From Montifringilla adamsi (taxonomy: Eukaryota > Chordata > Aves > Passeriformes > Passeridae), in assembly GCA_017590115.1 (NCBI GenBank), contig JAGGNK010006002.1, positions 644,329 through 708,328 of the forward strand: a stretch of DNA of 64,000 nt, written 5' to 3'. The notes beneath the pieces are model-generated. The model saw only the letters and a program-made list of their open reading frames with translations, did no database searches and was not told the origin of the DNA. Below are positions 1-64,000 of the stretch, piece by piece. Each line of letters begins with the position of its first letter. Position 1 is the stretch's first letter. Both the position numbers and the translations under genes were made by a program.

Positions 1-3000
1 ATCCCCACCTCCCCGACCCGTGTCAGCTTCCACAGCATCAAGCAATCCACGGCTGTCTGAGCGGGCAGCGAGAGGCCGCAGCGGGAGCCGACGTCCCCAC
101 TGTGGGGAGCCCCTGGGAGGGGGGCACGGCACAGGACCAGCTCCTGCCGGTGTCCCCGGCCCCACAAGGGGAGCATGAACTCGCTTGGTCGTGGGACACC
201 TGCACAGCACCTGCCCCGTGTGCTGTGCAGGCCTGGAGGACAGGACAGCTGAGACGCTGCGTTGTCATCTCCCTGGCAGCTGTGTGGCCTGCTGGCATGG
301 CAGAAAGAGCCAGAAGGACCTGGAGAGGTTGCAGCAGCTTTCTGCCAGCTCCATCCTGGGCATGATGTCTCGGGGTTTGGGCATGACTTATTGGGTTTGT
401 CCGCTTTGAGGTGACAGGAAACCAGGACATTGCTGGGACAGTTTATGGGGCTAATTCCCTGGGAAGCTGGGTCAGCCTTCCAGTGAGCACATGCTAGAAC
501 GTTGCTGGTGTGGGGGGAACCATCTAGAGGAGCCAAAGTCCTATGTGTTGGAAGGGGATGGATGGAGAGCCCTGGAGTGGTTGTTGCTTCATGTGGCTGT
601 GTTGTTGTAGCATTAGGGTTGAGTCCTTCCCCTGTCTCTTGCTGTGTCTTCTGGTGTCCTGTAACTGCTGCTTGGTCTGACTAGGTCATTTCTCATCTTG
701 TCACCAAAGGTGGGGTAAAGCAATGGGGTGGGAGAGGGGAGGTAACTCCCCCTCCCATGGGGATGGGTCCTAGGGGCTCTGAACAGCCACACAGAGTTGG
801 CTTGATCTGGAGGGAAGCACAGGAATTAGTTAAATTCTCTGGTTCAGCCCAGATGGATCCACAGGTCTCTGCAAAGCCCTGGACCTCAGGCTGACTCCAT
901 CCCTGCCCAGAGGGTGGAAAGGTGAGGCAGCCCTGCAGTGGAGCGGTGGCTGAGGTCCCCAAAGGCAGGTACCACAGGGACAGGCCCTGGCTCTGCCCCC
1001 TCCTCCTCGCCCTGCTTTTACCTGGGCAGGTGGGCCCAGTGCCAAAGCTGCTCCTTGCTCTTGTGCAGGGGATGGGACCAAACCATCCCCACGTTGGGGT
1101 TAAGTGCCTTGGAGGAGCAGCAGCCTCCTTTCCCTTCCTCCCTATCTCCCTCCCCAACCTGGGCACTCCAGATTGTCCCCTTATTCCCCCTCTCTCATTG
1201 CCCTCTTCCATGTGGTCACCAAAAGCAGCTGAGCAGAAGAGTGGATTTTCCTTGACCTCTTTGGAGCCACCTTTTCCTTGTCCCATATAAGGTCTGGGGA
1301 TGCCCAGGCAGAAGACAGATTACAGCAGGTTTATGGGCTGTCTGCCCTCTGCATCCCAGGGATTTTGCTACTGGGGCCATACAGGGTCTGGTGTGAGCCC
1401 CTTCACACTTCTGTGCCTCAGTTTTCCCACTATAAAGAATAGGCATAAATGTTTTCTGCATTGGGGAGATTTAAGCATCTTTGAAATTGCAGTATTATGT
1501 GATTTGTGAAAGGAATAAAATCTTGCATCTTTTTATTTAAAGAGAAGCATAGGGGAAAACCTCTGGGGTCTTTCTTCAAACATTTGTGAAATTCAGTAGT
1601 TTAGAGCAAATTCCTCCCACCTCTCTCCCATTTTGATTTTCTACCTTCATGTCTACAGTGCAGCAAAACTGGAAATATCCCATTGACTCCAATAATCTGC
1701 TGGGAATAGCAACAGTTCCCTATATGACACAGTGACCACAACAAGGACCATACCCTGCACACAGGGCACTTTTCAGTCTTTGTTCAGGTTCAGCCGCTGC
1801 CAACAGTCCCCAAAACTGCCCCTTCTTCAAAATATGGGTGTGAAAAGACCCCTGGAGTTATGCAATGGGAAAAGTGGCAGCTTCCAGCTCCATGGACACT
1901 TTCTACTGGTGCCCTACAAGGAGTAGACTTGTGTCTTCTGTGTCTTGGTTTCTCTGTTGGGTACTTTGGCAGGAGCTAATGATGATCTGCTGGCAATGGA
2001 GAAGGGGAAATGCCCCAGGGAGCTTTTTTTCCTCATCCCTGCAGGTGATGTTGCCAAAAAATTATGTCCTACATGTTCAACTTGGATTTTTCTAAAGTGG
2101 GGTCTTTGGTGGAAAGAAGCTGGAAATTGAAAAACCAAAGAAAGAAACCCAAACAGAAGCATCTGTGTTCACATCGCTGTTTTTCCCTTCTCCTCTTGGT
2201 GGTCTGCTCCAACTGATGTGACTTTGCTTTCCGTAGCTGGAGTGTGTATTCTCAGTCTTGTTTGATTAAAAATAGTTCAATTCCTCTTACAAGGACTTTT
2301 GGAGCATGTTTATCTTTTGGAAAAGACAACCCTGGCATGGCCCCTCCCCAGTTTCCATGGGATCATCCTCACACTGCAGTGGGCTCAGCATCCCACTGGT
2401 CCAGAGCTTTTTTGTCTCTTTTCTACCCCAACTCCATGTGCCCAGAGCATGGAGGGGGCTCTCCACAAAGGTATCCACACCGTCTCATCCAAGAGAATCC
2501 CACACAGGTTTTCCAGACAAGTACCATCAGGTCTGGAGAAAGTCCTCCAGGTTTTCCCCCTTGCCAGGGTTCATTTTACAGAATAAAAATGTAATGTGCT
2601 TCACAGCAGGAGGGAGGGCCAATGAAACTTGACTTTCATTTCATACATCAATGTTTACAAGTGAAATTCAGACACAAACAGATTTCTGGTCAAGCTCTTC
2701 TGTTGCAGAATTAATTTGTTCATCACACAGAGCCTTGGAGAGCACTGTAATTTAGTAAGCACCATGCACATAAATAATAATTACAGGTTCCTGCTGATTA
2801 CATGATTGTATTTAAACTTATCAAGTAACTCTGAGATTAATGACCTGCCAATCCAGTGCTCTTGACAAGGCTGAAGCCTCTTGGGATCTTTCTGTGTTAA
2901 CCCTTTATGTTATCCTGGTACCTTTCAGGGCTGGGAAAAGCAAAATGGGACTCCAAGGATGGGATCTCATGGTGCTATGGGATATCCCAGTGGGATGATG

Positions 3001-5697
3001 CACAGGAGCTTCTCCAGCACAGTGAGATGGATTTTTATTTAGCTTGTTTATTTGGTTGATACATTAAACCCACCATGGAGGTTGTCACCAGTCCTGGAGT
3101 CACTTCCCACCCTCAGCCCCACCACCTGGGACCAAAGTTTGGGTGCCCTGAGATATATCCCCAGCAAATCAAGGGCCAGCAATGGAGAAAACCTGCCCTA
3201 CAGAGCCTGAATGGAGGCAGAGGGAAGTCATGATCCTGATTCCCTGTGGAGGATCTGTGACTTCATTCTACCTTCCAACTAGGCTGCCCTGTGCAAATAT
3301 CACCACTGCCAGAGCCAGGACTTCCCAGTTCCATGGCATGTAAATCACAGGTTTATGGCTGGTATTTAAAGCAAAGCAGGACTGTCATTCCCCTTCCTCA
3401 AACAACACATATCTGTCTGGTGGCCCACAGCTTTGGACCATTCCTGGATATTGAACCCTGCTGTACTTTCCCAGGCAGGTAAGGACTCTGGAAAGGGTGG
3501 GAGGTTGGGAAGGAGAGGAAATCTTGTGGCAGTTTTACAGCCCAGTGGGTTCAGTTGTGGCTTTCATCACTGTCTGCCCCAAGATGCCTCTCATCTGTGT
3601 CCTTTGAGCACTGCTAAACTCCCAAATAAATATTTCATTCTTTGATTCCAATGCCCCCTCCTTCACTGCTCTCTCAGCGCGAGCCTCACGCTGATATTTG
3701 TCACTACAGTCGCAGTTAAATGGGTCTCAGACACGTGGTGGTGGTAGGAGACAGGCAGCTCTGCCACCCTCATGAAAATTTCAAAGGGACATATTTTTCC
3801 AATTTGGAGGAAAACTAAAGATCAGAGTCACAAGTGATTCCGTGGGAGAGCTCATCTATTCAGCCACAGAGAGAATCCTTGAGGAGCCCCTGGGCTGTAC
3901 TGAAGGCAGCAGAGGTGTGTGGTCACACACAGCCTGCTGAATGGGCACCTGCACAGAGCAGGGATGGGTTAATCCCACAACCGGGAATTCGTGTGCACAT
4001 CCACAGCTGAGTCCATCCTCCCAGCTGGCACCCTCACCAGAGGCATGTGGACCAAGGACTGTCCAGGTTTTCCAGGTTTGCTTGGAAATAGTTGCAGTCC
4101 CCAACCACCTGCTCCCAGGAGAGCCTCTGCAAGCACCATGGCTGAGACCCTCGGCCCTGCCCTCCTCCCTGTCAGGCAGAATTTTCCATGGGAAAGTCAC
4201 CTTTAGACTGCTGAAATCTGTTGCTGAGCCTCCTGCTTAGTGTGGAAACTGAGGCACAGATTTGCTATGGATTTTGGGAAATATTGAGCTCTGCTGGCTG
4301 AGCACCATCCTGACAGACACCTCTGCTGCAGAGCATCCTCTAGCCTCAGAGCATCCTCTATCCAGGTCTGAGACCTGTTTCAGGAGACATCAGTGTGAAG
4401 TGGGCTTGGGACCCTCCTCAGCAGCCCAGAGCTTCCTTCTGCCCCAAGGAAATGTTCCCACCACCCCACCCTGACACAGCCAACCCCACCAAGCATGACT
4501 GCTGTCCGTTCTGAGCTTCCACTTCCAGCCAGCTGGCTGATGTATCCAGGTGCCCTGCCAGACCCTAATTTTGGGTGCAGCAAGAGAAGGGTCACAACTT
4601 CCCTCACTCAGCACAGTACCCACAGGCCCAGTACCCAGTGGGCCCAATGCAGATGCTTGAGATCCAGAGGTCCATGTCCTCTCCCGGTCCTTGGCTGCTT
4701 CATTTTCTGCCTCCCCATTTTTCATAGAGGCAAATCACCAAGGACCTGTCCCTGCCTGCCCTTCTCAGCACATGGTGTTGGTGACATGGCTGTCAAAGCC
4801 CAGCCAACAAAAAGTCTTTGGGATTTGTGTGTTGAGTGTGGCTGACCTCCAAACACGAGGTGTCAGAGCCCCTGGCTCAATCCCAAAGGATCTTCTTTGA
4901 CTGCCAAGAACTATTAACATCTCTCTCCTTCCAGAAGGATGTCAGCTTTGTTTGGGATGAAACCAGCCTTTGGAAGAGCAGATGATCCAGTGATGCTGCA
5001 GCCAGTAGGGTCTCCTGACCTGTGCTTGCAGCTCTGGGGATGCCAGGTGAGGTCTTGGAGGGTGGATGAGGCTCTTCCTGCAGCGGGATAGCTGGAGAGT
5101 CCCAAGGAGCTGGTGGCTCTGAAGAATCCTGTGGGGATGTGAAATACGGGGCAAAAAGGGTAGCCCTGGGTTAAGCACTTCCAGTAATCCCAATAGCAGA
5201 GGAACAATTATTGGCACAGCAGGAGCCAGAGACCTGGAGATACACAAACAGGGGAAACTGCAGCCTAAGAGTGAAACACGCAAGCACAGAAGCAGGATCC
5301 TTGTACAAGTCAGGAAAAAGCAGTGTGACTCTTCCAGCTAGTTCAAAAGGAAAATAGGATGAGATATTCAGGAAAAGCCTTGGATTATAGGCAAGAATAA
5401 TTGCATCCTGATTGGAGCTTGAGTGACACTCCATCCACCCAAGCCAGAGTAATAGAATGCTCATGTTTCTGATTAAAATTATTTTGGTGGCTAAAAGGAG
5501 CTATATTTTAATGCATTAGTGGTTAAGGTGTGTTTTGGAGGCTGCACATTGAGTTATAATAAATAAGCACATAAAGCAGACTTTTTTTTCCTCTGGGGAA
5601 TGTCCTGCCCCATTTGCATGCAGGGAGTGCTTTCCATGCAGGGACTGCTGTGTCCATCTTTGGAGACCCCAAGAAAGAAATGGAGCCTTCTGCAGTT
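1..5697. other. Unique sequence, no gene recognised
   Basis: The first 1.3 kb is GC-rich and has minus-strand open frames at 38-430 (130 codons) and 693-1286 (197 codons). Neither shows a domain, a codon pattern or splice sites that I recognise, and the opposite strand is also open, as expected for GC-rich chance frames. An AATAAA lies at 1514-1519 and a CArG box (CCATATAAGG) at 1283-1292; both are common by chance at this length. A 14-bp word repeats with period 18 at 4329-4360. The rest is moderately AT-rich with no recognisable repeat. Confidence 0.6.
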
Positions 5698-5868
5698 ATT
5701 CCAGAGGAGGCCACGGAGATGCTTCTCTACTCTGGAGACACGCAAGAAAGAAGGCTCTAGGGAGATTTTAGAACCCCTTCAGGTGCCCAAAGGGGCTCCA
5801 AGAGAGCTGGAGAGGGACTTTGGACAAGGGCCTGGAGTACGAGGAAAACGGGGAATGGCTTTCCATTG
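5698..5868 (+). mobile_element. CR1 LINE fragment, internal, no 3' tail
   Basis: The stretch 'ccagaggaggccacggagatgct' followed by 'ggggctccaagagagctggagagggacttt' matches the avian CR1 3' region just after ORF2. The copy stops at 'aatggcttt' and lacks the usual octamer tail, so it is truncated at both ends. Confidence 0.8.
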
Positions 5869-6971
5869 CCAGAATTGAAGTCTGACACATAAATCACAGA
5901 CTGGATCAAAGTGCATCTCACCCACTTCATGAGGAGTCCCACTGCTTCCACCCAGGATCTGGTGCTCCTCCCAACATAACTGAGTCCACCTTGATGGTGG
6001 TGCCCAACTCCTTAGCAAAACTTTCATTAGCTTCCTTGTTTCTTTGGTCAGGAAGGCTCTAACTCCTTTTCACCTTGTTGTTAGCCCTTGCACACAAACC
6101 CAAACTTAAAAGGGATAAACCCCACATATTTTAATTCAGATCAGCTTACAAAGGCTTCATTCATCTCTTTTGACCCGCAGGGTAAAACTTTAGTCTTAAA
6201 TAATTAATTCTGCTTGATTAGGTTTGCTTTTTTCCAAAAGAGATTCATTTCCTGCCGCTAAATTTCCCACCTGTGTGTAATACCCGTGTTTTTCCATTTC
6301 TTTTTCCAAAAGCAGTGTCCCCACACATAATGTGATAGCAAGGAACAAAACCTAGCCCAGTCCCCAGAGACTTTTTTCCTATAGAAGTTACAACTCAGGC
6401 ATGGTACACCTAAATCGTGTGGGGAGCTTTGAAGGCCCTGGCATAGCCCAAATCATCACAAATCCCAACCTGGCAAAACAAGGCATGAGTCAAGCACTGC
6501 TGGAGAGGAGGACATGTGGAGCCAGTGCCATGGCAAACAAGGGAAATCTATGCAAAATGGGAAGCAATTAAAAGAGAATCAACCAGGCTGCAGGAGGAGA
6601 AAATTGCTTCTTTCAAACCATCTTGATTATAGGGCTGCAAAGGCCCAGAGCTCCCATGGCTTATCACCAGTATGAATAGATGAAAAGGTTGTTAATCAGG
6701 ATTGTCAGTAGCTCTCCCAAACCCAAACATCCTCACTGAAACGAGGCCTGCCAGGGAACTTTTATGTTCCACAGCTTCCTCTGCTCAGCCGTCACCCATG
6801 AATGTGCTGGTCAGAAGAGGCCAGTGCCTTTTGGTCTTTCCAGAAAAGGGCTGGGGATTTCACACTCGTAGTTGGGAAGGTGACACCTCTGGTGGAGCTG
6901 GATGGAAATGGACCCTCCACAGCCTGTCCCCATCTCACACAGCCCTTCTCCTTCCCTGATATCCTGAAAGG
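5869..6971. other. Unique sequence, nothing recognised
   Basis: AT-rich single-copy-looking DNA with scattered short homopolymers. I see no coding exon, no RNA gene and no repeat signature before the LTR target duplication at 6972. Confidence 0.5.
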
Positions 6972-6976
6972 CCAAC

Positions 6977-7395
6977 TGTGAGAAAATGCTCCTCACTTTC
7001 AGAAATTTAAAAGGGTTTATTAAACCTTATCAAAAATACAACAGAAGACTGAATAGACAAAATATTATGGTGCTGGCAGCAAAGGATTTTTCCCACCATG
7101 TGCTCAACCACACAATGGAGGTTTCGCCCTTTAACCTTTTAACCCCTCCCAAAGTTCTGTCCATTGACTCCTTCTTCGCTGTCCAGTGGTGGAGATCACT
7201 TCCTTAAATCTTCATTGGAGGTCAGGTGTTGCCATAGTGACAAGCCGACCCTCCCAAATACCCCAAACCTAGGCTGTCCCTTGATAACAACACAAGGGGG
7301 TATAACATAACTATAAATCTAAAAAACTTAACATATATACATGATATTTGTCTGTTAATTGTGAGAGTCAATAATCACATTACTCATCTATCACA
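6977..7395 (-). mobile_element. ERVL-type solo LTR with perfect 5-bp target duplication
   Basis: The 419-bp element begins TGTGAG and ends TCACA. Read on the minus strand it begins TGTGATAG and ends TCTCACA. It is flanked by the direct repeat CCAAC at 6972-6976 and 7396-7400. On the minus strand AATAAA (TTTATT at 7016-7021) lies 40 bp before the 3' end, as expected for an R-U5 boundary. The 3' segment (AATAAACCC...AAAGTGAG...TCTCACA) resembles the LTR at 13369-13867, so both belong to related ERVL families. No internal retroviral sequence is present, so this is a solo LTR formed by LTR-LTR recombination. A five-base duplication fits ERVL-type integration. Confidence 0.9.
7228..7241. promoter_or_regulatory. 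RFX X-box-like site inside the ERVL LTR
   Basis: GTTGCCATAGTGAC matches the RFX palindrome GTHNYYATRRNAAC at 13 of 14 positions. It lies in the middle of the solo LTR. Function is inference. Confidence 0.4.
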
Positions 7396-7400
7396 CCAAC

Positions 7401-7939
7401 GGTGTTGGTGCTGTGGGGAGGAGTTTGTCAAGACTCTGAAAGTCAAGCTGTGACATGGGCTGATATCTTGCCAAGGTGGGATGGGGCCAAGGTATGGCTG
7501 GGAGTGGGCAGATGTGATTCCTCTCCATGTCCACCCTCATCCCACCTTGGCAGTGACCACATGGACAGTCACAAGGAGAATACAAGGCTTAGAAAAGGAC
7601 TGTGTCCAGCCAAGGTCAGATTTGGTCCTCTGATCTCCTAAAAGGATAAACCCCAGCTCCGCATCCTGCAGCACTGGGAAGCAGCTGGGACACCCCTTGT
7701 CAGCTCCCTGAAACAGCTCTGGGAGTTTGAAGCAAGAAGGGAGGGTGGGAAATTGCTTTCTATTGCAGCTAAAGTAAGCAAGGAGCAGGTGGGCGTGCCC
7801 AGCCAGGGCTGCACATAGAAACCAGCCTGTGCAGTGCCTGGGGAGGGGACTATGAGCTGTCTCCTTTCACTGAGCTCAGATAAACCCTGAAACAGGCGCC
7901 GTGTGGTGCTCAGCAGCTGAGCTGCAGCTGCCTCGGTGC
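7401..7939. other. Unique sequence, nothing recognised
   Basis: Short interval between the ERVL LTR and the TAAT cluster. No repeat, exon or RNA gene is visible. Confidence 0.5.
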
Positions 7940-8031
7940 CAATTACATACTTTTGCTAATGCCACCGTGCTAATTGCATTAATGGGACACTAATCACACA
8001 CCTAACGGATATAAACGGGAGCTAATTGCTC
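7940..8031. promoter_or_regulatory. Homeodomain TAAT-site cluster, candidate conserved element
   Basis: Six TAAT/ATTA cores lie within about 90 bp: near 7942, 7957, 7971, 7978, 7991 and 8022. The central TAATTGCATTA at 7971-7981 is a palindromic TAAT-N3-ATTA site, the P3 dimer site known for paired-class homeodomains. The surrounding DNA is not AT-rich overall, so the clustering is not just base composition. Enhancer function is inference. Confidence 0.35.
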
Positions 8032-8166
8032 TACAGTGACACCGTGCTCCATGCAGAGCTGTCCATCCCTGCAAAGAGCAGCTGTTCCTGCAAGCATCCT
8101 GCTGCTCCCAGGAACGTTCAGTTGGCAGCCACAGGGCTCTCCCAGCACCCGAGCCGCCGCACCGGG

Positions 8167-8851
8167 TGAGACATGGGCTTAGGAATTAGAGGGATATTGA
8201 TTAGAAATAGATATTTAGATGAAATGTTGTTTAATATTTGCTGCATTTTACTGTGCTAACTGCCTGTAAAGGGAAGACAGGGTGTACGTGTAAGAGCAGT
8301 ATGAAAGAATGCAAGGATGTGTGATAAGGGAAGGATGATATTCATCAAAACAGGACAAAGTTACAAGGTGATAACAAGGCTCCTCTGACCCCCAAACCAG
8401 ATCCAAGCAACCTCATGGTTTGGACTGTGACCAAAGGATCAGTAAGCATGGGCAAGAAGACAGGGTGAGAAGGTCAACTCTGATGAAGACTACCCCCAAG
8501 AACCCCCAAGACAACCACCAGAGACAAGTACGCAGGCACAAGGGACTGATAAGATAATTAACAAACAAAGTGGGACAAGGTGGAGCCAGGAAATTAATAT
8601 GCATAAATGTACTGCAAAACCTAATGTATATGTAACATTTTAGAGGATAAAAAAGAACGCTGAGAGCAAGTAGGTTGTGAAAAATGTGTATTTTATGATT
8701 GGCTTTTCGCAAGTATTAAAATGAATATTGTATGTGTTATGTTAGAAAGTTATGTGCATATGCCTTTGTGGAGGTATCCCACATGCGTCCAGCCGAAAAT
8801 ACATACCTACTTTATAACTCACTTTGAGTTTTAGAGTCTTTCTGCGTGTCA
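8167..8851 (+). mobile_element. LTR-like block, probable ERV LTR
   Basis: The right end has the avian LTR pattern 'ataccta-ctttataactcac-tttgagttttagagtctttctgcgtgtca', ending CA at 8851. The left boundary is uncertain; TGAGACATGG at 8167 is one candidate. I found no convincing target duplication. The block is AT-rich and non-coding. Family assignment is from memory. Confidence 0.5.
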
Positions 8852-10457
8852 CGGCCATATCTGCTTCTAAACCTCAGCAGGAATAGCCCCTTCAAGACCC
8901 ATCTGATTCTTTTTGAGGCAAATTAAGCCTCTTGTATGGTGGGGAGATGTGTTCAGGTGGCAGAGGTGTCTGACTCTCTGTCCAGATCACCCATGGTGAA
9001 GGGGTCTGCCACTCTCCATCGGAGGGGTCTTGCCCTTCTCCCGGGCCACCCTGGGTATGATTAAAGGCTGCGGGTCCACCCTAGGGACACACAGTATGCC
9101 TGGCAAGAGGGTAGGAAATGGGTTATTCCTGCCTGGAAGGAGCAAGCAGGAGCTGGGGAAGGCACTGACCCTGCTAAGGGGCTGCTCAGGTGCTTCAGGG
9201 CTGTTTTTGCACCGTTTTCCTATTTCTCATGGCTGGTCCCACGCTCCCTGCACTTCACAGCCACTTGCTAACACCCATCCCTCAGGCTCTCCCGGCTCCC
9301 TGCCTTTGGCACATGGAAACTAAGCTGGAATTTCTCACGGCTTCAAACACAGTTCCTCTTCCCAAAGGGTGTTACAGCCCAGTGCTAAGCAAGAAGGACA
9401 TGCAGGTGCCTTCCCCGCAGGCTCTGTGGCCTTCTGTCCTTGCTGGAGGGTAATTAATGCTTCTTGACTTGCTCCTGTGGCAAACTACGGCGGCAGTGGC
9501 ACAGCGAGGGCAGCAGAGCAGGAGCAGGATGCAGCTGGGTGCCCTGGCTTCAAAATCCAGCCTCAAGCATTTCAATCATCCTCACACGGTTTGGGATGAG
9601 TTTAAACCCTTTTCCCTAACCATGGCACTCCACTAACAAGGGGCAGGTCACTCAGGGGCTGTCTCTTGTCACAGCCCATCAAAGCAGAGCTGTCCTCAAA
9701 ATACCCTTAACTCTGACCCTGCTGTTCAGGACCATAGTCTTCGAGAAAGTAAAATGTGTCTGGGAAGGAGGCAAAAACTAGATTTAGAGGTAAAATTTTT
9801 CAGTTAATTGGAGAGCCTGTTTAGCAGGTAGGCTAAAATCTTCTGGAGGCAAAGGTGCATAGATCAAGACACTGGACAAATCTCTTCCCAGGGCATGTGG
9901 CAAAATAAAGGTTGGATGTATTATAACAAACAATGAGCAAAAGGCGGATAATCATCTGTGCCACTGGAAATGAAACACACATTGTTCTTTGCAACCTTCC
10001 CCGGCAGAGCCTGAGCCAGCAGCTCTGCACCACTGCGGGCAGAGCTGCAAAGCAACTGCGGAGAAAAGCCCGGCTGGGCTCTCCCCGCACTTGGAGAGGG
10101 CGATTGCTCAGTGTGAGAGGAATCTTAATGGCACAGGAGGCAGCTGCGGCAGCGTTTATCACCTCAGCAGTCGCTCACAGGCAGCACAGGGCTGGAACTG
10201 CAGGAAGGGGTGCGGGCAGTGCTCTCAGGGCACAGAGGGTGCAGTGTCAGTGGCTCTCCTCATTGCAATGCCCAGGGCATGAACAGTGCCATGGGCTCCT
10301 GAAAACAAGAGACGACACCGCTTTCCCAGTTTTTGCTGCAATAAGATGGTGCAGTGTCACACTGATTTGGCAAATTTGGTCACAGAAGCCACAGTCTAGA
10401 GTTGCCCAGCTGCACAAGTCAAAAACATACCTGGGATTCAAATGGTGGAGGAGGAAG
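8852..10457. other. Unique sequence, no gene recognised
   Basis: Mixed composition, with a plus-strand open frame of 176 codons at 9933-10463 that runs into a CR1 tail and shows no recognisable domain. I treat the frame as chance. No RNA gene or repeat is visible. Confidence 0.5.
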
Positions 10458-10541
10458 TCATAGAATCCTAGAATACCAGAATGGTACTAGGTTGAAAGGG
10501 ACCACCCAGTTCCATACCCCTGCCATGGGAAGGGACACCAT
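10458..10541 (-). mobile_element. CR1 LINE 3' tip
   Basis: Starts 'tcatagaatcctagaat' and continues 'gttgaaagggaccacccagttcca...ctgccatgggaagggacacc', the reverse complement of the CR1 3' end. It is truncated at the TTGGGG tract that follows. Confidence 0.85.
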
Positions 10542-10567
10542 GGGTTGGGGTTGGGGTTGGGGTTTAG
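10542..10567 (+). repeat. Short telomere-like (TTGGGG) tract
   Basis: Three to four TTGGGG units end in TTTAGG. The tract abuts the broken end of a CR1 fragment. It is too short to be called an interstitial telomere with confidence. Confidence 0.6.
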
Positions 10568-10992
10568 GATTTCCTCCTTCTGTTTTCTCGGGGAATTTCT
10601 CCCATTTTTGTTGCTAAGAAACAATAACGATCGTTACTTAAGAGAGACAAAAGAAGTAACTACCGAGAAGGGACAGCTCGGGGGCTGAGGAGTTTCTTTC
10701 GGAAGGGCAAAGTTACCGAGAACTGGGCTGGGGAGAAAGGGGCTAGGCACAGCCCCTAGGCAGCCTGTGCTCTCGGTATTCAGAGGGGAGAGAGGCTGCG
10801 GTCGTTGTGGGGAGAATTTGTTACCACTCCGGGGGTCCTGCTGCCTTTCCTGCACCGTGAGCAGCGCCCGTGTCACCTCACCAAACAGAGGACTCTTCGC
10901 CATCTGCTGGAGTGCCTCAGGGGAAACCCAGGGATCTCTGAGCCCCTTTCCCGTCCTAGGGAGCCTCTCTCTGCCATGTTCGGGAACCAGGC
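10568..10992. other. LTR-cluster flank with a CTCF-like motif
   Basis: CpG-containing sequence of unknown family upstream of the LTR at 10993. The minus-strand reading of 10897-10910 is CCAGCAGATGGCGA, close to the CTCF core CCASYAGRKGGCRS. No coding potential is recognised. Confidence 0.35.
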
Positions 10993-11471
10993 TGTTAAAA
11001 ATAGGTTAGAAACTGTAGTAAAATAGTTGATAGTTGTTAAGCATGTGCTGTTAGTTTGGTTGTTATATTGTAAAAGGGGTTAAAAGGGTAATTATAAGAA
11101 ATATGGTACTCAATGTACCGTATTAGACCTAAGTAAAGTGCATCACCCCCCAAGGGAAACAGCCAGCCTGGACAGAACTGTAAGGGCCAACCAAGCGCCC
11201 TAAACCTTCATGCAAATGAAGGATCCAAAAAGAAGCCAATCCAAAGGGACAAAAAACAGGGTAAAAAGGGGCTTCTGACCCACTGAACCTGTGCTGCTCC
11301 GCCTGGAACCTTGGGGGCATCGCTGCTGAAGTAGATCCAGCGCCGGCGCTGCAGCATCCTCGACGGGATCGCTCCTGCTCGGCCCGCGGGCCCCCTTGCT
11401 TTAGGCCTTTCTTTTATTATAATAAATGCTGAAATCACTTTAGTGCCGGGAGCGTTCTCTCATTTATAACA
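10993..11471 (+). mobile_element. ERV LTR (TGTTAAAA...TTATAACA)
   Basis: The block begins TGTTAAAAATAGG and ends CATTTATAACA. AATAAA at 11421-11426 is 45 bp from the 3' end, as expected for plus-strand R-U5. The flanking hexamers do not match, so one side is rearranged or the start is mis-set. No primer-binding site or gag frame follows, so it is not an intact provirus. Confidence 0.65.
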
Positions 11472-11479
11472 GTGCTGCC

Positions 11480-12300
11480 CCTGCCCAGCTCTTCCGTTGC
11501 TTTGCCGCTGCTCCGGGCTTTTTGCTGCGCTGTAGCTCCGCACGCCCTGGGACACTCCACTCGCGGTTGCAGCTACAGCTGCAGAGTTTCTGATACATCT
11601 CGTCTATGGGATGTTTGCTCATTCCTGCCGTTCCATCTTGCTGCATCTGAGGGTCCTGCTGAGACACCAGGATCGGCTGCCCCTGGGAGGTTTGTTGTTT
11701 GAGGAGATTTTATGATAATACTGTATTCCCCTATAATCTGCTTTATGCCCAGAAATGGATCCTGTAGCTTTAAGCTAGGTCTGGAAGAGGGAGGGAGCTG
11801 GGCACAGTTTGTGTTCAAGCTCTCATACTCTCCCGTGCTCAGCCTTGCAGCAGAGAGGGAGTTACATTCTTTGCTTTTAGCTAGCTTCTCCTTGTTAGCT
11901 GCCTGCTGAGGCACTAGGATCGGCTGCCCCTGGGAGGTTTGTTGTTTGAGGAGATTTTATGATAATACTGTATTCCCCTATAATCTGCTTTATGCCCAGA
12001 AATGGATCCTGTAGCTTTAAGCTAGGTCTGGAAGAGGGAGGGAGCTGGGCACAGTTTGTGTTCAAGCTCTCATACTCTCCCGTGCTCAGCCTTGCAGCAG
12101 AGAGGGAGTTACATTCTTTGCTTTTAGCTAGCTTCTCCTTGTTAGCTGAGGCAAGACATTTTCCTGGACTGCATACTGCAATCCTCCGGTGACTTCTGTG
12201 GCTTCTTCTGGAACTGTTCAGCTTCAGCTTCAGCTCCGAAAACCAGGCCATAGGTGGGACCCTTGTGGGAAATAGTAAAGGTAAGAGTACTTCCAGAAAG
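11480..12300 (+). mobile_element. ERV LTR fragment carrying a tandem duplication
   Basis: The segment 'ttttagctagctt...gttagctgaggcaagacattttcctggactgcatactgc' is homologous to the minus-strand reading of the LTR at 22435-23359 ('ttttagttagttt...agccaaggcagagaagttccctggactg'). This places it in the same LTR superfamily, in plus orientation. Its poly(A) end is missing, so it is truncated. It contains the 247-bp direct duplication listed separately. The 169-codon minus-strand frame here is antisense to the LTR and has no recognisable domain. Confidence 0.6.
11655..12148 (+). repeat. Tandem duplication, 2 x 247 bp
   Basis: Copy 1 is 11655-11901 and copy 2 is 11902-12148. By eye the copies differ at only two positions, near the left edge, and are otherwise identical. 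The near-identity within an otherwise decayed LTR points to a recent duplication, or to an assembly artefact that mimics one. Confidence 0.95.
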
Positions 12301-12378
12301 CTGTAAAAGCAAACAGAAAGAACAGAAAACTTAGAGCTAGCTGCAGCTGCAAAGCCTGAAAGTAGAAAAGTTACAATA

Positions 12379-13000
12379 GTGTAACAAGCAAGGACATGAA
12401 ACAATAGCTTGAGTTTCAGGCTTGGCTAAGATAGACCTTAAGACTGCAGAAAAATATGCTTAGCATATTTGAAAAATATGCTTAGCAAGATAGTAGAAGG
12501 TTTTAAGCTTAATAATGGAGTATTGTGTATTGTTAATAGAAAGCAGACCAGCAAGCATTGTGTGAAGCAGGTATACGTGTGCCTTTAGTGACTGGCTAGA
12601 ACAACTGCCTGTAAGGTTTAGCAATATGCTATTGGCTAGAAAGTTTTTTAAATGCTCTGTAACAAATCTTTGGCTGCTGCTGGCAGGAGAGCTTTTGCCA
12701 TCTTCCAATTGAAATAAATGGGCAGGAGATCTTTCTCCTTTTTAATGCCTTTATTAAAAAGACTCAGCTCAGGTGGGGAGAGACCGACGGGTCGCGCCCA
12801 CGCTGCCACTGTCCCCAGGAGTGGCACAAAGGAGGAGGAGGGTGATGCAGCTCTGTCCGCTGGTCTGCAGGCAGAGCTGGGGACTGCGTCCTCACGGGAG
12901 ATTAGCAGATTCCCCCTTTTCGGTCCAATACCTCGGGTCCTCTCCCTAGTCAACATCTTTAGGTTAGGGTGAGAAGCAAAAAGGATCCAAGCAGGCACTG
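12379..13000 (+). mobile_element. Second LTR-like block
   Basis: Contains AATAAA near 12714 followed by 'tattaaaaagactcagctc...accgacgggtcgcgcccacgctgccactgtcccca', which resembles a retroviral R-U5 region. The left boundary may be TGTAACAAGC at 12379. It is not similar to the LTR at 10993-11471, so the two do not form one provirus. No target duplication was found. Confidence 0.45.
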
Positions 13001-13368
13001 GACTACGTGCCCATCCTTAGACATCACCTAGGTCCCCTAATTCTATGTTGGCTCTATGTTGTTTTTAGGGGTTTTCCTGGAAAACTGTAAAATTTGGTGC
13101 AATGCATTTCTCATCCGCATACTAGCTCTGATGCCACTCCCATGCCATGCTGCTTGCAGGGTCCCGGTGTCACTCCCTGGCGAGCACCAGGGGGACAATG
13201 GCTAATCACCTGCCATTAACAGGCAATTGAAGAAGAACTCTTAACAATGAAGCTAACTTAACAGCAACTGGTCCAACCGGTTTTAACTCTGCAACCTTAA
13301 AAAAAATAGATAACTTTTTATTCATAACACCAATTGTTTCAACAATGTAATGAGGCTGATGCTGCAAC
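13001..13368. other. Repeat-like remnant split by the ERVL LTR
   Basis: Sequence of unknown family, probably the left part of the element that resumes at 13868. It includes a weak CTCF-like word around 13186-13197. No exon is recognised. Confidence 0.3.
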
Positions 13369-13867
13369 TGTTATAGATGTGAGATTATTGGCTCTCTCAA
13401 TTAAGGGATGAGTATTGTGTGAATATTAAGAGAAGATTTATTGATGTACAGTTATGTTATTGTAGTTTAAATGTCCTCTGTTCTCCCCATAATTCCCTTC
13501 CCAGCCCCAGTACTGTTACCATCAGACAGCCTGGGTTTCTAGGATAGGTAAGAAGAAGGCGTGCACATGTGCCCCTTGCATGGGGCAGCTGGGAATGGAA
13601 AAGCTTGTTGCAAGAAAGCAGTCTCCACAGATAAATGGCAAAGAAAAGCTGACTGACAGACTTCGGGAGGGGCCAGGGTTTATACTCTTGATGCAACCCA
13701 CAGGAGTATAAAAGGCAAAGCATCCATCTTGAAGATGAGCCAGCCACATGGTAGGCAGCCACAAGGGAAGCTCCCAGGCCTGTTTTTCCTTATTTAGTCA
13801 TTTTGTTGTATTTTGTTAAGGTTTAATAAACCCTTTAAATTTTTTAAGTGAGCAGTCGTTTCTCACA
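13369..13867 (+). mobile_element. ERVL-type solo LTR with 5-bp target duplication
   Basis: The 499-bp element begins TGTTATAGATGTGAG and ends CGTTTCTCACA. The flanks are GCAAC (13364-13368) and GCAAT (13868-13872), a five-base duplication with one later mutation. A TATA box (TATAAAAG, 13707-13714) and AATAAA (13825-13830) are in the expected plus-strand order. No internal ERV sequence remains. It is inserted within older repeat-like sequence. Confidence 0.88.
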
Positions 13868-14231
13868 GCAATAAAGCTCAGGGAATGTATCCTAGCAGTC
13901 CCGTCTCGTTTGTGAAAAACCCCAACACGAGCCTGACTCTGCGGACTGGCGGGGGGCAGTGCGGGACACTGCATCCCAGCTCTGGACCTCGAGGGAAGTC
14001 CCTAAAGAAAGAACTCTGAATCCACCAGCTTTCTCTGCAGCGAGGAGGTTCAACACTATTCATTTTTTTTCCATGTGCCCTGCGGTCACTCTGTTCAATA
14101 AACAGGATTTTTCACTTCCCTCCAAGATTCATTTCATGTCGGCTGGGGAGAGAATGCCAAAACCTACCTTCTGTACAGAAGATGTTCATTCCAGAGAATT
14201 TTCCTTCTAAAACTGTCTCAAAACCGAGACA
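13868..14231 (+). mobile_element. LTR 3' remnant ending AACCGAGACA
   Basis: Contains a poly(A) signal near 14096 ('gttcaataaacagg') and ends 'ctcaaaaccgagaca', a plausible LTR 3' end. The 5' part may be the DNA upstream of 13369, now separated by the ERVL LTR. Boundaries are approximate. Confidence 0.4.
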
Positions 14232-14640
14232 TTTGTAAAGCCCTTTTTCCACCTCTTCCCGTCTTGGCCAAGCCGCCATTGCCGTGTGGGCCCTGAGCTC
14301 GCGCCACAGCGCCCCCTGCTGGAGCGGGGGAATCATCGCACCCGCCCTGCCCGGCCGGGAGCCAGCAGCGCCCCTGCTGGCTGTGACTGGAACTGCACCA
14401 AGGGGAAATAAAGAGCAAGGAACAGACTATTGGATTTTCTGGGCTTGTTTTCTCTTTTGTTTGTTTGCCTTGTTATACATACACATAATACTAAAGAATT
14501 GTTATTCCTTTTCCTATATCTTTGCCTGAATGCCCCTTAATTTCAAAGTTACAATAATGCAGAGGGAGGGGGGTCACATTCTTTATTCCAAGGGAGGTTC
14601 CCACCTTCCTTGGAAGATACCTGTCTTTCAAACCAAGACA
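14232..14640 (+). mobile_element. LTR 3' part ending AAACCAAGACA
   Basis: From about 14490 the sequence ('aaagaattgttattcc...tatctttgcctga...aatttcaaagttacaataat...gggaggggggt...aaaccaagaca') closely parallels 52128-52276 in the LTR at 51065-52276. The two are copies of related LTRs. The upstream part (14232-14440) differs from that copy, is CpG-rich and holds two CTCF-like motifs. Confidence 0.6.
14307..14322 (-). promoter_or_regulatory. CTCF-like core motif
   Basis: The minus strand reads CCAGCAGGGGGCGCTG, a full match to the known CTCF core. A second, partly palindromic copy (ccagcagcgcccctgctgg) lies at 14362-14380. Binding is inference. Confidence 0.5.
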
Positions 14641-17585
14641 CCTTGCATTAGACTAAATTTCTCAGTCAAGTAAAAGTGTTTCTTTACCCCCTTCCCTGTC
14701 ACTTACTCTGTTCTTGGATTATGAATTCCTCAGTGGATGAGAGCTGATGAGAGTCCAAGAAAATGCACAACAAACCTAACCTAAAAAAAGGATTTGAAAG
14801 TGGCAAGAAAATTAATCCACAAACACCAGGCATTTACGTTCAAAAAGGAGACAGAGGAGTTCTGTAACTTTATTTGAATAAAGGGAGAGGCCATGGGGCA
14901 TTTCCCATGGGATCTCTCAAATTACTAGAGGATGCAGCTGCCTGTTTATCCTAACTTCCCAGTCACATTTCCCTCTCTCCTTCCCCATTACCTGAGGTAC
15001 TTGAGATGTATAGAATTCCTGAATGGCTTGATACAGACCACTTTCTAATGTGGACCCACCCATCTTTTTCTTTGTATCTCTGTTCTTTTTCTCTAACTCC
15101 AGGAATTTAGCATGGCCTTGGGTAAGACTGTTGTCTGTGTCAATTAGTGGAATTCCTATGAAATTAATGGTTCCACCCATTGCTTCTTTCAAGTATCAGT
15201 ATCTGGGTTTATCTACAAGCACACTTTGTTTGTAAAGACACTTCCCTCTCATTCATTTTAAAAGTAAATTTCCATCCAATCAGTCTTCTGTGAGGGATCC
15301 ACATCATGCAATTTAGAAATATCACAGCAAAATATTTCAAGCTTGAAGGACAAAATAAAAGTCATTCTGGATTTTAGGGAAGACTGACAAATTCCACCAA
15401 AAGCCCTATATACATCAGTGAATGCCAGCACTGCTCATAACACAAAATGCTTTTGTCTGAATTCCTATTTTCAGGCTGGGACAGACATTTTCCAGCAGGT
15501 ACAACCTGGGCAGATCAGCTGCATTTTCCCTCAGAGGAGCATTATTTATATTCCCATCCGTTAAATCTTCGTGAGTATACCACACTGTGACCTCTCTTTA
15601 AGGAAGGGGCTGCATTTCATTAGCCAGGGCAAAGCACTCAGCTTGCAAAGGAAAATCAATACCTGTCATCTGTATTTATGTATAAGCCTTTATTAATGGG
15701 GACTTTGGAGTTGAGCTGATGTTCTCTGTGTCTGTCCCTAATACCCCCTGCTCTGCCAGCTATCCCTGCTCCACTGAATAGCCAATCCTCTTTCCAAAGA
15801 GATGCACTTTAAAAAGCATCTGCACCACTTCCTTTACCCAAGGGAGTGGAGCTTTTTCAGCAGTTCAATAATATTCATGTACAATATAACATTATACAAT
15901 CATATCCTTTGATGCCATGGCCAGCTTGATGGTGTTTCTCTTTTCACCATCATCTTTTTCCTATACAATAAAAGGAAAAAAATAGTCAGGGCTCATAAAA
16001 AACACTCAGTCAAATATATAATTTTTTGCATTTTGGGATTGATTACTGTTTTCTTCCTTAATAAAGTATTTCTTTCTTGTTTTTCTTTCCCACTGGAAAA
16101 TCAAAAGCCCAAGCAATACTTTATTGACAAAGTGTCCAGCTTTCAGTTGTTGAAAACCTGTGAAGTTTTGGCCTGGAACCAAAATCATGAAAGTATTTCC
16201 AAGGAGTATTTTAAATCCTCAAAACTCTTTTTAGTATTTAATGTTTTCAGTTAAGATTTATTTTTAAAAAGTCCTGGAGCATATGCAGTCTGGGAGGGGG
16301 TTGTTGCACATTCATCACCTCTGTCTACAGGTTGTGTGTTCTCATGGCTGTGGCAGGGTGAGAGCTGAGGATCCCTGGCACATTCTTCCACATCCCCGTT
16401 CCTCCTGCACCGTGACTTATGGGTTAACGTGAAGCTCTGAGCTGGTTTCACATTCCCTAAGCCCAAGAAGGGATCTCAAGATGGGACATATTGGCAAGGC
16501 ATCTGTTTTGGGTAGCAGCAATGCGCAAGTGGAGGCAGCTTCCTAACATGGCACCTCTCCCCAGCAGCAGTAAAAAACAATTTCAAAAGTGAAAAAAAAA
16601 AAATTAAAAATTCAGTGGGAAGAGAGAAATGCAGAGACTGGAGTGTCTTCTGCCTGCAGCTCAGCTGGACCTGCCTTTCCCCCATGGCTCCTGATAATGT
16701 TTTGAAGTCCTGGATGTTCCTGGCCACATCTGGATCCTCTTTCTCTCTTTCTTCACTCATTCACTGCCCAAGAGTGGACTTAACCTGTGGAGTTGCTGAT
16801 TTCCCTGTGCAGAATTACTTTATTTAAACACCCTCATTCCTTGATCCTCTCCATCTCTCCAATCCTTCCCCTGACAAAAATAAAGCAGGGGATGGAAGCC
16901 ACTGTTGGCACCAAGCTTGGCATGCATAGCACAGACAGTGTAGCATGGAAAAATGGGCCATAGCAGCTGTGAGAACTTCAATTACCTTCAAATGGAAGGA
17001 TCTTCAAATGGAAAATTAATGACTGAACCTCAGTGTCTCAGAGCTGAAGAGATTTTCTTCTCATTTACTCACAACTAAAAAGGAGAGGCAAGGTGAGGTT
17101 TGCTCATATGGATCCTTGAGGAAATTGATGTGCAAGGGGCTTCTCACTGTGCTGCTTTTCACGAAAGGAATTTCTCTGCAAATATTGAATGCTGGGAAAG
17201 TCATGGAGGTGTGACCACATTCCCTTTTTCTCTATGTAATTGTTTTCACCTCCACTAAAATTATAACAAAATTAGGAGGTTTAATTCATCTGGAAAACTC
17301 CCTTCTGATCCTTCCAATTGAAGGAAAATTGCTGGTGAAGTCTCTCATTCATGGAGGAAGAGCTGGAGGGAGACTCAAGGCATGCCATGCTCTTCTCTGG
17401 GGCATATTCATGCTACACTAATGCACCTCTGCACTGATCAGAGGGTTTCCCAAGAGAGTGGCAGCTCTGCTGTGTCCTGTGTCACTGACTGCCCGGTGTC
17501 ATTGCAGCAGCTCCTGCTGCAATGGGGCAGTGGGGGGGGAGAGGGGAAATGCAGCTTCTGGATGATCCTGAAGCATCACCAGAAA
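14641..17585. other. Unique sequence with one candidate exon
   Basis: AT-rich single-copy-looking DNA. Apart from the candidate minus-strand frame at 14917-15192 I see no exon, RNA gene or repeat. An A-rich run lies near 16590. Confidence 0.45.
14917..15192 (-). CDS. Candidate minus-strand coding exon, function unknown
   Basis: An open frame of about 91 codons has a protein-like composition (charged helix-type stretch ELEKKNRDTKKK, then LYQAIQEFYTSQ) rather than the Pro/Ser/Leu-rich look of chance frames here. An internal ATG near 15180 has G at -3 and +4, a strong Kozak context. On the minus strand the frame meets a plausible splice donor, CTCAG|GTAATG, near 14992. Used as a first coding exon it would encode about 62 residues. 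I do not recognise the family and see no clear partner exon. It could also be a retrocopy or a chance frame. Confidence 0.25.
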   Translation of the reverse strand: MKEAMGGTINFIGIPLIDTDNSLTQGHAKFLELEKKNRDTKKKMGGSTLESGLYQAIQEFYTSQVPQVMGKERGKCDWEVRINRQLHPLVI

Positions 17586-17840
17586 TCACAGAATCATGAA
17601 ATACCCTGAGTTGGAAGGATCCCACAAGGATCATTGAATCCAATGCCTGGCCCTGCACAGACATCCTAATAATGCCACCCTGTGCATCCTTGGGTCCAAA
17701 TGCTCCTGGAGCTCTGGCAGCCTCGGGGCTGTGACCATTCCCTGGGGAGCCTGGGCAGTGCCCAGCACCCTCTGGGGAAAAACCTTTTCTTGATATCCAG
17801 CCTAAACTTCCCCTGACACAGCTCCAAGACCAAGTTCCCA
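17586..17840 (-). mobile_element. CR1 LINE 3' fragment
   Basis: Starts 'tcacagaatcatgaaataccctgag' and runs through 'ctcctggagctctggcagcc...ccctggggagcctgggcagtgcccagcacc', the reverse complement of a CR1 3' region. The 3' tail is intact and the 5' end truncated. Confidence 0.9.
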
Positions 17841-19369
17841 CTGAAAGAGCAGCAGCCAGGATAGCACGGGGATCATGTGCACCAGTACAGGCAACTGCTT
17901 GAGGATAAAGGAATAAATAGGAGAAAATACCTTCCCAGTGCAAAGCTGCTCATGCTGGGTGGAAGTGCCTGTGTTGCCAGGCTCTCCTGGCTGTGATAGC
18001 TCCAGGGAGATGAATGCAAAGAAAAACCACAGCACTGTGACACTTTTATCTCCAGAGCTGCCTCTGAGAGACACAAAATTGGTGTCAGGCTCAAAATGAA
18101 AAACAAGAGACCAGGCTGGCTGCTGACCTGCAGCAGCTGAACACCAACAGCTGGACTTCTGCCAGAGGAGCCAGGCACCTGCTCATTTTTCAAAGCACTG
18201 GGATACATTGACACATCTCGGTGAGTTTAGGCAGCTCAGACAGCTCCTTTCACTGTTCTGGGGAGAGAAGGGCACAGATAAAGGAGAATCCCAGTCCTGG
18301 AGGCTTTCACTGCACTGTAATTCCATCACACAGGCAGGATGAGCACTCGTTGATGGAAATGAATGTCTGGAGTATTTATTGCTGTCAGAGCTAGCTGGGC
18401 TCTGTGTGGAGCATCCTTCCTCACAAGGCTACGTTTGGGAATGCCTGGGTGACTCACGGAGAAAAGGAGGGAGGCCTGGGATGGAATGGAAACTTAGGAG
18501 AGGCAGCAGCAAATCCAGGGGGAACTTAGAGATGACAGAAATTTCAGAGAGGCTGAAAAGGAGTCAGCAAGGAGACTTTTGGAGAGCTGGAGTGGGATCA
18601 GATGGGATTTCCCCAAAGGATTGTGACCAGCTGCAGTTTTACGCAGCTCCTGCTGCATCCCGGGTAATCCATTTACTCTGTGTGGAATAATCAGGTTTTC
18701 TATCTTCATTAAGATGCAAAGACCATCTCCATGAAGTCACTCCAGCTTGGTAGGAAGCTCCTGGGAGAGCCTTGCCTGCACACCTGTAAAATTAAAGGCA
18801 TCGCATTAATTCGCATTCTGACTGCTGGGGAGGGCATCGGATGCTCACACCCACGTCCAGCCCTGCGCAGTGCAAGAGCCTCCACATCAGCAGCATCACT
18901 TCTGGCCACTTGGTTTGCTCTCAGTGGTGGCTCCCTGAGGATGGTGCCTCTGAGAAAGACCAGCCTGGTCCCTGGAGTGCAGCTGGAGCATTACCATCCC
19001 AGCCACATGGCAGGGTGTCATCTGGAAAAGTCAAGATTATTTGAGAGCATCTCCACCAGCAAAAAAAGTAGGGCTTGGACAGGTGGTTTGGTACTTGCAG
19101 GCTGAAGCTGCCTCAACAACCCTGCAAGCTGTGGGAAGAGCCCTCTGACACCCCCGTCTCAGAGCAGCCACAGGTGCTGTGTTCAACCCTCTGTTCAAAC
19201 CAGGCAGCTGGTGAACACGGCTGTGCCAAACACTGACCCTTCCTTCCCGCCCTGCATTCCAGAATACTGGGCATCCCTTGGGATGCAGGCTATGAGCACA
19301 GAGAAGGAGAGAGACATTACCTTGTTGCTCTGCCAGTAAGAGCTTCAACAAGGCAACCACAGAAAAAAA
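17841..19369. other. Unique sequence, nothing recognised
   Basis: No repeat tail, exon or RNA gene was recognised. Short open frames lack domains. Confidence 0.5.
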
Positions 19370-19890
19370 TCACAGAATAGCCTGAGCTGGTCCCCCAAGA
19401 ATCACGGAGTCCCACCCCAGTCCTGCACAGACCCCCCAACAATCCCACCCTGGGCATCCCTGGCAGCGCTGCCCAAACCCTCCTGGAGCTCTGCCAGCCT
19501 CAGGGCTGGAACAATTCCCTGGGGGGCCTGGGCAGTGCCCAGCACCTCTGGGGAAGAACCTTTCCCTGATCTCCATCCCAAATCCCCCTGGCCCAGCTCC
19601 AGCCGTTCCCTGGCTCCTGTCCCTGTCCCAGAGCAGAGATCAGAGCTGCCCTTGGGGAGGAGCTGCAGCCCCACTGAGCTCTGCCCTCAATCCCTCTGCC
19701 CCAGCTGAACAGACCAAGTGCCCTCAGCTGCTCCTCGTGTGGCCCCTCCAGACCCTTCACCATCTTCATGTCCCTCTTTTGGATACTCTCTAATAACTTT
19801 TAATCTTTTTTATATTGTGGTGCCCAAAACTGCCTCCAGACTTGAAGTGAGGCTGCCCCAGCCCAGGGCAGAGCAGGACAATCCCCTCTC
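19370..19890 (-). mobile_element. CR1 LINE 3' fragment, about 520 bp
   Basis: Starts at the tail 'tcacagaatagcctgagctgg' and runs to 'ccagacttgaagtgaggctgcc...gagcaggacaatcccctc'. It is the same subfamily as the copies at 17586, 29261/30192 and 44008, and one of the longest here. Confidence 0.92.
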
Positions 19891-20251
19891 AACTGCAACA
19901 ATTTTGCTGACAGCTGAGAGGAATTCTGCTGCAACCAGAGACAGGCTGCACTGGGACAGCACAGTGTTTATTGTCAGGCTGGTTTGTGTTGGCTTTTCCC
20001 TTCCCTGAGGCAGAAGGCCAGTGATGCTGTAGGGTGTTTAACCAGCAGGTTAAATACAAAAAACTGCAGGAATCTGAAATCAAGCCATGACATTGTTCAA
20101 AAGGTGAACCTGTTAAAGCCTTTTGAGAATTTATGTTTTATGGGTGGAGGATTTCTTGGCCTGCGGAGAGATATGGGTGAGTGTGACAGAGCATTTAAAC
20201 ACCTCTTAGTTGGGTGATAAATAGGAGCTGGAGCAACAAGCCAGACTCAGC
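19891..20251. other. Unique sequence, nothing recognised
   Basis: Short interval between a CR1 copy and a possible LTR. Nothing is recognised. Confidence 0.45.
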
Positions 20252-20860
20252 ATGTGTAGCATGATCCTAAGGACATTTTTCTGCTACCTTTAGCTTCCTC
20301 TAGTACTTACTGAATTTATTAACTTACTATCCTGTTGTATTACACTAAGTAATTTATTTAGTTATTATTTTGCACTGGGCGATTGGAATTTTGCACTGAG
20401 TAGTTTTTATATTGCACTAAGTGGTTTGTTTGTGTCACACAGTTTGATCTGTTCCCCCCCTCTCCTCTGAGTCTTGTGGTGGTGGTCTTCACCCAGGTTA
20501 ATTTCCTCCCCTTACCCTCCCATCAGTTGTATCCCATTGGCTGTGGCCCCTCTCCTCTGCCCCCCTTCCCCGAGTTTAAAATCTCCCACCATGAGCCATT
20601 CTGTCACTTTCTTTTCCCAGATGTCCCTGGAGTGGTTCCACACTAAAACTGTGGGACTTTTGGTCGCAAGGAGAAAGAGCGCTTCTCGTCTTTTGCTTTT
20701 GTCCTTGTCGGTACTACCAGGGTCCAAAGCTAGCCAAACCAGACCCCATGAGGCTTTCAATCTGACACTATCCCTACTCATTTCCAATTCCCTATTATCC
20801 ATTCCTTACAGAGGAAGTTTTTGTCTAAAATATGCGGACCCAGCCTGTCCAGGCAGATGG
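20252..20860 (+). mobile_element. Possible LTR with a repeated 16-bp motif
   Basis: Four degenerate copies of TTGCACTRAGTRGTTT lie at about 20340, 20370, 20391 and 20412. A TTTAAAA promoter-like word follows near 20575, then CpG-poor transcribed-looking sequence. The arrangement resembles a U3 with repeated elements. I found no clear ends or target duplication, so the element type is uncertain. Confidence 0.3.
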
Positions 20861-20979
20861 TAATGCAAGAAAGAGAAGAAGCAGGAGCGCTGGGCCATCC
20901 CATTGTGACCAGCGGAATGCTCTTCCCAAGGCTGCTGCCCCTCTCCTGCCTGGGATGGAAACAATTTAGAATTAGCAAT

Positions 20980-21115
20980 TCACAAAATGCTTTATGTTGG
21001 AAGGGACCTTAAAGTCCATTCAGTTCCAGCCCCCTGCCATGGGCCAGGACACCTTCCACTGTCCCAGGCTGCTCCAAGCCCCATCCAACCTGGCCTTGGA
21101 CACTTCCAGGGATGA
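20980..21115 (-). mobile_element. CR1 LINE 3' fragment
   Basis: 'tgttggaagggaccttaaagtccattcagttccagccccctgccatgggccagg...' is the reverse complement of a CR1 3' end. The octamer tail is degraded. Confidence 0.88.
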
Positions 21116-21465
21116 GATTTAACCCAAGCATGAACATTTGTTGACTCACACACTCCCATGAGAATTTTCTTATCCTTTGATTCTTTGTTCACAGTTATAT
21201 ATTCACAAAAATATCTTCATCTGCTACAAATGCCAAATGTGTTTAATGCAGTGCCTTTTTCAAGGTGAAAATTAGCAGCAGGTTGCAGAGATTTAATTTA
21301 CCTTTACCTTCTTCTCTATCAGGAGAGTGCTTCCCTGGCTATACTATATGTGTTTAGTTACAATAACTTTTCCTACCTAATTTTGGTCCTGTTACCTATT
21401 TTTCACTAAGAGTCCACTGGCTGCTCACAAATAGGATTAAACTGGAATTTTGATTCCACAAGTGT

Positions 21466-21532
21466 AATCATAGAATCATAGAATTATTTAGGTTGGAAAA
21501 GAACCTATAAGATCATCAAATCCAACTTCTCC
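21466..21532 (-). mobile_element. CR1 LINE 3' tip
   Basis: 'aatcatagaatcatagaattatttaggttggaaaagaacc' is the CR1 tail in minus orientation. Only about 65 bp remain. Confidence 0.85.
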
Positions 21533-22429
21533 CTGTCTTCCTCCTCTTTTCTTCCTGTTCCTTTTTTTACTCCCCTTTTCCTTTTTCCTCGAAGAATTCC
21601 TCTGTCACAGAATCCTGCAGCAGTAAATGCTCAGTTGCATGCACATGGGTACATATCCATGCTGACACTCTGTAAGAGGTGTGATGCTTCCAAGATTAAG
21701 TCATCCAGGACTGTCCCAATTTAATCACCATTTTTCCGTGGTGATTTTCCAGAGGAAGTTGCTACTTGAAGACAGAGCTCCAGTCATACTACCTGTGCCC
21801 TTAAGTGAGACTGATGTAACTTCAGAAAAAAATTAATTTAAAATCCATGCAGAAGATGTGGTGGGAAGGACACAGGGATGCCTTTGTCACAGGGCAGTGT
21901 TTGGGACATTGTGCCCTTGGGCACTGGCACAGAGCCTTCCCCTGCTCCATGGGATGAGGCATCATCCTCAACACCTGGACAGAGCTTTGAGTTTGCAGGG
22001 GCTGTTTCTAAGTAATTGCACCAAAATATCTTACTACAGACAAGAGTCACACGTGCAGGTGTTTGATTCCGAACAGCTGCCTTGGCTCATTTCCCAATAT
22101 TCTGTGAATTTCAGTGGGAATTTATTTCAAAGCTCTGGGACTTGCCTCTGAGAAGGGCTCCAGTTCCTGGAGCTCAGCTCCAAAATCAACCAAATGCTTC
22201 TGAAAACCTGCCTTTCCCTCTGCATTAAGGACGTGCTGTTTGGAGGCTGGATCACCTCCCAGCCCTGGCAGTTATGCTCTTATCTGCACCCCCAGAGATT
22301 TCCAGTCCCCTGTTCTCCTGCATGGGAACACTTAGTCCACCCTGCTTAAGGCTTAATCCATGGTTGGGCTCTCCTCTTCCCAGAACAACTTTAGCAGTGG
22401 AAAACAGCACTGAAGGGAGAGGTGACTTT
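21533..22429. other. Unique sequence, nothing recognised
   Basis: Pyrimidine-rich for the first 60 bp, then ordinary single-copy-looking DNA. Confidence 0.45.
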
Positions 22430-22434
22430 GCTCA

Positions 22435-23359
22435 TGTCCTGGTTTGGCACAGATTTGGAAGGGAACTTCCAAAGGGATGATTCCCTAAAGGGCAAAATTC
22501 AGCAGCCCTTCCCATGATCTGTTCAGGAGATAAACCTCCTTCAAGAAAAATTGAAAAAATAGGGGTTTATTTAACAAGCAAAGTATTCACAAGCATAAAA
22601 ATTAATAATATTAAACAATAAAACCTCTTGCTCTTCTGAAGAGATGGCAAATACAGAAAGTCCTTCTGCAGTTCAGAGAGGGTCGTCTATGGATGTTTCT
22701 CAGCTCACTCGGTCTCTGTCAGTCCCTCCAGTGCTGGAATGCAGTGTCCCGGGCTCTGGTGGGCCACAGGTGTGAGCTCTCAGTGGTTTTTCTGGGTTTT
22801 TGGTCCAGAGCACGTTTCAACAGTTCCAGGAAAAGAAAAAGCCACAGTCCAGGGAACTTCTCTGCCTTGGCTAGCTAAAAAAACTAACTAAAAGCAAAGG
22901 AGAATTCTCTCCCGCTCCCTGTCCGTGCTGCACACAACACACACCGAGAGAGAGCTGAAGCTCTTATCTCTATGTTTTTGAATACAGCGACAAAAAAAAT
23001 TCCACTGCTTTTCCTTCTCCCCCAACTTCTCTCTCAGATCTAGTTTTAAAGGAACAAAGCTTATTTCTGGACTAAACAGAGGAATGGGGATACAATTCAA
23101 CATCATAAAAAGCCTCTCAAAGTGCCAGGCAGACCCAAAAAACAGCATGGGGCCCAGCTGGCCGCTTTCTTGCTCCATGCTGGGCTGGCTGCTTCCGGCC
23201 ATCACAGCTGGAGTGAATCTGCTGCAGGGCTGAATTAAAGATTTTGTTAACACAGCTAATCTTGGCAAAATCCTTGCCTAACCCAGATCCTGCCTGCACT
23301 TATTGCCTTACAGGCTACTTGACCAGAGCCTGCTGCTGTCTGTTCAGCAAAGAGATCCA
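22435..23359 (-). mobile_element. ERV solo LTR, minus strand
   Basis: In plus coordinates it starts TGTCCTGGTTTGG and ends GATCCA. The flanks share GCTCA (22430-22434 and 23360-23364). The minus strand carries AATAAA (plus-strand TTTATT near 22567), about 130 bp before its 3' end CCAAACCAGGACA. The left boundary is firm. The right one was set by finding the matching five-base duplication after CA, so it is less certain. The middle is homologous to the LTR at 11480-12300. No retroviral gene is present. Confidence 0.72.
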
Positions 23360-23364
23360 GCTCA

Positions 23365-24374
23365 GCTGCTGCCAAGGGGTGGGAGCAGAGAAGCCAGGAG
23401 GGATAAGGGTTTTGCTCGTTGCTTCTGATGGAAAATCTGAGTATTCCCAAACAGGAAACTGGTGCCCCAGGGGCCAAAGCCAAGGCTCACACAGAGGTTG
23501 ATCTCAGCCTTATCTAATAAAATCTGTGTCATGCAGTCTGTTGGTGCAGGGGAGGTCAGGATGGTGCTTGGTGTCCCTGGAGGTTGTTCAAGGAGACTCA
23601 GCTGCATCTGTGGGAGTATGAGTGAGAGCAGATAACCATGTAGGAGGGAAATTCAGAGAGTAAGTGCACAGAGAAACCACCTCAGCCTCACGAATTCCCA
23701 AAGCCACAAATAGCTGGAGGTGAGAGACACACCTCAGGGTGCTTCTGCTCTTACCCCAGCACTTGGTTTTGGCCATTGATGATACGCAGTGTGAGAAGAA
23801 CTTCCACTGTGACCCATGAGGATGCTCCTATGCTGGGCAGGACTACGACTATGGGGACCTGAGTTTGTGGCTCAGCTCCATCCCAGGGCCAAGCTGGAGC
23901 TGTGTTGCTGCAGGAGTCCACAGCCTGTGTTTGCTGGAGCAAGGTGATGCAGGAGCATCTCTGCCAGCAATGTAGACACTCAGGGATGGGGGCGGCACCC
24001 TCCTCCCAGTGTAAATAGGCCTTCAGGCATCAGGGTAATAACTCAGACAGACAGGATTAATCTTTCTTCTCTTGCTGGAAATGGTGAAAAGCAGGAACAG
24101 AAAGATCCTGAGCCTGCCTTTGACATCAATCAAATATGCACAGAAATATGATGGTGGTGGTGACAAAGCAGCAGGGAAGAGGAGAGCAGGAGGGGCTCAT
24201 GAATCACAGACCAAGTGTGAGAGGGGACAGCTGGCTGCGAGGCTGAGAGCAGCAGCCTGAGACCTGGTCCCTGCTCAGCTCTGCAGCCAGGAATGGGTCT
24301 GGGATATTGCCTATGGATTTCCAGCTGCTGTGGAGCAGGTCTGAGCAGAGAGCGCCCAACACATGGGGCACACC
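23365..24374. other. Unique sequence, nothing recognised
   Basis: No exon, RNA or repeat signature recognised. Short open frames have no domain. Confidence 0.45.
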
Positions 24375-24380
24375 CTGGTA

Positions 24381-25000
24381 TGTTGTAATGTGCTTTTATA
24401 CTTTGTAATACTTTGTAATAGTTTTGTTTTTGTATCCCCTTATTTTCCCCAAATGGTGTACCCCTGATTGTACCCCCTTCCTCTACCTGTATAATCATTT
24501 TCCTGTGTTGAGATCATCCCCAAATCCCCATCCTGGCTCTCTGTCAGTCACTCAGCATCCCATCCCCTCTATCCAGAACTTTCGGTCTAAGTCATTGAGT
24601 GATTAATCCGAGGCCAGGAGTCAGCCCCCCAAGTATTATTCTATATGCTATCCCAAATGTCCATCCCTAAGGTTTCATCCCTGGAGGGCCTTTACTTGTC
24701 AGCAAATGTATCTACCTTCGGTTTCCTCCCCCACTTTAAATGTAACCTTGAGATTCCTTTTGGTTTACTCTGAGCAAGGGGCAACACTGAGGTGTGGGGC
24801 CCCCTGAAGAGCTCGGAATAAACCTTGGATTAACCCCTGCTGAGAGTCAGCCTTTTATCCTCTACCGATGCCTCCAGTGTCTCCTCTGCTGCAAAGGTGT
24901 CTAGCCCAGATGCTTCCAGTACCCTCGGGGCACCAGAGAGTGTCTCTGCCGACCTGGGGCTGGCCGGGGTTCCTGGGAGGCTCCCAGAGAGACGGAGACA
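24381..25000 (+). mobile_element. ERVK-type solo LTR with perfect 6-bp target duplication
   Basis: The 620-bp element begins TGTTGTAATG and ends GACGGAGACA. It is flanked by CTGGTA at 24375-24380 and 25001-25006. AATAAA lies at 24817-24822, leaving a long 3' part of about 180 bp. A six-base duplication and TG...CA ends fit ERVK-type integration. No internal region is present. Confidence 0.92.
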
Positions 25001-25006
25001 CTGGTA

Positions 25007-26639
25007 CCCCCAGATCGCCCCCACTAGCTGTCACCCAGTGCTGTCCAAGGCCAAATGCTACAGTGGCTCTTTGTGTGCTGCCCAGGAACTCATTTAAAAG
25101 GGCACTGAGCTCCAACAAACCCATTTTGTGCAGGTCAGAAGGCATTGGCAGGTGGCAATAACTTCCTGTCGCTGTTGGCCTAGATGGGGCTGAATCTGGA
25201 CTCACGCCCTGTTCCTCACGGCTCAGCTTGGACTTAAAGACAGAAATTGCACACAGTGAGGCAGTCAAAGACCACATGTCCCTGTTGGAGGTGTCTCAGA
25301 GGCTGGCAATGAGCTGGTGCTGATTCCAGCCATCTGTTGTTTGTCATTGCCCGTGTCCTCATTTTTCATCCATCCCCAAAAAGGGTTTTAAGGCAGACTC
25401 CGCTCCTATTAGTGTTACAAAATTTGTGTTCTGGATTCAGTGCTTTTTGCAGTAGGGTGGTGTGAATGTACCTCTCCCCTCCCCTCCACCGCTGGTATCA
25501 CCTGGATGTGTCCAGATATACAGCAGCGCAAGCAGATTGCCTGAGGATAAGCTTTCCCTGCCTCCCAAACTGAAGAGGATTCAAATTTTTACTGGAAAAG
25601 GTTACAAAAATGTCCTGAAAATTACCCCAGATTAGAAGAGGCTTTCTTCAGTAATAAGGCTCTCTTTCTCTTCCTTTATTGGTTCTGCAGGAAAAAAATA
25701 AGCACAAACTTCACTGAAAGTGTTCAGCTGTTTTTCCCTCAAGCTTCTAAAAACTTCAGCTCCTGGTTGGATGTGAGCCACAGCTTGAGAAGCAAAGGGG
25801 GCTGATGGGTGTGAGTGTGGGGCTGGCAAAGCTGAGTAATGATGTCCTGCAGATCCACACAGCATCTCTTTGTCCTTCCAGCAGCTTCTCAACCACAGCC
25901 AGAGATGCAGGAACTGTTAGCCTGAGCATCCTTGGCAAGCAACAACTGCTCTGTTGGGCTAAACTAGGACAGTGACTTGGACCAGCCCTTATGGAGGGGG
26001 TGGAGTTGCTCCTTTGCCTCATCCCACCAACAAAAGACGTGAGAACCAGGATATTAGAGGTGTTTTTTTCCTCACTGACTCCTGGCATTGGAGACCAGCT
26101 GGTTACTGCAGCTCATCAGAGAACTCAGGTGTCCTGCTGCTCCACCACCAGCAATTGCAGTTTGCAGGTATGGTTTTCTGTGTAAACTCTGAGCTGAATG
26201 TTATTTAAACTTCTCTTTAGCAAACAAATCCTCCAAGGAGGGGATTTTTTTTCTGTCATTGTTCTCCAGGGAGAAAATATCCCTGAGGGAGTTTGCTTCT
26301 TCATCCCACTGGAAGCATCTCAGCTGCCAGTTTTGCCATTGTTTGGTTGTCTACAAGCTAAAAATACCCCGTGTACAATTAACCTGCTCCTTGTCACCTC
26401 TGGCAATGGGGCTGACAGGTGCTCACCAGCTGCACTGGTTGAAATAAAACAAACAAAACTGAGGAAGATTTCCAGTGTCTTGCTGTGCTGCACTGTGAAA
26501 CTGCTGCACAGTGGCAGAAAAGTGCTTTAAAGCACCTGTGAAGGTGATGCCAAGTGAAAAATTGTCACCCAGAGGGGGTTGTGCAGGTGCTGGGCCCTTA
26601 AGTACATCATGTGGTGGGCGAGCAATGGTCTCACACATC
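25007..26639. other. Unique sequence, nothing recognised
   Basis: Ordinary single-copy-looking DNA. No exon, RNA gene or repeat recognised. Confidence 0.45.
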
Positions 26640-26950
26640 AGGCCCAAAGGGTGACAGTGGCTGACACATCAGACTGGCACCAGTCATTGGGTCCTGCAGG
26701 GCTCCATCCTCAGTCCTGTAGTCTTCAACATCTTCATAAATGACTGGGATGCAAGACTGGAAGGGATGCTAAACAAGTTCACAGATGAAACTACACTGGG
26801 AGGAGCTGTTGACTCTGTCGAGGGCAGAGAGGCCTGCAGAGAGACCTCAACAAATCAGAGAAATGAGCAATCACCAACCGTGTGAAGTTCAACAAGGGAA
26901 AGTGATGGATTCTGCACCTGGGATGGGGCAACCTTGGATGTGTGGATGGA
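26640..26950 (+). mobile_element. Decayed CR1 ORF2 (reverse transcriptase C-terminal region)
   Basis: Words such as 'ggctccatcctcagtcctgtagtcttcaacatcttcataaatgactgg' and 'ttcacagatgaaactacactgggaggagctgttgactct' match the CR1 reverse-transcriptase coding region after the catalytic motif. Stops and frameshifts interrupt every frame, so it is a dead fragment. Confidence 0.85.
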
Positions 26951-26961
26951 CATCTAATAAG

Positions 26962-27012
26962 CTCATCTTGTTCCAACCCCCTGCCATGGGCAGGGACACT
27001 TGCACTGTCTGG
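26962..27012 (-). mobile_element. CR1 LINE 3' fragment, 50 bp
   Basis: 'agctcatcttgttccaaccccctgccatgggcagggacac' is the reverse complement of a CR1 3' end, facing the plus-strand ORF2 fragment just upstream. They are separate insertions or a rearranged copy. Confidence 0.75.
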
Positions 27013-29260
27013 GAACGTGTACCTGGGTTTGGTTTTCCTCTCTTTTCTGCTTTGACTCACTGAACAATACCATCTGGCTTTTCCAAACAGCAGTTTTGCT
27101 CATTGTGCCTTCACTGGGATCCATAATAAATACTCCTTTGGTCAATAATGAAAGAGCAAGGAAAATTAGCAGCACTTCTGCCAGGAGCTCAGAGCCAGTA
27201 AATCCCAGAGAAATGCCATGGCACCCACACAGACTTCAGAACTCACTGGGATGGATCCCCACATGTCCCTTCTCAATATTTTTGTCTTTATCTGGAGTAT
27301 TCTTCTTCCTATGATGCTCAGGATGTCTCTGGTGTAATCTCAGAGCTGTAGCAAAGTCCTCCTCAAGCAGCCCAGACACAGCGGTTCGTGGCCACAGCCC
27401 TTCCTGCCAGGATGGATGTGAACCATGCCAGAGCACTGGCTCCAGTGTCTGCTCTTTCCTGTTCTTCCCAAGAATGATGTTTCTCCCTATAAACTGAAGC
27501 TTTCCTCAGCAGCTGATGGCTCCTCCAGGTATTTCTCACCTCAAGGAAAGATTTGGCAGAGCTGTAAAATCATCCTAGATTTTGATTTTGGCTGCTTTGA
27601 GGTGAAAACCCAATTTTCTGGTTCAAAACATATTTTTGGCCCTAATTACTAATGTTGATAAAATAAAATAAACATTTTGATGCAAATGGTCTGAGGCAAA
27701 TGCAACATCATGAATCACTGAACAGTTTGGAAAATTTTTCCCTTCCCATTTGAAGCATTAAAACACTTTAAATGTCCAAACTGGCTGACTATTTTCCATC
27801 CAGCCTTGGAATAATCTCATTACTGTAATGCACAATGATTTCCAATACACCTACAGTTACGTGGAGGAGAAATGACTGTAGGTGATGTAACTCCTCCATC
27901 CTAGGAGCAATGGATGAACAGCCAGCAATGCTGTTGCAGGACTGCGAAAGTTTTAAGTGTCAGTTACTGATACAGTGGATGGAGCTTAAAAATGATAGGA
28001 GTGAAAATCCCTGTGCTGGAGCCACATCGAGGCTCCAGGGAGGCAGATCCAGCTGCAGTTCTGATGACTCAGCCTTCGGGGAGATAATTGCAATCTCCAA
28101 GTATCAAGGGACGTCACTGCCAAGGAAGGAAAGGAGATATTTTATGGTGGGAGAAAGTTCAAAGGGAGCATGGCTGAGCTGCCTGTGTGAAAGCAGAGGT
28201 GGGATGATCCAGGCTGAGCAGTCAGAAAAATTGTCAGTAAAAGTGGAAAAGTTAGAAACTCCATCATTTGGGATGCTCAGAATTACACCAAACAACATCT
28301 GAGTGAGTTCCCCTCAGGAACCAATCTGCGCCAGCTGATCCAGAGCTCTCCAGCCTCCCCCACTCTGCTCTTCACGACATTTTATCATATAAATGCAGGA
28401 GTCAGTAAGGAAATTATTAGATCCCTGTCCCCAGCAGTCCCACAATATCTCCCTTTATTCAGAACTGCAAGTTCTACAACCCCCGGCCAAGAGGCCCTGC
28501 CAGGCAGGTGAGGGTTGTTTCCCAGGGGATGTGTGACCTCTGTTCGGAGGGAAATTGGATGCACAGCTCTGTGCCCCTGGGGCACAGTCCTCACTGCATT
28601 GCCACTGCCACAGCCAGCTCCAACACTGACTGCCTGAGGACAAGGGAAGCTGTTTGTCACCACCTTTATCCTGGCACCTCTGTGTTATTGAGGAATAGAT
28701 ATAAAAGAGCAGGAAAGGAAGAGCCAGAGGTTCCCTGAGGAGCAGGAAAATAATCCCAAAGCCTTGCTCTGAGCAGTTCAAGGACTGAAACAGGTTCTGT
28801 GGTGGGCAGTATGGAGACTGGCAAAGGTTGGACATTGCCAGATGTGAAAAATCTTTGTAGAAGAAATGCCTTCAAAGGAAGGTAAAGTAGAACCTTAGCT
28901 CCTGACTGATGGGTCTGCAGTGAGCTACAGAGGAGAAGGTGCCCTTTGCTGGGCCAGATTCTTTCCTGAAAAAGCAACAGAGAGAAGAAAGCTTCACTGC
29001 CACTCCTGATATGGGCAGAGGTCAGACTCCTCCCAGATACACTCTCCTGTGAAAAGTAGAGGCTGTTGGCCTTTTCTGTGTTATATCATCCTGCTGCCTC
29101 TTTGGTGTGACTCCTGCCCACTTCTTGATGGCCCCAGGCTGCACCATGATCTCTGCACCTTCCACTCGTTCTTTTGTATCTGGGACAGCTGTGTCATCTT
29201 GCTGCTGTGGCTGGAGACAGGATTTTGGGTGCTGCTTCATGGGTGCAGTGTGGGAGGGAA
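27013..29260. other. Unique sequence, nothing recognised
   Basis: A 130-codon plus-strand frame at 27910-28302 has no recognisable domain or splice signals and is taken as chance. No repeat or RNA gene is recognised. Confidence 0.45.
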
Positions 29261-29423
29261 GATCATAGGATCATAGAATATCCTGAGCTGAAAGGACCCA
29301 AAGACTCAACCAGTCCAACCCCTGGCCCTGCCCAGACACTCCAACAATCCCACCCTGGGCATCCCTGGCAGCGCTGTCAAACACTCCTGGAGCTCTGGCA
29401 GCCTTGGGGCCAGGACCATTCCC
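29261..29423 (-). mobile_element. CR1 LINE 3' part, split by an LTR
   Basis: Begins at the tail 'gatcatagaatatcctgagctg' and stops at 'ggaccattccc'. The same CR1 continues at 30192 after a 768-bp LTR. Confidence 0.9.
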
Positions 29424-30191
29424 TGCATTAAGAATGAGGTTATATATGTCTAATTCAATAAACAACAGAGTTGAATTTAGCAGCAATTTTAATTGAGCAG
29501 CAATTTTATATAAAATAATACAATCAAATATAATCAAGCAGATACAAAAAGAAATTTGGCAGTGGTTTGGATAAAGCATAAGCAAAACCGATGGGGGTAC
29601 GATCAGGGTACGGGGGGTTTCTCACCCTGCCTCCCGTACAAAAAGCACAGGAATCCAAACACAGCCTACATACTGTATGCTAATACATATTCATCAGTAT
29701 TTCTCTGTAAATCTCCTCCTATTTTTGATTCTTGAAATCTATGTCACTGTACTGCACAGCACATGCTCTGCTTGTTTCTAAGAACTCTTCTTGGCTTTTG
29801 GTGGTCGCATCCAACCACCAAAGTGGCTTCTCCTCATGGTCACTGTCCTTTCAACAACCTGTGAACAATGGTTGCACATGCGCCCCAAGTCTTGTGTTAG
29901 AGAAGCCAGCATTACATTCCAAAAATAAGCCCTATTATTTCATAGATACCTGGAATCATCCCAATTTTGTCCATTTCAAAGCTGATTCTTTAATTATCCC
30001 GAGACCTATTCCATTTTGGGATGTTATTTATCTCAAACTACATCCTGTATCTTATTTTCTCATGAACATCTGAAAACATCTGTTTTGCGACACTAATTAC
30101 ATATCCTTTTCCTCTATTACTTTTTAACAAATATTTTCTAAAATATCAATATAGTTACAATTGTTAGCACAAATCATATTCATTTATCACA
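29424..30191 (-). mobile_element. LTR inserted in a CR1
   Basis: In plus coordinates it begins TGCATTAAG and ends TTATCACA, giving TG...CA ends and 768 bp. Minus-strand poly(A)-type words and a 'tacgggaggcagggtgagaaacc' segment support the orientation. The CR1 on either side is nearly collinear, missing only a few bases. A clear target duplication was not seen; a four-base CCTG repeat is possible if the left end is set two bases in. Confidence 0.72.
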
Positions 30192-30452
30192 CCTGGAAAG
30201 TGTTCAGCACGCTCTGGAGGAAGAACCTTTCCCTGATCTCCATCCCAAATCCCCCTGGCCCAGCTCCAGCCGTTCCCTGGCTCCTGTCCCTGTCCCAGAG
30301 CAGAGATCAGAGCTGCCCTTGGGGAGGAGCTGCAGCCCCGCTGAGCTCTGCCCTCAGCCCCCTCTGCTCCAGCTGAACAGACCAAGTGCCCTCAGCTGCT
30401 CCTCATGTGCCCCTCCAGACCCTTCACCATCCTCGAGTCCCTCCTTTGGATG
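30192..30452 (-). mobile_element. CR1 LINE, 5' continuation after the LTR
   Basis: Resumes with 'cctggaaagtgttcagcacgctctggaggaagaacc', the CR1 sequence expected just after 'accattccctgggg', and runs to 'gtccctcctttgga'. It matches the same part of the copy at 19370-19890 almost word for word. Confidence 0.92.
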
Positions 30453-30599
30453 GAGGAAGATCTAAGAACTGATGGCATCGCTGCCACAAACATCTGCATC
30501 TGTCTGGTCTGCTGGGGCCGAAGTCTTCCTCCCTCCACACTCCCTGGGAGTGCTGCATGAAGCATCAGCACCAAGGCTAGGATTTGGTACCTGGCTTTG

Positions 30600-31977
30600 T
30601 GTGTTGGTATAACACAGCCATTTAACACAGCTGTTGGTTTTTTTGTTTGTTTTTGGGGGGTTTTTTTGAAGGGGAGGAACCACAGAGGTGGCGTCTGTGA
30701 AAAACTGCTAGAAACTTCCACTGTGTCCGACAGAGCGAATCTCCGATGGCTCTGAAGATGGACATGCTGCTGGCCCAATTAGAGAAGCTGGTAACGCCTC
30801 TGTGATTACATATTTTAAAAGACAATCAAGAAGCCCTTATGAGGGGTTGCGGGGAGTTGTGTTGTTGCCGTGGGCCGGCCGCCGGCCCGGCAATGGCCCG
30901 CAGCCAGCTTTGCCTGCCGGGCCGCCTCAGGCCTGCCGCCCTGAGGGCAGGGGCGGCGGCCACGGGAATGGTGGCGAGGGGTGTGCTGAGCGATTCCCCC
31001 ACACGGAGCCTGGGCGAGATCAACTTCTCAGCGTTGCAAAATCCTGCAGAAATCTTCGAACTGGTGGAGTTTGTTGGTAATGGTGCTTGGAGGGAGTAGG
31101 GTTTTTTCCTTTTAGAGAAAGAGGAGAAAGTGAGGACATGTGGCTGAAGACAACATAGCGACCCCACAGTCAGTGGAAGGAAGAGGGGCAGGAGGTGCTC
31201 CAAGTCTCTGCAGGCCGTGGTGAGGACTACAACACGGCAGTCTCGCTGTAATTCATGAAGTCCATGGTGGGATGCAGAGATCCACTTGCAGCCCGTGAGA
31301 AGAGGTGCTCAAGCTGGAGTGAGTGGATGCTAAAACGCTGTCATCTTGTGGGAGACTCGAGCAGAGCAAGAGAGCCCTGGCTTCCAGAGATAGAGAGGGC
31401 TTTTGCTTCCAGAGATAAAGGAAAAGGGCCCTTGCTTCCAAACTAGAGCAGCTTATACTTAAAAAGAGTACACCCTATGCACTAAAGTGATCCATGCTAT
31501 GCAGTTTTGGAAAGACTGCTTTGCCTGTGGGAGGACTCACCGCAGGTTGGGCAGGACTGCTACTTGTGACAATTTCAGCCACGTTGGAGAAGGTCACGGA
31601 GGGCTGTCTCCTGTGGGAAGGACCCTACGACTTAGCAGAAGAGACTTCTCTCCTGAAAAAATATTTTGAATGAAGAACTGACCAAAATTCCCACACCCTA
31701 TCTCCCTGTGCTGTCGGTGGGAAGGAGGGAGAGGATGGGGGGGAAAGGTGTTTTAGAGGCTTAGTTTATTCCTCATTATCCTCCTCTAACTCTGTTAATA
31801 ATAAATTTACTTTATACCTTTAAGTTTAAGCCTATTTTTCCCTTAGAGTGTTCTCTCCTAATCCCTATCTCAGTTCATGAGCCCTTTGGGGTGTTTTTCC
31901 CCCTCCTCTGCTCAGCTATAGGAGAGAAAAATGAATGGTATTTTGTGGATGCCTGGTGTTTGGCCGGTGTGGAACCA
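30600..31977 (+). mobile_element. Long solo LTR (1,378 bp) with 5-bp target duplication
   Basis: Begins TGTGTTGG and ends GGAACCA, flanked by CTTTG at 30595-30599 and 31978-31982. Segments such as 'ccacagaggtggcgtctgtgaaaaactgctagaaactt...cgcctctgtgattacatattttaaaag' and the AATAAA-bearing 3' part (31799-31804) fit one avian LTR family that I know from memory. The span 30838-31100 is GC-rich, unlike the rest, and looks like an insertion into the LTR body. Near 31371-31441 a short segment ending 'cttgcttcc' or 'gcttccagagata' repeats three times. No gag, pol or env sequence is present. Confidence 0.8.
30839..31099 (+). pseudogene. TNIK: TNIK-like N-terminal fragment inside an LTR
   Basis: An 86-codon open frame starts at ATG 30839. 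Residues 51-82 (30989-31084) read SDSP-RSL-EI--SAL--PA-IFELVE-VGNG and agree with the N-terminus of TNIK (TRAF2- and NCK-interacting kinase, STE20/GCK family) at about 24 of 32 positions. TNIK fits better than MINK1 or MAP4K4 because of the SDSP start and the E in the SL-EI segment. The match ends inside the glycine-rich ATP loop (GNG kept, third glycine lost), followed by a stop, so no kinase can be made. The 130 bp upstream is CpG-rich like a 5' UTR. If, as I recall, the first intron of this gene family falls after the SALR codons, the fragment came from spliced RNA. It sits wholly within the LTR. Confidence 0.72.
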
Positions 31978-31982
31978 CTTTG

Positions 31983-34900
31983 GACACTTTGGCAGAAGAC
32001 GGAATCTTTTTCTCCTGCAGAAGGATGCACTGAGATGCAGCAGAGTGACTTGGATGTATTCATCCAAATCATCTCAAGCAGAGCAGACATGGAAAATCCC
32101 ACTTTCCAGCCTCAGCAAATAATGCATTCCATAGACCCAACATCCCACCCTGTTTGCCAAGCACTGCATTTTTGTTTGCTCTCACTTTCAGTGAGAGGCT
32201 AAATAACCCCTAATTACAGCTGAAATGAGAGCAACCATGGCTTCTTCAGCCATCAACATGGGGAAACCAGCTGGAAAGGAAGAGGTGCTCGCAGCCATGT
32301 CAGGGATTCAGGCTGATGTTTCAAGCTGTCACTTTTCCAGTATCCCATGGCCAGGGCATTGTGTTTGGCTGTGGATTTCTATGCCAGGAGGACAGGATGG
32401 TAAGACTGAAGCCTAAATGGGGAATGTTGACCCTACAAACCCAAAAATGCATCTCCCGTTTGCTCTCTGATTTGCGATTTCTCTCCTGCTCTATGTGCCA
32501 GACATACCAGGCCCTGTGAATTTAAGCAGAGTCTTACAAGAGGCTTCCTCCCAAGTGCTCCTGCCCCATGTGTAACCCACTTACTGCACTCAAGACTCAT
32601 CACAGAAATGAGCAGTGGGGATCACTTTAAGTGCCATCTATGAACACAGAAGATGTTGCTCCTGTTTCTCTGCAAGAGCCTCTCTGGCAGATGACATGAT
32701 CCTGAAAACTGATTTTATCAAGCTTAATATGCCACAATATTCCTGTGTGCTTGGCAGATGCACCTACAGTCATGAAAATTACTCAGTGAGGATTGAAAAG
32801 ATTATCACTGAAGAGCAGAGACCAGCCTTAATTCTGCCCTGGGATACCCCAGGTGCCACCAGCCCAGGACTGAGCACTGCAGTTGTTCCCTACCAGGGCT
32901 CTCTGCCCTTTACCACCTAAAAATCCTAATCCCCCCCAGCCAGAGGGCAGGGAAGGGTGTGGCACACACAGCCCTGCTCAGCCAGTTCTCATGCAGATGA
33001 ACGATCCTATTTGATGTGATGACATAGACAGCAGCTGAGGCCATCTCCCAGCTGCTTTAGGGGCAAAGGCAAGCCCTAAGCCTGACAGGAATAATCTACA
33101 TCTGAAGTGGGAGAGAGAAGGAAGCTGCCTAATGATCAACCCTGGGCTAGTAATTACTTAGAGCATTCATAATCGTCCCCCACAACCCCTCCCCTGCATT
33201 AAACAGGAAATATGCAGCACGCAAAGAGCAGCAGGAGACTTGGCATGCCAGGGGTGAAACCTCAGCAGGACCAGCTGGGCTAGTGTGCAGGGATTGTGAG
33301 AGGGATTCAGGCCCAGGGATGGCCTCGGGTCCTAAAATATGAGTGCAAAGCCCTGCTGGGCTTTTGGTTTGTACCTAGGTACGTTTGCAATGAAGCCTGC
33401 TTCCCCTCTGAAAGAGTGAGAGCAATGTGGCATGTGGAGGGTACCCAGGGTGAGAATCGCCATTTTTGCAATCCACAGGCGCAACACCCCAGCAAAGCTC
33501 AGACCTTAAAAGTTAGGAAGAAGCTGCCCAAATAGCAACCAACGTTGCTGCTCTTCCTGGGAAATTAAATCCCCACACAGAGAAGTTTCTTTTCATTTGG
33601 TCAAAACCTTCTCCTCTGATTCTAATCAAAGCCTCACACTCTGCCTTGCTTTCTCCCTGGCAGTAGTGGGGTCACTAGGGATATCTTGGCAGGAAATTTC
33701 TAAAGGAAATGTCTTTCAGAACAACTCTTTGTGGTGAGAATATATCTACCTCATCAAAATGTCTTGTTCCCCCTTTTATCTTTAAACAAAACCTGCCCAG
33801 ATGTGCGCTGTGCATCTGCACCAGGCTGCACACACTGCTGAGCCTGTGGCTCACAAGAGCCCCGGAGAGGAATCCAGGCATTTGCTACCCTCTGCTGTCC
33901 TTTTCCCGCTATCTCACCTCCCTCTGGCAGAAGCCACCGCTATTTTCCTCCCTCCGCTATGTCCCTGTGTCACTCGCCATATGGGCATCATCATCCTGCA
34001 AATCCTGCACCTGAGTCTCTCCAGGTGCCTTCAGGCCGAGCCTCCTGTCCCCTCAACCCTCTGCTTCCCCCAGACCACCCAGACCCATGTCTCAGATATA
34101 ATATCCAAAATACAGAGTAGCTGTGCTTCCCTTCACCCTCAGCCTGCTCTTTCACACTCTTCTTTCTGCTCCCCAGCTGGTCCTCCTGTTCCTTCTTCTA
34201 CTTTTACGCTGCTTCTTCCTCTGCATTGCTCACAAATATTGAGCCCATGGGAGAGCTGGACTCTCCTGAGCACTGAAAGCCCTTCTCAGGTCTCAGAGAA
34301 TAGCCTGACACCACCAGGGTTAATCCTGCCTTTAACAGCTCTTAGTTTTCACAGGGTAAAACAAGCCAAGGGCTAATGCAAAATGCCCACCAATCCCAGA
34401 TCCCTCGTTTCCAGCCCTGGAGCGGTGTAGAAACTACTATCAATTCTTATTTATACATGGAGTTAGCATAAGGAGGTAACTCACTTTGCTCCTTCAGAGG
34501 GAGGGAGGTTAATTCCTACTCAGGAGAACATGGGATGGTTTTTCCATGTACTTCCTGAGGCACTGGTTGTTCCCTTTGCAAGACAAGCACAAGAATAACA
34601 AACACTCTAAGGTGGTAAGAAAGTGAATCCGTATTCTTGGCATTTTCCTATGGATGAGCCAAGTTCAGTTTTGCATGTGAGCTGGAATTCTGTATTTCAA
34701 GCAGGAATTTCTTGGCTATGTAGGAAGGGTATCCCTCCTCCTGCCACCACAGCACATATTCAGTGACTGCTAAACTCATCTGAGAACTCACTAACAAATC
34801 CCTTAATGAGCTGATGATATTAAAATAAATGCAAAACCAGGGAATTTCAGAAATGTGGCACCTGCCTTCGATCATTTATATTTTTAGCCTGGTTTCCCCA

Positions 34901-37900
34901 GGAAATGAGATCCATTGAGTCATTCAGAGTCTGGCCTGGCTGCCTGCCTTCTTTGTAATAACTTCTGAACATGAGTTTCACTCTGATTTGATGAAGTGGA
35001 GATCTCAATGGTACTATAAAGTTTGAGCATGTTCAGTAAAAAAGGTGATCAGGGAGATCCCCATGGTTCAGCCCTCACCAGCCAGGAGGGATGCACAGCT
35101 CCACTCCACAAACCACAAGGAAATCTTCATTCTTTCTCTTGTTTGGTTTTATCCCAAATGGTTTCAGACCAGACTTGGTTTATTTATCCTACAACGGTCA
35201 GGGGAAAAAAAATCTTAGATCCAGGGTGTAGTGGGATTTTTAAAAAAAAATTTTTTTAAAAGAAACACTAAGGATTTGCTCATCCCATTGTTCACTAGGG
35301 TGAAGTTTTCTCCACGGGCGCAGGCTGGAAACAAACATGCTTCCCCAGCCCTGCCCTTTCCTTTGGCTTCAGCCAGGATGAGGCTGCTCTTGCTGTGTCT
35401 GCTCCCCACCCCTCCCAGCCATGGGGCTGGGAAGTGTAAGTTTTTAATGGATTTTCTCATTATTTCATCATTCTGAGAACACAGGGAGGGAGGGATATCT
35501 TAGCCTGGCAAGATTTTCCCCAAGAATAATTGCTGGTGCCTTCTGCTTTCTCTGAGCTGTTGTGTGCACTTTATTTCTGTTAGATCTTAAATGAAGTGGT
35601 GGGTGTTTTCATATTTCTCTTTTTTTCTTACCTTCTGCTGTTTTCTCATAGACATTTTTTTTTCACAAACCAGCAGGATGATCTGCACATATTTACCCTA
35701 AAAGCACTTCTCCCTCCCCCTACATCCCACCTCCAGAAACCCTGGTACAAGTGAGAAGGCGTTTTTAGCTTTACCCTTCCCAAGTTTCTGGCTGTCCGTA
35801 TATTTAAACTTTTCACTTGTAGATCTCAATAGACAATCACAGGAATCTAAACTTCATTTCCAGGACAAACTGCAACATTGAGAAAACACACCCTTCTTAA
35901 AAGAGATTCCAATCCAACTAAGAGATTGCCTAAAGTATCCCAGGCTTTAATCCAAACTTCCTATTGGAAGCTGGTGACGTGCTTTTTAGGATGATCCAAG
36001 CTGGCAGGAAGTCCTCCCTAGTGTGTGGCCACACCTTAAACTTTGCTCAGCAACTTCTGTCCTTTCTTTCCCGGAGACTTCTGTAAATATAATTTCCCCT
36101 CAAAACCACCATTCCCTATTTTCTTCAATATAGTCTTCTTTTTCAGCCACCCCAGAGCCAGTTCTAGGTACCCTCCACAGATGGACAACCCAGAGTTTTC
36201 CTCATGAAGTGCAAGGCAAATTCACCCTCAGTCTGGGTTTCTGGGTTTTCCCTGCCTCTTGCTCTGCTCTGATTGCCACCAAAAAAAGCCTTGAATAGCA
36301 CTCTCATACTTTTCCATCCCTCTGATCATCTCTCCTAACATACTCTCCTTCTAGGATGTTCCAGTTGTATTTCCTCTTCCCTGATTCCTCCAAGGGCCAT
36401 ATTTCCCAGAAAGGCCAGACCTGGTGAGTGTCAGCAAGGTGGGCAGGAAGATGAGGCTGCCCAGCTTGTGAGGCATCACTAAGGTGACAGGGAGAAGCAG
36501 CAGATTCCTTGTTGCCATGGTGACCGGATGCTCCACACTGCCCAGAAGGCAGAATGCCCTGTGCTCCACATGTCTACCCATGGGACCCAAGGTGTTGGGG
36601 ACCCTAGGGATGCTGACTCTGGTGCTTTGGAATTGCTCAGGTAAAAGATCAGTGTGGAGGTGTATATAATCTACTCTGACTCCTTGGAAGACTGACTGGA
36701 GCCATGGAGAGGAACTAGAGTGAGGTGAGCACTCTGTGAGCTGGGCCTGAGCACTGGCCCTCTGCTTTCCCCCTTGGGGATCCACTGTTCTTGCCTTGGG
36801 ACCTCCCAGCCACTGTGCCTGCCTGCCAGCACCTTCCCATCTCCACCTGGGGACACCAAGAGGTGAGACCCGCAGAGCTCTCCTGCTGGACTCCCCTTAC
36901 CCACAGCTCCTCTCTCCTGGAGCTCTCTACATCCAGCCTGTGTCCAGCTGCTGGTGACAGGACCCTCCCCTCTCTGCCCACTCTGCCAATGACCTGGGCA
37001 GAGGATGTGGCTTCCCAGTCACAGCCAACATGAGCAGAGGTGTCCCAGTCTGACTCTGGTCTCCACAGCTCTGCTTAACACAGGAAGTGTCACTTCCTGA
37101 CACTTATTTCAACATTTTCTCTCCTCTAAGCACATAAACAACCTCAAGTCTGCCTGTAGGATGGTCCTATGTGGGACTGCATCCATCCGCATGCCACACA
37201 GGTTCCCAGCTTGCCCCGGTGAATTCCCAACCCTCCTCTCCCCTTGGCTCCAGGCCTGCTCTCTGCAATGCCTTGAAATTCCTCAGATGTGTCCCCAGCA
37301 TTTGTCCTGGGCCATGCTTTCATCCACAAGGAAAGCAGCCTGGACTCACTGCCAAAATCCTGTTGGGCTGGAGGTGACTGATCCCACCTGCTGCTGGCCG
37401 GGGAAAGGCAAGGCAGGGGGGTCCTGGCTCCTCTCAGCTGTGATGGGCTCTGTTCCCATGAGAAAAGAGAGGGGCAGGAGGGGAAACAGCCCCAAGGAAG
37501 GAGCAGGTCTGTGGAGCAGGTAAGGGTCACATAGAGACTCTCATGAGACCCAGTATCCCTTCAGCCACCACTGTACATTTTGTTTGTCCCCCCAACCACT
37601 TCACAATAGCTGAAATATCCAGCAAGGGAGAAGAGGAACACCCTTCTCTCTAAATTATTTGCCCCAAATAGCTCTGACTACAACCACTTTTTTGCTAATA
37701 AAGATTGGCTTCTAATTGATCTCTGCAGCACTGGCTGCTCCAGACACAGTGGGATTTGGGAGTTAGTGGGAGACCCATAGAGGTTAAATGAGGTGAGAGA
37801 AAGCAACATTCCCAGTCAGTCTTGCACTCAGTTTCCCTCCCATACCACTTTTTACATACCACTGAAAAAGCAGCCCCAGGGAAGAGCTAAAGCCAGAGCA

Positions 37901-38434
37901 TTTACTAGGGTCAAGGTTCATAGGACAGGGCAAGAGCAAGCACAACCTCAAATATCTTCATTTTCAGAGCCAGCTCTTGTCATGTGGGGACACAGGGCTT
38001 TGGAAAGGATTCCCACCTTCTTGACCTCAAGGATTGGTGTATATAGCTGGAATTTTGCTGAGCCCAGTGGCTGCCAGAGAGCCCAGAAGAGGGCAGCAAT
38101 ACCGTGCAGGAAGCTGGCACTTTTAACAGAAATTGGATCCTTTTAGAGGACAGAAATTCTGGATCTAAAATGCAGCAGGAGGAGGGGCTTGTTATGCTTT
38201 TTAGCATAGAATGAAACTCAGAACAGCAGCATTGGCCTAGCTCCAGGCTTGTGCTCAGTAGTTTCAGGGCATGAAGCCGTCCCAAGAAATTTCACAGGAA
38301 GTCTGGGATGGCAACAGTTTACTGAGGTTCAACCAAGAAACCAGTGCAATTCATCCACAGTATCCTGGGCAGGAATGCTAGGAACTGCCTGGAGCTGAGA
38401 GGAGGGAGGGGAGCTAAGTGTAAGTCTTGACCAG
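31983..38434. other. Long unique stretch, no gene recognised
   Basis: About 6.4 kb without a recognisable repeat. The 191-codon frame at 33801-34376 is Ser/Pro/Leu-rich with no domain and is taken as chance; so is the 144-codon minus frame at 36351-36785. A near-perfect RFX X-box lies at 36511-36524 and a CTCF-like word (CCAGAAGAGGGCAG) at 38083-38096. T-rich runs occur near 35250 and 35660. Confidence 0.5.
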
Positions 38435-38461
38435 CCTTCCTTCACTGCCAAGGTGGTCAGG
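38435..38461 (+). mobile_element. CR1 LINE left part, before the inserted LTR
   Basis: 'cttccttcactgccaaggtggtcagg' resembles the CR1 segment 'ttctttactgtgagggtggtgagg' that normally precedes 'ggcacaggctgccc', which resumes at 38772. The left boundary is uncertain. Confidence 0.5.
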
Positions 38462-38771
38462 TGTTGTGATAAGACACGAAATGATGACACAGACACTGCT
38501 GCTCTCGAGGGGAACAAAAAAGAAGAACCTTTATTTTCTGACTCCAACATTTATAGTTTTCCAAAGGTGACAGTGGATTGGAGGGTGACAGTGCCACCTC
38601 TCCAATGCCACTGGACAGACCAAGGGTCCATCAATTCTCTCCACCTCCATGAAAGAATGCAAAACATAGGTTATTTACAGAACTGTGTGTGAGAAAGTTT
38701 GTTGAAAGAATGTAAACATCAGAAGGCTTAACAAAGTCTTACAAAATCAGGGCGACAGTCAGGCACTGTCA
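38462..38771 (-). mobile_element. Short LTR (310 bp) with 4-bp target duplication
   Basis: Plus coordinates begin TGTTGTGATAAG and end CACTGTCA. Flanks share CAGG (38458-38461, 38772-38775). On the minus strand a TATA-type word (TATAAATG, about 38550-38557) precedes AATAAA (TTTATT at 38530-38535), in correct promoter to poly(A) order, and the LTR ends CACAACA. A four-base duplication fits ERV1-type integration. No internal sequence is left. Confidence 0.8.
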
Positions 38772-38932
38772 CAGGCTGCCCAGAGAAGTGGTAGAATCAA
38801 CATCCCTGGAACCATTCAAAAAACCTGCAGGTGTGGCACTAGTGGACATGGGTTTTGGTGGGCTTGGCAGTGCTGGGGGAACGGTGGACTTGATCTTGGA
38901 GGGCTGTTGCAACCTGAACAATTCTGTGCAGT
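38772..38932 (+). mobile_element. CR1 LINE 3' part, after the inserted LTR
   Basis: 'caggctgcccagagaagtggtagaatcaacatccctgg...ggtggacttgatcttggagg...cctgaacaattctgtg' is a plus-strand CR1 3' end with a decayed tail. Confidence 0.88.
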
Positions 38933-39413
38933 GGAGGTGGAGTAGGGGATGAGTGTGTGGTTGTGTGAAGGCAGGACTGTGAGCCTTCAGGTGGGAACTG
39001 CAGGAAGGAGCTTGCAGGAGGGCCTGTGGTCCCCTATAAAGCTCCACAGTTCTGCTGCTCCTCACAGCTCTTCAGTCTGTGGGGCTACAGAAGGGGTTTA
39101 AGCATAACTTTGGCATCAGTAGGCTGAAGGTGTGGAAAAAGGGAGTGCCAGCTTCCAGGATCTCTGAATCAGGGACAGTGGAGACCTTGAAGAAAGGAGA
39201 TGGGGAAAAAGGTGAGTCAGTTCTGGCTCTGTCCCCTGAATTTCTCTGCTGGGCTGGAGGTGAAGCCCCCAGAATAAATACGTGCATTTCCTGAGACACT
39301 GGGACAGAGAAGCACTGGGGCTCCCTCTCTGCTGTGCAGTCTGGATGTGCTCAACCTCCTCACTCACTCCCAGCTTCTCCCCTCTGCAAAATCCTGAAGA
39401 GGGCTGCATATAT
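38933..39413. other. Unique sequence, nothing recognised
   Basis: No exon, RNA or repeat recognised. Confidence 0.45.
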
Positions 39414-39607
39414 AGAGGGTGCTGGCACTGCCCAGGCTCCCCAGGGAATGGGCACGGCCCTGAGGCTGCCAGAGCTCCAGGAGTGTTTGAACAGCACTGC
39501 CAGGGATGCCCAGGGTGGGATTGTTGGGGGGTCTGTGCAGGGCAAGGAGTTGCACTTGATGATCCTGTGAGTCCCTTCATACTCAGGGTATTCTGGGATT
39601 CTATGAA
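39414..39607 (+). mobile_element. CR1 LINE 3' end with tail
   Basis: 'gctggcactgcccaggctccccagggaatgggcacggccctgaggctgcc...gggattgttgg...ggtattctgggattctatgaa' is the plus-strand version of the 19370/29261/44008 subfamily, with the tail at the right end. Confidence 0.92.
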
Positions 39608-39920
39608 ACCCCTTTGGAATGACCCTGCAGAGCTGCAGCCCAAACCACCACCAATGCTAATGAGGCACAGCTAATGCCCCTCTGCTGCCTTGAGGAGGCT
39701 GAGCCTGTGCCAGGGACCCAGCAGAGTGTCACGAGGCCAGCTTGGCACCGCGTGGTGTGAGGAGGCAGTGGCAGCTGCTCCCAAACTCAGCTCAGCTTAC
39801 AGGGAACAGATTCCTTCTGACTAATCCTGAGACAAGTGTAATTAGCAGGTCTGTGGCAGGGGCTGGGGCAGGGGCTGTGGCTCTCGCCTGTCCCCAGCTG
39901 GGTGGGCTGGACTGGGAGTT

Positions 39921-39976
39921 CACAGATCACACAATATTCTGGGTTGGAAGGGATCCATAAGGATCATTGAGTACAA
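39921..39976 (-). mobile_element. CR1 LINE 3' tip
   Basis: 'cacagatcacacaatattctgggttggaagggatccataaggatcattgag' is a minus-strand CR1 tail of about 55 bp. Confidence 0.85.
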
Positions 39977-41771
39977 GTTGATGGGGAAGGAGTGGGTGGT
40001 TCTCAATACAAGCTGGTTCACCCGTACAATCCAGGGCTGAGCAAAAGCCTGGCAGTGAAATTCCCAATACCCAAGTCAGTCTCCTCCTGGAGGGTTCAAA
40101 GAACCGGGCCATGGAAGAGGTTTGAGCCGAGCAGGACTGGTGGCCTGGAAATGGGCAAATGTCCAGCATGGCTGAAACAAGCCCAGGTCTGGCACACAAG
40201 TATGTGAATGTCCTAGGATTCCTGTCTAGGATTCATGAAAAACCTCTTTTGGTTCATCAAGTTTTGTGTGTTTCTGGTGCTTCCCTAAACCATGTGATAG
40301 TTTAAACCCCCCTGCCTTCCTGGGGCTGCCGTTCCCAATGAATGTGATAAACAAAGGCTGCTCCTGTTTGGGTTTAATTCAAAAGCCTGTTAAGCACCCA
40401 CGTTACTTTCAGCGTCTGGGGTTGTTTGTGTCAACATAGGTTTAGATCCCTGGACTGGAATCTAAGAAAAAGACCAAGATCATTAGGAAAACCAAAGGGA
40501 TTTTTGGTGTGGGGTGATAAGGCAGTAAGTGGCAGCAACACAACTACTTGCAATCATCTGCCCACGCTGCTGCTTAACCAGACTGAGATAACTAATTGAT
40601 GCTTATGTTTGCAAGCAATCATCTTGAAAATATTCTAATTTATGTTAGATTCAGTCCTGCTGGATCCAAAAATGTCTTCTGTTAGAGCAATTCTGTGCAT
40701 GTGTGTGCATGTAATAGAACCTTTCCAGAAGTAATTCAGGAGCAAAAGTTTCATCTTTCCTATGTCCCACAACAAATGTCATTTAAAACAAACGAACAAA
40801 CAACAAAAACAAAAGGTAGTTTGGCCCAGAATTTATTTTATGCCTGAAATCCAACCAGAACACTGTGATGAACTGAGTGGGGAAAAGGCAATGAGAAAAT
40901 TTGACTGGCCAGAACGAAAGACAAACAAAATGTATGGGATAAATAGAAATACTTAATTTCAAATGGGAAGCACAAAACATTTCAGCACAAAGTAAGCAGA
41001 CCTGTCAGCTATATAGCTGGGGAGAGGTTTTTCTCTGAAAATGAAAACATGGTGAAATTTCTCAAATTTCTGGAGGTCACAGAGTCAGTCTTACACAGCC
41101 AGGGGGAAAGTGCCAAGTACAGCTGACGCCTAGTGTTCTGCAGAGGCCTGAATCCAGCTGAGTAAGTTACTGAACTTACTCCTCAGTAAGTTCAGGATTT
41201 ATATGTTCTCCCCAAGATGCCAAACACCTTTCCTTTCATGTACCTCTTCCCTCATTCTCCTTTCCACCATCAGCAACTGTATACCCCAAAGTATGTCCTG
41301 GCTTTGTATATGTGGGAATTGCTGTCCTGGTTGGAAAGGTGGGAAGACTCTGTCCTTAAATACTGCAGTTTTGCTCCCATGCAGATTTTAATTTTCAATT
41401 TTCTTTGCCTCCATGCTGTGGAATGGGTACTCCACAGATTCACATGACAGGCCAAGGGAGGACTGGCAGAGCAGAGCTGAATTGGACCCTCCCACTGCAT
41501 GTTGGTTTCCATGGCAACTGCTCCTTTCTGTGCTCTCAGGAATTGCTCAAACTATCCTCCTGCACCAGAGCCCCCACTTGCTGGGACTGCCCCCCTTGCT
41601 GGGCGTCTGAGGGGGCCAAAGGGCTGTAGTGCATGTCCTGAAGACACATGGGATGAGCCAGGGGTGGCACACAGGTGAGATGCTCCAGAGGAAAATCTAC
41701 AGAGTGTCTTCAGCATTCTGGTATCAGTGGCAATGGACAGACGTTCCAGAGGGTGAGGCATTGAATCAATT
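39977..41771. other. Unique sequence with an RFX X-box
   Basis: No exon or repeat recognised up to the CR1 tail. The perfect X-box at 41505-41518 is listed separately. The last 130 bp could be decayed CR1. Confidence 0.45.
41505..41518. promoter_or_regulatory. RFX X-box, full consensus match
   Basis: GTTTCCATGGCAAC matches GTHNYYATRRNAAC at all 14 positions and is nearly palindromic. Such sites are bound by RFX factors, for example at cilium genes. No promoter is recognised here. Confidence 0.5.
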
Positions 41772-41851
41772 TGGTCCAGTAGAAGGTGGCAGGGGGTGAA
41801 ATGAGATGATCTTCAAGGCCCTTTCCAGCCCAAACCATTTTATGATTCTAA
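41772..41851 (+). mobile_element. CR1 LINE 3' end
   Basis: 'gtccagtagaaggtggcagggggtgaaatgagatgatcttcaaggccctttccagcccaaaccattttatgattct' is a plus-strand CR1 3' end with tail. Confidence 0.88.
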
Positions 41852-42540
41852 GGACAGGTTCTCTGTCACAGACAGCTCCTGCCAAAAGGTACCAACAAAG
41901 TGGAAAACTCATTCCTGACCCTCCCCAGAGGAGAACATCTCCTTGGCAGTGCTTTCATCCCTGAGCTGGAGACAGCAATCTTTGAAGAAATGAGATGTAG
42001 AAATTCTTGTGCAGACAATAAATCACAGAAGCGATTCACTTTGAACTCATGTAAAATATGAATACAGAGCTGCTCCACCATCTCAAGTGGACAGAGCTAA
42101 TTGTCTGAATGCTGATGGGCAAAGGGCTTCTTTGCCAGCACTGTCAGTAGGCAGCAATTAATTAAAAGTGTTCCTGGGTAATTTTGCATATCTTTTCTTT
42201 CAAGCTCAAAAGGACCATGAACGACTTAGTCTGCTCTTCCTCCTCCAAGGATACAGCACTTACTGTCATATGCAAGATGAAGGAGATAATTAATGCATTT
42301 TGCTCACTGCTGAGGAGTTCTCAGCTGGACACTGTGGGGTTTTTTGTATCATGCCTTAAAAGATGACAAATTAGAGAGGTTCCTGCCTGAACCACTCCCT
42401 CCACAGAACTGTGGGGTCAAGTGTGTCCAGGTCAGGTCAGAAAAGGTTAAAGGGGCAGGGGTTATCAGTCCCAGAAACGGTGTTTTATAAATGACGGTTC
42501 ACATACACTGAAAGACAAGTGAGTATATCAGCATAATTTA
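41852..42540. other. Unique sequence with AT-rich homeodomain-type words
   Basis: Contains CAATTAATTAAAAG near 42157 and GATAATTAATGCATTTTGC near 42285, which resemble homeodomain/POU sites. No exon recognised. Conservation cannot be judged from one sequence. Confidence 0.35.
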
Positions 42541-42720
42541 TAGAATCATAGATTGATGGGTTAGATTGGGACTTAAAGTCAACTCCTCTGACAAGCTACT
42601 GGTTCTCAGAGAGCTTAAGCCCTCAGCAAACCCTCGGAGAAACCCCTTTAAGGTATCTACACCCACTGTCATCTGAGTTCAATAATTTAATTCTCATTGC
42701 ATGATAATCTAATATCCAGC
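42541..42720 (-). mobile_element. CR1 LINE 3' fragment, decayed
   Basis: 'tagaatcatagattgatgggttagattgggacttaaagtc' is a degraded CR1 tail and 3' end on the minus strand, continuing to 'ctaatatccagcc'. Confidence 0.75.
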
Positions 42721-42730
42721 CAAAACCTTG

Positions 42731-42807
42731 GAACAGCCTGGTCTACTAGAAAGTGTCCTTGCCCATGCAGGAGGTTGGAACTAGATGGTTTTTAAGTGAA
42801 ACCACCC
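42731..42807 (+). mobile_element. CR1 LINE fragment in opposite orientation
   Basis: 'gaacagcctggtctactagaaagtgtccttgcccatgcaggaggttggaactagatgg' is plus-strand CR1 close to its 3' end, lacking the tail. It lies back-to-back with the minus-strand copy upstream. Confidence 0.8.
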
Positions 42808-44007
42808 GGAGCTCAAGTTGCTGACCTCACCACGAAGTGCCACAGTGGTTCTGTGCTTGGCATCATGTTCTGAGGCAGCTTTGCTGGACTTCATTGTCCT
42901 GGGTAGGAAGGTACTGGGTTTCTTTGCACAGTCCCTCTGGGGCTGTAATTAGGGGCTGTGATTATTTCAGCACTGTAGGGTTTGTTCTGCACTGCTCAGA
43001 CTTTGGGGGGGTCAGAGCAAGGATCTTGATGGGTCACTGAGGTGGCTGGAGGAAGAAGCCAAAGTCACCCACAGCCCTCCTGCTGCACTTTTGTGATTCC
43101 TGCAGTTAGTGCAGAGCAGGCAAAGCAGTCACAATTAAAACAATACCTATTCAAGATGAAATTATAATTACTGAGGTGTTTTTATGTATATTTGGCAAAC
43201 ACTGAGGAGCTGAGCAACCGCCCTGAATGTCCTGGTGCAAAGGCTGTTCTCAACTATAGTTACGGCTCAATGCAATACAATTTTTATGTTTCTATTTTAG
43301 TTCTTTTCATTTATTGCCTCTTTTCTGCTTTTTGTTGTTTTTAGGATGAGTTGCATCCTGTTAAGCGTGCTGTGAACTCTCTTACAGTGATTTCTCTGTA
43401 AATGTTGAGTAAAATGCTTTTGGCCAGATGAGAGAGGCAGAGACGCAGCTGGACTCTCCTGGCTGTTGTCCCTGGGCTGGGCTGTGTTTTGTGGTGCTCA
43501 GCTGGCCTTGAGTGACCACAATGGGTAGGTGGTACCAGCAGCAGGTACTTTCTGCAGCACTCTTCATCCAGCCCATAAGTTTCCTCTGGCACATCTGACC
43601 CATCACATCTGATTCTTCTGGAAAAGAATTTCCACAAAGCAATGTCTCATTTAACACAGTCAAGGGAGATGGGTGCTCTTCTGTCAAGATCCTCAAGCCT
43701 TTCCCAGTAATACAGTCTACTCCTTTTTCCCCACCATGCTCTTGCCCTGGGCAGGCTGATGGTTTGATCACTGCACTTGTTCGCTTGTTTCTGCATTTGA
43801 AGCAGAGGTTTCTGTGGTCACACAAGGCAAAGGGACAACTTGGCTGGGTAATGTTGCTACAAGCTAGAGAATATCAGCATCACATCTATTTCTTGGTGTT
43901 TGCTCTCGCCTGACTTGACCATTTGATTGGCAGCTTCACGGGATTACCTTCCTCACTGAGAGAAATGTGTGGGTCCCACAGGCCTGGTGGTCATGGTTGT
44001 GTGATTC
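42808..44007. other. Unique sequence, possible non-coding conserved element
   Basis: 43125-43200 has AT-rich words such as AAATTATAATTACTGA and TATATTTGGCAAACA (homeodomain- and forkhead-type). No exon recognised; minus frames at 43341-43825 lack domains. Confidence 0.35.
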
Positions 44008-44450
44008 AGAGAATCCCAGAATATCCTGAGCTGGAAGCAACACACAGGATCATTGGGTCCAACTCCTGGCCCTGCCCAGACCCCCAGCAATCCCACCCTG
44101 GGCATCCCTGGCAGCACTGTCCAAACCCTCCTGGAGCTCTGGCAGCCTCAGGGTCAGGACCATTCCCTGGGGAGCCTGGGCAGTGCCAGCACCTCTGGGG
44201 GAAGAACCTTTGAGATCCATCCCAATTACCCTGGCCCAGCTCCAGCTGTTCCCTGGGTCCTGTACCTGTCCCAGAGCAGAGATCAGAGCTGCCCTTGGGG
44301 AGGAGCTGCAGACCCCAGTGAGTCTCCCCTCAGTCCCCTCTTCCACAGGTAAATAAGCCAAATTACTTCAGCTGCTCCTTGTGTGGCCCCTCCAGACCCT
44401 TCCCCATCTTCACAGTCCTCCTCTGGACAATTTTTAATAGCTTTATATCA
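44008..44450 (-). mobile_element. CR1 LINE 3' fragment, about 440 bp
   Basis: Starts at 'cagagaatcccagaatatcctgagctgg' and follows the same word order as 19370-19890, ending near 'cctcctctggacaatttttaatagc'. The octamer tail is partly kept. Confidence 0.92.
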
Positions 44451-46311
44451 TTAAATGCAATGTATCCTTATATTCATATCCATTACTCCCATCTAGGTAA
44501 TGGGAGTGTTGGCTCTGAAGGGTAACAAGTGCAAGTGTGGGTCTTAGAGCAGCAAGTGCAGTTCCAGTTTCCTGAGAGCAGTCAGCAATGTCTCACCCTG
44601 GTTGACACAGTCACAGGCTCACATCTAGCAGAGTCTCCAAAAATATTCCACTGGGAAGCGATTTTGGTCTTTTGGCATGGTTTGGCCCCCTGGGAAGTAT
44701 CAAGTTGAAATGCAGCACTATAATTAACAACTGACAGCTTAAATAATGAGAGGGAGCTGGGAGGCTGGGAACACATCCTCTCTCCCAACAGAGCTGTGGG
44801 GGTGGGCAGGCAAGGCAAACACTGCCGGGAGGAATTACTGCCTCGGAGGGGGGATGTCAAACAGCTGTCAGCACGGGTTCTGATCCAGGCAGGGAACTGT
44901 CGGGAGCAACAGTCACTTTGGCGCACAGGGCTGCTGTAGGAACACGGTCAGTTCAGCATGGAGGAGACTGTCAGGAGGAACACAGTCAGTGTGGCACAGA
45001 AGGTCTATTGGGAGCACAATCAGTTCAGCACAGAGATCTTTTTACTTGTGTTTTTCCATTCCACAGAACAGTGTGTACTGGGATGGAGTGACACTTTTGT
45101 CCCTATCTTTCGGGAAGGTAAGAAGGACTCTCAGTGGAAGCAGCTGAGTTGTAATGTTTCCTATTGCTGACCAGTGACACAAGTTTGACTCCACTTCCCC
45201 AGTGACCCTGTGGCAGGAAACAAACCTGTTGTGGTTGAGCTGCAGCCAGGACACTGCTGCTGCACCAGCAGCAGATGGGGAATATGTTGGCCAGAGTCCT
45301 CTTGAGCTTCTCTTCCCCTTCACACCTGAGATATAACTGAGATAACCTGAGATATAATTGCTGCTGAAAGGGCAGCAATTCAGACTACAAGGTGTTGTCA
45401 TCAGTTAAAGGCTTTTCTATGTGTGTGATGGTCAGGCTGGTGTCCACATCAATGTCTTCCATTCCTCTTCCTCCCCCCCACCACTTCCATGACCACCAGT
45501 AGATGCATCTCTGTTTCCTTCAGCCAGTCCCATAAGGAAAGGGAGAAAGCTGTGGCTGAGCCAAATGGTTGTATTTCACTGGGAAATAAACAGATGGAAC
45601 AGACAGATGGGAGAACAAAGCTATATATATTTATTTTTTTTTATTGCACAGATATTTAATAACCAATAAGATGGGTCCTGGACCACAAAAATCTCGGGCA
45701 TGTGTTGCCATGGCAATGTGCACACAATTCCAATGAGATGCAGGAAAGAAATCTTTTGTGTTGTTAGGAAGCCCTCTAAAATAAAAATAAATGAGATTTA
45801 AATGAGTGATTACAGCTGCCTCAAGGAACACCTGCTAAAAGCTTTGGGTCAGACCATTTACCAGACTATGGTGGTTATTTTTTGGGTTTTGGGGTTTTTT
45901 TAATGCAGCAGTGGCAGTGTCCTTTGGAGCCAAAGCTGAGGGGCAGGAGGAGGAAAGAGTTGTCATTAGTTATTCAGGTATCAGCCTGGGGACACTGAAG
46001 TCTGCTCAGGCCAAAGTGGGTTAAAATTTCAGGGCTTAAATGGCATAAAAATAGCAGATTTATAAAGATATGAGCCACTGCCTCCCCTGTGTTGGCCTGA
46101 CATTGAGCCGATAGCTGCAAGTGGTAAAATGGTGAATTTAGTTCTCTCTGAATTTTTCATAACTGAAGCCCTGGAAGAATACAATGGGTTGGATGATTAT
46201 GTTTGTAAGGCTGCAACATTGGGGCTTGTTAGAGCTTTCATGTATTGCCAACTCTCCCTGTGAGAACAGGAAAGAAATATTCAGTTTCACTATTTAATGG
46301 TTGTGGTGATA
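44451..46311. other. Unique sequence with a minisatellite and an X-box-like site
   Basis: Holds the four-unit minisatellite at 44894-45036 and GTTGCCATGGCAAT at 45704-45717, an RFX X-box with one mismatch. No exon recognised. Confidence 0.45.
44894..45036 (+). repeat. Diverged minisatellite, four units of 33-37 bp
   Basis: Units at 44894, 44931, 44964 and 45001 share the pattern 'ctgtyrggagsaacacagtcagttyrgcacagrg'. They differ at many positions, so the array is old. It contains no open frame of note. Confidence 0.75.
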
Positions 46312-46575
46312 TCACAGAATCATCCAGGTTGGAAAAGACATCCAAGATCATTGATCCAACCTGTGCCCAATCCCCACCTTGGCACCCAGACCAGAGCACT
46401 GAGGGACATGTCCAGTCCTTCCTTGGACACCTCTGGGGATGGAGATTTCACTACCTCCCTGGGCAGCCCCTGCGAAGCCTGACCACCCTTTCCATGAAGA
46501 AATCCCTCCTGGTGTCCAACCTGAACTTTCCCTGGCACAGCTTAAGACTAAGTCCTTTCATCCATCTCAGTCTGT
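46312..46575 (-). mobile_element. CR1 LINE 3' fragment
   Basis: 'atcacagaatcatccaggttggaaaagacatccaagatcattgatccaacctgtgccc...cctggtgtccaacctgaactttccctggcacagc' is a minus-strand CR1 of the subfamily also found at 57194. Confidence 0.92.
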
Positions 46576-47030
46576 CATCTCCTGTATCTGGGCTTGCTGG
46601 ACTCTCCACAAATACATTCCCCACGTGGCCAAATCTCTCTTTGTTTTTCCCTGGATTTTCACATCCCATCAGTCCTCACAGAAACAGTTCTTGATCTCTT
46701 TCCTGAAAAACTTGTTCTGCATATGCCACAGATGAACCACTGTCACAAAGTCTTTGCTTACTCGAGTGTCTTTCCAGAGTGGGATGGTATTCTGTGTTCA
46801 GGGTCAGTACAGTTTCTTCATTACTGAGCATTACCCTGAGTCCTAAAAGCAGTCTTCTGAACCTGCCTTTAGGTTCTGGCTGTGGTAACATCTAAGATGC
46901 CTCAAGAGGTTCTCTGAGTCTCTTACACTAGTGCTGTGATGGAGCTGACAGGGAGCTTTCACACAAATTAGTTGCTTCTGTTGTAGGAAGGACTGGGACA
47001 AAATGCACATCAACTGGGACAAAACCCACG
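46576..47030. other. Unique or strongly decayed sequence
   Basis: The first 100 bp after the CR1 copy could be its decayed 5' continuation. No gene recognised. Confidence 0.35.
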
Positions 47031-47322
47031 TCACAGAATCACAGAATCATTAGGGCTGAAAGGGACCTTCCACACCAGCCTCTTGCCCAGGCAGGGTCAT
47101 CTGGAGCAGGTGACACAGGAACTTGTCCAGGGGGGTTCAGAATGTCTCCAGAGAGGGAGACTCCACACCCCCTCCCTAGGCAGCTGTTCCAGGGCTCTGC
47201 CAGCCACCATGGAAAGAAGTTCTTCCTCATGTTGAGGTGGAACTTGTGTTTTAGTTTATGGCCATTGCTCCTTTTCCTGGTGCTGGGCACCACCAAAAAG
47301 AGTCTGGAACCATCCTCTGGAC
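47031..47322 (-). mobile_element. CR1 LINE 3' fragment of another subfamily
   Basis: 'tcacagaatcacagaatcattagggctgaaagggacctt...ggagcaggtgacacaggaacttgtccagg...gttcttcctcatgttgaggtggaacttg' is a distinct CR1 subfamily in minus orientation, with an intact tail. Confidence 0.9.
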
Positions 47323-48605
47323 ATCACTCAGGAGCTTTTGAGCAGTGCCAGCCCTTTCTGGTCAAGGAAGGGAACTCTTCAGGAACCACAAACCATCTGC
47401 TGTCCTTAAAACTGGCATTTGCTCACTGGGAAGTGGATTGGCACCTGCCTGGGATCAGATCCCTGAGCACTGAACCTTTTGGTGTTGCCATGTGGGAGTA
47501 CCAGGAGTACCTGCCTCTGCCTGCCCTGGCTGGAATTGGAAACCAAGGAGGCTGGTGTAGTTTTTATCCCTATTCTTTTTCCCTGCACGTGGTGGGAAGC
47601 AGGACACCGTTCCCAAGGTATGGATTAGAACATGCCACACCTCCCTAGGGGACAGGGGGAGGCAGGCAGCAGCCTGGCTGTGGGGATGCAGGCAGAGAAG
47701 TGATGTTTATTCAGAGCAAGGAACCAAGCTCTGCGTGGGAAGGAAGCTGTGAAGTGTGATGCTTTGGGTGGATGAATCCTAGGCAGACTTTCTTAGAATA
47801 GACCAGTTGGAGGTGATGGGAAATTAAAACCATGGATATGGGTCTGCCCAACACTCCCAGCGGGGCTGCCAGGGCTGGGTGTGCATGATGCACACGAGTG
47901 GTGGGGCTGGGCCATTTAGCAGGGTCTCCTCTCCTGCTTGGTGCCTCAGTGGGGCCCTTCCCATCACTCCTTGCCCTGCAGACACTCATCCACACACAGC
48001 TACTCCCAGACCCTCTGGGAGCCAAAGGGTTGTCAGAGCTTCAGCAAACCAGCTGCTGAGAAGTTTCACACTCTGCTGATCTGCTCTGTGGCTGCTTCCA
48101 TGAGGGAAAATGGGAACTGTTGGCTTTGTGAACGTATGGCTGCTGGATGAAAGCCCACACTAACTCCCCAGTGGAAGCCACCCATTGAGCCATTCCTTTC
48201 ACTTTTCCAAGACTGTAGAACACCTTTGTTGCAGAAGAAGTAGGTTTGTGTCACTGCACCCCGGACTCCTGTAGATTTCCAAGCAACAGGAAAATCTGTT
48301 AGATAAATGACCAGACCTTTTTTTGCAGGGATTTTCTTCCTGGGAAACCCAGCACACTGAAGGAAGTGCCAGGTATGGGTACAGAAAAGTAGGACCTTTT
48401 ACCCTAGAAAGCAGACTGGAATCATCTTAAAGATGGTAAAAAAATTGATGATCTCACTGCAGGAACCTAACAGCATCATGCAGAGCTGGGGGTCTCTCAT
48501 CCACATAGCTTTTTCCAGTCCAGAACCAGCCTGCTTCCCTGTACAAAAAAAATCATCAACAGCAGGCCCTCCAGGATTTCTCTGGGTCTGGGGCTCACAG
48601 CTTGC
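47323..48605. other. Unique sequence, nothing recognised
   Basis: The plus frame 47142-47648 (168 codons) starts inside the CR1 and has no domain. No other signal. Confidence 0.45.
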
Positions 48606-48985
48606 AGGCTGAGAGAGCTGGGGTAATTCAGGCTGCTCTGGAGAGGCCTTAGAGCCCCTTCCAGTACCCAGAGGGGCTCCAGGAGTGTTGGAGAGGGACT
48701 TTGGACAAGGGTCTGGAGCTACAGAACAAAGGGAAATGGCCTTAAGCTGAAGGAGGGTAGGTTTAGATTGGCTATTTGGAAGCAATTCTTTACTATAAGA
48801 GAGCTGAAGCCCTGGCACAGATTGCCCAAAGAAGCTGCGGCTGCCCCTGAATCCCTGGAAGTGTCCAAGGCCGGGTTGGATGGGGCTTGGAGAAAATTGG
48901 GGTAGTGGAAGTTGTCTCTGACCATGGCTGGAGGTGAAATGGGATGATCTATAAGATCCCTTCCAACCCAAACCATTCTATGATA
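48606..48985 (+). mobile_element. CR1 LINE 3' end, nearly complete
   Basis: Runs from 'ggctgagagagctggggtaattcaggctgctctggagagg' through 'ggggctccaggagtgttggagagggac' to 'ccttccaacccaaaccattctatgat', with the correct plus-strand order and tail. Confidence 0.94.
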
Positions 48986-51059
48986 GTGTTTTCTCACAAA
49001 ATTTCATGTTACAGGCTCCTTTGGAAATCTGAAATAATTGTTCTGAGAAATTTCTTTAAAAGCTGACTTGCCCAAATGAACTAGCAACAGCTGGAATCTC
49101 AGAGTTCCGTCGTGCTCTTTGCTTCACAGACTGCAAGGACCAGTGTTTAATGCACAACATGATATTATCACTCATTTATCTTAATAAAGAAAATTATCAA
49201 AAAAACAGAGGAGAGGAAGGAAGGAGAGGGAGAGGGCTCATGACTGTTGGCAGCAAATTTTAATTTGAGCTTGGCAGATGAGAAGAGTTATTCAAGGAAA
49301 TCTTGTCAATGCCTGCCCTTCGCCAACCAAGGTGAGCAGACAGGCGTGGAAATTGCCTCTTCTTCCCCACGGCAGGGCTGAGCAGCACATAGAGATAAGA
49401 ACGGGCAGACAGGGTCCAGCTCAGGGGTTTGGGGCTCAGCACTGCCTGTGGCACTGCTGCTCACTGAAGTACACGAGTAACAGGGCAGAGATGGATGGCC
49501 CAGCTCTGCTTGTACAAGTTCCTTCAGCAGGAAAAGAAGATCAGGGATTGTTTTACAGCTGAAAAGTGCTGGTGAGGAGATCTTAGTGAGGGCCTCTCAC
49601 CCCACATGGCTTGGGTTCCACAAACAAGCAAGGGTATTGAAGGGTGCAAAAATACTGACATATATCCCTGTCACACCTGCTAATTCATCATCTCTTTTCA
49701 GTTCCATCTTTCTAGTTCTTCAAGAGTGAAGCACAAGTGGTATTTACCTCTTCTAGGCTGGGGCCCTTTATGTGTGGCAGTGTGGAGAAAGACAAAGATC
49801 TGGGTGCTGTCCCCAGGCTCTGTGACCTCTCACCCCTGCTCTCAAAGGACCCATCACCTGGGGGCCCATCCCAGTGATCCCTGATACTGCTCCATGCTCT
49901 GTGTCCAGAGGCTGAGCTCCAGGGCCCACTGAAGGCTGGGAGGCCTCCACAGCCACTGAACAGCTCAAGAGAGGGCTTTGGCTCCAGGCACAGCTCAGCC
50001 TCAGCTCCTGCTCCCTGGCATCTCTTGCGGATGCCGGGGCCTGGCTCTTACAGCACGGAGTCATTCCCCTGGGGCCAGGTGGGTACAGCACAGGAACAAG
50101 TTTCTTTTCTGCTGCCAGTGCTGGCTCTGTGGGTAAAAGAAGTACGGACGTGGGCTGGCATTGCTTTTATGCACTCCCACATATGTCTTCCTGCACAGCA
50201 GAATAATGCTGCAGAATAATGATCAGGCTCTTCTAGGGAGGTCTGAAATGCCTCCTGGGCTCTTCTGCCACGTGGAGGAAGCTGTGTGTCTGCCCAGCCC
50301 CTGTGTGTCCCACCTTGCCTTGTTCCTGAGCCCGTGCATGACTGTGGAGTGACCCAGGGAGGTGGTGAGGGCAGAGTGTGTTTAACCATGAGCACGCTGC
50401 CCACAGCTACAGGTCTCTGCTGTCCAGACGGGATGAGGGAGCTGAGCCTGCTTCCCAAAGCCTCAGAGCATCCCTATTCCCCCCACACACCACTCTGTGA
50501 CACAGAGTGCAAGCATCCTTCTGCTCCCTCCACAGAGTCACCCAAGACAGGCAGGGAAGGTCCCAGTCTGGCTCCTGGGGGGAACAGGGAGGATGTTGGA
50601 ACTGTAAGTAGAAAGTAATTTCCATTTCAATGCTCCTGCTTCAGGCTGGGCCTGGGTGTGTGGGTGCAGACCAGCCCCTCTCTGCCTCTCCATACTTTAT
50701 GCTACTTCTCCACCGAATTTTCCTGTCATTACATCTGTCCTGAGTCACCTCCCTATCTGCCCACCACTGTCTCTATTGCTTTATTCTGCTGAACTATCTC
50801 TAAATGGGGCTTGAGTTGTTCCTGCAGGATTTTAAGGAGGCAGCAAGCAGAGCCCAGCACACCAGTCCAGATCAGAGCTTCTCACCCTTCGCTTGTGGTG
50901 TCCTCAGGGCTGGGAACCTGGCAGCTGCTGTGCTGAGCCCTTTGGGGCTCCCCAAGCCCACGGGGGCTCCCAGCTCACAATGGAAATGAGACCAGTTGAT
51001 AACTCTGTCACCTCGTGTGACACCGATTTTTCACCAATTCAGAATTCAGTTTCTCTTAT
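48986..51059. other. Unique sequence, no gene recognised
   Basis: GC rises between 49.8 and 51.0 kb. A 136-codon minus frame at 50048-50458 and a 110-codon plus frame at 50286-50618 overlap and show no domain. No repeat signature. Confidence 0.45.
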
Positions 51060-51142
51060 CTTAGTGTCTTAGGTTAGAAATGCAAGATATGGCTGGGGGT
51101 GTGTATTCCATTGCCATCTGTTAGAAGAGGGCAGTTGTCTTC

Positions 51143-51806
51143 TGTTGGAACCCAGGACATCTCTCTGGATGCCCTGGATGGCTCAAAGCTCTGGCAGGGG
51201 CTCAGAGACCCTGATAGGAAGCCAAAGACACCTGGAAATTTGATCTCAACCCATGGAGCAAATTGCCAACTTTGTATGAAGAATTACAGGTCACAAAAGT
51301 TTAAGTAGCATAGCAGTAGCAATCACAGGGTGAAGGGAAAAATTTTGGAGCACTGTACAGGGGGGTTTTGGACTTTGTACAGTGGGGTTCGGGATTCTGT
51401 ACATGGGGGTCAGGGGCTCCAAGATGGAGGGATTTGGGTGTGCCCTGTCCTTCCTCTTTCTTCTCCCTGGCATCCGTGTTCAAGATGATGTTGGCATTCA
51501 CAGATTGGTTTAGAGTAGAAAGTCACTGTCTAACATAGGTGATAGGTATTGGAAAGTAACTGTAAACATGGTATACATAGTTTTTAGTATAAAAGATAGC
51601 ACCAGCCCGAGAGGCGGGGAGAGTGCACTCAGCTGTCCTGCTGAACAGACCTCGGCTGGGCAAAGAGAAAATATTATAGATAAGAATTAATAAACAAGAT
51701 TGAAGACCAAAAAACCTGAGAGTCCAGACTCGTCCTTCGAAAGTGCGGCCACCGAGAACCACTTTTCCTGTATCGGGGTAAAGACAAATAACAGCGAACC
51801 CCAATA
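51143..51806 (+). mobile_element. Inner LTR nested in the outer LTR
   Basis: Begins TGTTGG and ends CCAATA, an inverted end pair with one C-to-T change from CCAACA. Flanked by GTCTTC at 51137-51142 and 51807-51812. TATAAAAG at 51588-51595 and AATAAA at 51689-51694 are in plus-strand order. The six-base duplication suggests ERVK-type integration. Three exact-period 22-bp units lie in the U3 part (51354 onward). Confidence 0.82.
51352..51422 (+). repeat. U3 tandem repeat, three 22-bp units
   Basis: TGTACA recurs at 51354, 51376 and 51398 with period exactly 22, each followed by a G-run and T-rich stretch. It lies upstream of the TATA box, as U3 enhancer repeats do. Confidence 0.8.
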
Positions 51807-52281
51807 GTCTTCTGTTAATTAGGCCACCTGTTAAAACCAGGCAGGGCAGTTTTCTTTATCTCTCCCATAGCCAATCCTCCCTCCAGCAGATCTCTGCTGT
51901 TCATGGCCACTGGGTGTCCCTGCATGGCTGATCAAATTCCAGCATCCCATTGGGAGATGCTCCGCCCAGGCTGCAGGAGGGCTGAGCCCCCATGGGATGG
52001 GACTGTGCCACCACCCTGACCCACAGGGGGACAGGGCATGTTCTGACTCTGTCGGAGTTGTTTTGTACTACTGCATTTTTATTTTTATTTGGGTTTTTTT
52101 TGTTTTTTGGGGTTTTTTTTCCTAATAAAGAACTGTTATTCCTACTCCCATATCTTTGCCTGAGAGCCTTTTAATTTCAAAATTATAATAATTTGGAGGG
52201 AGGGGGGTTTACATTTTCCATTTCAAGGGAGGCTCCTGCCTTCCTTAGCAGACACCTGGCTTTTCAAACCAAGACACTTAG

Positions 52282-52994
52282 GAAAAGTGCCTCCAGTGAC
52301 CCAGTGATCCCTGCTGCTCAATGCCATGTCCTTGAATTCAGGGATCTGAATTCAGAGACCCTTGAACTCAGGGAGGCTCCATTCATCACAGGCAGGGATA
52401 GACAGGAGAGCCTCCGAGACCATGTATCTGTCCAGCCCTTCCTGTCTGTCTACCTGCTGCTAAGGCAGAGGACTGTGAGCTCTCCTACTGGAAAAACAGA
52501 GGGAGAAGGGGGAGAATTGCCAAATGCAACATGGCAGAACAGGAGGCAGATAGAGGCCGTGCCAACAGCAATGTCCGTCACTCCTTCTGCACCAGGCAGG
52601 CTGAGAAAGGAACTGGATCCTGGCAGCTGAGATGGCGGCAGAAGTGTCTCCTCCTGCCAAGGAACAGAGCCCAAGCACGGGGCAGCAGCCACCCACATGG
52701 GCTGATGGGTTCCTGCCTGTGTCCCTGTGCAGGCTATTTCTGCTTCCTCCAAGGTACAGCCCAAGGGACAGCAGTTCACAGCGCCCAGCTTCCCTGTGCT
52801 CCCTTATCTTGCTGAGTGTCCTCTTCCTGCTGAATTTTCACTGCATGTCAGGGATCCAGGGCTCCATCACTCACTAGTCCAGCCCTCCATAACACTGCCA
52901 TGATGTTTGTGCCCCAGGAGGGGAGGAGAGAGGTCTCTTGCCCAAAGATCCTGAGTGCAAAGGGGGAGGAGAGGCTGCAGCACATCAAGGAGTT
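52282..52994. other. Unique sequence, nothing recognised
   Basis: Open frames of 145 codons (plus) and 109 codons (minus) overlap here and lack domains. Confidence 0.4.
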
Positions 52995-53120
52995 TCATGG
53001 AATCATGGGATGGTTTGCATAGGAAAGGACCTGAAAAACCATCCAGTTCCAGCCCCTGCCATGGGTAGGGTCACCTTCCACTAGACCAGGTTGCTTTAGG
53101 CCCTGTCCAACCTAGCCTTG
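52995..53120 (-). mobile_element. CR1 LINE 3' fragment
   Basis: 'catggaatcatgggatggtttgcataggaaaggacc...ccatccagttccagcccctgcc...cactagaccaggttgc' is a minus-strand CR1 3' end. Confidence 0.9.
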
Positions 53121-53850
53121 TTTCAGAAAGACTTTTATCAAAACTCTGACTTGCTCAGGGTCCTCTCTACATGCAGCTGGCATTGAGCCCACAGAAGAGG
53201 CAGGACTGGTCACCAGCTGACAGAAGAATCCCCAGACCAAGCTTTCCTGGCTTATCTGGCTCTTTGGGGCAAAAAGCCCAGCTTGGGCCAGCACCACTGC
53301 AGGAGGTTTGGAACAGGGCTCACAATCAGGGAGCTCTGCAAGAGCAAACATTCCACTCAAGCAGGTGCCCACTTCTGAGCCCCCTTTGGCATAAATTTCT
53401 GTAGGAGAAGGCTTTGATGAAGGTCAAAAAGTATCAGAAAGCTGGAGGAGAAATGTGTGTGAGGTGGCCAACACCTTGCTCCACCTTCTGCTGTCTCCTC
53501 AGCTCTGGCGTGTGCTGGCAGCACAACCCATCTCCAAACACCGCCTCCAGTGCAGGAGACAGCAGAGGAGGAAACATGGAGGTGACATAAAAAACAGCAT
53601 TTGCTTTCTTGGCCATCTGTCACAGTGTTGCAGCCGCCTTCCCAAATGCATCCCAGCTCAGCACCAGCTGGGAAAAACACGGAGGTATTTTGGTTCAGCA
53701 GCATCCAGCAGGAGCAGATCCCACAGAGCACAGGGTTGTTCAGTGTTGCACTGGGATCACTGGCTTCATCAATGGGACACAGGATGCAGGTGCCCCATGC
53801 ACCCCAAGCCACCCTGGGGTTCAGTCACTGCTGCAGTAGCCACCAGCAGG
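53121..53850. other. Unique sequence, nothing recognised
   Basis: A 151-codon minus frame at 53357-53812 overlaps a plus frame and shows no domain. No repeat recognised. Confidence 0.4.
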
Positions 53851-53909
53851 AGTTTGACTCCATGATCTTTGGGGGTCTCTTCCAACTCAGCTAATTCTGT
53901 GATTCTGAG
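53851..53909 (+). mobile_element. CR1 LINE 3' tip
   Basis: 'gtttgactccatgatctttgggggtctcttccaactcagctaattctgtgattctgag' is a plus-strand CR1 tail. Confidence 0.85.
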
Positions 53910-54300
53910 ATCTTTACTGTTCCATGTCCAGCACCTGCAGCTGCAGGGCTCCTCCTCTGCCTCACCGACCATCGTGGTGAAAATGTGTGAAATGTGGTGA
54001 AACCAATGGAAAGTTGGTTTGTTTGAAGGTTTGACCATGGTCTGGGTGCTGTGGGCAGGGACATACTGGGCGCTGCCAGAGGAGGATCCCATGTTCTCAC
54101 TTGTCTCCCCTGTGATGGAACTGGCAACAAGTGGATGCTCTCTGTGAGTCAGGACAGGGAGCAGATCCAGACAGCTGGGGACAAAATCCCCCTCACTATC
54201 CAGCCAGATCAGCTCCCTTATCTGCCTCACTGATGGACACAGGAGAGGGGATGGTAGAAGGAAACCCACTACCCTCTACCCACCAGTGTGGGATCATGCT
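53910..54300. other. Unique sequence, nothing recognised
   Basis: Short interval between two CR1 copies, with a small 'gtgaaa(t/a)(g)tg' direct repetition near 53975. Confidence 0.4.
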
Positions 54301-54831
54301 TCACAGAATCATTCAGGTTGGAAAGATCCTCTAAAACCAGTGAGTCCCACCATTAACCCAGCACTGCCAGATCCACCCCTAAACTGTATTCCCAAGTGCC
54401 ACATCCACATATTTTGTGAATGCTTCAAGGACAGGGATTCTACCACTGCCCTGGGCAGCCTGTGCCAGGGCTAGACAACCCTTTTGGTGAAGAAATTTTC
54501 CCTAATATCCAACCTAAAAGTCCCTGGCACCACTTGAAGTTGTTTCTACTTGTCCTGTTCTTTGTTCCCTGGGAGCACAGCCTGATCCCCACATGGCTAC
54601 ACCCTCTTGTCATGGAGTTGTGGAGAGCCAGAAGGACCCTCTGAGCCTCCTTTTCTCCAGGCTTTTCTCCTTTTCTCCTGTGGCTCCAGACCCTTCCCCA
54701 GCTCAGTTCCCTTCCCCAGACACACTCCAGCCCCTCAATGTCTGTATTGTCACAAGGTGCCCAGAACTGACTGCAGCATTCAGGTTGCCTCAGCAATGCC
54801 CAGTTCAGAAGGATCACTCCAGGGGATCACT
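54301..54831 (-). mobile_element. CR1 LINE 3' fragment, about 530 bp
   Basis: Begins 'tcacagaatcattcaggttggaaagatcctctaaaaccagtgagtccc' and ends near 'gtgcccagaactgactgcagcattcagg...ccaggggatcac'. It has the regular order of a long CR1 3' region with an intact tail. Confidence 0.94.
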
Positions 54832-56023
54832 GTGATTCCAGCTGGCTGAGCCCACAGTCAGTGCAGGCAATGATGCAGCTGAGTGGGTCTTTGCCCCGGG
54901 GACTGTGGCACACTCAGAGCCTGGCAGGTTCTGCAGACACAGCTTGAGGTGCTGAGAGCCACTTTCACCCCAGCACAGCACAAAGAGCTCCCTGTGTGAG
55001 CCCTGCACCTCTGCCAGAGCTCCCTGGCCTTTGGGAGATGTTTCCCTCCTGCCCTGCTCTGGGCACTCTTTCCACACCGCCTTCACATTTTCCTGGTCAC
55101 AAGGCAGCATCCCTGGAGCAGACACAGCAAGGGCTGGCAGAGTTTTGACACATTTCAGGAGGAGCATTAATAGTAGAGAACGGGAGGCTGTTCTGTTGGA
55201 GGCCTTTGGCACATTCCATAGTCATTTCCCAGGCAATTCATTACCCAGCTGAAATTATTCCTCAGGGAATGAGACAGGTAATTTTTTTCTGTTGAGTTTG
55301 GAAAAACTTGCAGGAGACCCACACAAAACAATCTATGACAAAAAAGGCTTAGAATTAGTTCCTCTGGGATATTTTTAAGTGGAATCATCTCCTTGAAGTT
55401 GTCTGGATTCACAGGAAGATTGTCCCAGGGACAAAGGGAGCAAATTTGAAGGAAAATGGGAAAAAAACATGAGGTTGGGGGAAGAAGAGCATTTTGACAT
55501 AAACAAAGTGACAAGGGCCAATTCTGTAATAGAAGTTATTTCCTTGTCACAGTGCAATGAATGGGGACTAAAAGAAGGGAGAGAAAGCCTGAGAAATGGC
55601 AACACCATGAGGCAGCTGAACTGTGGCAAAGCAAGCCAAGTTTTATCACGAGAATTTAATGTTTTGTCTCTTTCTGTTTATTTCCCAAGCTCCAAAATAA
55701 TCCATCAGCAGGAAACCAATGCCACATCCTCCCACCATCTCTGCATTGTCATCCAAATTCAAAGTGGGAGTGAGATTTCCCAGATCCAGTGATCTCAGCA
55801 GTGAGCTGAGCTACACTGAAGACAGCTTTGAGTAAGGAAGCAACAGGTCTCATGGAAGGTGCTTTGGGCAAGGCATTTTTGACTTGAGTTGTGCCATGCT
55901 GCCTGTGCTTCCCAAAAGTACCTCATCGCACCCAGAAAAGAAGAGTGAGGGAGAAGCTGCCAGAATTCAAAGGGCTTCTGCACAAGGACTGTTTGATGGT
56001 TTGGGCAAAGGAGACCAGAATTA
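54832..56023. other. Unique sequence, nothing recognised
   Basis: No exon, RNA gene or repeat recognised. Confidence 0.4.
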
Positions 56024-56090
56024 CAAAATCACAAAATCACAGACTGTGCAAGGTTGGAAGGGACCACAGGGGGTTCATCTGCTCCAGGAT
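56024..56090 (-). mobile_element. CR1 LINE 3' tip
   Basis: 'caaaatcacaaaatcacagactgtgcaaggttggaagggaccacagg' is a minus-strand CR1 tail. Confidence 0.8.
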
Positions 56091-57193
56091 GTGTAATATG
56101 TTTGCACACCCCTACACTGGGAGGAGAGGTGTGAGGAATGCAAGACAAGATGAGAGACAGGATGAGAGTTTGAAATAAGCCCAGAAAAAACAGAGAAATA
56201 GCCCAGAAATGTGCCTGAATTAGCCCTGGAATGGGGTTCACTAGGAGCAAAGGCAGAGCTCTGCAAACCTGCCATGGTTATCAGTTCCATGAATTGTGGG
56301 TGAAGAACAGCAAGCCAGGCACAGGAATGGTCCTGGGGTTTTAGTGGATCCAATCTCAAGGAGAACTCTTCTAAAGCTATTTCTTGGGGAGCTTGAGAAA
56401 TACCTTTTACAAAGTTATAGCCTTTCCCTCCTCTTCCCTACAGCAGGTAGGAAGACTGAGACATTTAAATTAACTGTGCACATGGTAAATTCCTAAGCAG
56501 CCAGAGGTTCCTGTTTCTTGTGCCAGAAGTGATGCCTGGGGGCTGCTTGGTGAACCAGGGAATAACCTGAGCAACGTGGAAATTATGTTTAGTGTTAGTT
56601 TACTATGTTGGAGTTTTTCAGGTTCCCTAATCTGGGTCACAGCATTGCTCCCCTTTGTGTGGGATTGCCAGGTTGGCAGCAAGGATGCAGGAAACTGGGG
56701 ATGCTCTAAGCTGTTCTTGCCATGAGCTTTAGCAGATAAAAGCCCAGTCCTTAACCATCCCCTTCTCCAGAAATGTCCATAACTGTGGGGTTCAGCTGGG
56801 CATTTCCCTCACAGTGTGGAGGGCAGTGCTGATACTGAGCTTTGGCAGCACTGCTCTTCTATTCTTTCATCTCACAAGGCCTTCACATGAGGAGGGAGCT
56901 ATAAAAAGGGCCTTTGGCCCACTGCATCCAGTGGGCAGATGGGTTTCTTTGTGTCTTGATGCCAAGTGTTTTTCGCCTTCTGTCTGTTAAAGGGTAACCC
57001 AGTAAATACCTGGCAGAAAATAACTGGAGCCATTAGTCACCCCAAAATCCTGAAATAAGGCACCTGCAGGCAGAGCCTGAGCCTTTTACAGCCACTGTAC
57101 CTGTGAAAATTCCTATGCACATGAGATTCTTACTAACTTCTCCATCCCATCAGCCTTTGCTGAGCCAAGGAGAAGGAGCCTGGGTTTCAGAAA
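56091..57193. other. Unique sequence, nothing recognised
   Basis: A short GAGACAAGATGA-type repeat occurs near 56145. No gene recognised. Confidence 0.4.
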
Positions 57194-58151
57194 TCACAGA
57201 ATCATCCAGGTTGGAAGAGACCTCCAAAGTCATTGAGTCCAACCTGTAACCAATCCCCACCTTGTTACCCAGACCAGAGCCCTGAGTGTCACGTCCAGGC
57301 CTTCCTGGGACACCTCCAGGGATGGGAACTCTACCACCTCCCTGGGCAGCCCCTTCCAAGGCCTGACCACCTTTTCCATGAAGGAATTCTCCCTAATGTC
57401 CTACTTAAACCTCCCTTGGAGGCCACTTCCTCTTGTTCTGTTGCTCCCTGGGAGCAGAGCCTGACCCCCACCTGGTAGTACCCTCCTATCATGGATTTGT
57501 TGATTAGACAAATTGTAGGTTAGACAAAATTCTGGCAGAGCCAGAAGGTTCCCCCTGAGCCTCCTTTTCTCCAGGCTGAGCCCCACTCCCTAGCCCCCTC
57601 CCCACCCTCCCCCCAGCTCCCCCAGCTGCTCCTGGGGCTCCAGCCCCTTCCAAGGTCTGTTCCCTTCCCAGCCCCTCAATGTCTCTCTCACCATGAGGGG
57701 CCCAGAACTGAACACAGAACTTGAGCCATGAAGGAATTCTCCCTAATGTCCTACTTAAACCTCCCTTGGAGGCCACTTCCTCTTGTTCTGTTGCTCCCTG
57801 GGAGCAGAGCCTGACCCCCACCTGGTAGTACCCTCCTATCATGGATTTGTTGATTAGACAAATTGTTGATTAGAAAAAATTCTGGCAGAGCCAGAAGGAT
57901 CCCCCTGAGCCTCCTTTTCTCCAGGCTGAGCCCCACTCCCTAGCCCCCTCCCCACCCTCCCCCCAGCTCCCTCAGCTGCTCCTGGGGCTCCAGCCCCTTC
58001 CAAGGTCTGTTCCCTTCCCAGCCCCTCAATGTCTCTCTCACCATGAGGGGCCCAGAACTGAACACAGAACTTGAGGTGTGACCTCAGCAGTGCCCAGCAC
58101 AGGGGAACACTCAGCAGGACCCTGGTCCTGCTGCCACACTATTTTTGATAC
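57194..58151 (-). mobile_element. CR1 LINE with internal tandem duplication
   Basis: Starts 'tcacagaatcatccaggttggaagagacctcc' and ends after 'gtgtgacctcagcagtgcccagcacaggggaacac...ctgctgccacactatttttgatac', the normal order of a long CR1 3' region. The middle is present twice (57376-57725 and 57726-58075). Confidence 0.95.
57376..58075 (-). repeat. Tandem duplication, 2 x 350 bp, within CR1
   Basis: Copy 1 is 57376-57725 and copy 2 is 57726-58075. I count five substitutions and no length change in 350 bp. Both start 'ccatgaaggaattctcc' and end 'cacagaacttgag'. Confidence 0.96.
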
Positions 58152-59067
58152 AAACAATTTTTGTTGTGGGTCATCCAGCCATGCTGCAGAATTCAGCTCC
58201 AGAGCAAAGTACTCTGAAATCAGCACCTCAAACACAGGAGGATGAGTGGGCAGAGCCACCTCTACCTCTGTGAATTGTGGTCAGTGGAGGGGAGTGCTTT
58301 GAAATTGCTTTGCAACCCAAAGGAAAAATCAGATGTCAGTTCTTGACTTGAAAATAGAATTATGTAGGGCTCCCTGCCATGACAGAGCTGTCTTCTTTCT
58401 TTTTCCTTCCCAGTCATGTGGGAAGCACATAAAACTAGAAACTGTTTTAACCCCAAATCAAAAGAAATATCCCTAGTGATGCAGCCCAGGCAGAAGGAGG
58501 TGTGGAAAAAAGCCATGACCTACAGGAATGTAAATGTAATCAGTGCTCCCCTTCTGCATCTTTGCCCAGCCCAGGGATCATCACATTTCTGTACAGATTT
58601 TTCATCTCCTCGTTCCTTGTTTCCCCAGGAACTTTATAAACTAAGTAATGAAATGCAGCCACCTGGCACACAGCACTCTGCCAAGAGAGAAGGGAGAAGG
58701 GAAATTTGAGCCAAGGATGCAGAGCAAGTCCAGCATTTTTCTAGGCATGATCTTGCAAGCGCTGCAATGAAAAGAACATCATGATGTTTTTCCTGCCTTT
58801 GCAGCCTCCCTGAGCCATTCCTGGCCACTGGGAATTGTCATCTGTACCAGAGACCAAGGCTTTGCTCCATGAAACTGATGTGGAGTCTCAAAGGGACTTG
58901 CTAGAAAAATTGTGTGCACCTGGGCAAAGCAACCTATTTCCTGAAGCTCCTCAGCCAGAAAGTGCTTCCCTTTGTCTAATCAACATTTGTTGTGGAGACG
59001 TTCAGTTTCATTCGTGTGAAAGGGAGCTCCAGCAGAGCCAGAAGGCTCAGGTTATGGCAGGGAGATC
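58152..59067. other. Unique sequence, nothing recognised
   Basis: No exon or repeat recognised. Confidence 0.4.
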
Positions 59068-59309
59068 AAGGAAAATTAGGGAAAATATTGGAAACTAGGG
59101 AAAATTTCTCCATGGAAACAGTTGCCAAGCACTGGAACAGGTTACCCAAGGCAGTGGTGGAGTCACTCTGCCTGAAGGTGTCCAGAAAACATGTGGATGA
59201 GGTACTTGAGGACATGGTTTATTGATGAACATAATGGTGGTGCTGGTAGATGGTTGGACTTGGTGATCTTGGAGCTCTCTCCAGCCTGAACAATTCTGTG
59301 ATTCTATAC
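59068..59309 (+). mobile_element. CR1 LINE 3' end with tail
   Basis: 'tttctccatggaaacagttgccaagcactggaacaggttacccaaggcagtggtggagtcactctgcc...ggttggacttggtgatcttgg...gaacaattctgtgattctata' is a plus-strand CR1 3' end. Confidence 0.92.
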
Positions 59310-62300
59310 TAAATCTGTGGGTTGCTACCAGAAATCATTGCCAAGGCTGAGCTAGAAGTGTCACTGCCCCCTCCAACTTGCAGCCTAGTGGTTTCCATCA
59401 GTCCAGGGCAGCTCTGACCTTGAACCCAGAGCTTCTGGAAGACCCCCCAGCTGAGCAGAGGGAGCAGCACAGGAAGGAGTAGAGACGAGCAGCTGGTTCA
59501 GCTCTGACTGCTCACAGCCAGACTTTGAGATCAGTCAGCTGCCTGCACACTGTGGTCATGATGGCGGCAAGTGGAAATTAAATCCCTTGTCCTTTCCAGC
59601 TGTGACCCTCTGGCTTGCTGCAGGTGTCCACAGGTATGTCTGTCACACGGGAGTGTTAGCATGTCCTGCCGGGGCTGTGAGATTCAGTGGCCCGTGTGCT
59701 CCCTGGTTTGTGAAATGCAGGATGAGGCAGGATGAGCCTTGCTGTGGCCATGAGTCAATAACCTCCCTGGCTTCAGCATGAGGGGTTTGAGGCCTTTAAC
59801 ATCTCTCTGGAGCTGAGGAGCTGGGCCCTGCAGAGCATGGCAGAGCAGTGGGGAGCAGCACTCTGCTTCCAGGCTGGTCCTCATAGCAGCTGGCAGAGCA
59901 CACACCAAGCTGCATGAATGGCTGCTCTGGGAATTCATTGCAACCAATTAGTCTGATTTTCAATTATCTGAGAGAAAGAACTTAGCTTATTAAAGTCTAA
60001 TTACATTTTGACTGGTTCTTCATCTGTCTTGTCCTATTAAACCTGCATTTGGGGATGCAAGCAGGAGGGGAGAACTCTCAGCTGCCTGGAAACCAGTAAG
60101 ATGGGAATGCTTGTGGGGCTTGCCAAAAAGGATGACTCTGGATTTAACTCTGCATGTGTGACAGCTTGAGCCATGCCAGAGCAGAGAGTCAGCATCCAGC
60201 ACCAGTCAGGCAGCTGCCATTGGAAAGGAACAGTGCCCTGGGCTTACTTCATGCACACCTTGTTTTCCTGGAAGATTACAAACACCTGAGTCCACCCTCA
60301 CACGCATGTGTACTAGCTTCCAAAATCAACACACACTAAGGCAACAAAACTGTTGCTCTTTCATGGAGAACCAGAGTTGTCTGACTCTGCAATTCCAGCC
60401 CCTTTTCCAGAAAGGCCACTCCAGTTGCCTGATGCCACAGGGGCAGATGTTTCTCCTTGTTTATTTTTCTTCTCCTTTTCTTGCTTATTGTCTTGCCCAT
60501 CATTTCCAGGGTCCCACATGCAGTTAGATGGAAGTGGTAACTCCTGTCCTCACAGTATTGATCTTTTCAGAAGAAGTGGAGCATCACAGGAAGGCTGGTC
60601 TTGTCTCCTTTCCCTCTAGAGTCACTCCAAAAACCAGAAGTAGTGGTGTTCTCTGAAAGCACATGTCAGCTGGCACAGCTGGTGCTGCTGAAATTCATAA
60701 ACAGCCATTGAGTCCACATGGAAGGAAAAAGCAGATCCAGCTGTGGATTCTGGTTCTGAGTCCACTGGTCTCACAGCTCTCTGCTAGGAGAGTAAATTCA
60801 GCTGCAGAGGTGCTGTCTTCAAAGGCTGTCAGTGGGGCAGGAGAGCCCCATTCCTCTGAGGTGACATGTTCAGGCAGGTCTTATTAATTCAAAAAAAGGG
60901 TATCAATTTGATTTAAAAGCTGATCCCTGACTGCACCCCAGCAGAGAACACTTTACTGTGCTCATTCCCAGCTTAATGCCATGGACTGACAAAGAGTGAC
61001 AAAACTGCTGCCTTCACCTTGAAGGCACCTGTGACCTACAGCCAAGATTGCCATGCAGACCCATCTCTCAGAAAGACATTTTTGCTTTGTTGTTGATTAA
61101 CCTGCCTTAAGTTATTGCTGTGAAAATGTCATCCCCACCGATGAGCTTCTGGCAGGGAAGAGAGCTGCAAAGGCCTCTCTGAAGCAAGACTTGTGTTTCA
61201 CGTACAACCTGAAATACATGTAGATGAGCAGCATCTTTCAGATCAGAGACAGTCACTTTAGATACATGTTTATGTCTCTGAGTGTTGCCAGTGCCTCCAC
61301 CACTTCCCAGCACATTGACAGTGACAGTTTCAGGGATGTGCCAAACCATACTCTTTGCTGGCAATGTTCTGATTTTCTCTTAACTGAAGTTTCCATAACC
61401 CTGTGCTCATGGAACAAACAAGTCCAAGAAATTGTCTGTCTCTAAAATCAGAGAAGCACAAATTTTGCCAGATTGATGGGGAAATGCTTGGCTAAGTTGT
61501 CTTAATGGCAGAACTAGTGTGAAGCCAAAGGTGTTTCCAACAGAAAACAGTTTTCAAGGCTGTTGAGGTTTAGTTCTTCCCTGTGTTCACTGTTTTACAA
61601 AGACATATTCTCTGGACTAAAATTAAGTTAGGTTTCCAGTCCCTCATTCATACTTAAGAACACTAAGTTGGATTCAGGAAGCCAAATAACTGCTTTAAAG
61701 GCATCTATACTTGCAAAATCTAATGAGACACTCCCTGTGCAAAGCCCAGAGCAATGTCCCTGAGTCCTCTGTGGTCTTTTACTTCTGTCATTTTGCCACT
61801 GGCCAGGGACTGTTCAGGTCGGGTTGTTGGCACAGGTCTGAACCCCAGCAGAACCATTCTCACACATTAACAGTATCATCAGTCAAGTTCCCATGCCCAG
61901 AAATGTTCCTGGTGTTCTCCATCTCTCTGGCACAGATGGAGTTGTAAGATCCATTTTATTCCAAGGATGGCTTTAAATGCTCACACAATCCCAAAACTTC
62001 TCTCTGGTTTGGCAAAATCACATTTATTTGGAAGTAAGCAGCTTTCTTTGCCCCAGGTTTTTGGTGGGTACCAGGTGCAAACCTGAGTAGAGAGCAAGCC
62101 CAGTGCCAGGCTGGCAGCTCCAGTCAGGCTCAAGGATGGGGCCAGGGCGGGGCAGGGAGTCTGAGGAATTCCACGCCAAAATGCCTTCAGCAGCCTCAGT
62201 GGCAAAGCAGGTGGAAGACACAGAAAGAGGGAAACATTTCCCTTTCAAACAGAGAAACTGGCAGGCAAAGTCTCCAACAAGGCAAAGCTGGCTCTGATCT

Positions 62301-63948
62301 CTGTCATTGTTTGGCCTCAGTCTCCCTTGAGTCTCTGACTCTGATGGCATCAACTTGTCCCTCTCTGGCAGAGCTAATGGACTACAGAGGCTTTATCTGG
62401 AGGCTAATGGCTCTTGCACAGTTGATACAAGAGACCCATGCTGAGGGTAGTGGATTTATGGAGCGATGTTCCTGAGTAAAGGCACAGCAGATTTCAAGCC
62501 ATGTCTCTGCTGTAAGTGAGCTCAACATGCACTTCCTCAGCTTCCTCCAGAGAAAACAGGGTCACAAAGCTGCTGCATTAACCAGGACTGAATTAAAACT
62601 CCATACAAGCACCAGCTGGACAGACCTCATACATTTGCTGGTGGCTGGAGCCACTTGTTGGCTTGGGAGGGAAGGTGGGAGTGCCTTTTTGCCCACAGCT
62701 GGGAGGGCAGGAGGGAGACACAGGAAATTTCCATCCTGCTTGATAGATGCCCCTTTGGGGAGCACAGCAGTCTGGAGACCTTGCCAGAGCCCAGGAAACA
62801 TGTTCTCTTCTTAGGTCTGTCATGGGGATTTAGAAGAGTGGTCTGTTACCCCTTTCCAGCCTCCAAATGCCTGTCTTGTCTTGGAGACCAGCTTTGGGAT
62901 ATCTATCACCTGGGACGTGGGCAGGCTGTTACCTGGGACAACAGCACCCTGCTGTGGGCCCAGCTAGGATCAGGGATTGTCCGTCAGTGCTCCCTTGTGT
63001 GTGCACACCTGCAAAGACAAGAGTGTCCTTCCCTTTAGCCAGCTGGGGACACACCTGGACCCAGGCCGGAGGTGTGGCAAGGAGCCAAGGTGGTGGCAGG
63101 CCATCATCCCAGACCACGGGAAGGGTTCAGCCCCTCACCCCCTCTAGCACCCAGTTTAAACCTGCAGAGATCCACTCCAGCTATTCCTCAGGCTTTGCAG
63201 GGCAACGTGTCTGGAACAACCTGGTTCTCTCCACCTATCTACAGAACAAACCCAGCACTGCCAGAAAAGAGACAGGAAACTGCTACTTATCTAATTTGAT
63301 TTCATTTTACTTCTTTTTTATTTTCTGGGCTCTCAGAAATGTGCTCAGTCTGGATTGAGGTTACAACCTGAGTAATGCCTCCCTGCCTAAAAACCACCCA
63401 AACTGTTACCATAACAACCTGACTCTGTGCTTTATTACCATGGCGATTCTCAGGAATTATTAAATACTGTGTATGCTTGGTGCAGGTGCTCTGGTGCATC
63501 TGATGCCAAGCTCAGGTTGGGATCCTTCTTCCCACCACAATCTGTCTGTCTGTCTCATCATTAACTCTTCCATTCCCTCAGTCCAGGCTGCCAAGGCAGG
63601 GGAAAGAGGTGGGTGTCATCTGGGACTTTGGTGTTTTCCCCATCACAGGGACATCTGTATGACCAGAGTCTTCCAGGTGAGTCAAGCCACCTCTGTTTCT
63701 GCAACTGTACAGCCAGTGATTCCATAAGCAGAGGATTTCCATTTGCTGGCAGTTCAGCAGGGGAAAATGCTATCACTTGTATTTCTCTGCTGTCTCCCTG
63801 CTGCCTGTCTAGAAAGAAGAAATTTCAGCTGGAACAGAATCACAGCAAGTGGGGACCAGCCCAGAGACAGGCAGCTGTGCCTGGAGGAGAATGGTGAAGA
63901 TCCAGGACAGGTTGCTCTTGGTGGGCAGAACAACTTGACTGACCACAG
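59310..63948. other. Unique sequence with tandem X-box motifs near the right end
   Basis: About 4.6 kb without a recognisable gene or repeat. An 85-codon minus frame at 61107-61364 has no domain I know. AT-rich homeodomain-type words occur at 59945-60005. The X-boxes at 63405-63447 are listed separately. Confidence 0.45.
63405..63447. promoter_or_regulatory. Tandem RFX X-box sites
   Basis: GTTACCATAACAAC at 63405-63418 matches GTHNYYATRRNAAC at all positions. A second, weaker copy (ATTACCATGGCGAT, 11 of 14) lies at 63434-63447. Two sites 15 bp apart is an arrangement seen at RFX-bound elements; binding here is inference. Confidence 0.45.
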
Positions 63949-64000
63949 AGTCACAGAGTCAAAGAATCATTAAGGTTGGGAAGGACCTCCGAGACCATGT
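63949..64000 (-). mobile_element. CR1 LINE 3' tip, cut by the window end
   Basis: 'agtcacagagtcaaagaatcattaaggttgggaaggacctccgag' is the start of a minus-strand CR1 tail that continues past the window. Confidence 0.9.

What the first reader, a model, noticed from the sequence alone, without database searches (positions are those of the whole stretch)
30839..31099. A TNIK-like kinase N-terminal fragment is carried inside an LTR
Within a 1,378-bp LTR bounded by CTTTG duplications, a GC- and CpG-rich 260-bp block encodes 32 residues that agree with the TNIK N-terminus at about 24 positions, then breaks off inside the ATP glycine loop. The open frame of 86 codons is kept from an upstream ATG. A host 5' exon inside an LTR means either capture of a spliced host RNA during reverse transcription or a later insertion. 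If other genomic copies of this LTR share it, the fragment has been amplified by the retroelement and its CpG-rich part may serve as a promoter.
Basis: partly seen in the sequence, partly recalled or inferred. Interest (0 to 1): 0.85.

Follow-up and report, generated by a model that had tools for sequence, protein, structure and literature searches.

The report
Kinase mRNA piece inside an LTR
Long ago an endogenous retrovirus in this (probably bird) genome picked up the start of a spliced host kinase (TNIK) messenger RNA in its terminal repeat and copied it around the genome; the copies are now decayed, so this is a clear record of gene-piece capture rather than a working gene.

Summary
Window 30842-31096 derives from TNIK mRNA (24 of 35 residues identical, E=6e-8). 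In the same genome native TNIK exons 1 and 2 lie about 26.6 kb apart, but LTR copies carry them fused, preceded by about 230 nt of TNIK 5' UTR, without intron sequence: the source was spliced RNA. The insert stops 9 nt before the end of exon 2. My hand list has 72 carrier places, 34 of them read as sequence. Related LTRs lack the insert at that site, and filled copies have about 9 bp of LTR (CAGTTTTTC) on both sides. One branch, 100/100, separates 31 carriers from 8 empties. Best explanation: one capture by template switching in reverse transcription, then amplification as an LTR subfamily. Codon positions differ only mildly among copies, CpGs have decayed, and this copy has lost TNIK's ATG; the 86-codon frame is incidental. 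Capture of host mRNA by LTR elements is known; a piece built into U3 and spread by the LTR is an unusual variant. Promoter use, age and distribution were not tested.

The parts
30595..30599 (.). 5' target-site duplication CTTTG of the solo LTR
30600..31986 (+). solo LTR, 1,387 bp, TGTGTTG...GACA, with a 5-bp duplication (ERVL type)
   Evidence: own-genome copies end at the same place; TSD test 8 of 20 loci against 9 of 380 mismatched pairs; no second copy in the 64-kb window; 5 bp = ERVL by the convention in PMC6523648
30659..30829 (+). upstream U3 segment shared by filled and empty LTRs
30842..30982 (+). TNIK 5' UTR-derived, CpG-rich part; about 75 nt of the native UTR have no match in this copy
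   Evidence: match to native TNIK upstream of its ATG; junctions; boundaries approximate
30983..31039 (+). TNIK exon 1 coding part (57 nt), start codon now GTG
   Evidence: native exon 1 C302:4290566-4290622
31040..31096 (+). TNIK exon 2, first 57 of 66 nt, stops in the glycine loop
   Evidence: native exon 2 C302:4263934-4263999
31097..31108 (+). place of the right copy of the short LTR duplication (CAGTTTTTC in well-kept copies; here TAGGGTTTTTTC, 3 mismatches at best)
31802..31807 (+). AATAAA, the likely polyadenylation signal of the LTR
   Evidence: read from sequence
31987..31991 (.). 3' target-site duplication CTTTG

Best explanation
An ERV of ERVL type co-packaged a spliced TNIK mRNA. 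During minus-strand synthesis in U3 the reverse transcriptase jumped from the viral RNA to TNIK mRNA at GGGCAG in exon 2, copied back through exon 1 and about 230 nt of 5' UTR, then jumped back to the viral RNA about 9 nt downstream of where it had left. That put a sense-strand TNIK insert of about 344 nt into U3, flanked by a duplicated CAGTTTTTC. Because U3 at the 3' end is the template for both LTRs in the next cycle, the insert became a fixed part of an LTR subfamily, which spread to tens of loci, split into at least two lineages (this window's, B, looks derived) and then decayed; the copies seen are solo LTRs. Shown: spliced source, same insertion site, empty sites, flanking duplication, amplification. 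Inferred: the two template switches and their place in reverse transcription.
For: Native TNIK exons 1 and 2 are about 26.6 kb apart, yet fused in LTR copies; native spliced sequence matches copies over up to 342 nt, including 5' UTR; an insert match was found in 34 of 40 distinct loci; native intron sequence finds nothing in those 40 loci. The 40 top rows with an empty-LTR query, its own locus included, run unbroken across the site, and 8 empties read as sequence show it uninterrupted (chosen for that). The left flank holds CAGTTTTTC with at most 2 mismatches in 21 of 30 copies (random 12.8%) and at most 1 in 9 of 30 (random 2.1%); the right flank with at most 1 mismatch in 24 of 34. One branch, 100/100, separates 31 carriers from 8 empties. 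No poly(A) tract, and the break is inside exon 2, which speaks against LINE-type retroposition. LTR-mediated capture by template switching at microsimilarities is a described route (PMC5408686, passages seen), with a bird example in parrots (PMC8854603, passage seen).
Against: The left duplication has more than 2 mismatches in 9 of 30 testable copies, this window included, and 4 of 34 had no anchor; a first, cruder test found it with at most 1 mismatch in only 5 of 22. With midpoint rooting the empty clade sits inside the carriers, so empties could be precise losses between the direct repeats; the native-rooted insert tree fits the capture order but its base is an unresolved star. Of the 8 empties, L034 no longer shows the CAGTTTTTC motif. 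No provirus with internal genes was found, so the ERV's own reverse transcriptase is inferred. The native locus has an N gap just beyond the 5' end of the homology, so the true 5' breakpoint relative to TNIK's transcription start is unknown.
Confidence: 0.85

Rival explanations
1. A TNIK cDNA fragment made by another enzyme (a LINE such as CR1, or break repair) was inserted into one integrated LTR, and that provirus was then amplified.
For: The roughly 9-bp flanking duplication also looks like a staggered-cut target duplication. A section heading of PMC3136929 says that retrocopies of non-mammalian chordates may be mainly produced by LINE1 elements (outline and abstract seen).
Against: No poly(A); the fragment is internal at its 3' end, stopping at nt 57 of 66 of exon 2. 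It must also have hit the LTR of a provirus that stayed active.
Confidence: 0.12
2. Chimeric splicing: TNIK exons spliced to an acceptor in the LTR, and the hybrid RNA was reverse transcribed.
For: A polypyrimidine tract and AG (TTTTTCTTCTAG) directly follow the insert in well-kept copies.
Against: That tract is retained after the insert; splicing at its AG would have removed it. The TNIK side breaks inside exon 2, not at its donor.
Confidence: 0.02
3. Among the LTRs seen here the insert is ancestral, and the present empty LTRs arose by precise deletion between the direct repeats. (This concerns the order of loss and gain; it could be true together with the capture mechanism.)
For: The midpoint-rooted tree nests the empties among carriers; deletion between short direct repeats is common in reverse transcription (recalled).
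Against: The direct repeats themselves need an earlier empty target. In the insert tree native TNIK joins in the unresolved lineage A, the lineage in which the empties also attach in the body tree (82/85, weak), and B is the derived group.
Confidence: 0.2
4. The match is chance or a simple genomic duplication of TNIK.
For: None found.
Against: E=6e-8; the match to native TNIK extends through about 230 nt of UTR; intron sequence is absent; dozens of copies share one site.
Confidence: 0.01

Closest known systems
LTR-mediated retroposition of host mRNA (Tan et al. 2016, seen only as a citation; review PMC5408686, passages seen)
   Same: Partial, intronless host mRNA joined to an LTR element, attributed to template switching at microsimilarity.
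   Different: Here the piece lies inside U3 of the LTR itself and was amplified to dozens of loci as a subfamily, instead of being one retrocopy between LTRs.
Oncogene-transducing retroviruses (recalled)
   Same: Host mRNA built into a retroviral genome and carried with it.
   Different: Here the piece is too short to encode a kinase domain and lies in the LTR, not in the coding region; no clear sign of coding selection among copies.
ERVL-type solo LTR families of songbirds (PMC6523648, passages seen)
   Same: TG...CA ends, 5-bp duplication, copies mostly solo LTRs.
   Different: Carries a spliced host exon pair in U3; whether this family already has a name in a repeat library could not be checked.

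Membership tests
ERVL-type LTR | 5-bp target-site duplication | tested here: met
   8 of 20 loci with both ends located have an exact 5-bp duplication at canonical ends, against 9 of 380 mismatched pairs; convention from PMC6523648
ERVL-type LTR | TG...CA ends and AATAAA | tested here: met
   ends; AATAAA read in the window only
ERVL-type LTR | linked ERVL gag/pol internal region | tested here: inconclusive
   no shared internal flank among 36 distinct loci with 0.6-1.5 kb of 3' flank; longer flanks not fetched
LTR-mediated retroposition | spliced host mRNA source | tested here: met
   exon 1-exon 2 fusion, native intron about 26.6 kb, no intron match in 40 loci
LTR-mediated retroposition | partial mRNA, no poly(A), breakpoint inside an exon | tested here: met
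LTR-mediated retroposition | short homology or overlap at the switch points | tested here: inconclusive
   CAG shared at the 3' junction, but both CAGs are kept; about 9-nt re-copied overlap
LINE-type processed pseudogene | 3' poly(A) end | tested here: not met
   insert followed directly by LTR sequence CAGTTTTTC
TNIK kinase gene | kinase domain | tested here: not met
   stops at TYGQ in the glycine loop; no Pfam hit

The most novel reading that the evidence does not exclude
The captured TNIK 5' UTR, very CpG-rich when acquired, worked as a promoter or enhancer module that gave the LTR host-like (for example germ-line or neural) expression, drove the subfamily's spread, and left TNIK-derived control sequence near many host genes.
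Probability: 0.1. Interest if true: 0.8.

Novelty: new variant of a known kind. Interest (0 to 1): 0.55.

Why it matters
It is an unusually complete fossil of host-gene capture: donor gene, empty target, filled target, junctions and descendants all sit in one genome. It shows that a piece of host mRNA can become part of an LTR's U3 and be copied with it for the life of an ERV subfamily. It is also a practical warning, since such LTRs can be mistaken for kinase exons.

Tried and rejected
Open reading frame as a real gene: differences between copies by codon position 1/2/3, CpG columns excluded, are 0.167/0.159/0.201 within A, 0.266/0.261/0.339 within B and 0.271/0.251/0.333 between them (copies with under 12 gapped columns; pairs are not independent). 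The third-position excess is mild and I do not take it as selection; several copies have stops or no ATG. The pooled third-position excess against native TNIK (398 against 244 and 244) is what constraint on native TNIK, CpG positions and shared ancestry would give.

Proviruses: none found by shared flanks (36 distinct loci on the 3' side, 34 on the 5' side). Two weak 3' flank matches between different loci (73 and 198 nt, 71-75%) look like ordinary interspersed repeats.

An exact 41-nt match to the block in viral contigs: 0. Rfam at gathering scores and the tRNA scan: nothing. Pfam scan of ten stop-to-stop frames elsewhere in the window, out of 39 of at least 130 aa: nothing.

Literature: no paper linking TNIK to an LTR was seen in the listings of searches, nor LTR-internal host capture in those of 39, 43, 53 and 54; listings only, in one open-access library, and repeat libraries could not be searched.

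Rows dropped: L076, L081, L084 (same loci as L016, L019, L027) throughout; from the tree also L017 (internal duplication) and L006, L037, L038, L080 (partial LTRs). L022 and L030 fall in the window's lineage by their LTR body, but no insert was detected in them.

Carrier count: the list (69 places) had left out L023 and two places; the recount gives 72 places on 53 contigs, 68 without four weak rows. It is no census: each search scored only its best candidates.

Age: end branches of about 0.12 changes per site would mean tens of millions of years at recalled avian rates; not calibrated here.

Full report
What is there. The block 30839-31099 encodes, in its last 38 codons, a peptide that matches the TNIK N-terminus at 24 of 35 aligned residues (E=6.3e-8; MAP4K4 and MINK1 weaker).

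The LTR. Copies elsewhere in the genome share the element (86 matches from 40 scored of 866 candidate places). Well-kept copies begin TGTG and end AACCA-GACA, followed by a 5-bp duplication (exact in 8 of 20 loci with both ends located, against 9 of 380 mismatched pairs). By that rule the window's LTR is 30600-31986, flanked by CTTTG at 30595-30599 and 31987-31991. Apart from loci fetched twice, no two loci share flanks that would mark an internal region (36 distinct loci, 0.6-1.5 kb of 3' flank), and the 64-kb window holds no second copy, so I read the copies seen as solo LTRs. A 5-bp duplication is the ERVL convention (PMC6523648, passage).

The donor. Native TNIK lies on contig C302: exon 1 coding part at 4290566-4290622 (19 of 19 residues) and exon 2 at 4263934-4263999, ending GGGCAGGTCTATAAG before a GTAAG donor. 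The intron between them is about 26.6 kb. The paralogue on C70 encodes MANDSPAKSLVDIDLSSLR, which is MAP4K4 (name recalled); the one on C2 was not named. For the exon 2 part, TNIK is the closest of the three in 31 of 34 copies (C2 in 1, ties in 2).

What was captured. Spliced native TNIK, from about 230 nt before the ATG to nt 57 of exon 2, matches LTR copies over up to 342 nt in one piece (76% in L019, 77% in L016, 82% over 261 nt in L007). An insert match was found in 34 of 40 distinct loci; the six without are L022, L030, L034, L035, L037 and L038. These loci were fetched with queries that contain the insert or its peptide, so this is not a frequency. Native intron sequence (1.5 kb each of intron 1 start, intron 1 end and intron 2 start) finds nothing in the 40 loci. 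A hand-made list gives 72 carrier places on 53 contigs, 68 without four weak rows.

Empty and filled sites. L034, L035 and L085-L090, the last six picked because one search showed them unbroken, continue straight through the site. L035 reads GTGCAGTTTTTCTTCTAGTCAG, and L019 reads GTGCAGTTTTTC-[TNIK]-CAGTTTTTCTTCTAGTCAG. With the empty L035 as query, each of the 40 top rows, its own locus included, spans the site unbroken; one carrier (C375) appears lower in that list; the list is biased to empties by the query. The left repeat is present with at most 2 mismatches in 21 of 30 testable copies (12.8% in random segments) and at most 1 in 9 of 30 (2.1%); 4 of 34 had no anchor. The right repeat has at most 1 mismatch in 24 of 34. 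In the window the left repeat is no longer recognisable and the right one has 3 mismatches.

History. A tree of the LTR body without the insert puts 31 carriers and 8 empties on the two sides of one branch (100/100). A tree of the insert rooted on native TNIK puts this window's lineage B (11 rows, 100/97) as a group of its own beside an unresolved lineage A (23 rows). Gain in an empty LTR, spread as A, then origin of B is the simplest order. Midpoint rooting of the body tree would instead make the present empties secondary losses; I give that 0.2.

How it works. The insert is spliced, sense-strand, without poly(A), and broken inside an exon, with a short re-copied stretch of viral sequence. 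That is what two template switches during reverse transcription would leave. The intermediate steps are inferred. Template switching between LTR elements and co-packaged mRNA is described in PMC5408686 (passages), and a bird case (DYNLRB1 in parrots) in PMC8854603 (passage).

Function now. The native piece has CpG observed/expected 1.10; its LTR copies of more than 250 nt have 0.12 to 0.75; the window's insert 0.71 against 0.45 and 0.26 for the LTR on either side. The window copy has thus kept more CpG than most, but one copy is not evidence of use. Third codon positions differ only mildly more than first and second among copies, the window has GTG in place of TNIK's ATG, and the 86-codon frame begins at the insertion junction. 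I read the peptide as non-functional. Promoter use is untested.

Verdict. It is a clear case of a known process in an unusual place: host mRNA built into an LTR and multiplied by it.

Noticed in passing
window 11655-12148: Two head-to-tail copies of a 247-bp unit, 99% identical: a recent tandem duplication.
   Followed up: no
window 57376-58075: Two head-to-tail copies of a 350-bp unit, 98.6% identical.
   Followed up: no
window 30659-30829: This upstream U3 segment is 71-91% identical to its relatives, often 80-89%, while longer matches to the rest of the LTR are mostly 67-78%; reason unknown, perhaps constraint while the ERV was active.
   Followed up: no
G000:C557 at about 307.6, 322.5 and 365.2 kb (L018, L020, L031): Three carrier LTRs on one contig with very short branches in the body tree (0.008-0.034), probably local duplication; yet the 5' part of the insert in L018 and L031 is unlike that of L020 (CpG o/e 0.75 in L031 against 0.12 in L020), as after gene conversion.
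   Followed up: no
L078 (C57:876615) and L079 (C240:81773): Inserts are identical although the flanks do not match and the LTR bodies lie on branches of 0.13 each: gene conversion, a mosaic or an assembly effect.
   Followed up: no
window 31978-31982: An internal CTTTG just before GACA mimics the target-site duplication and misplaced the LTR end by 9 bp.
   Followed up: yes
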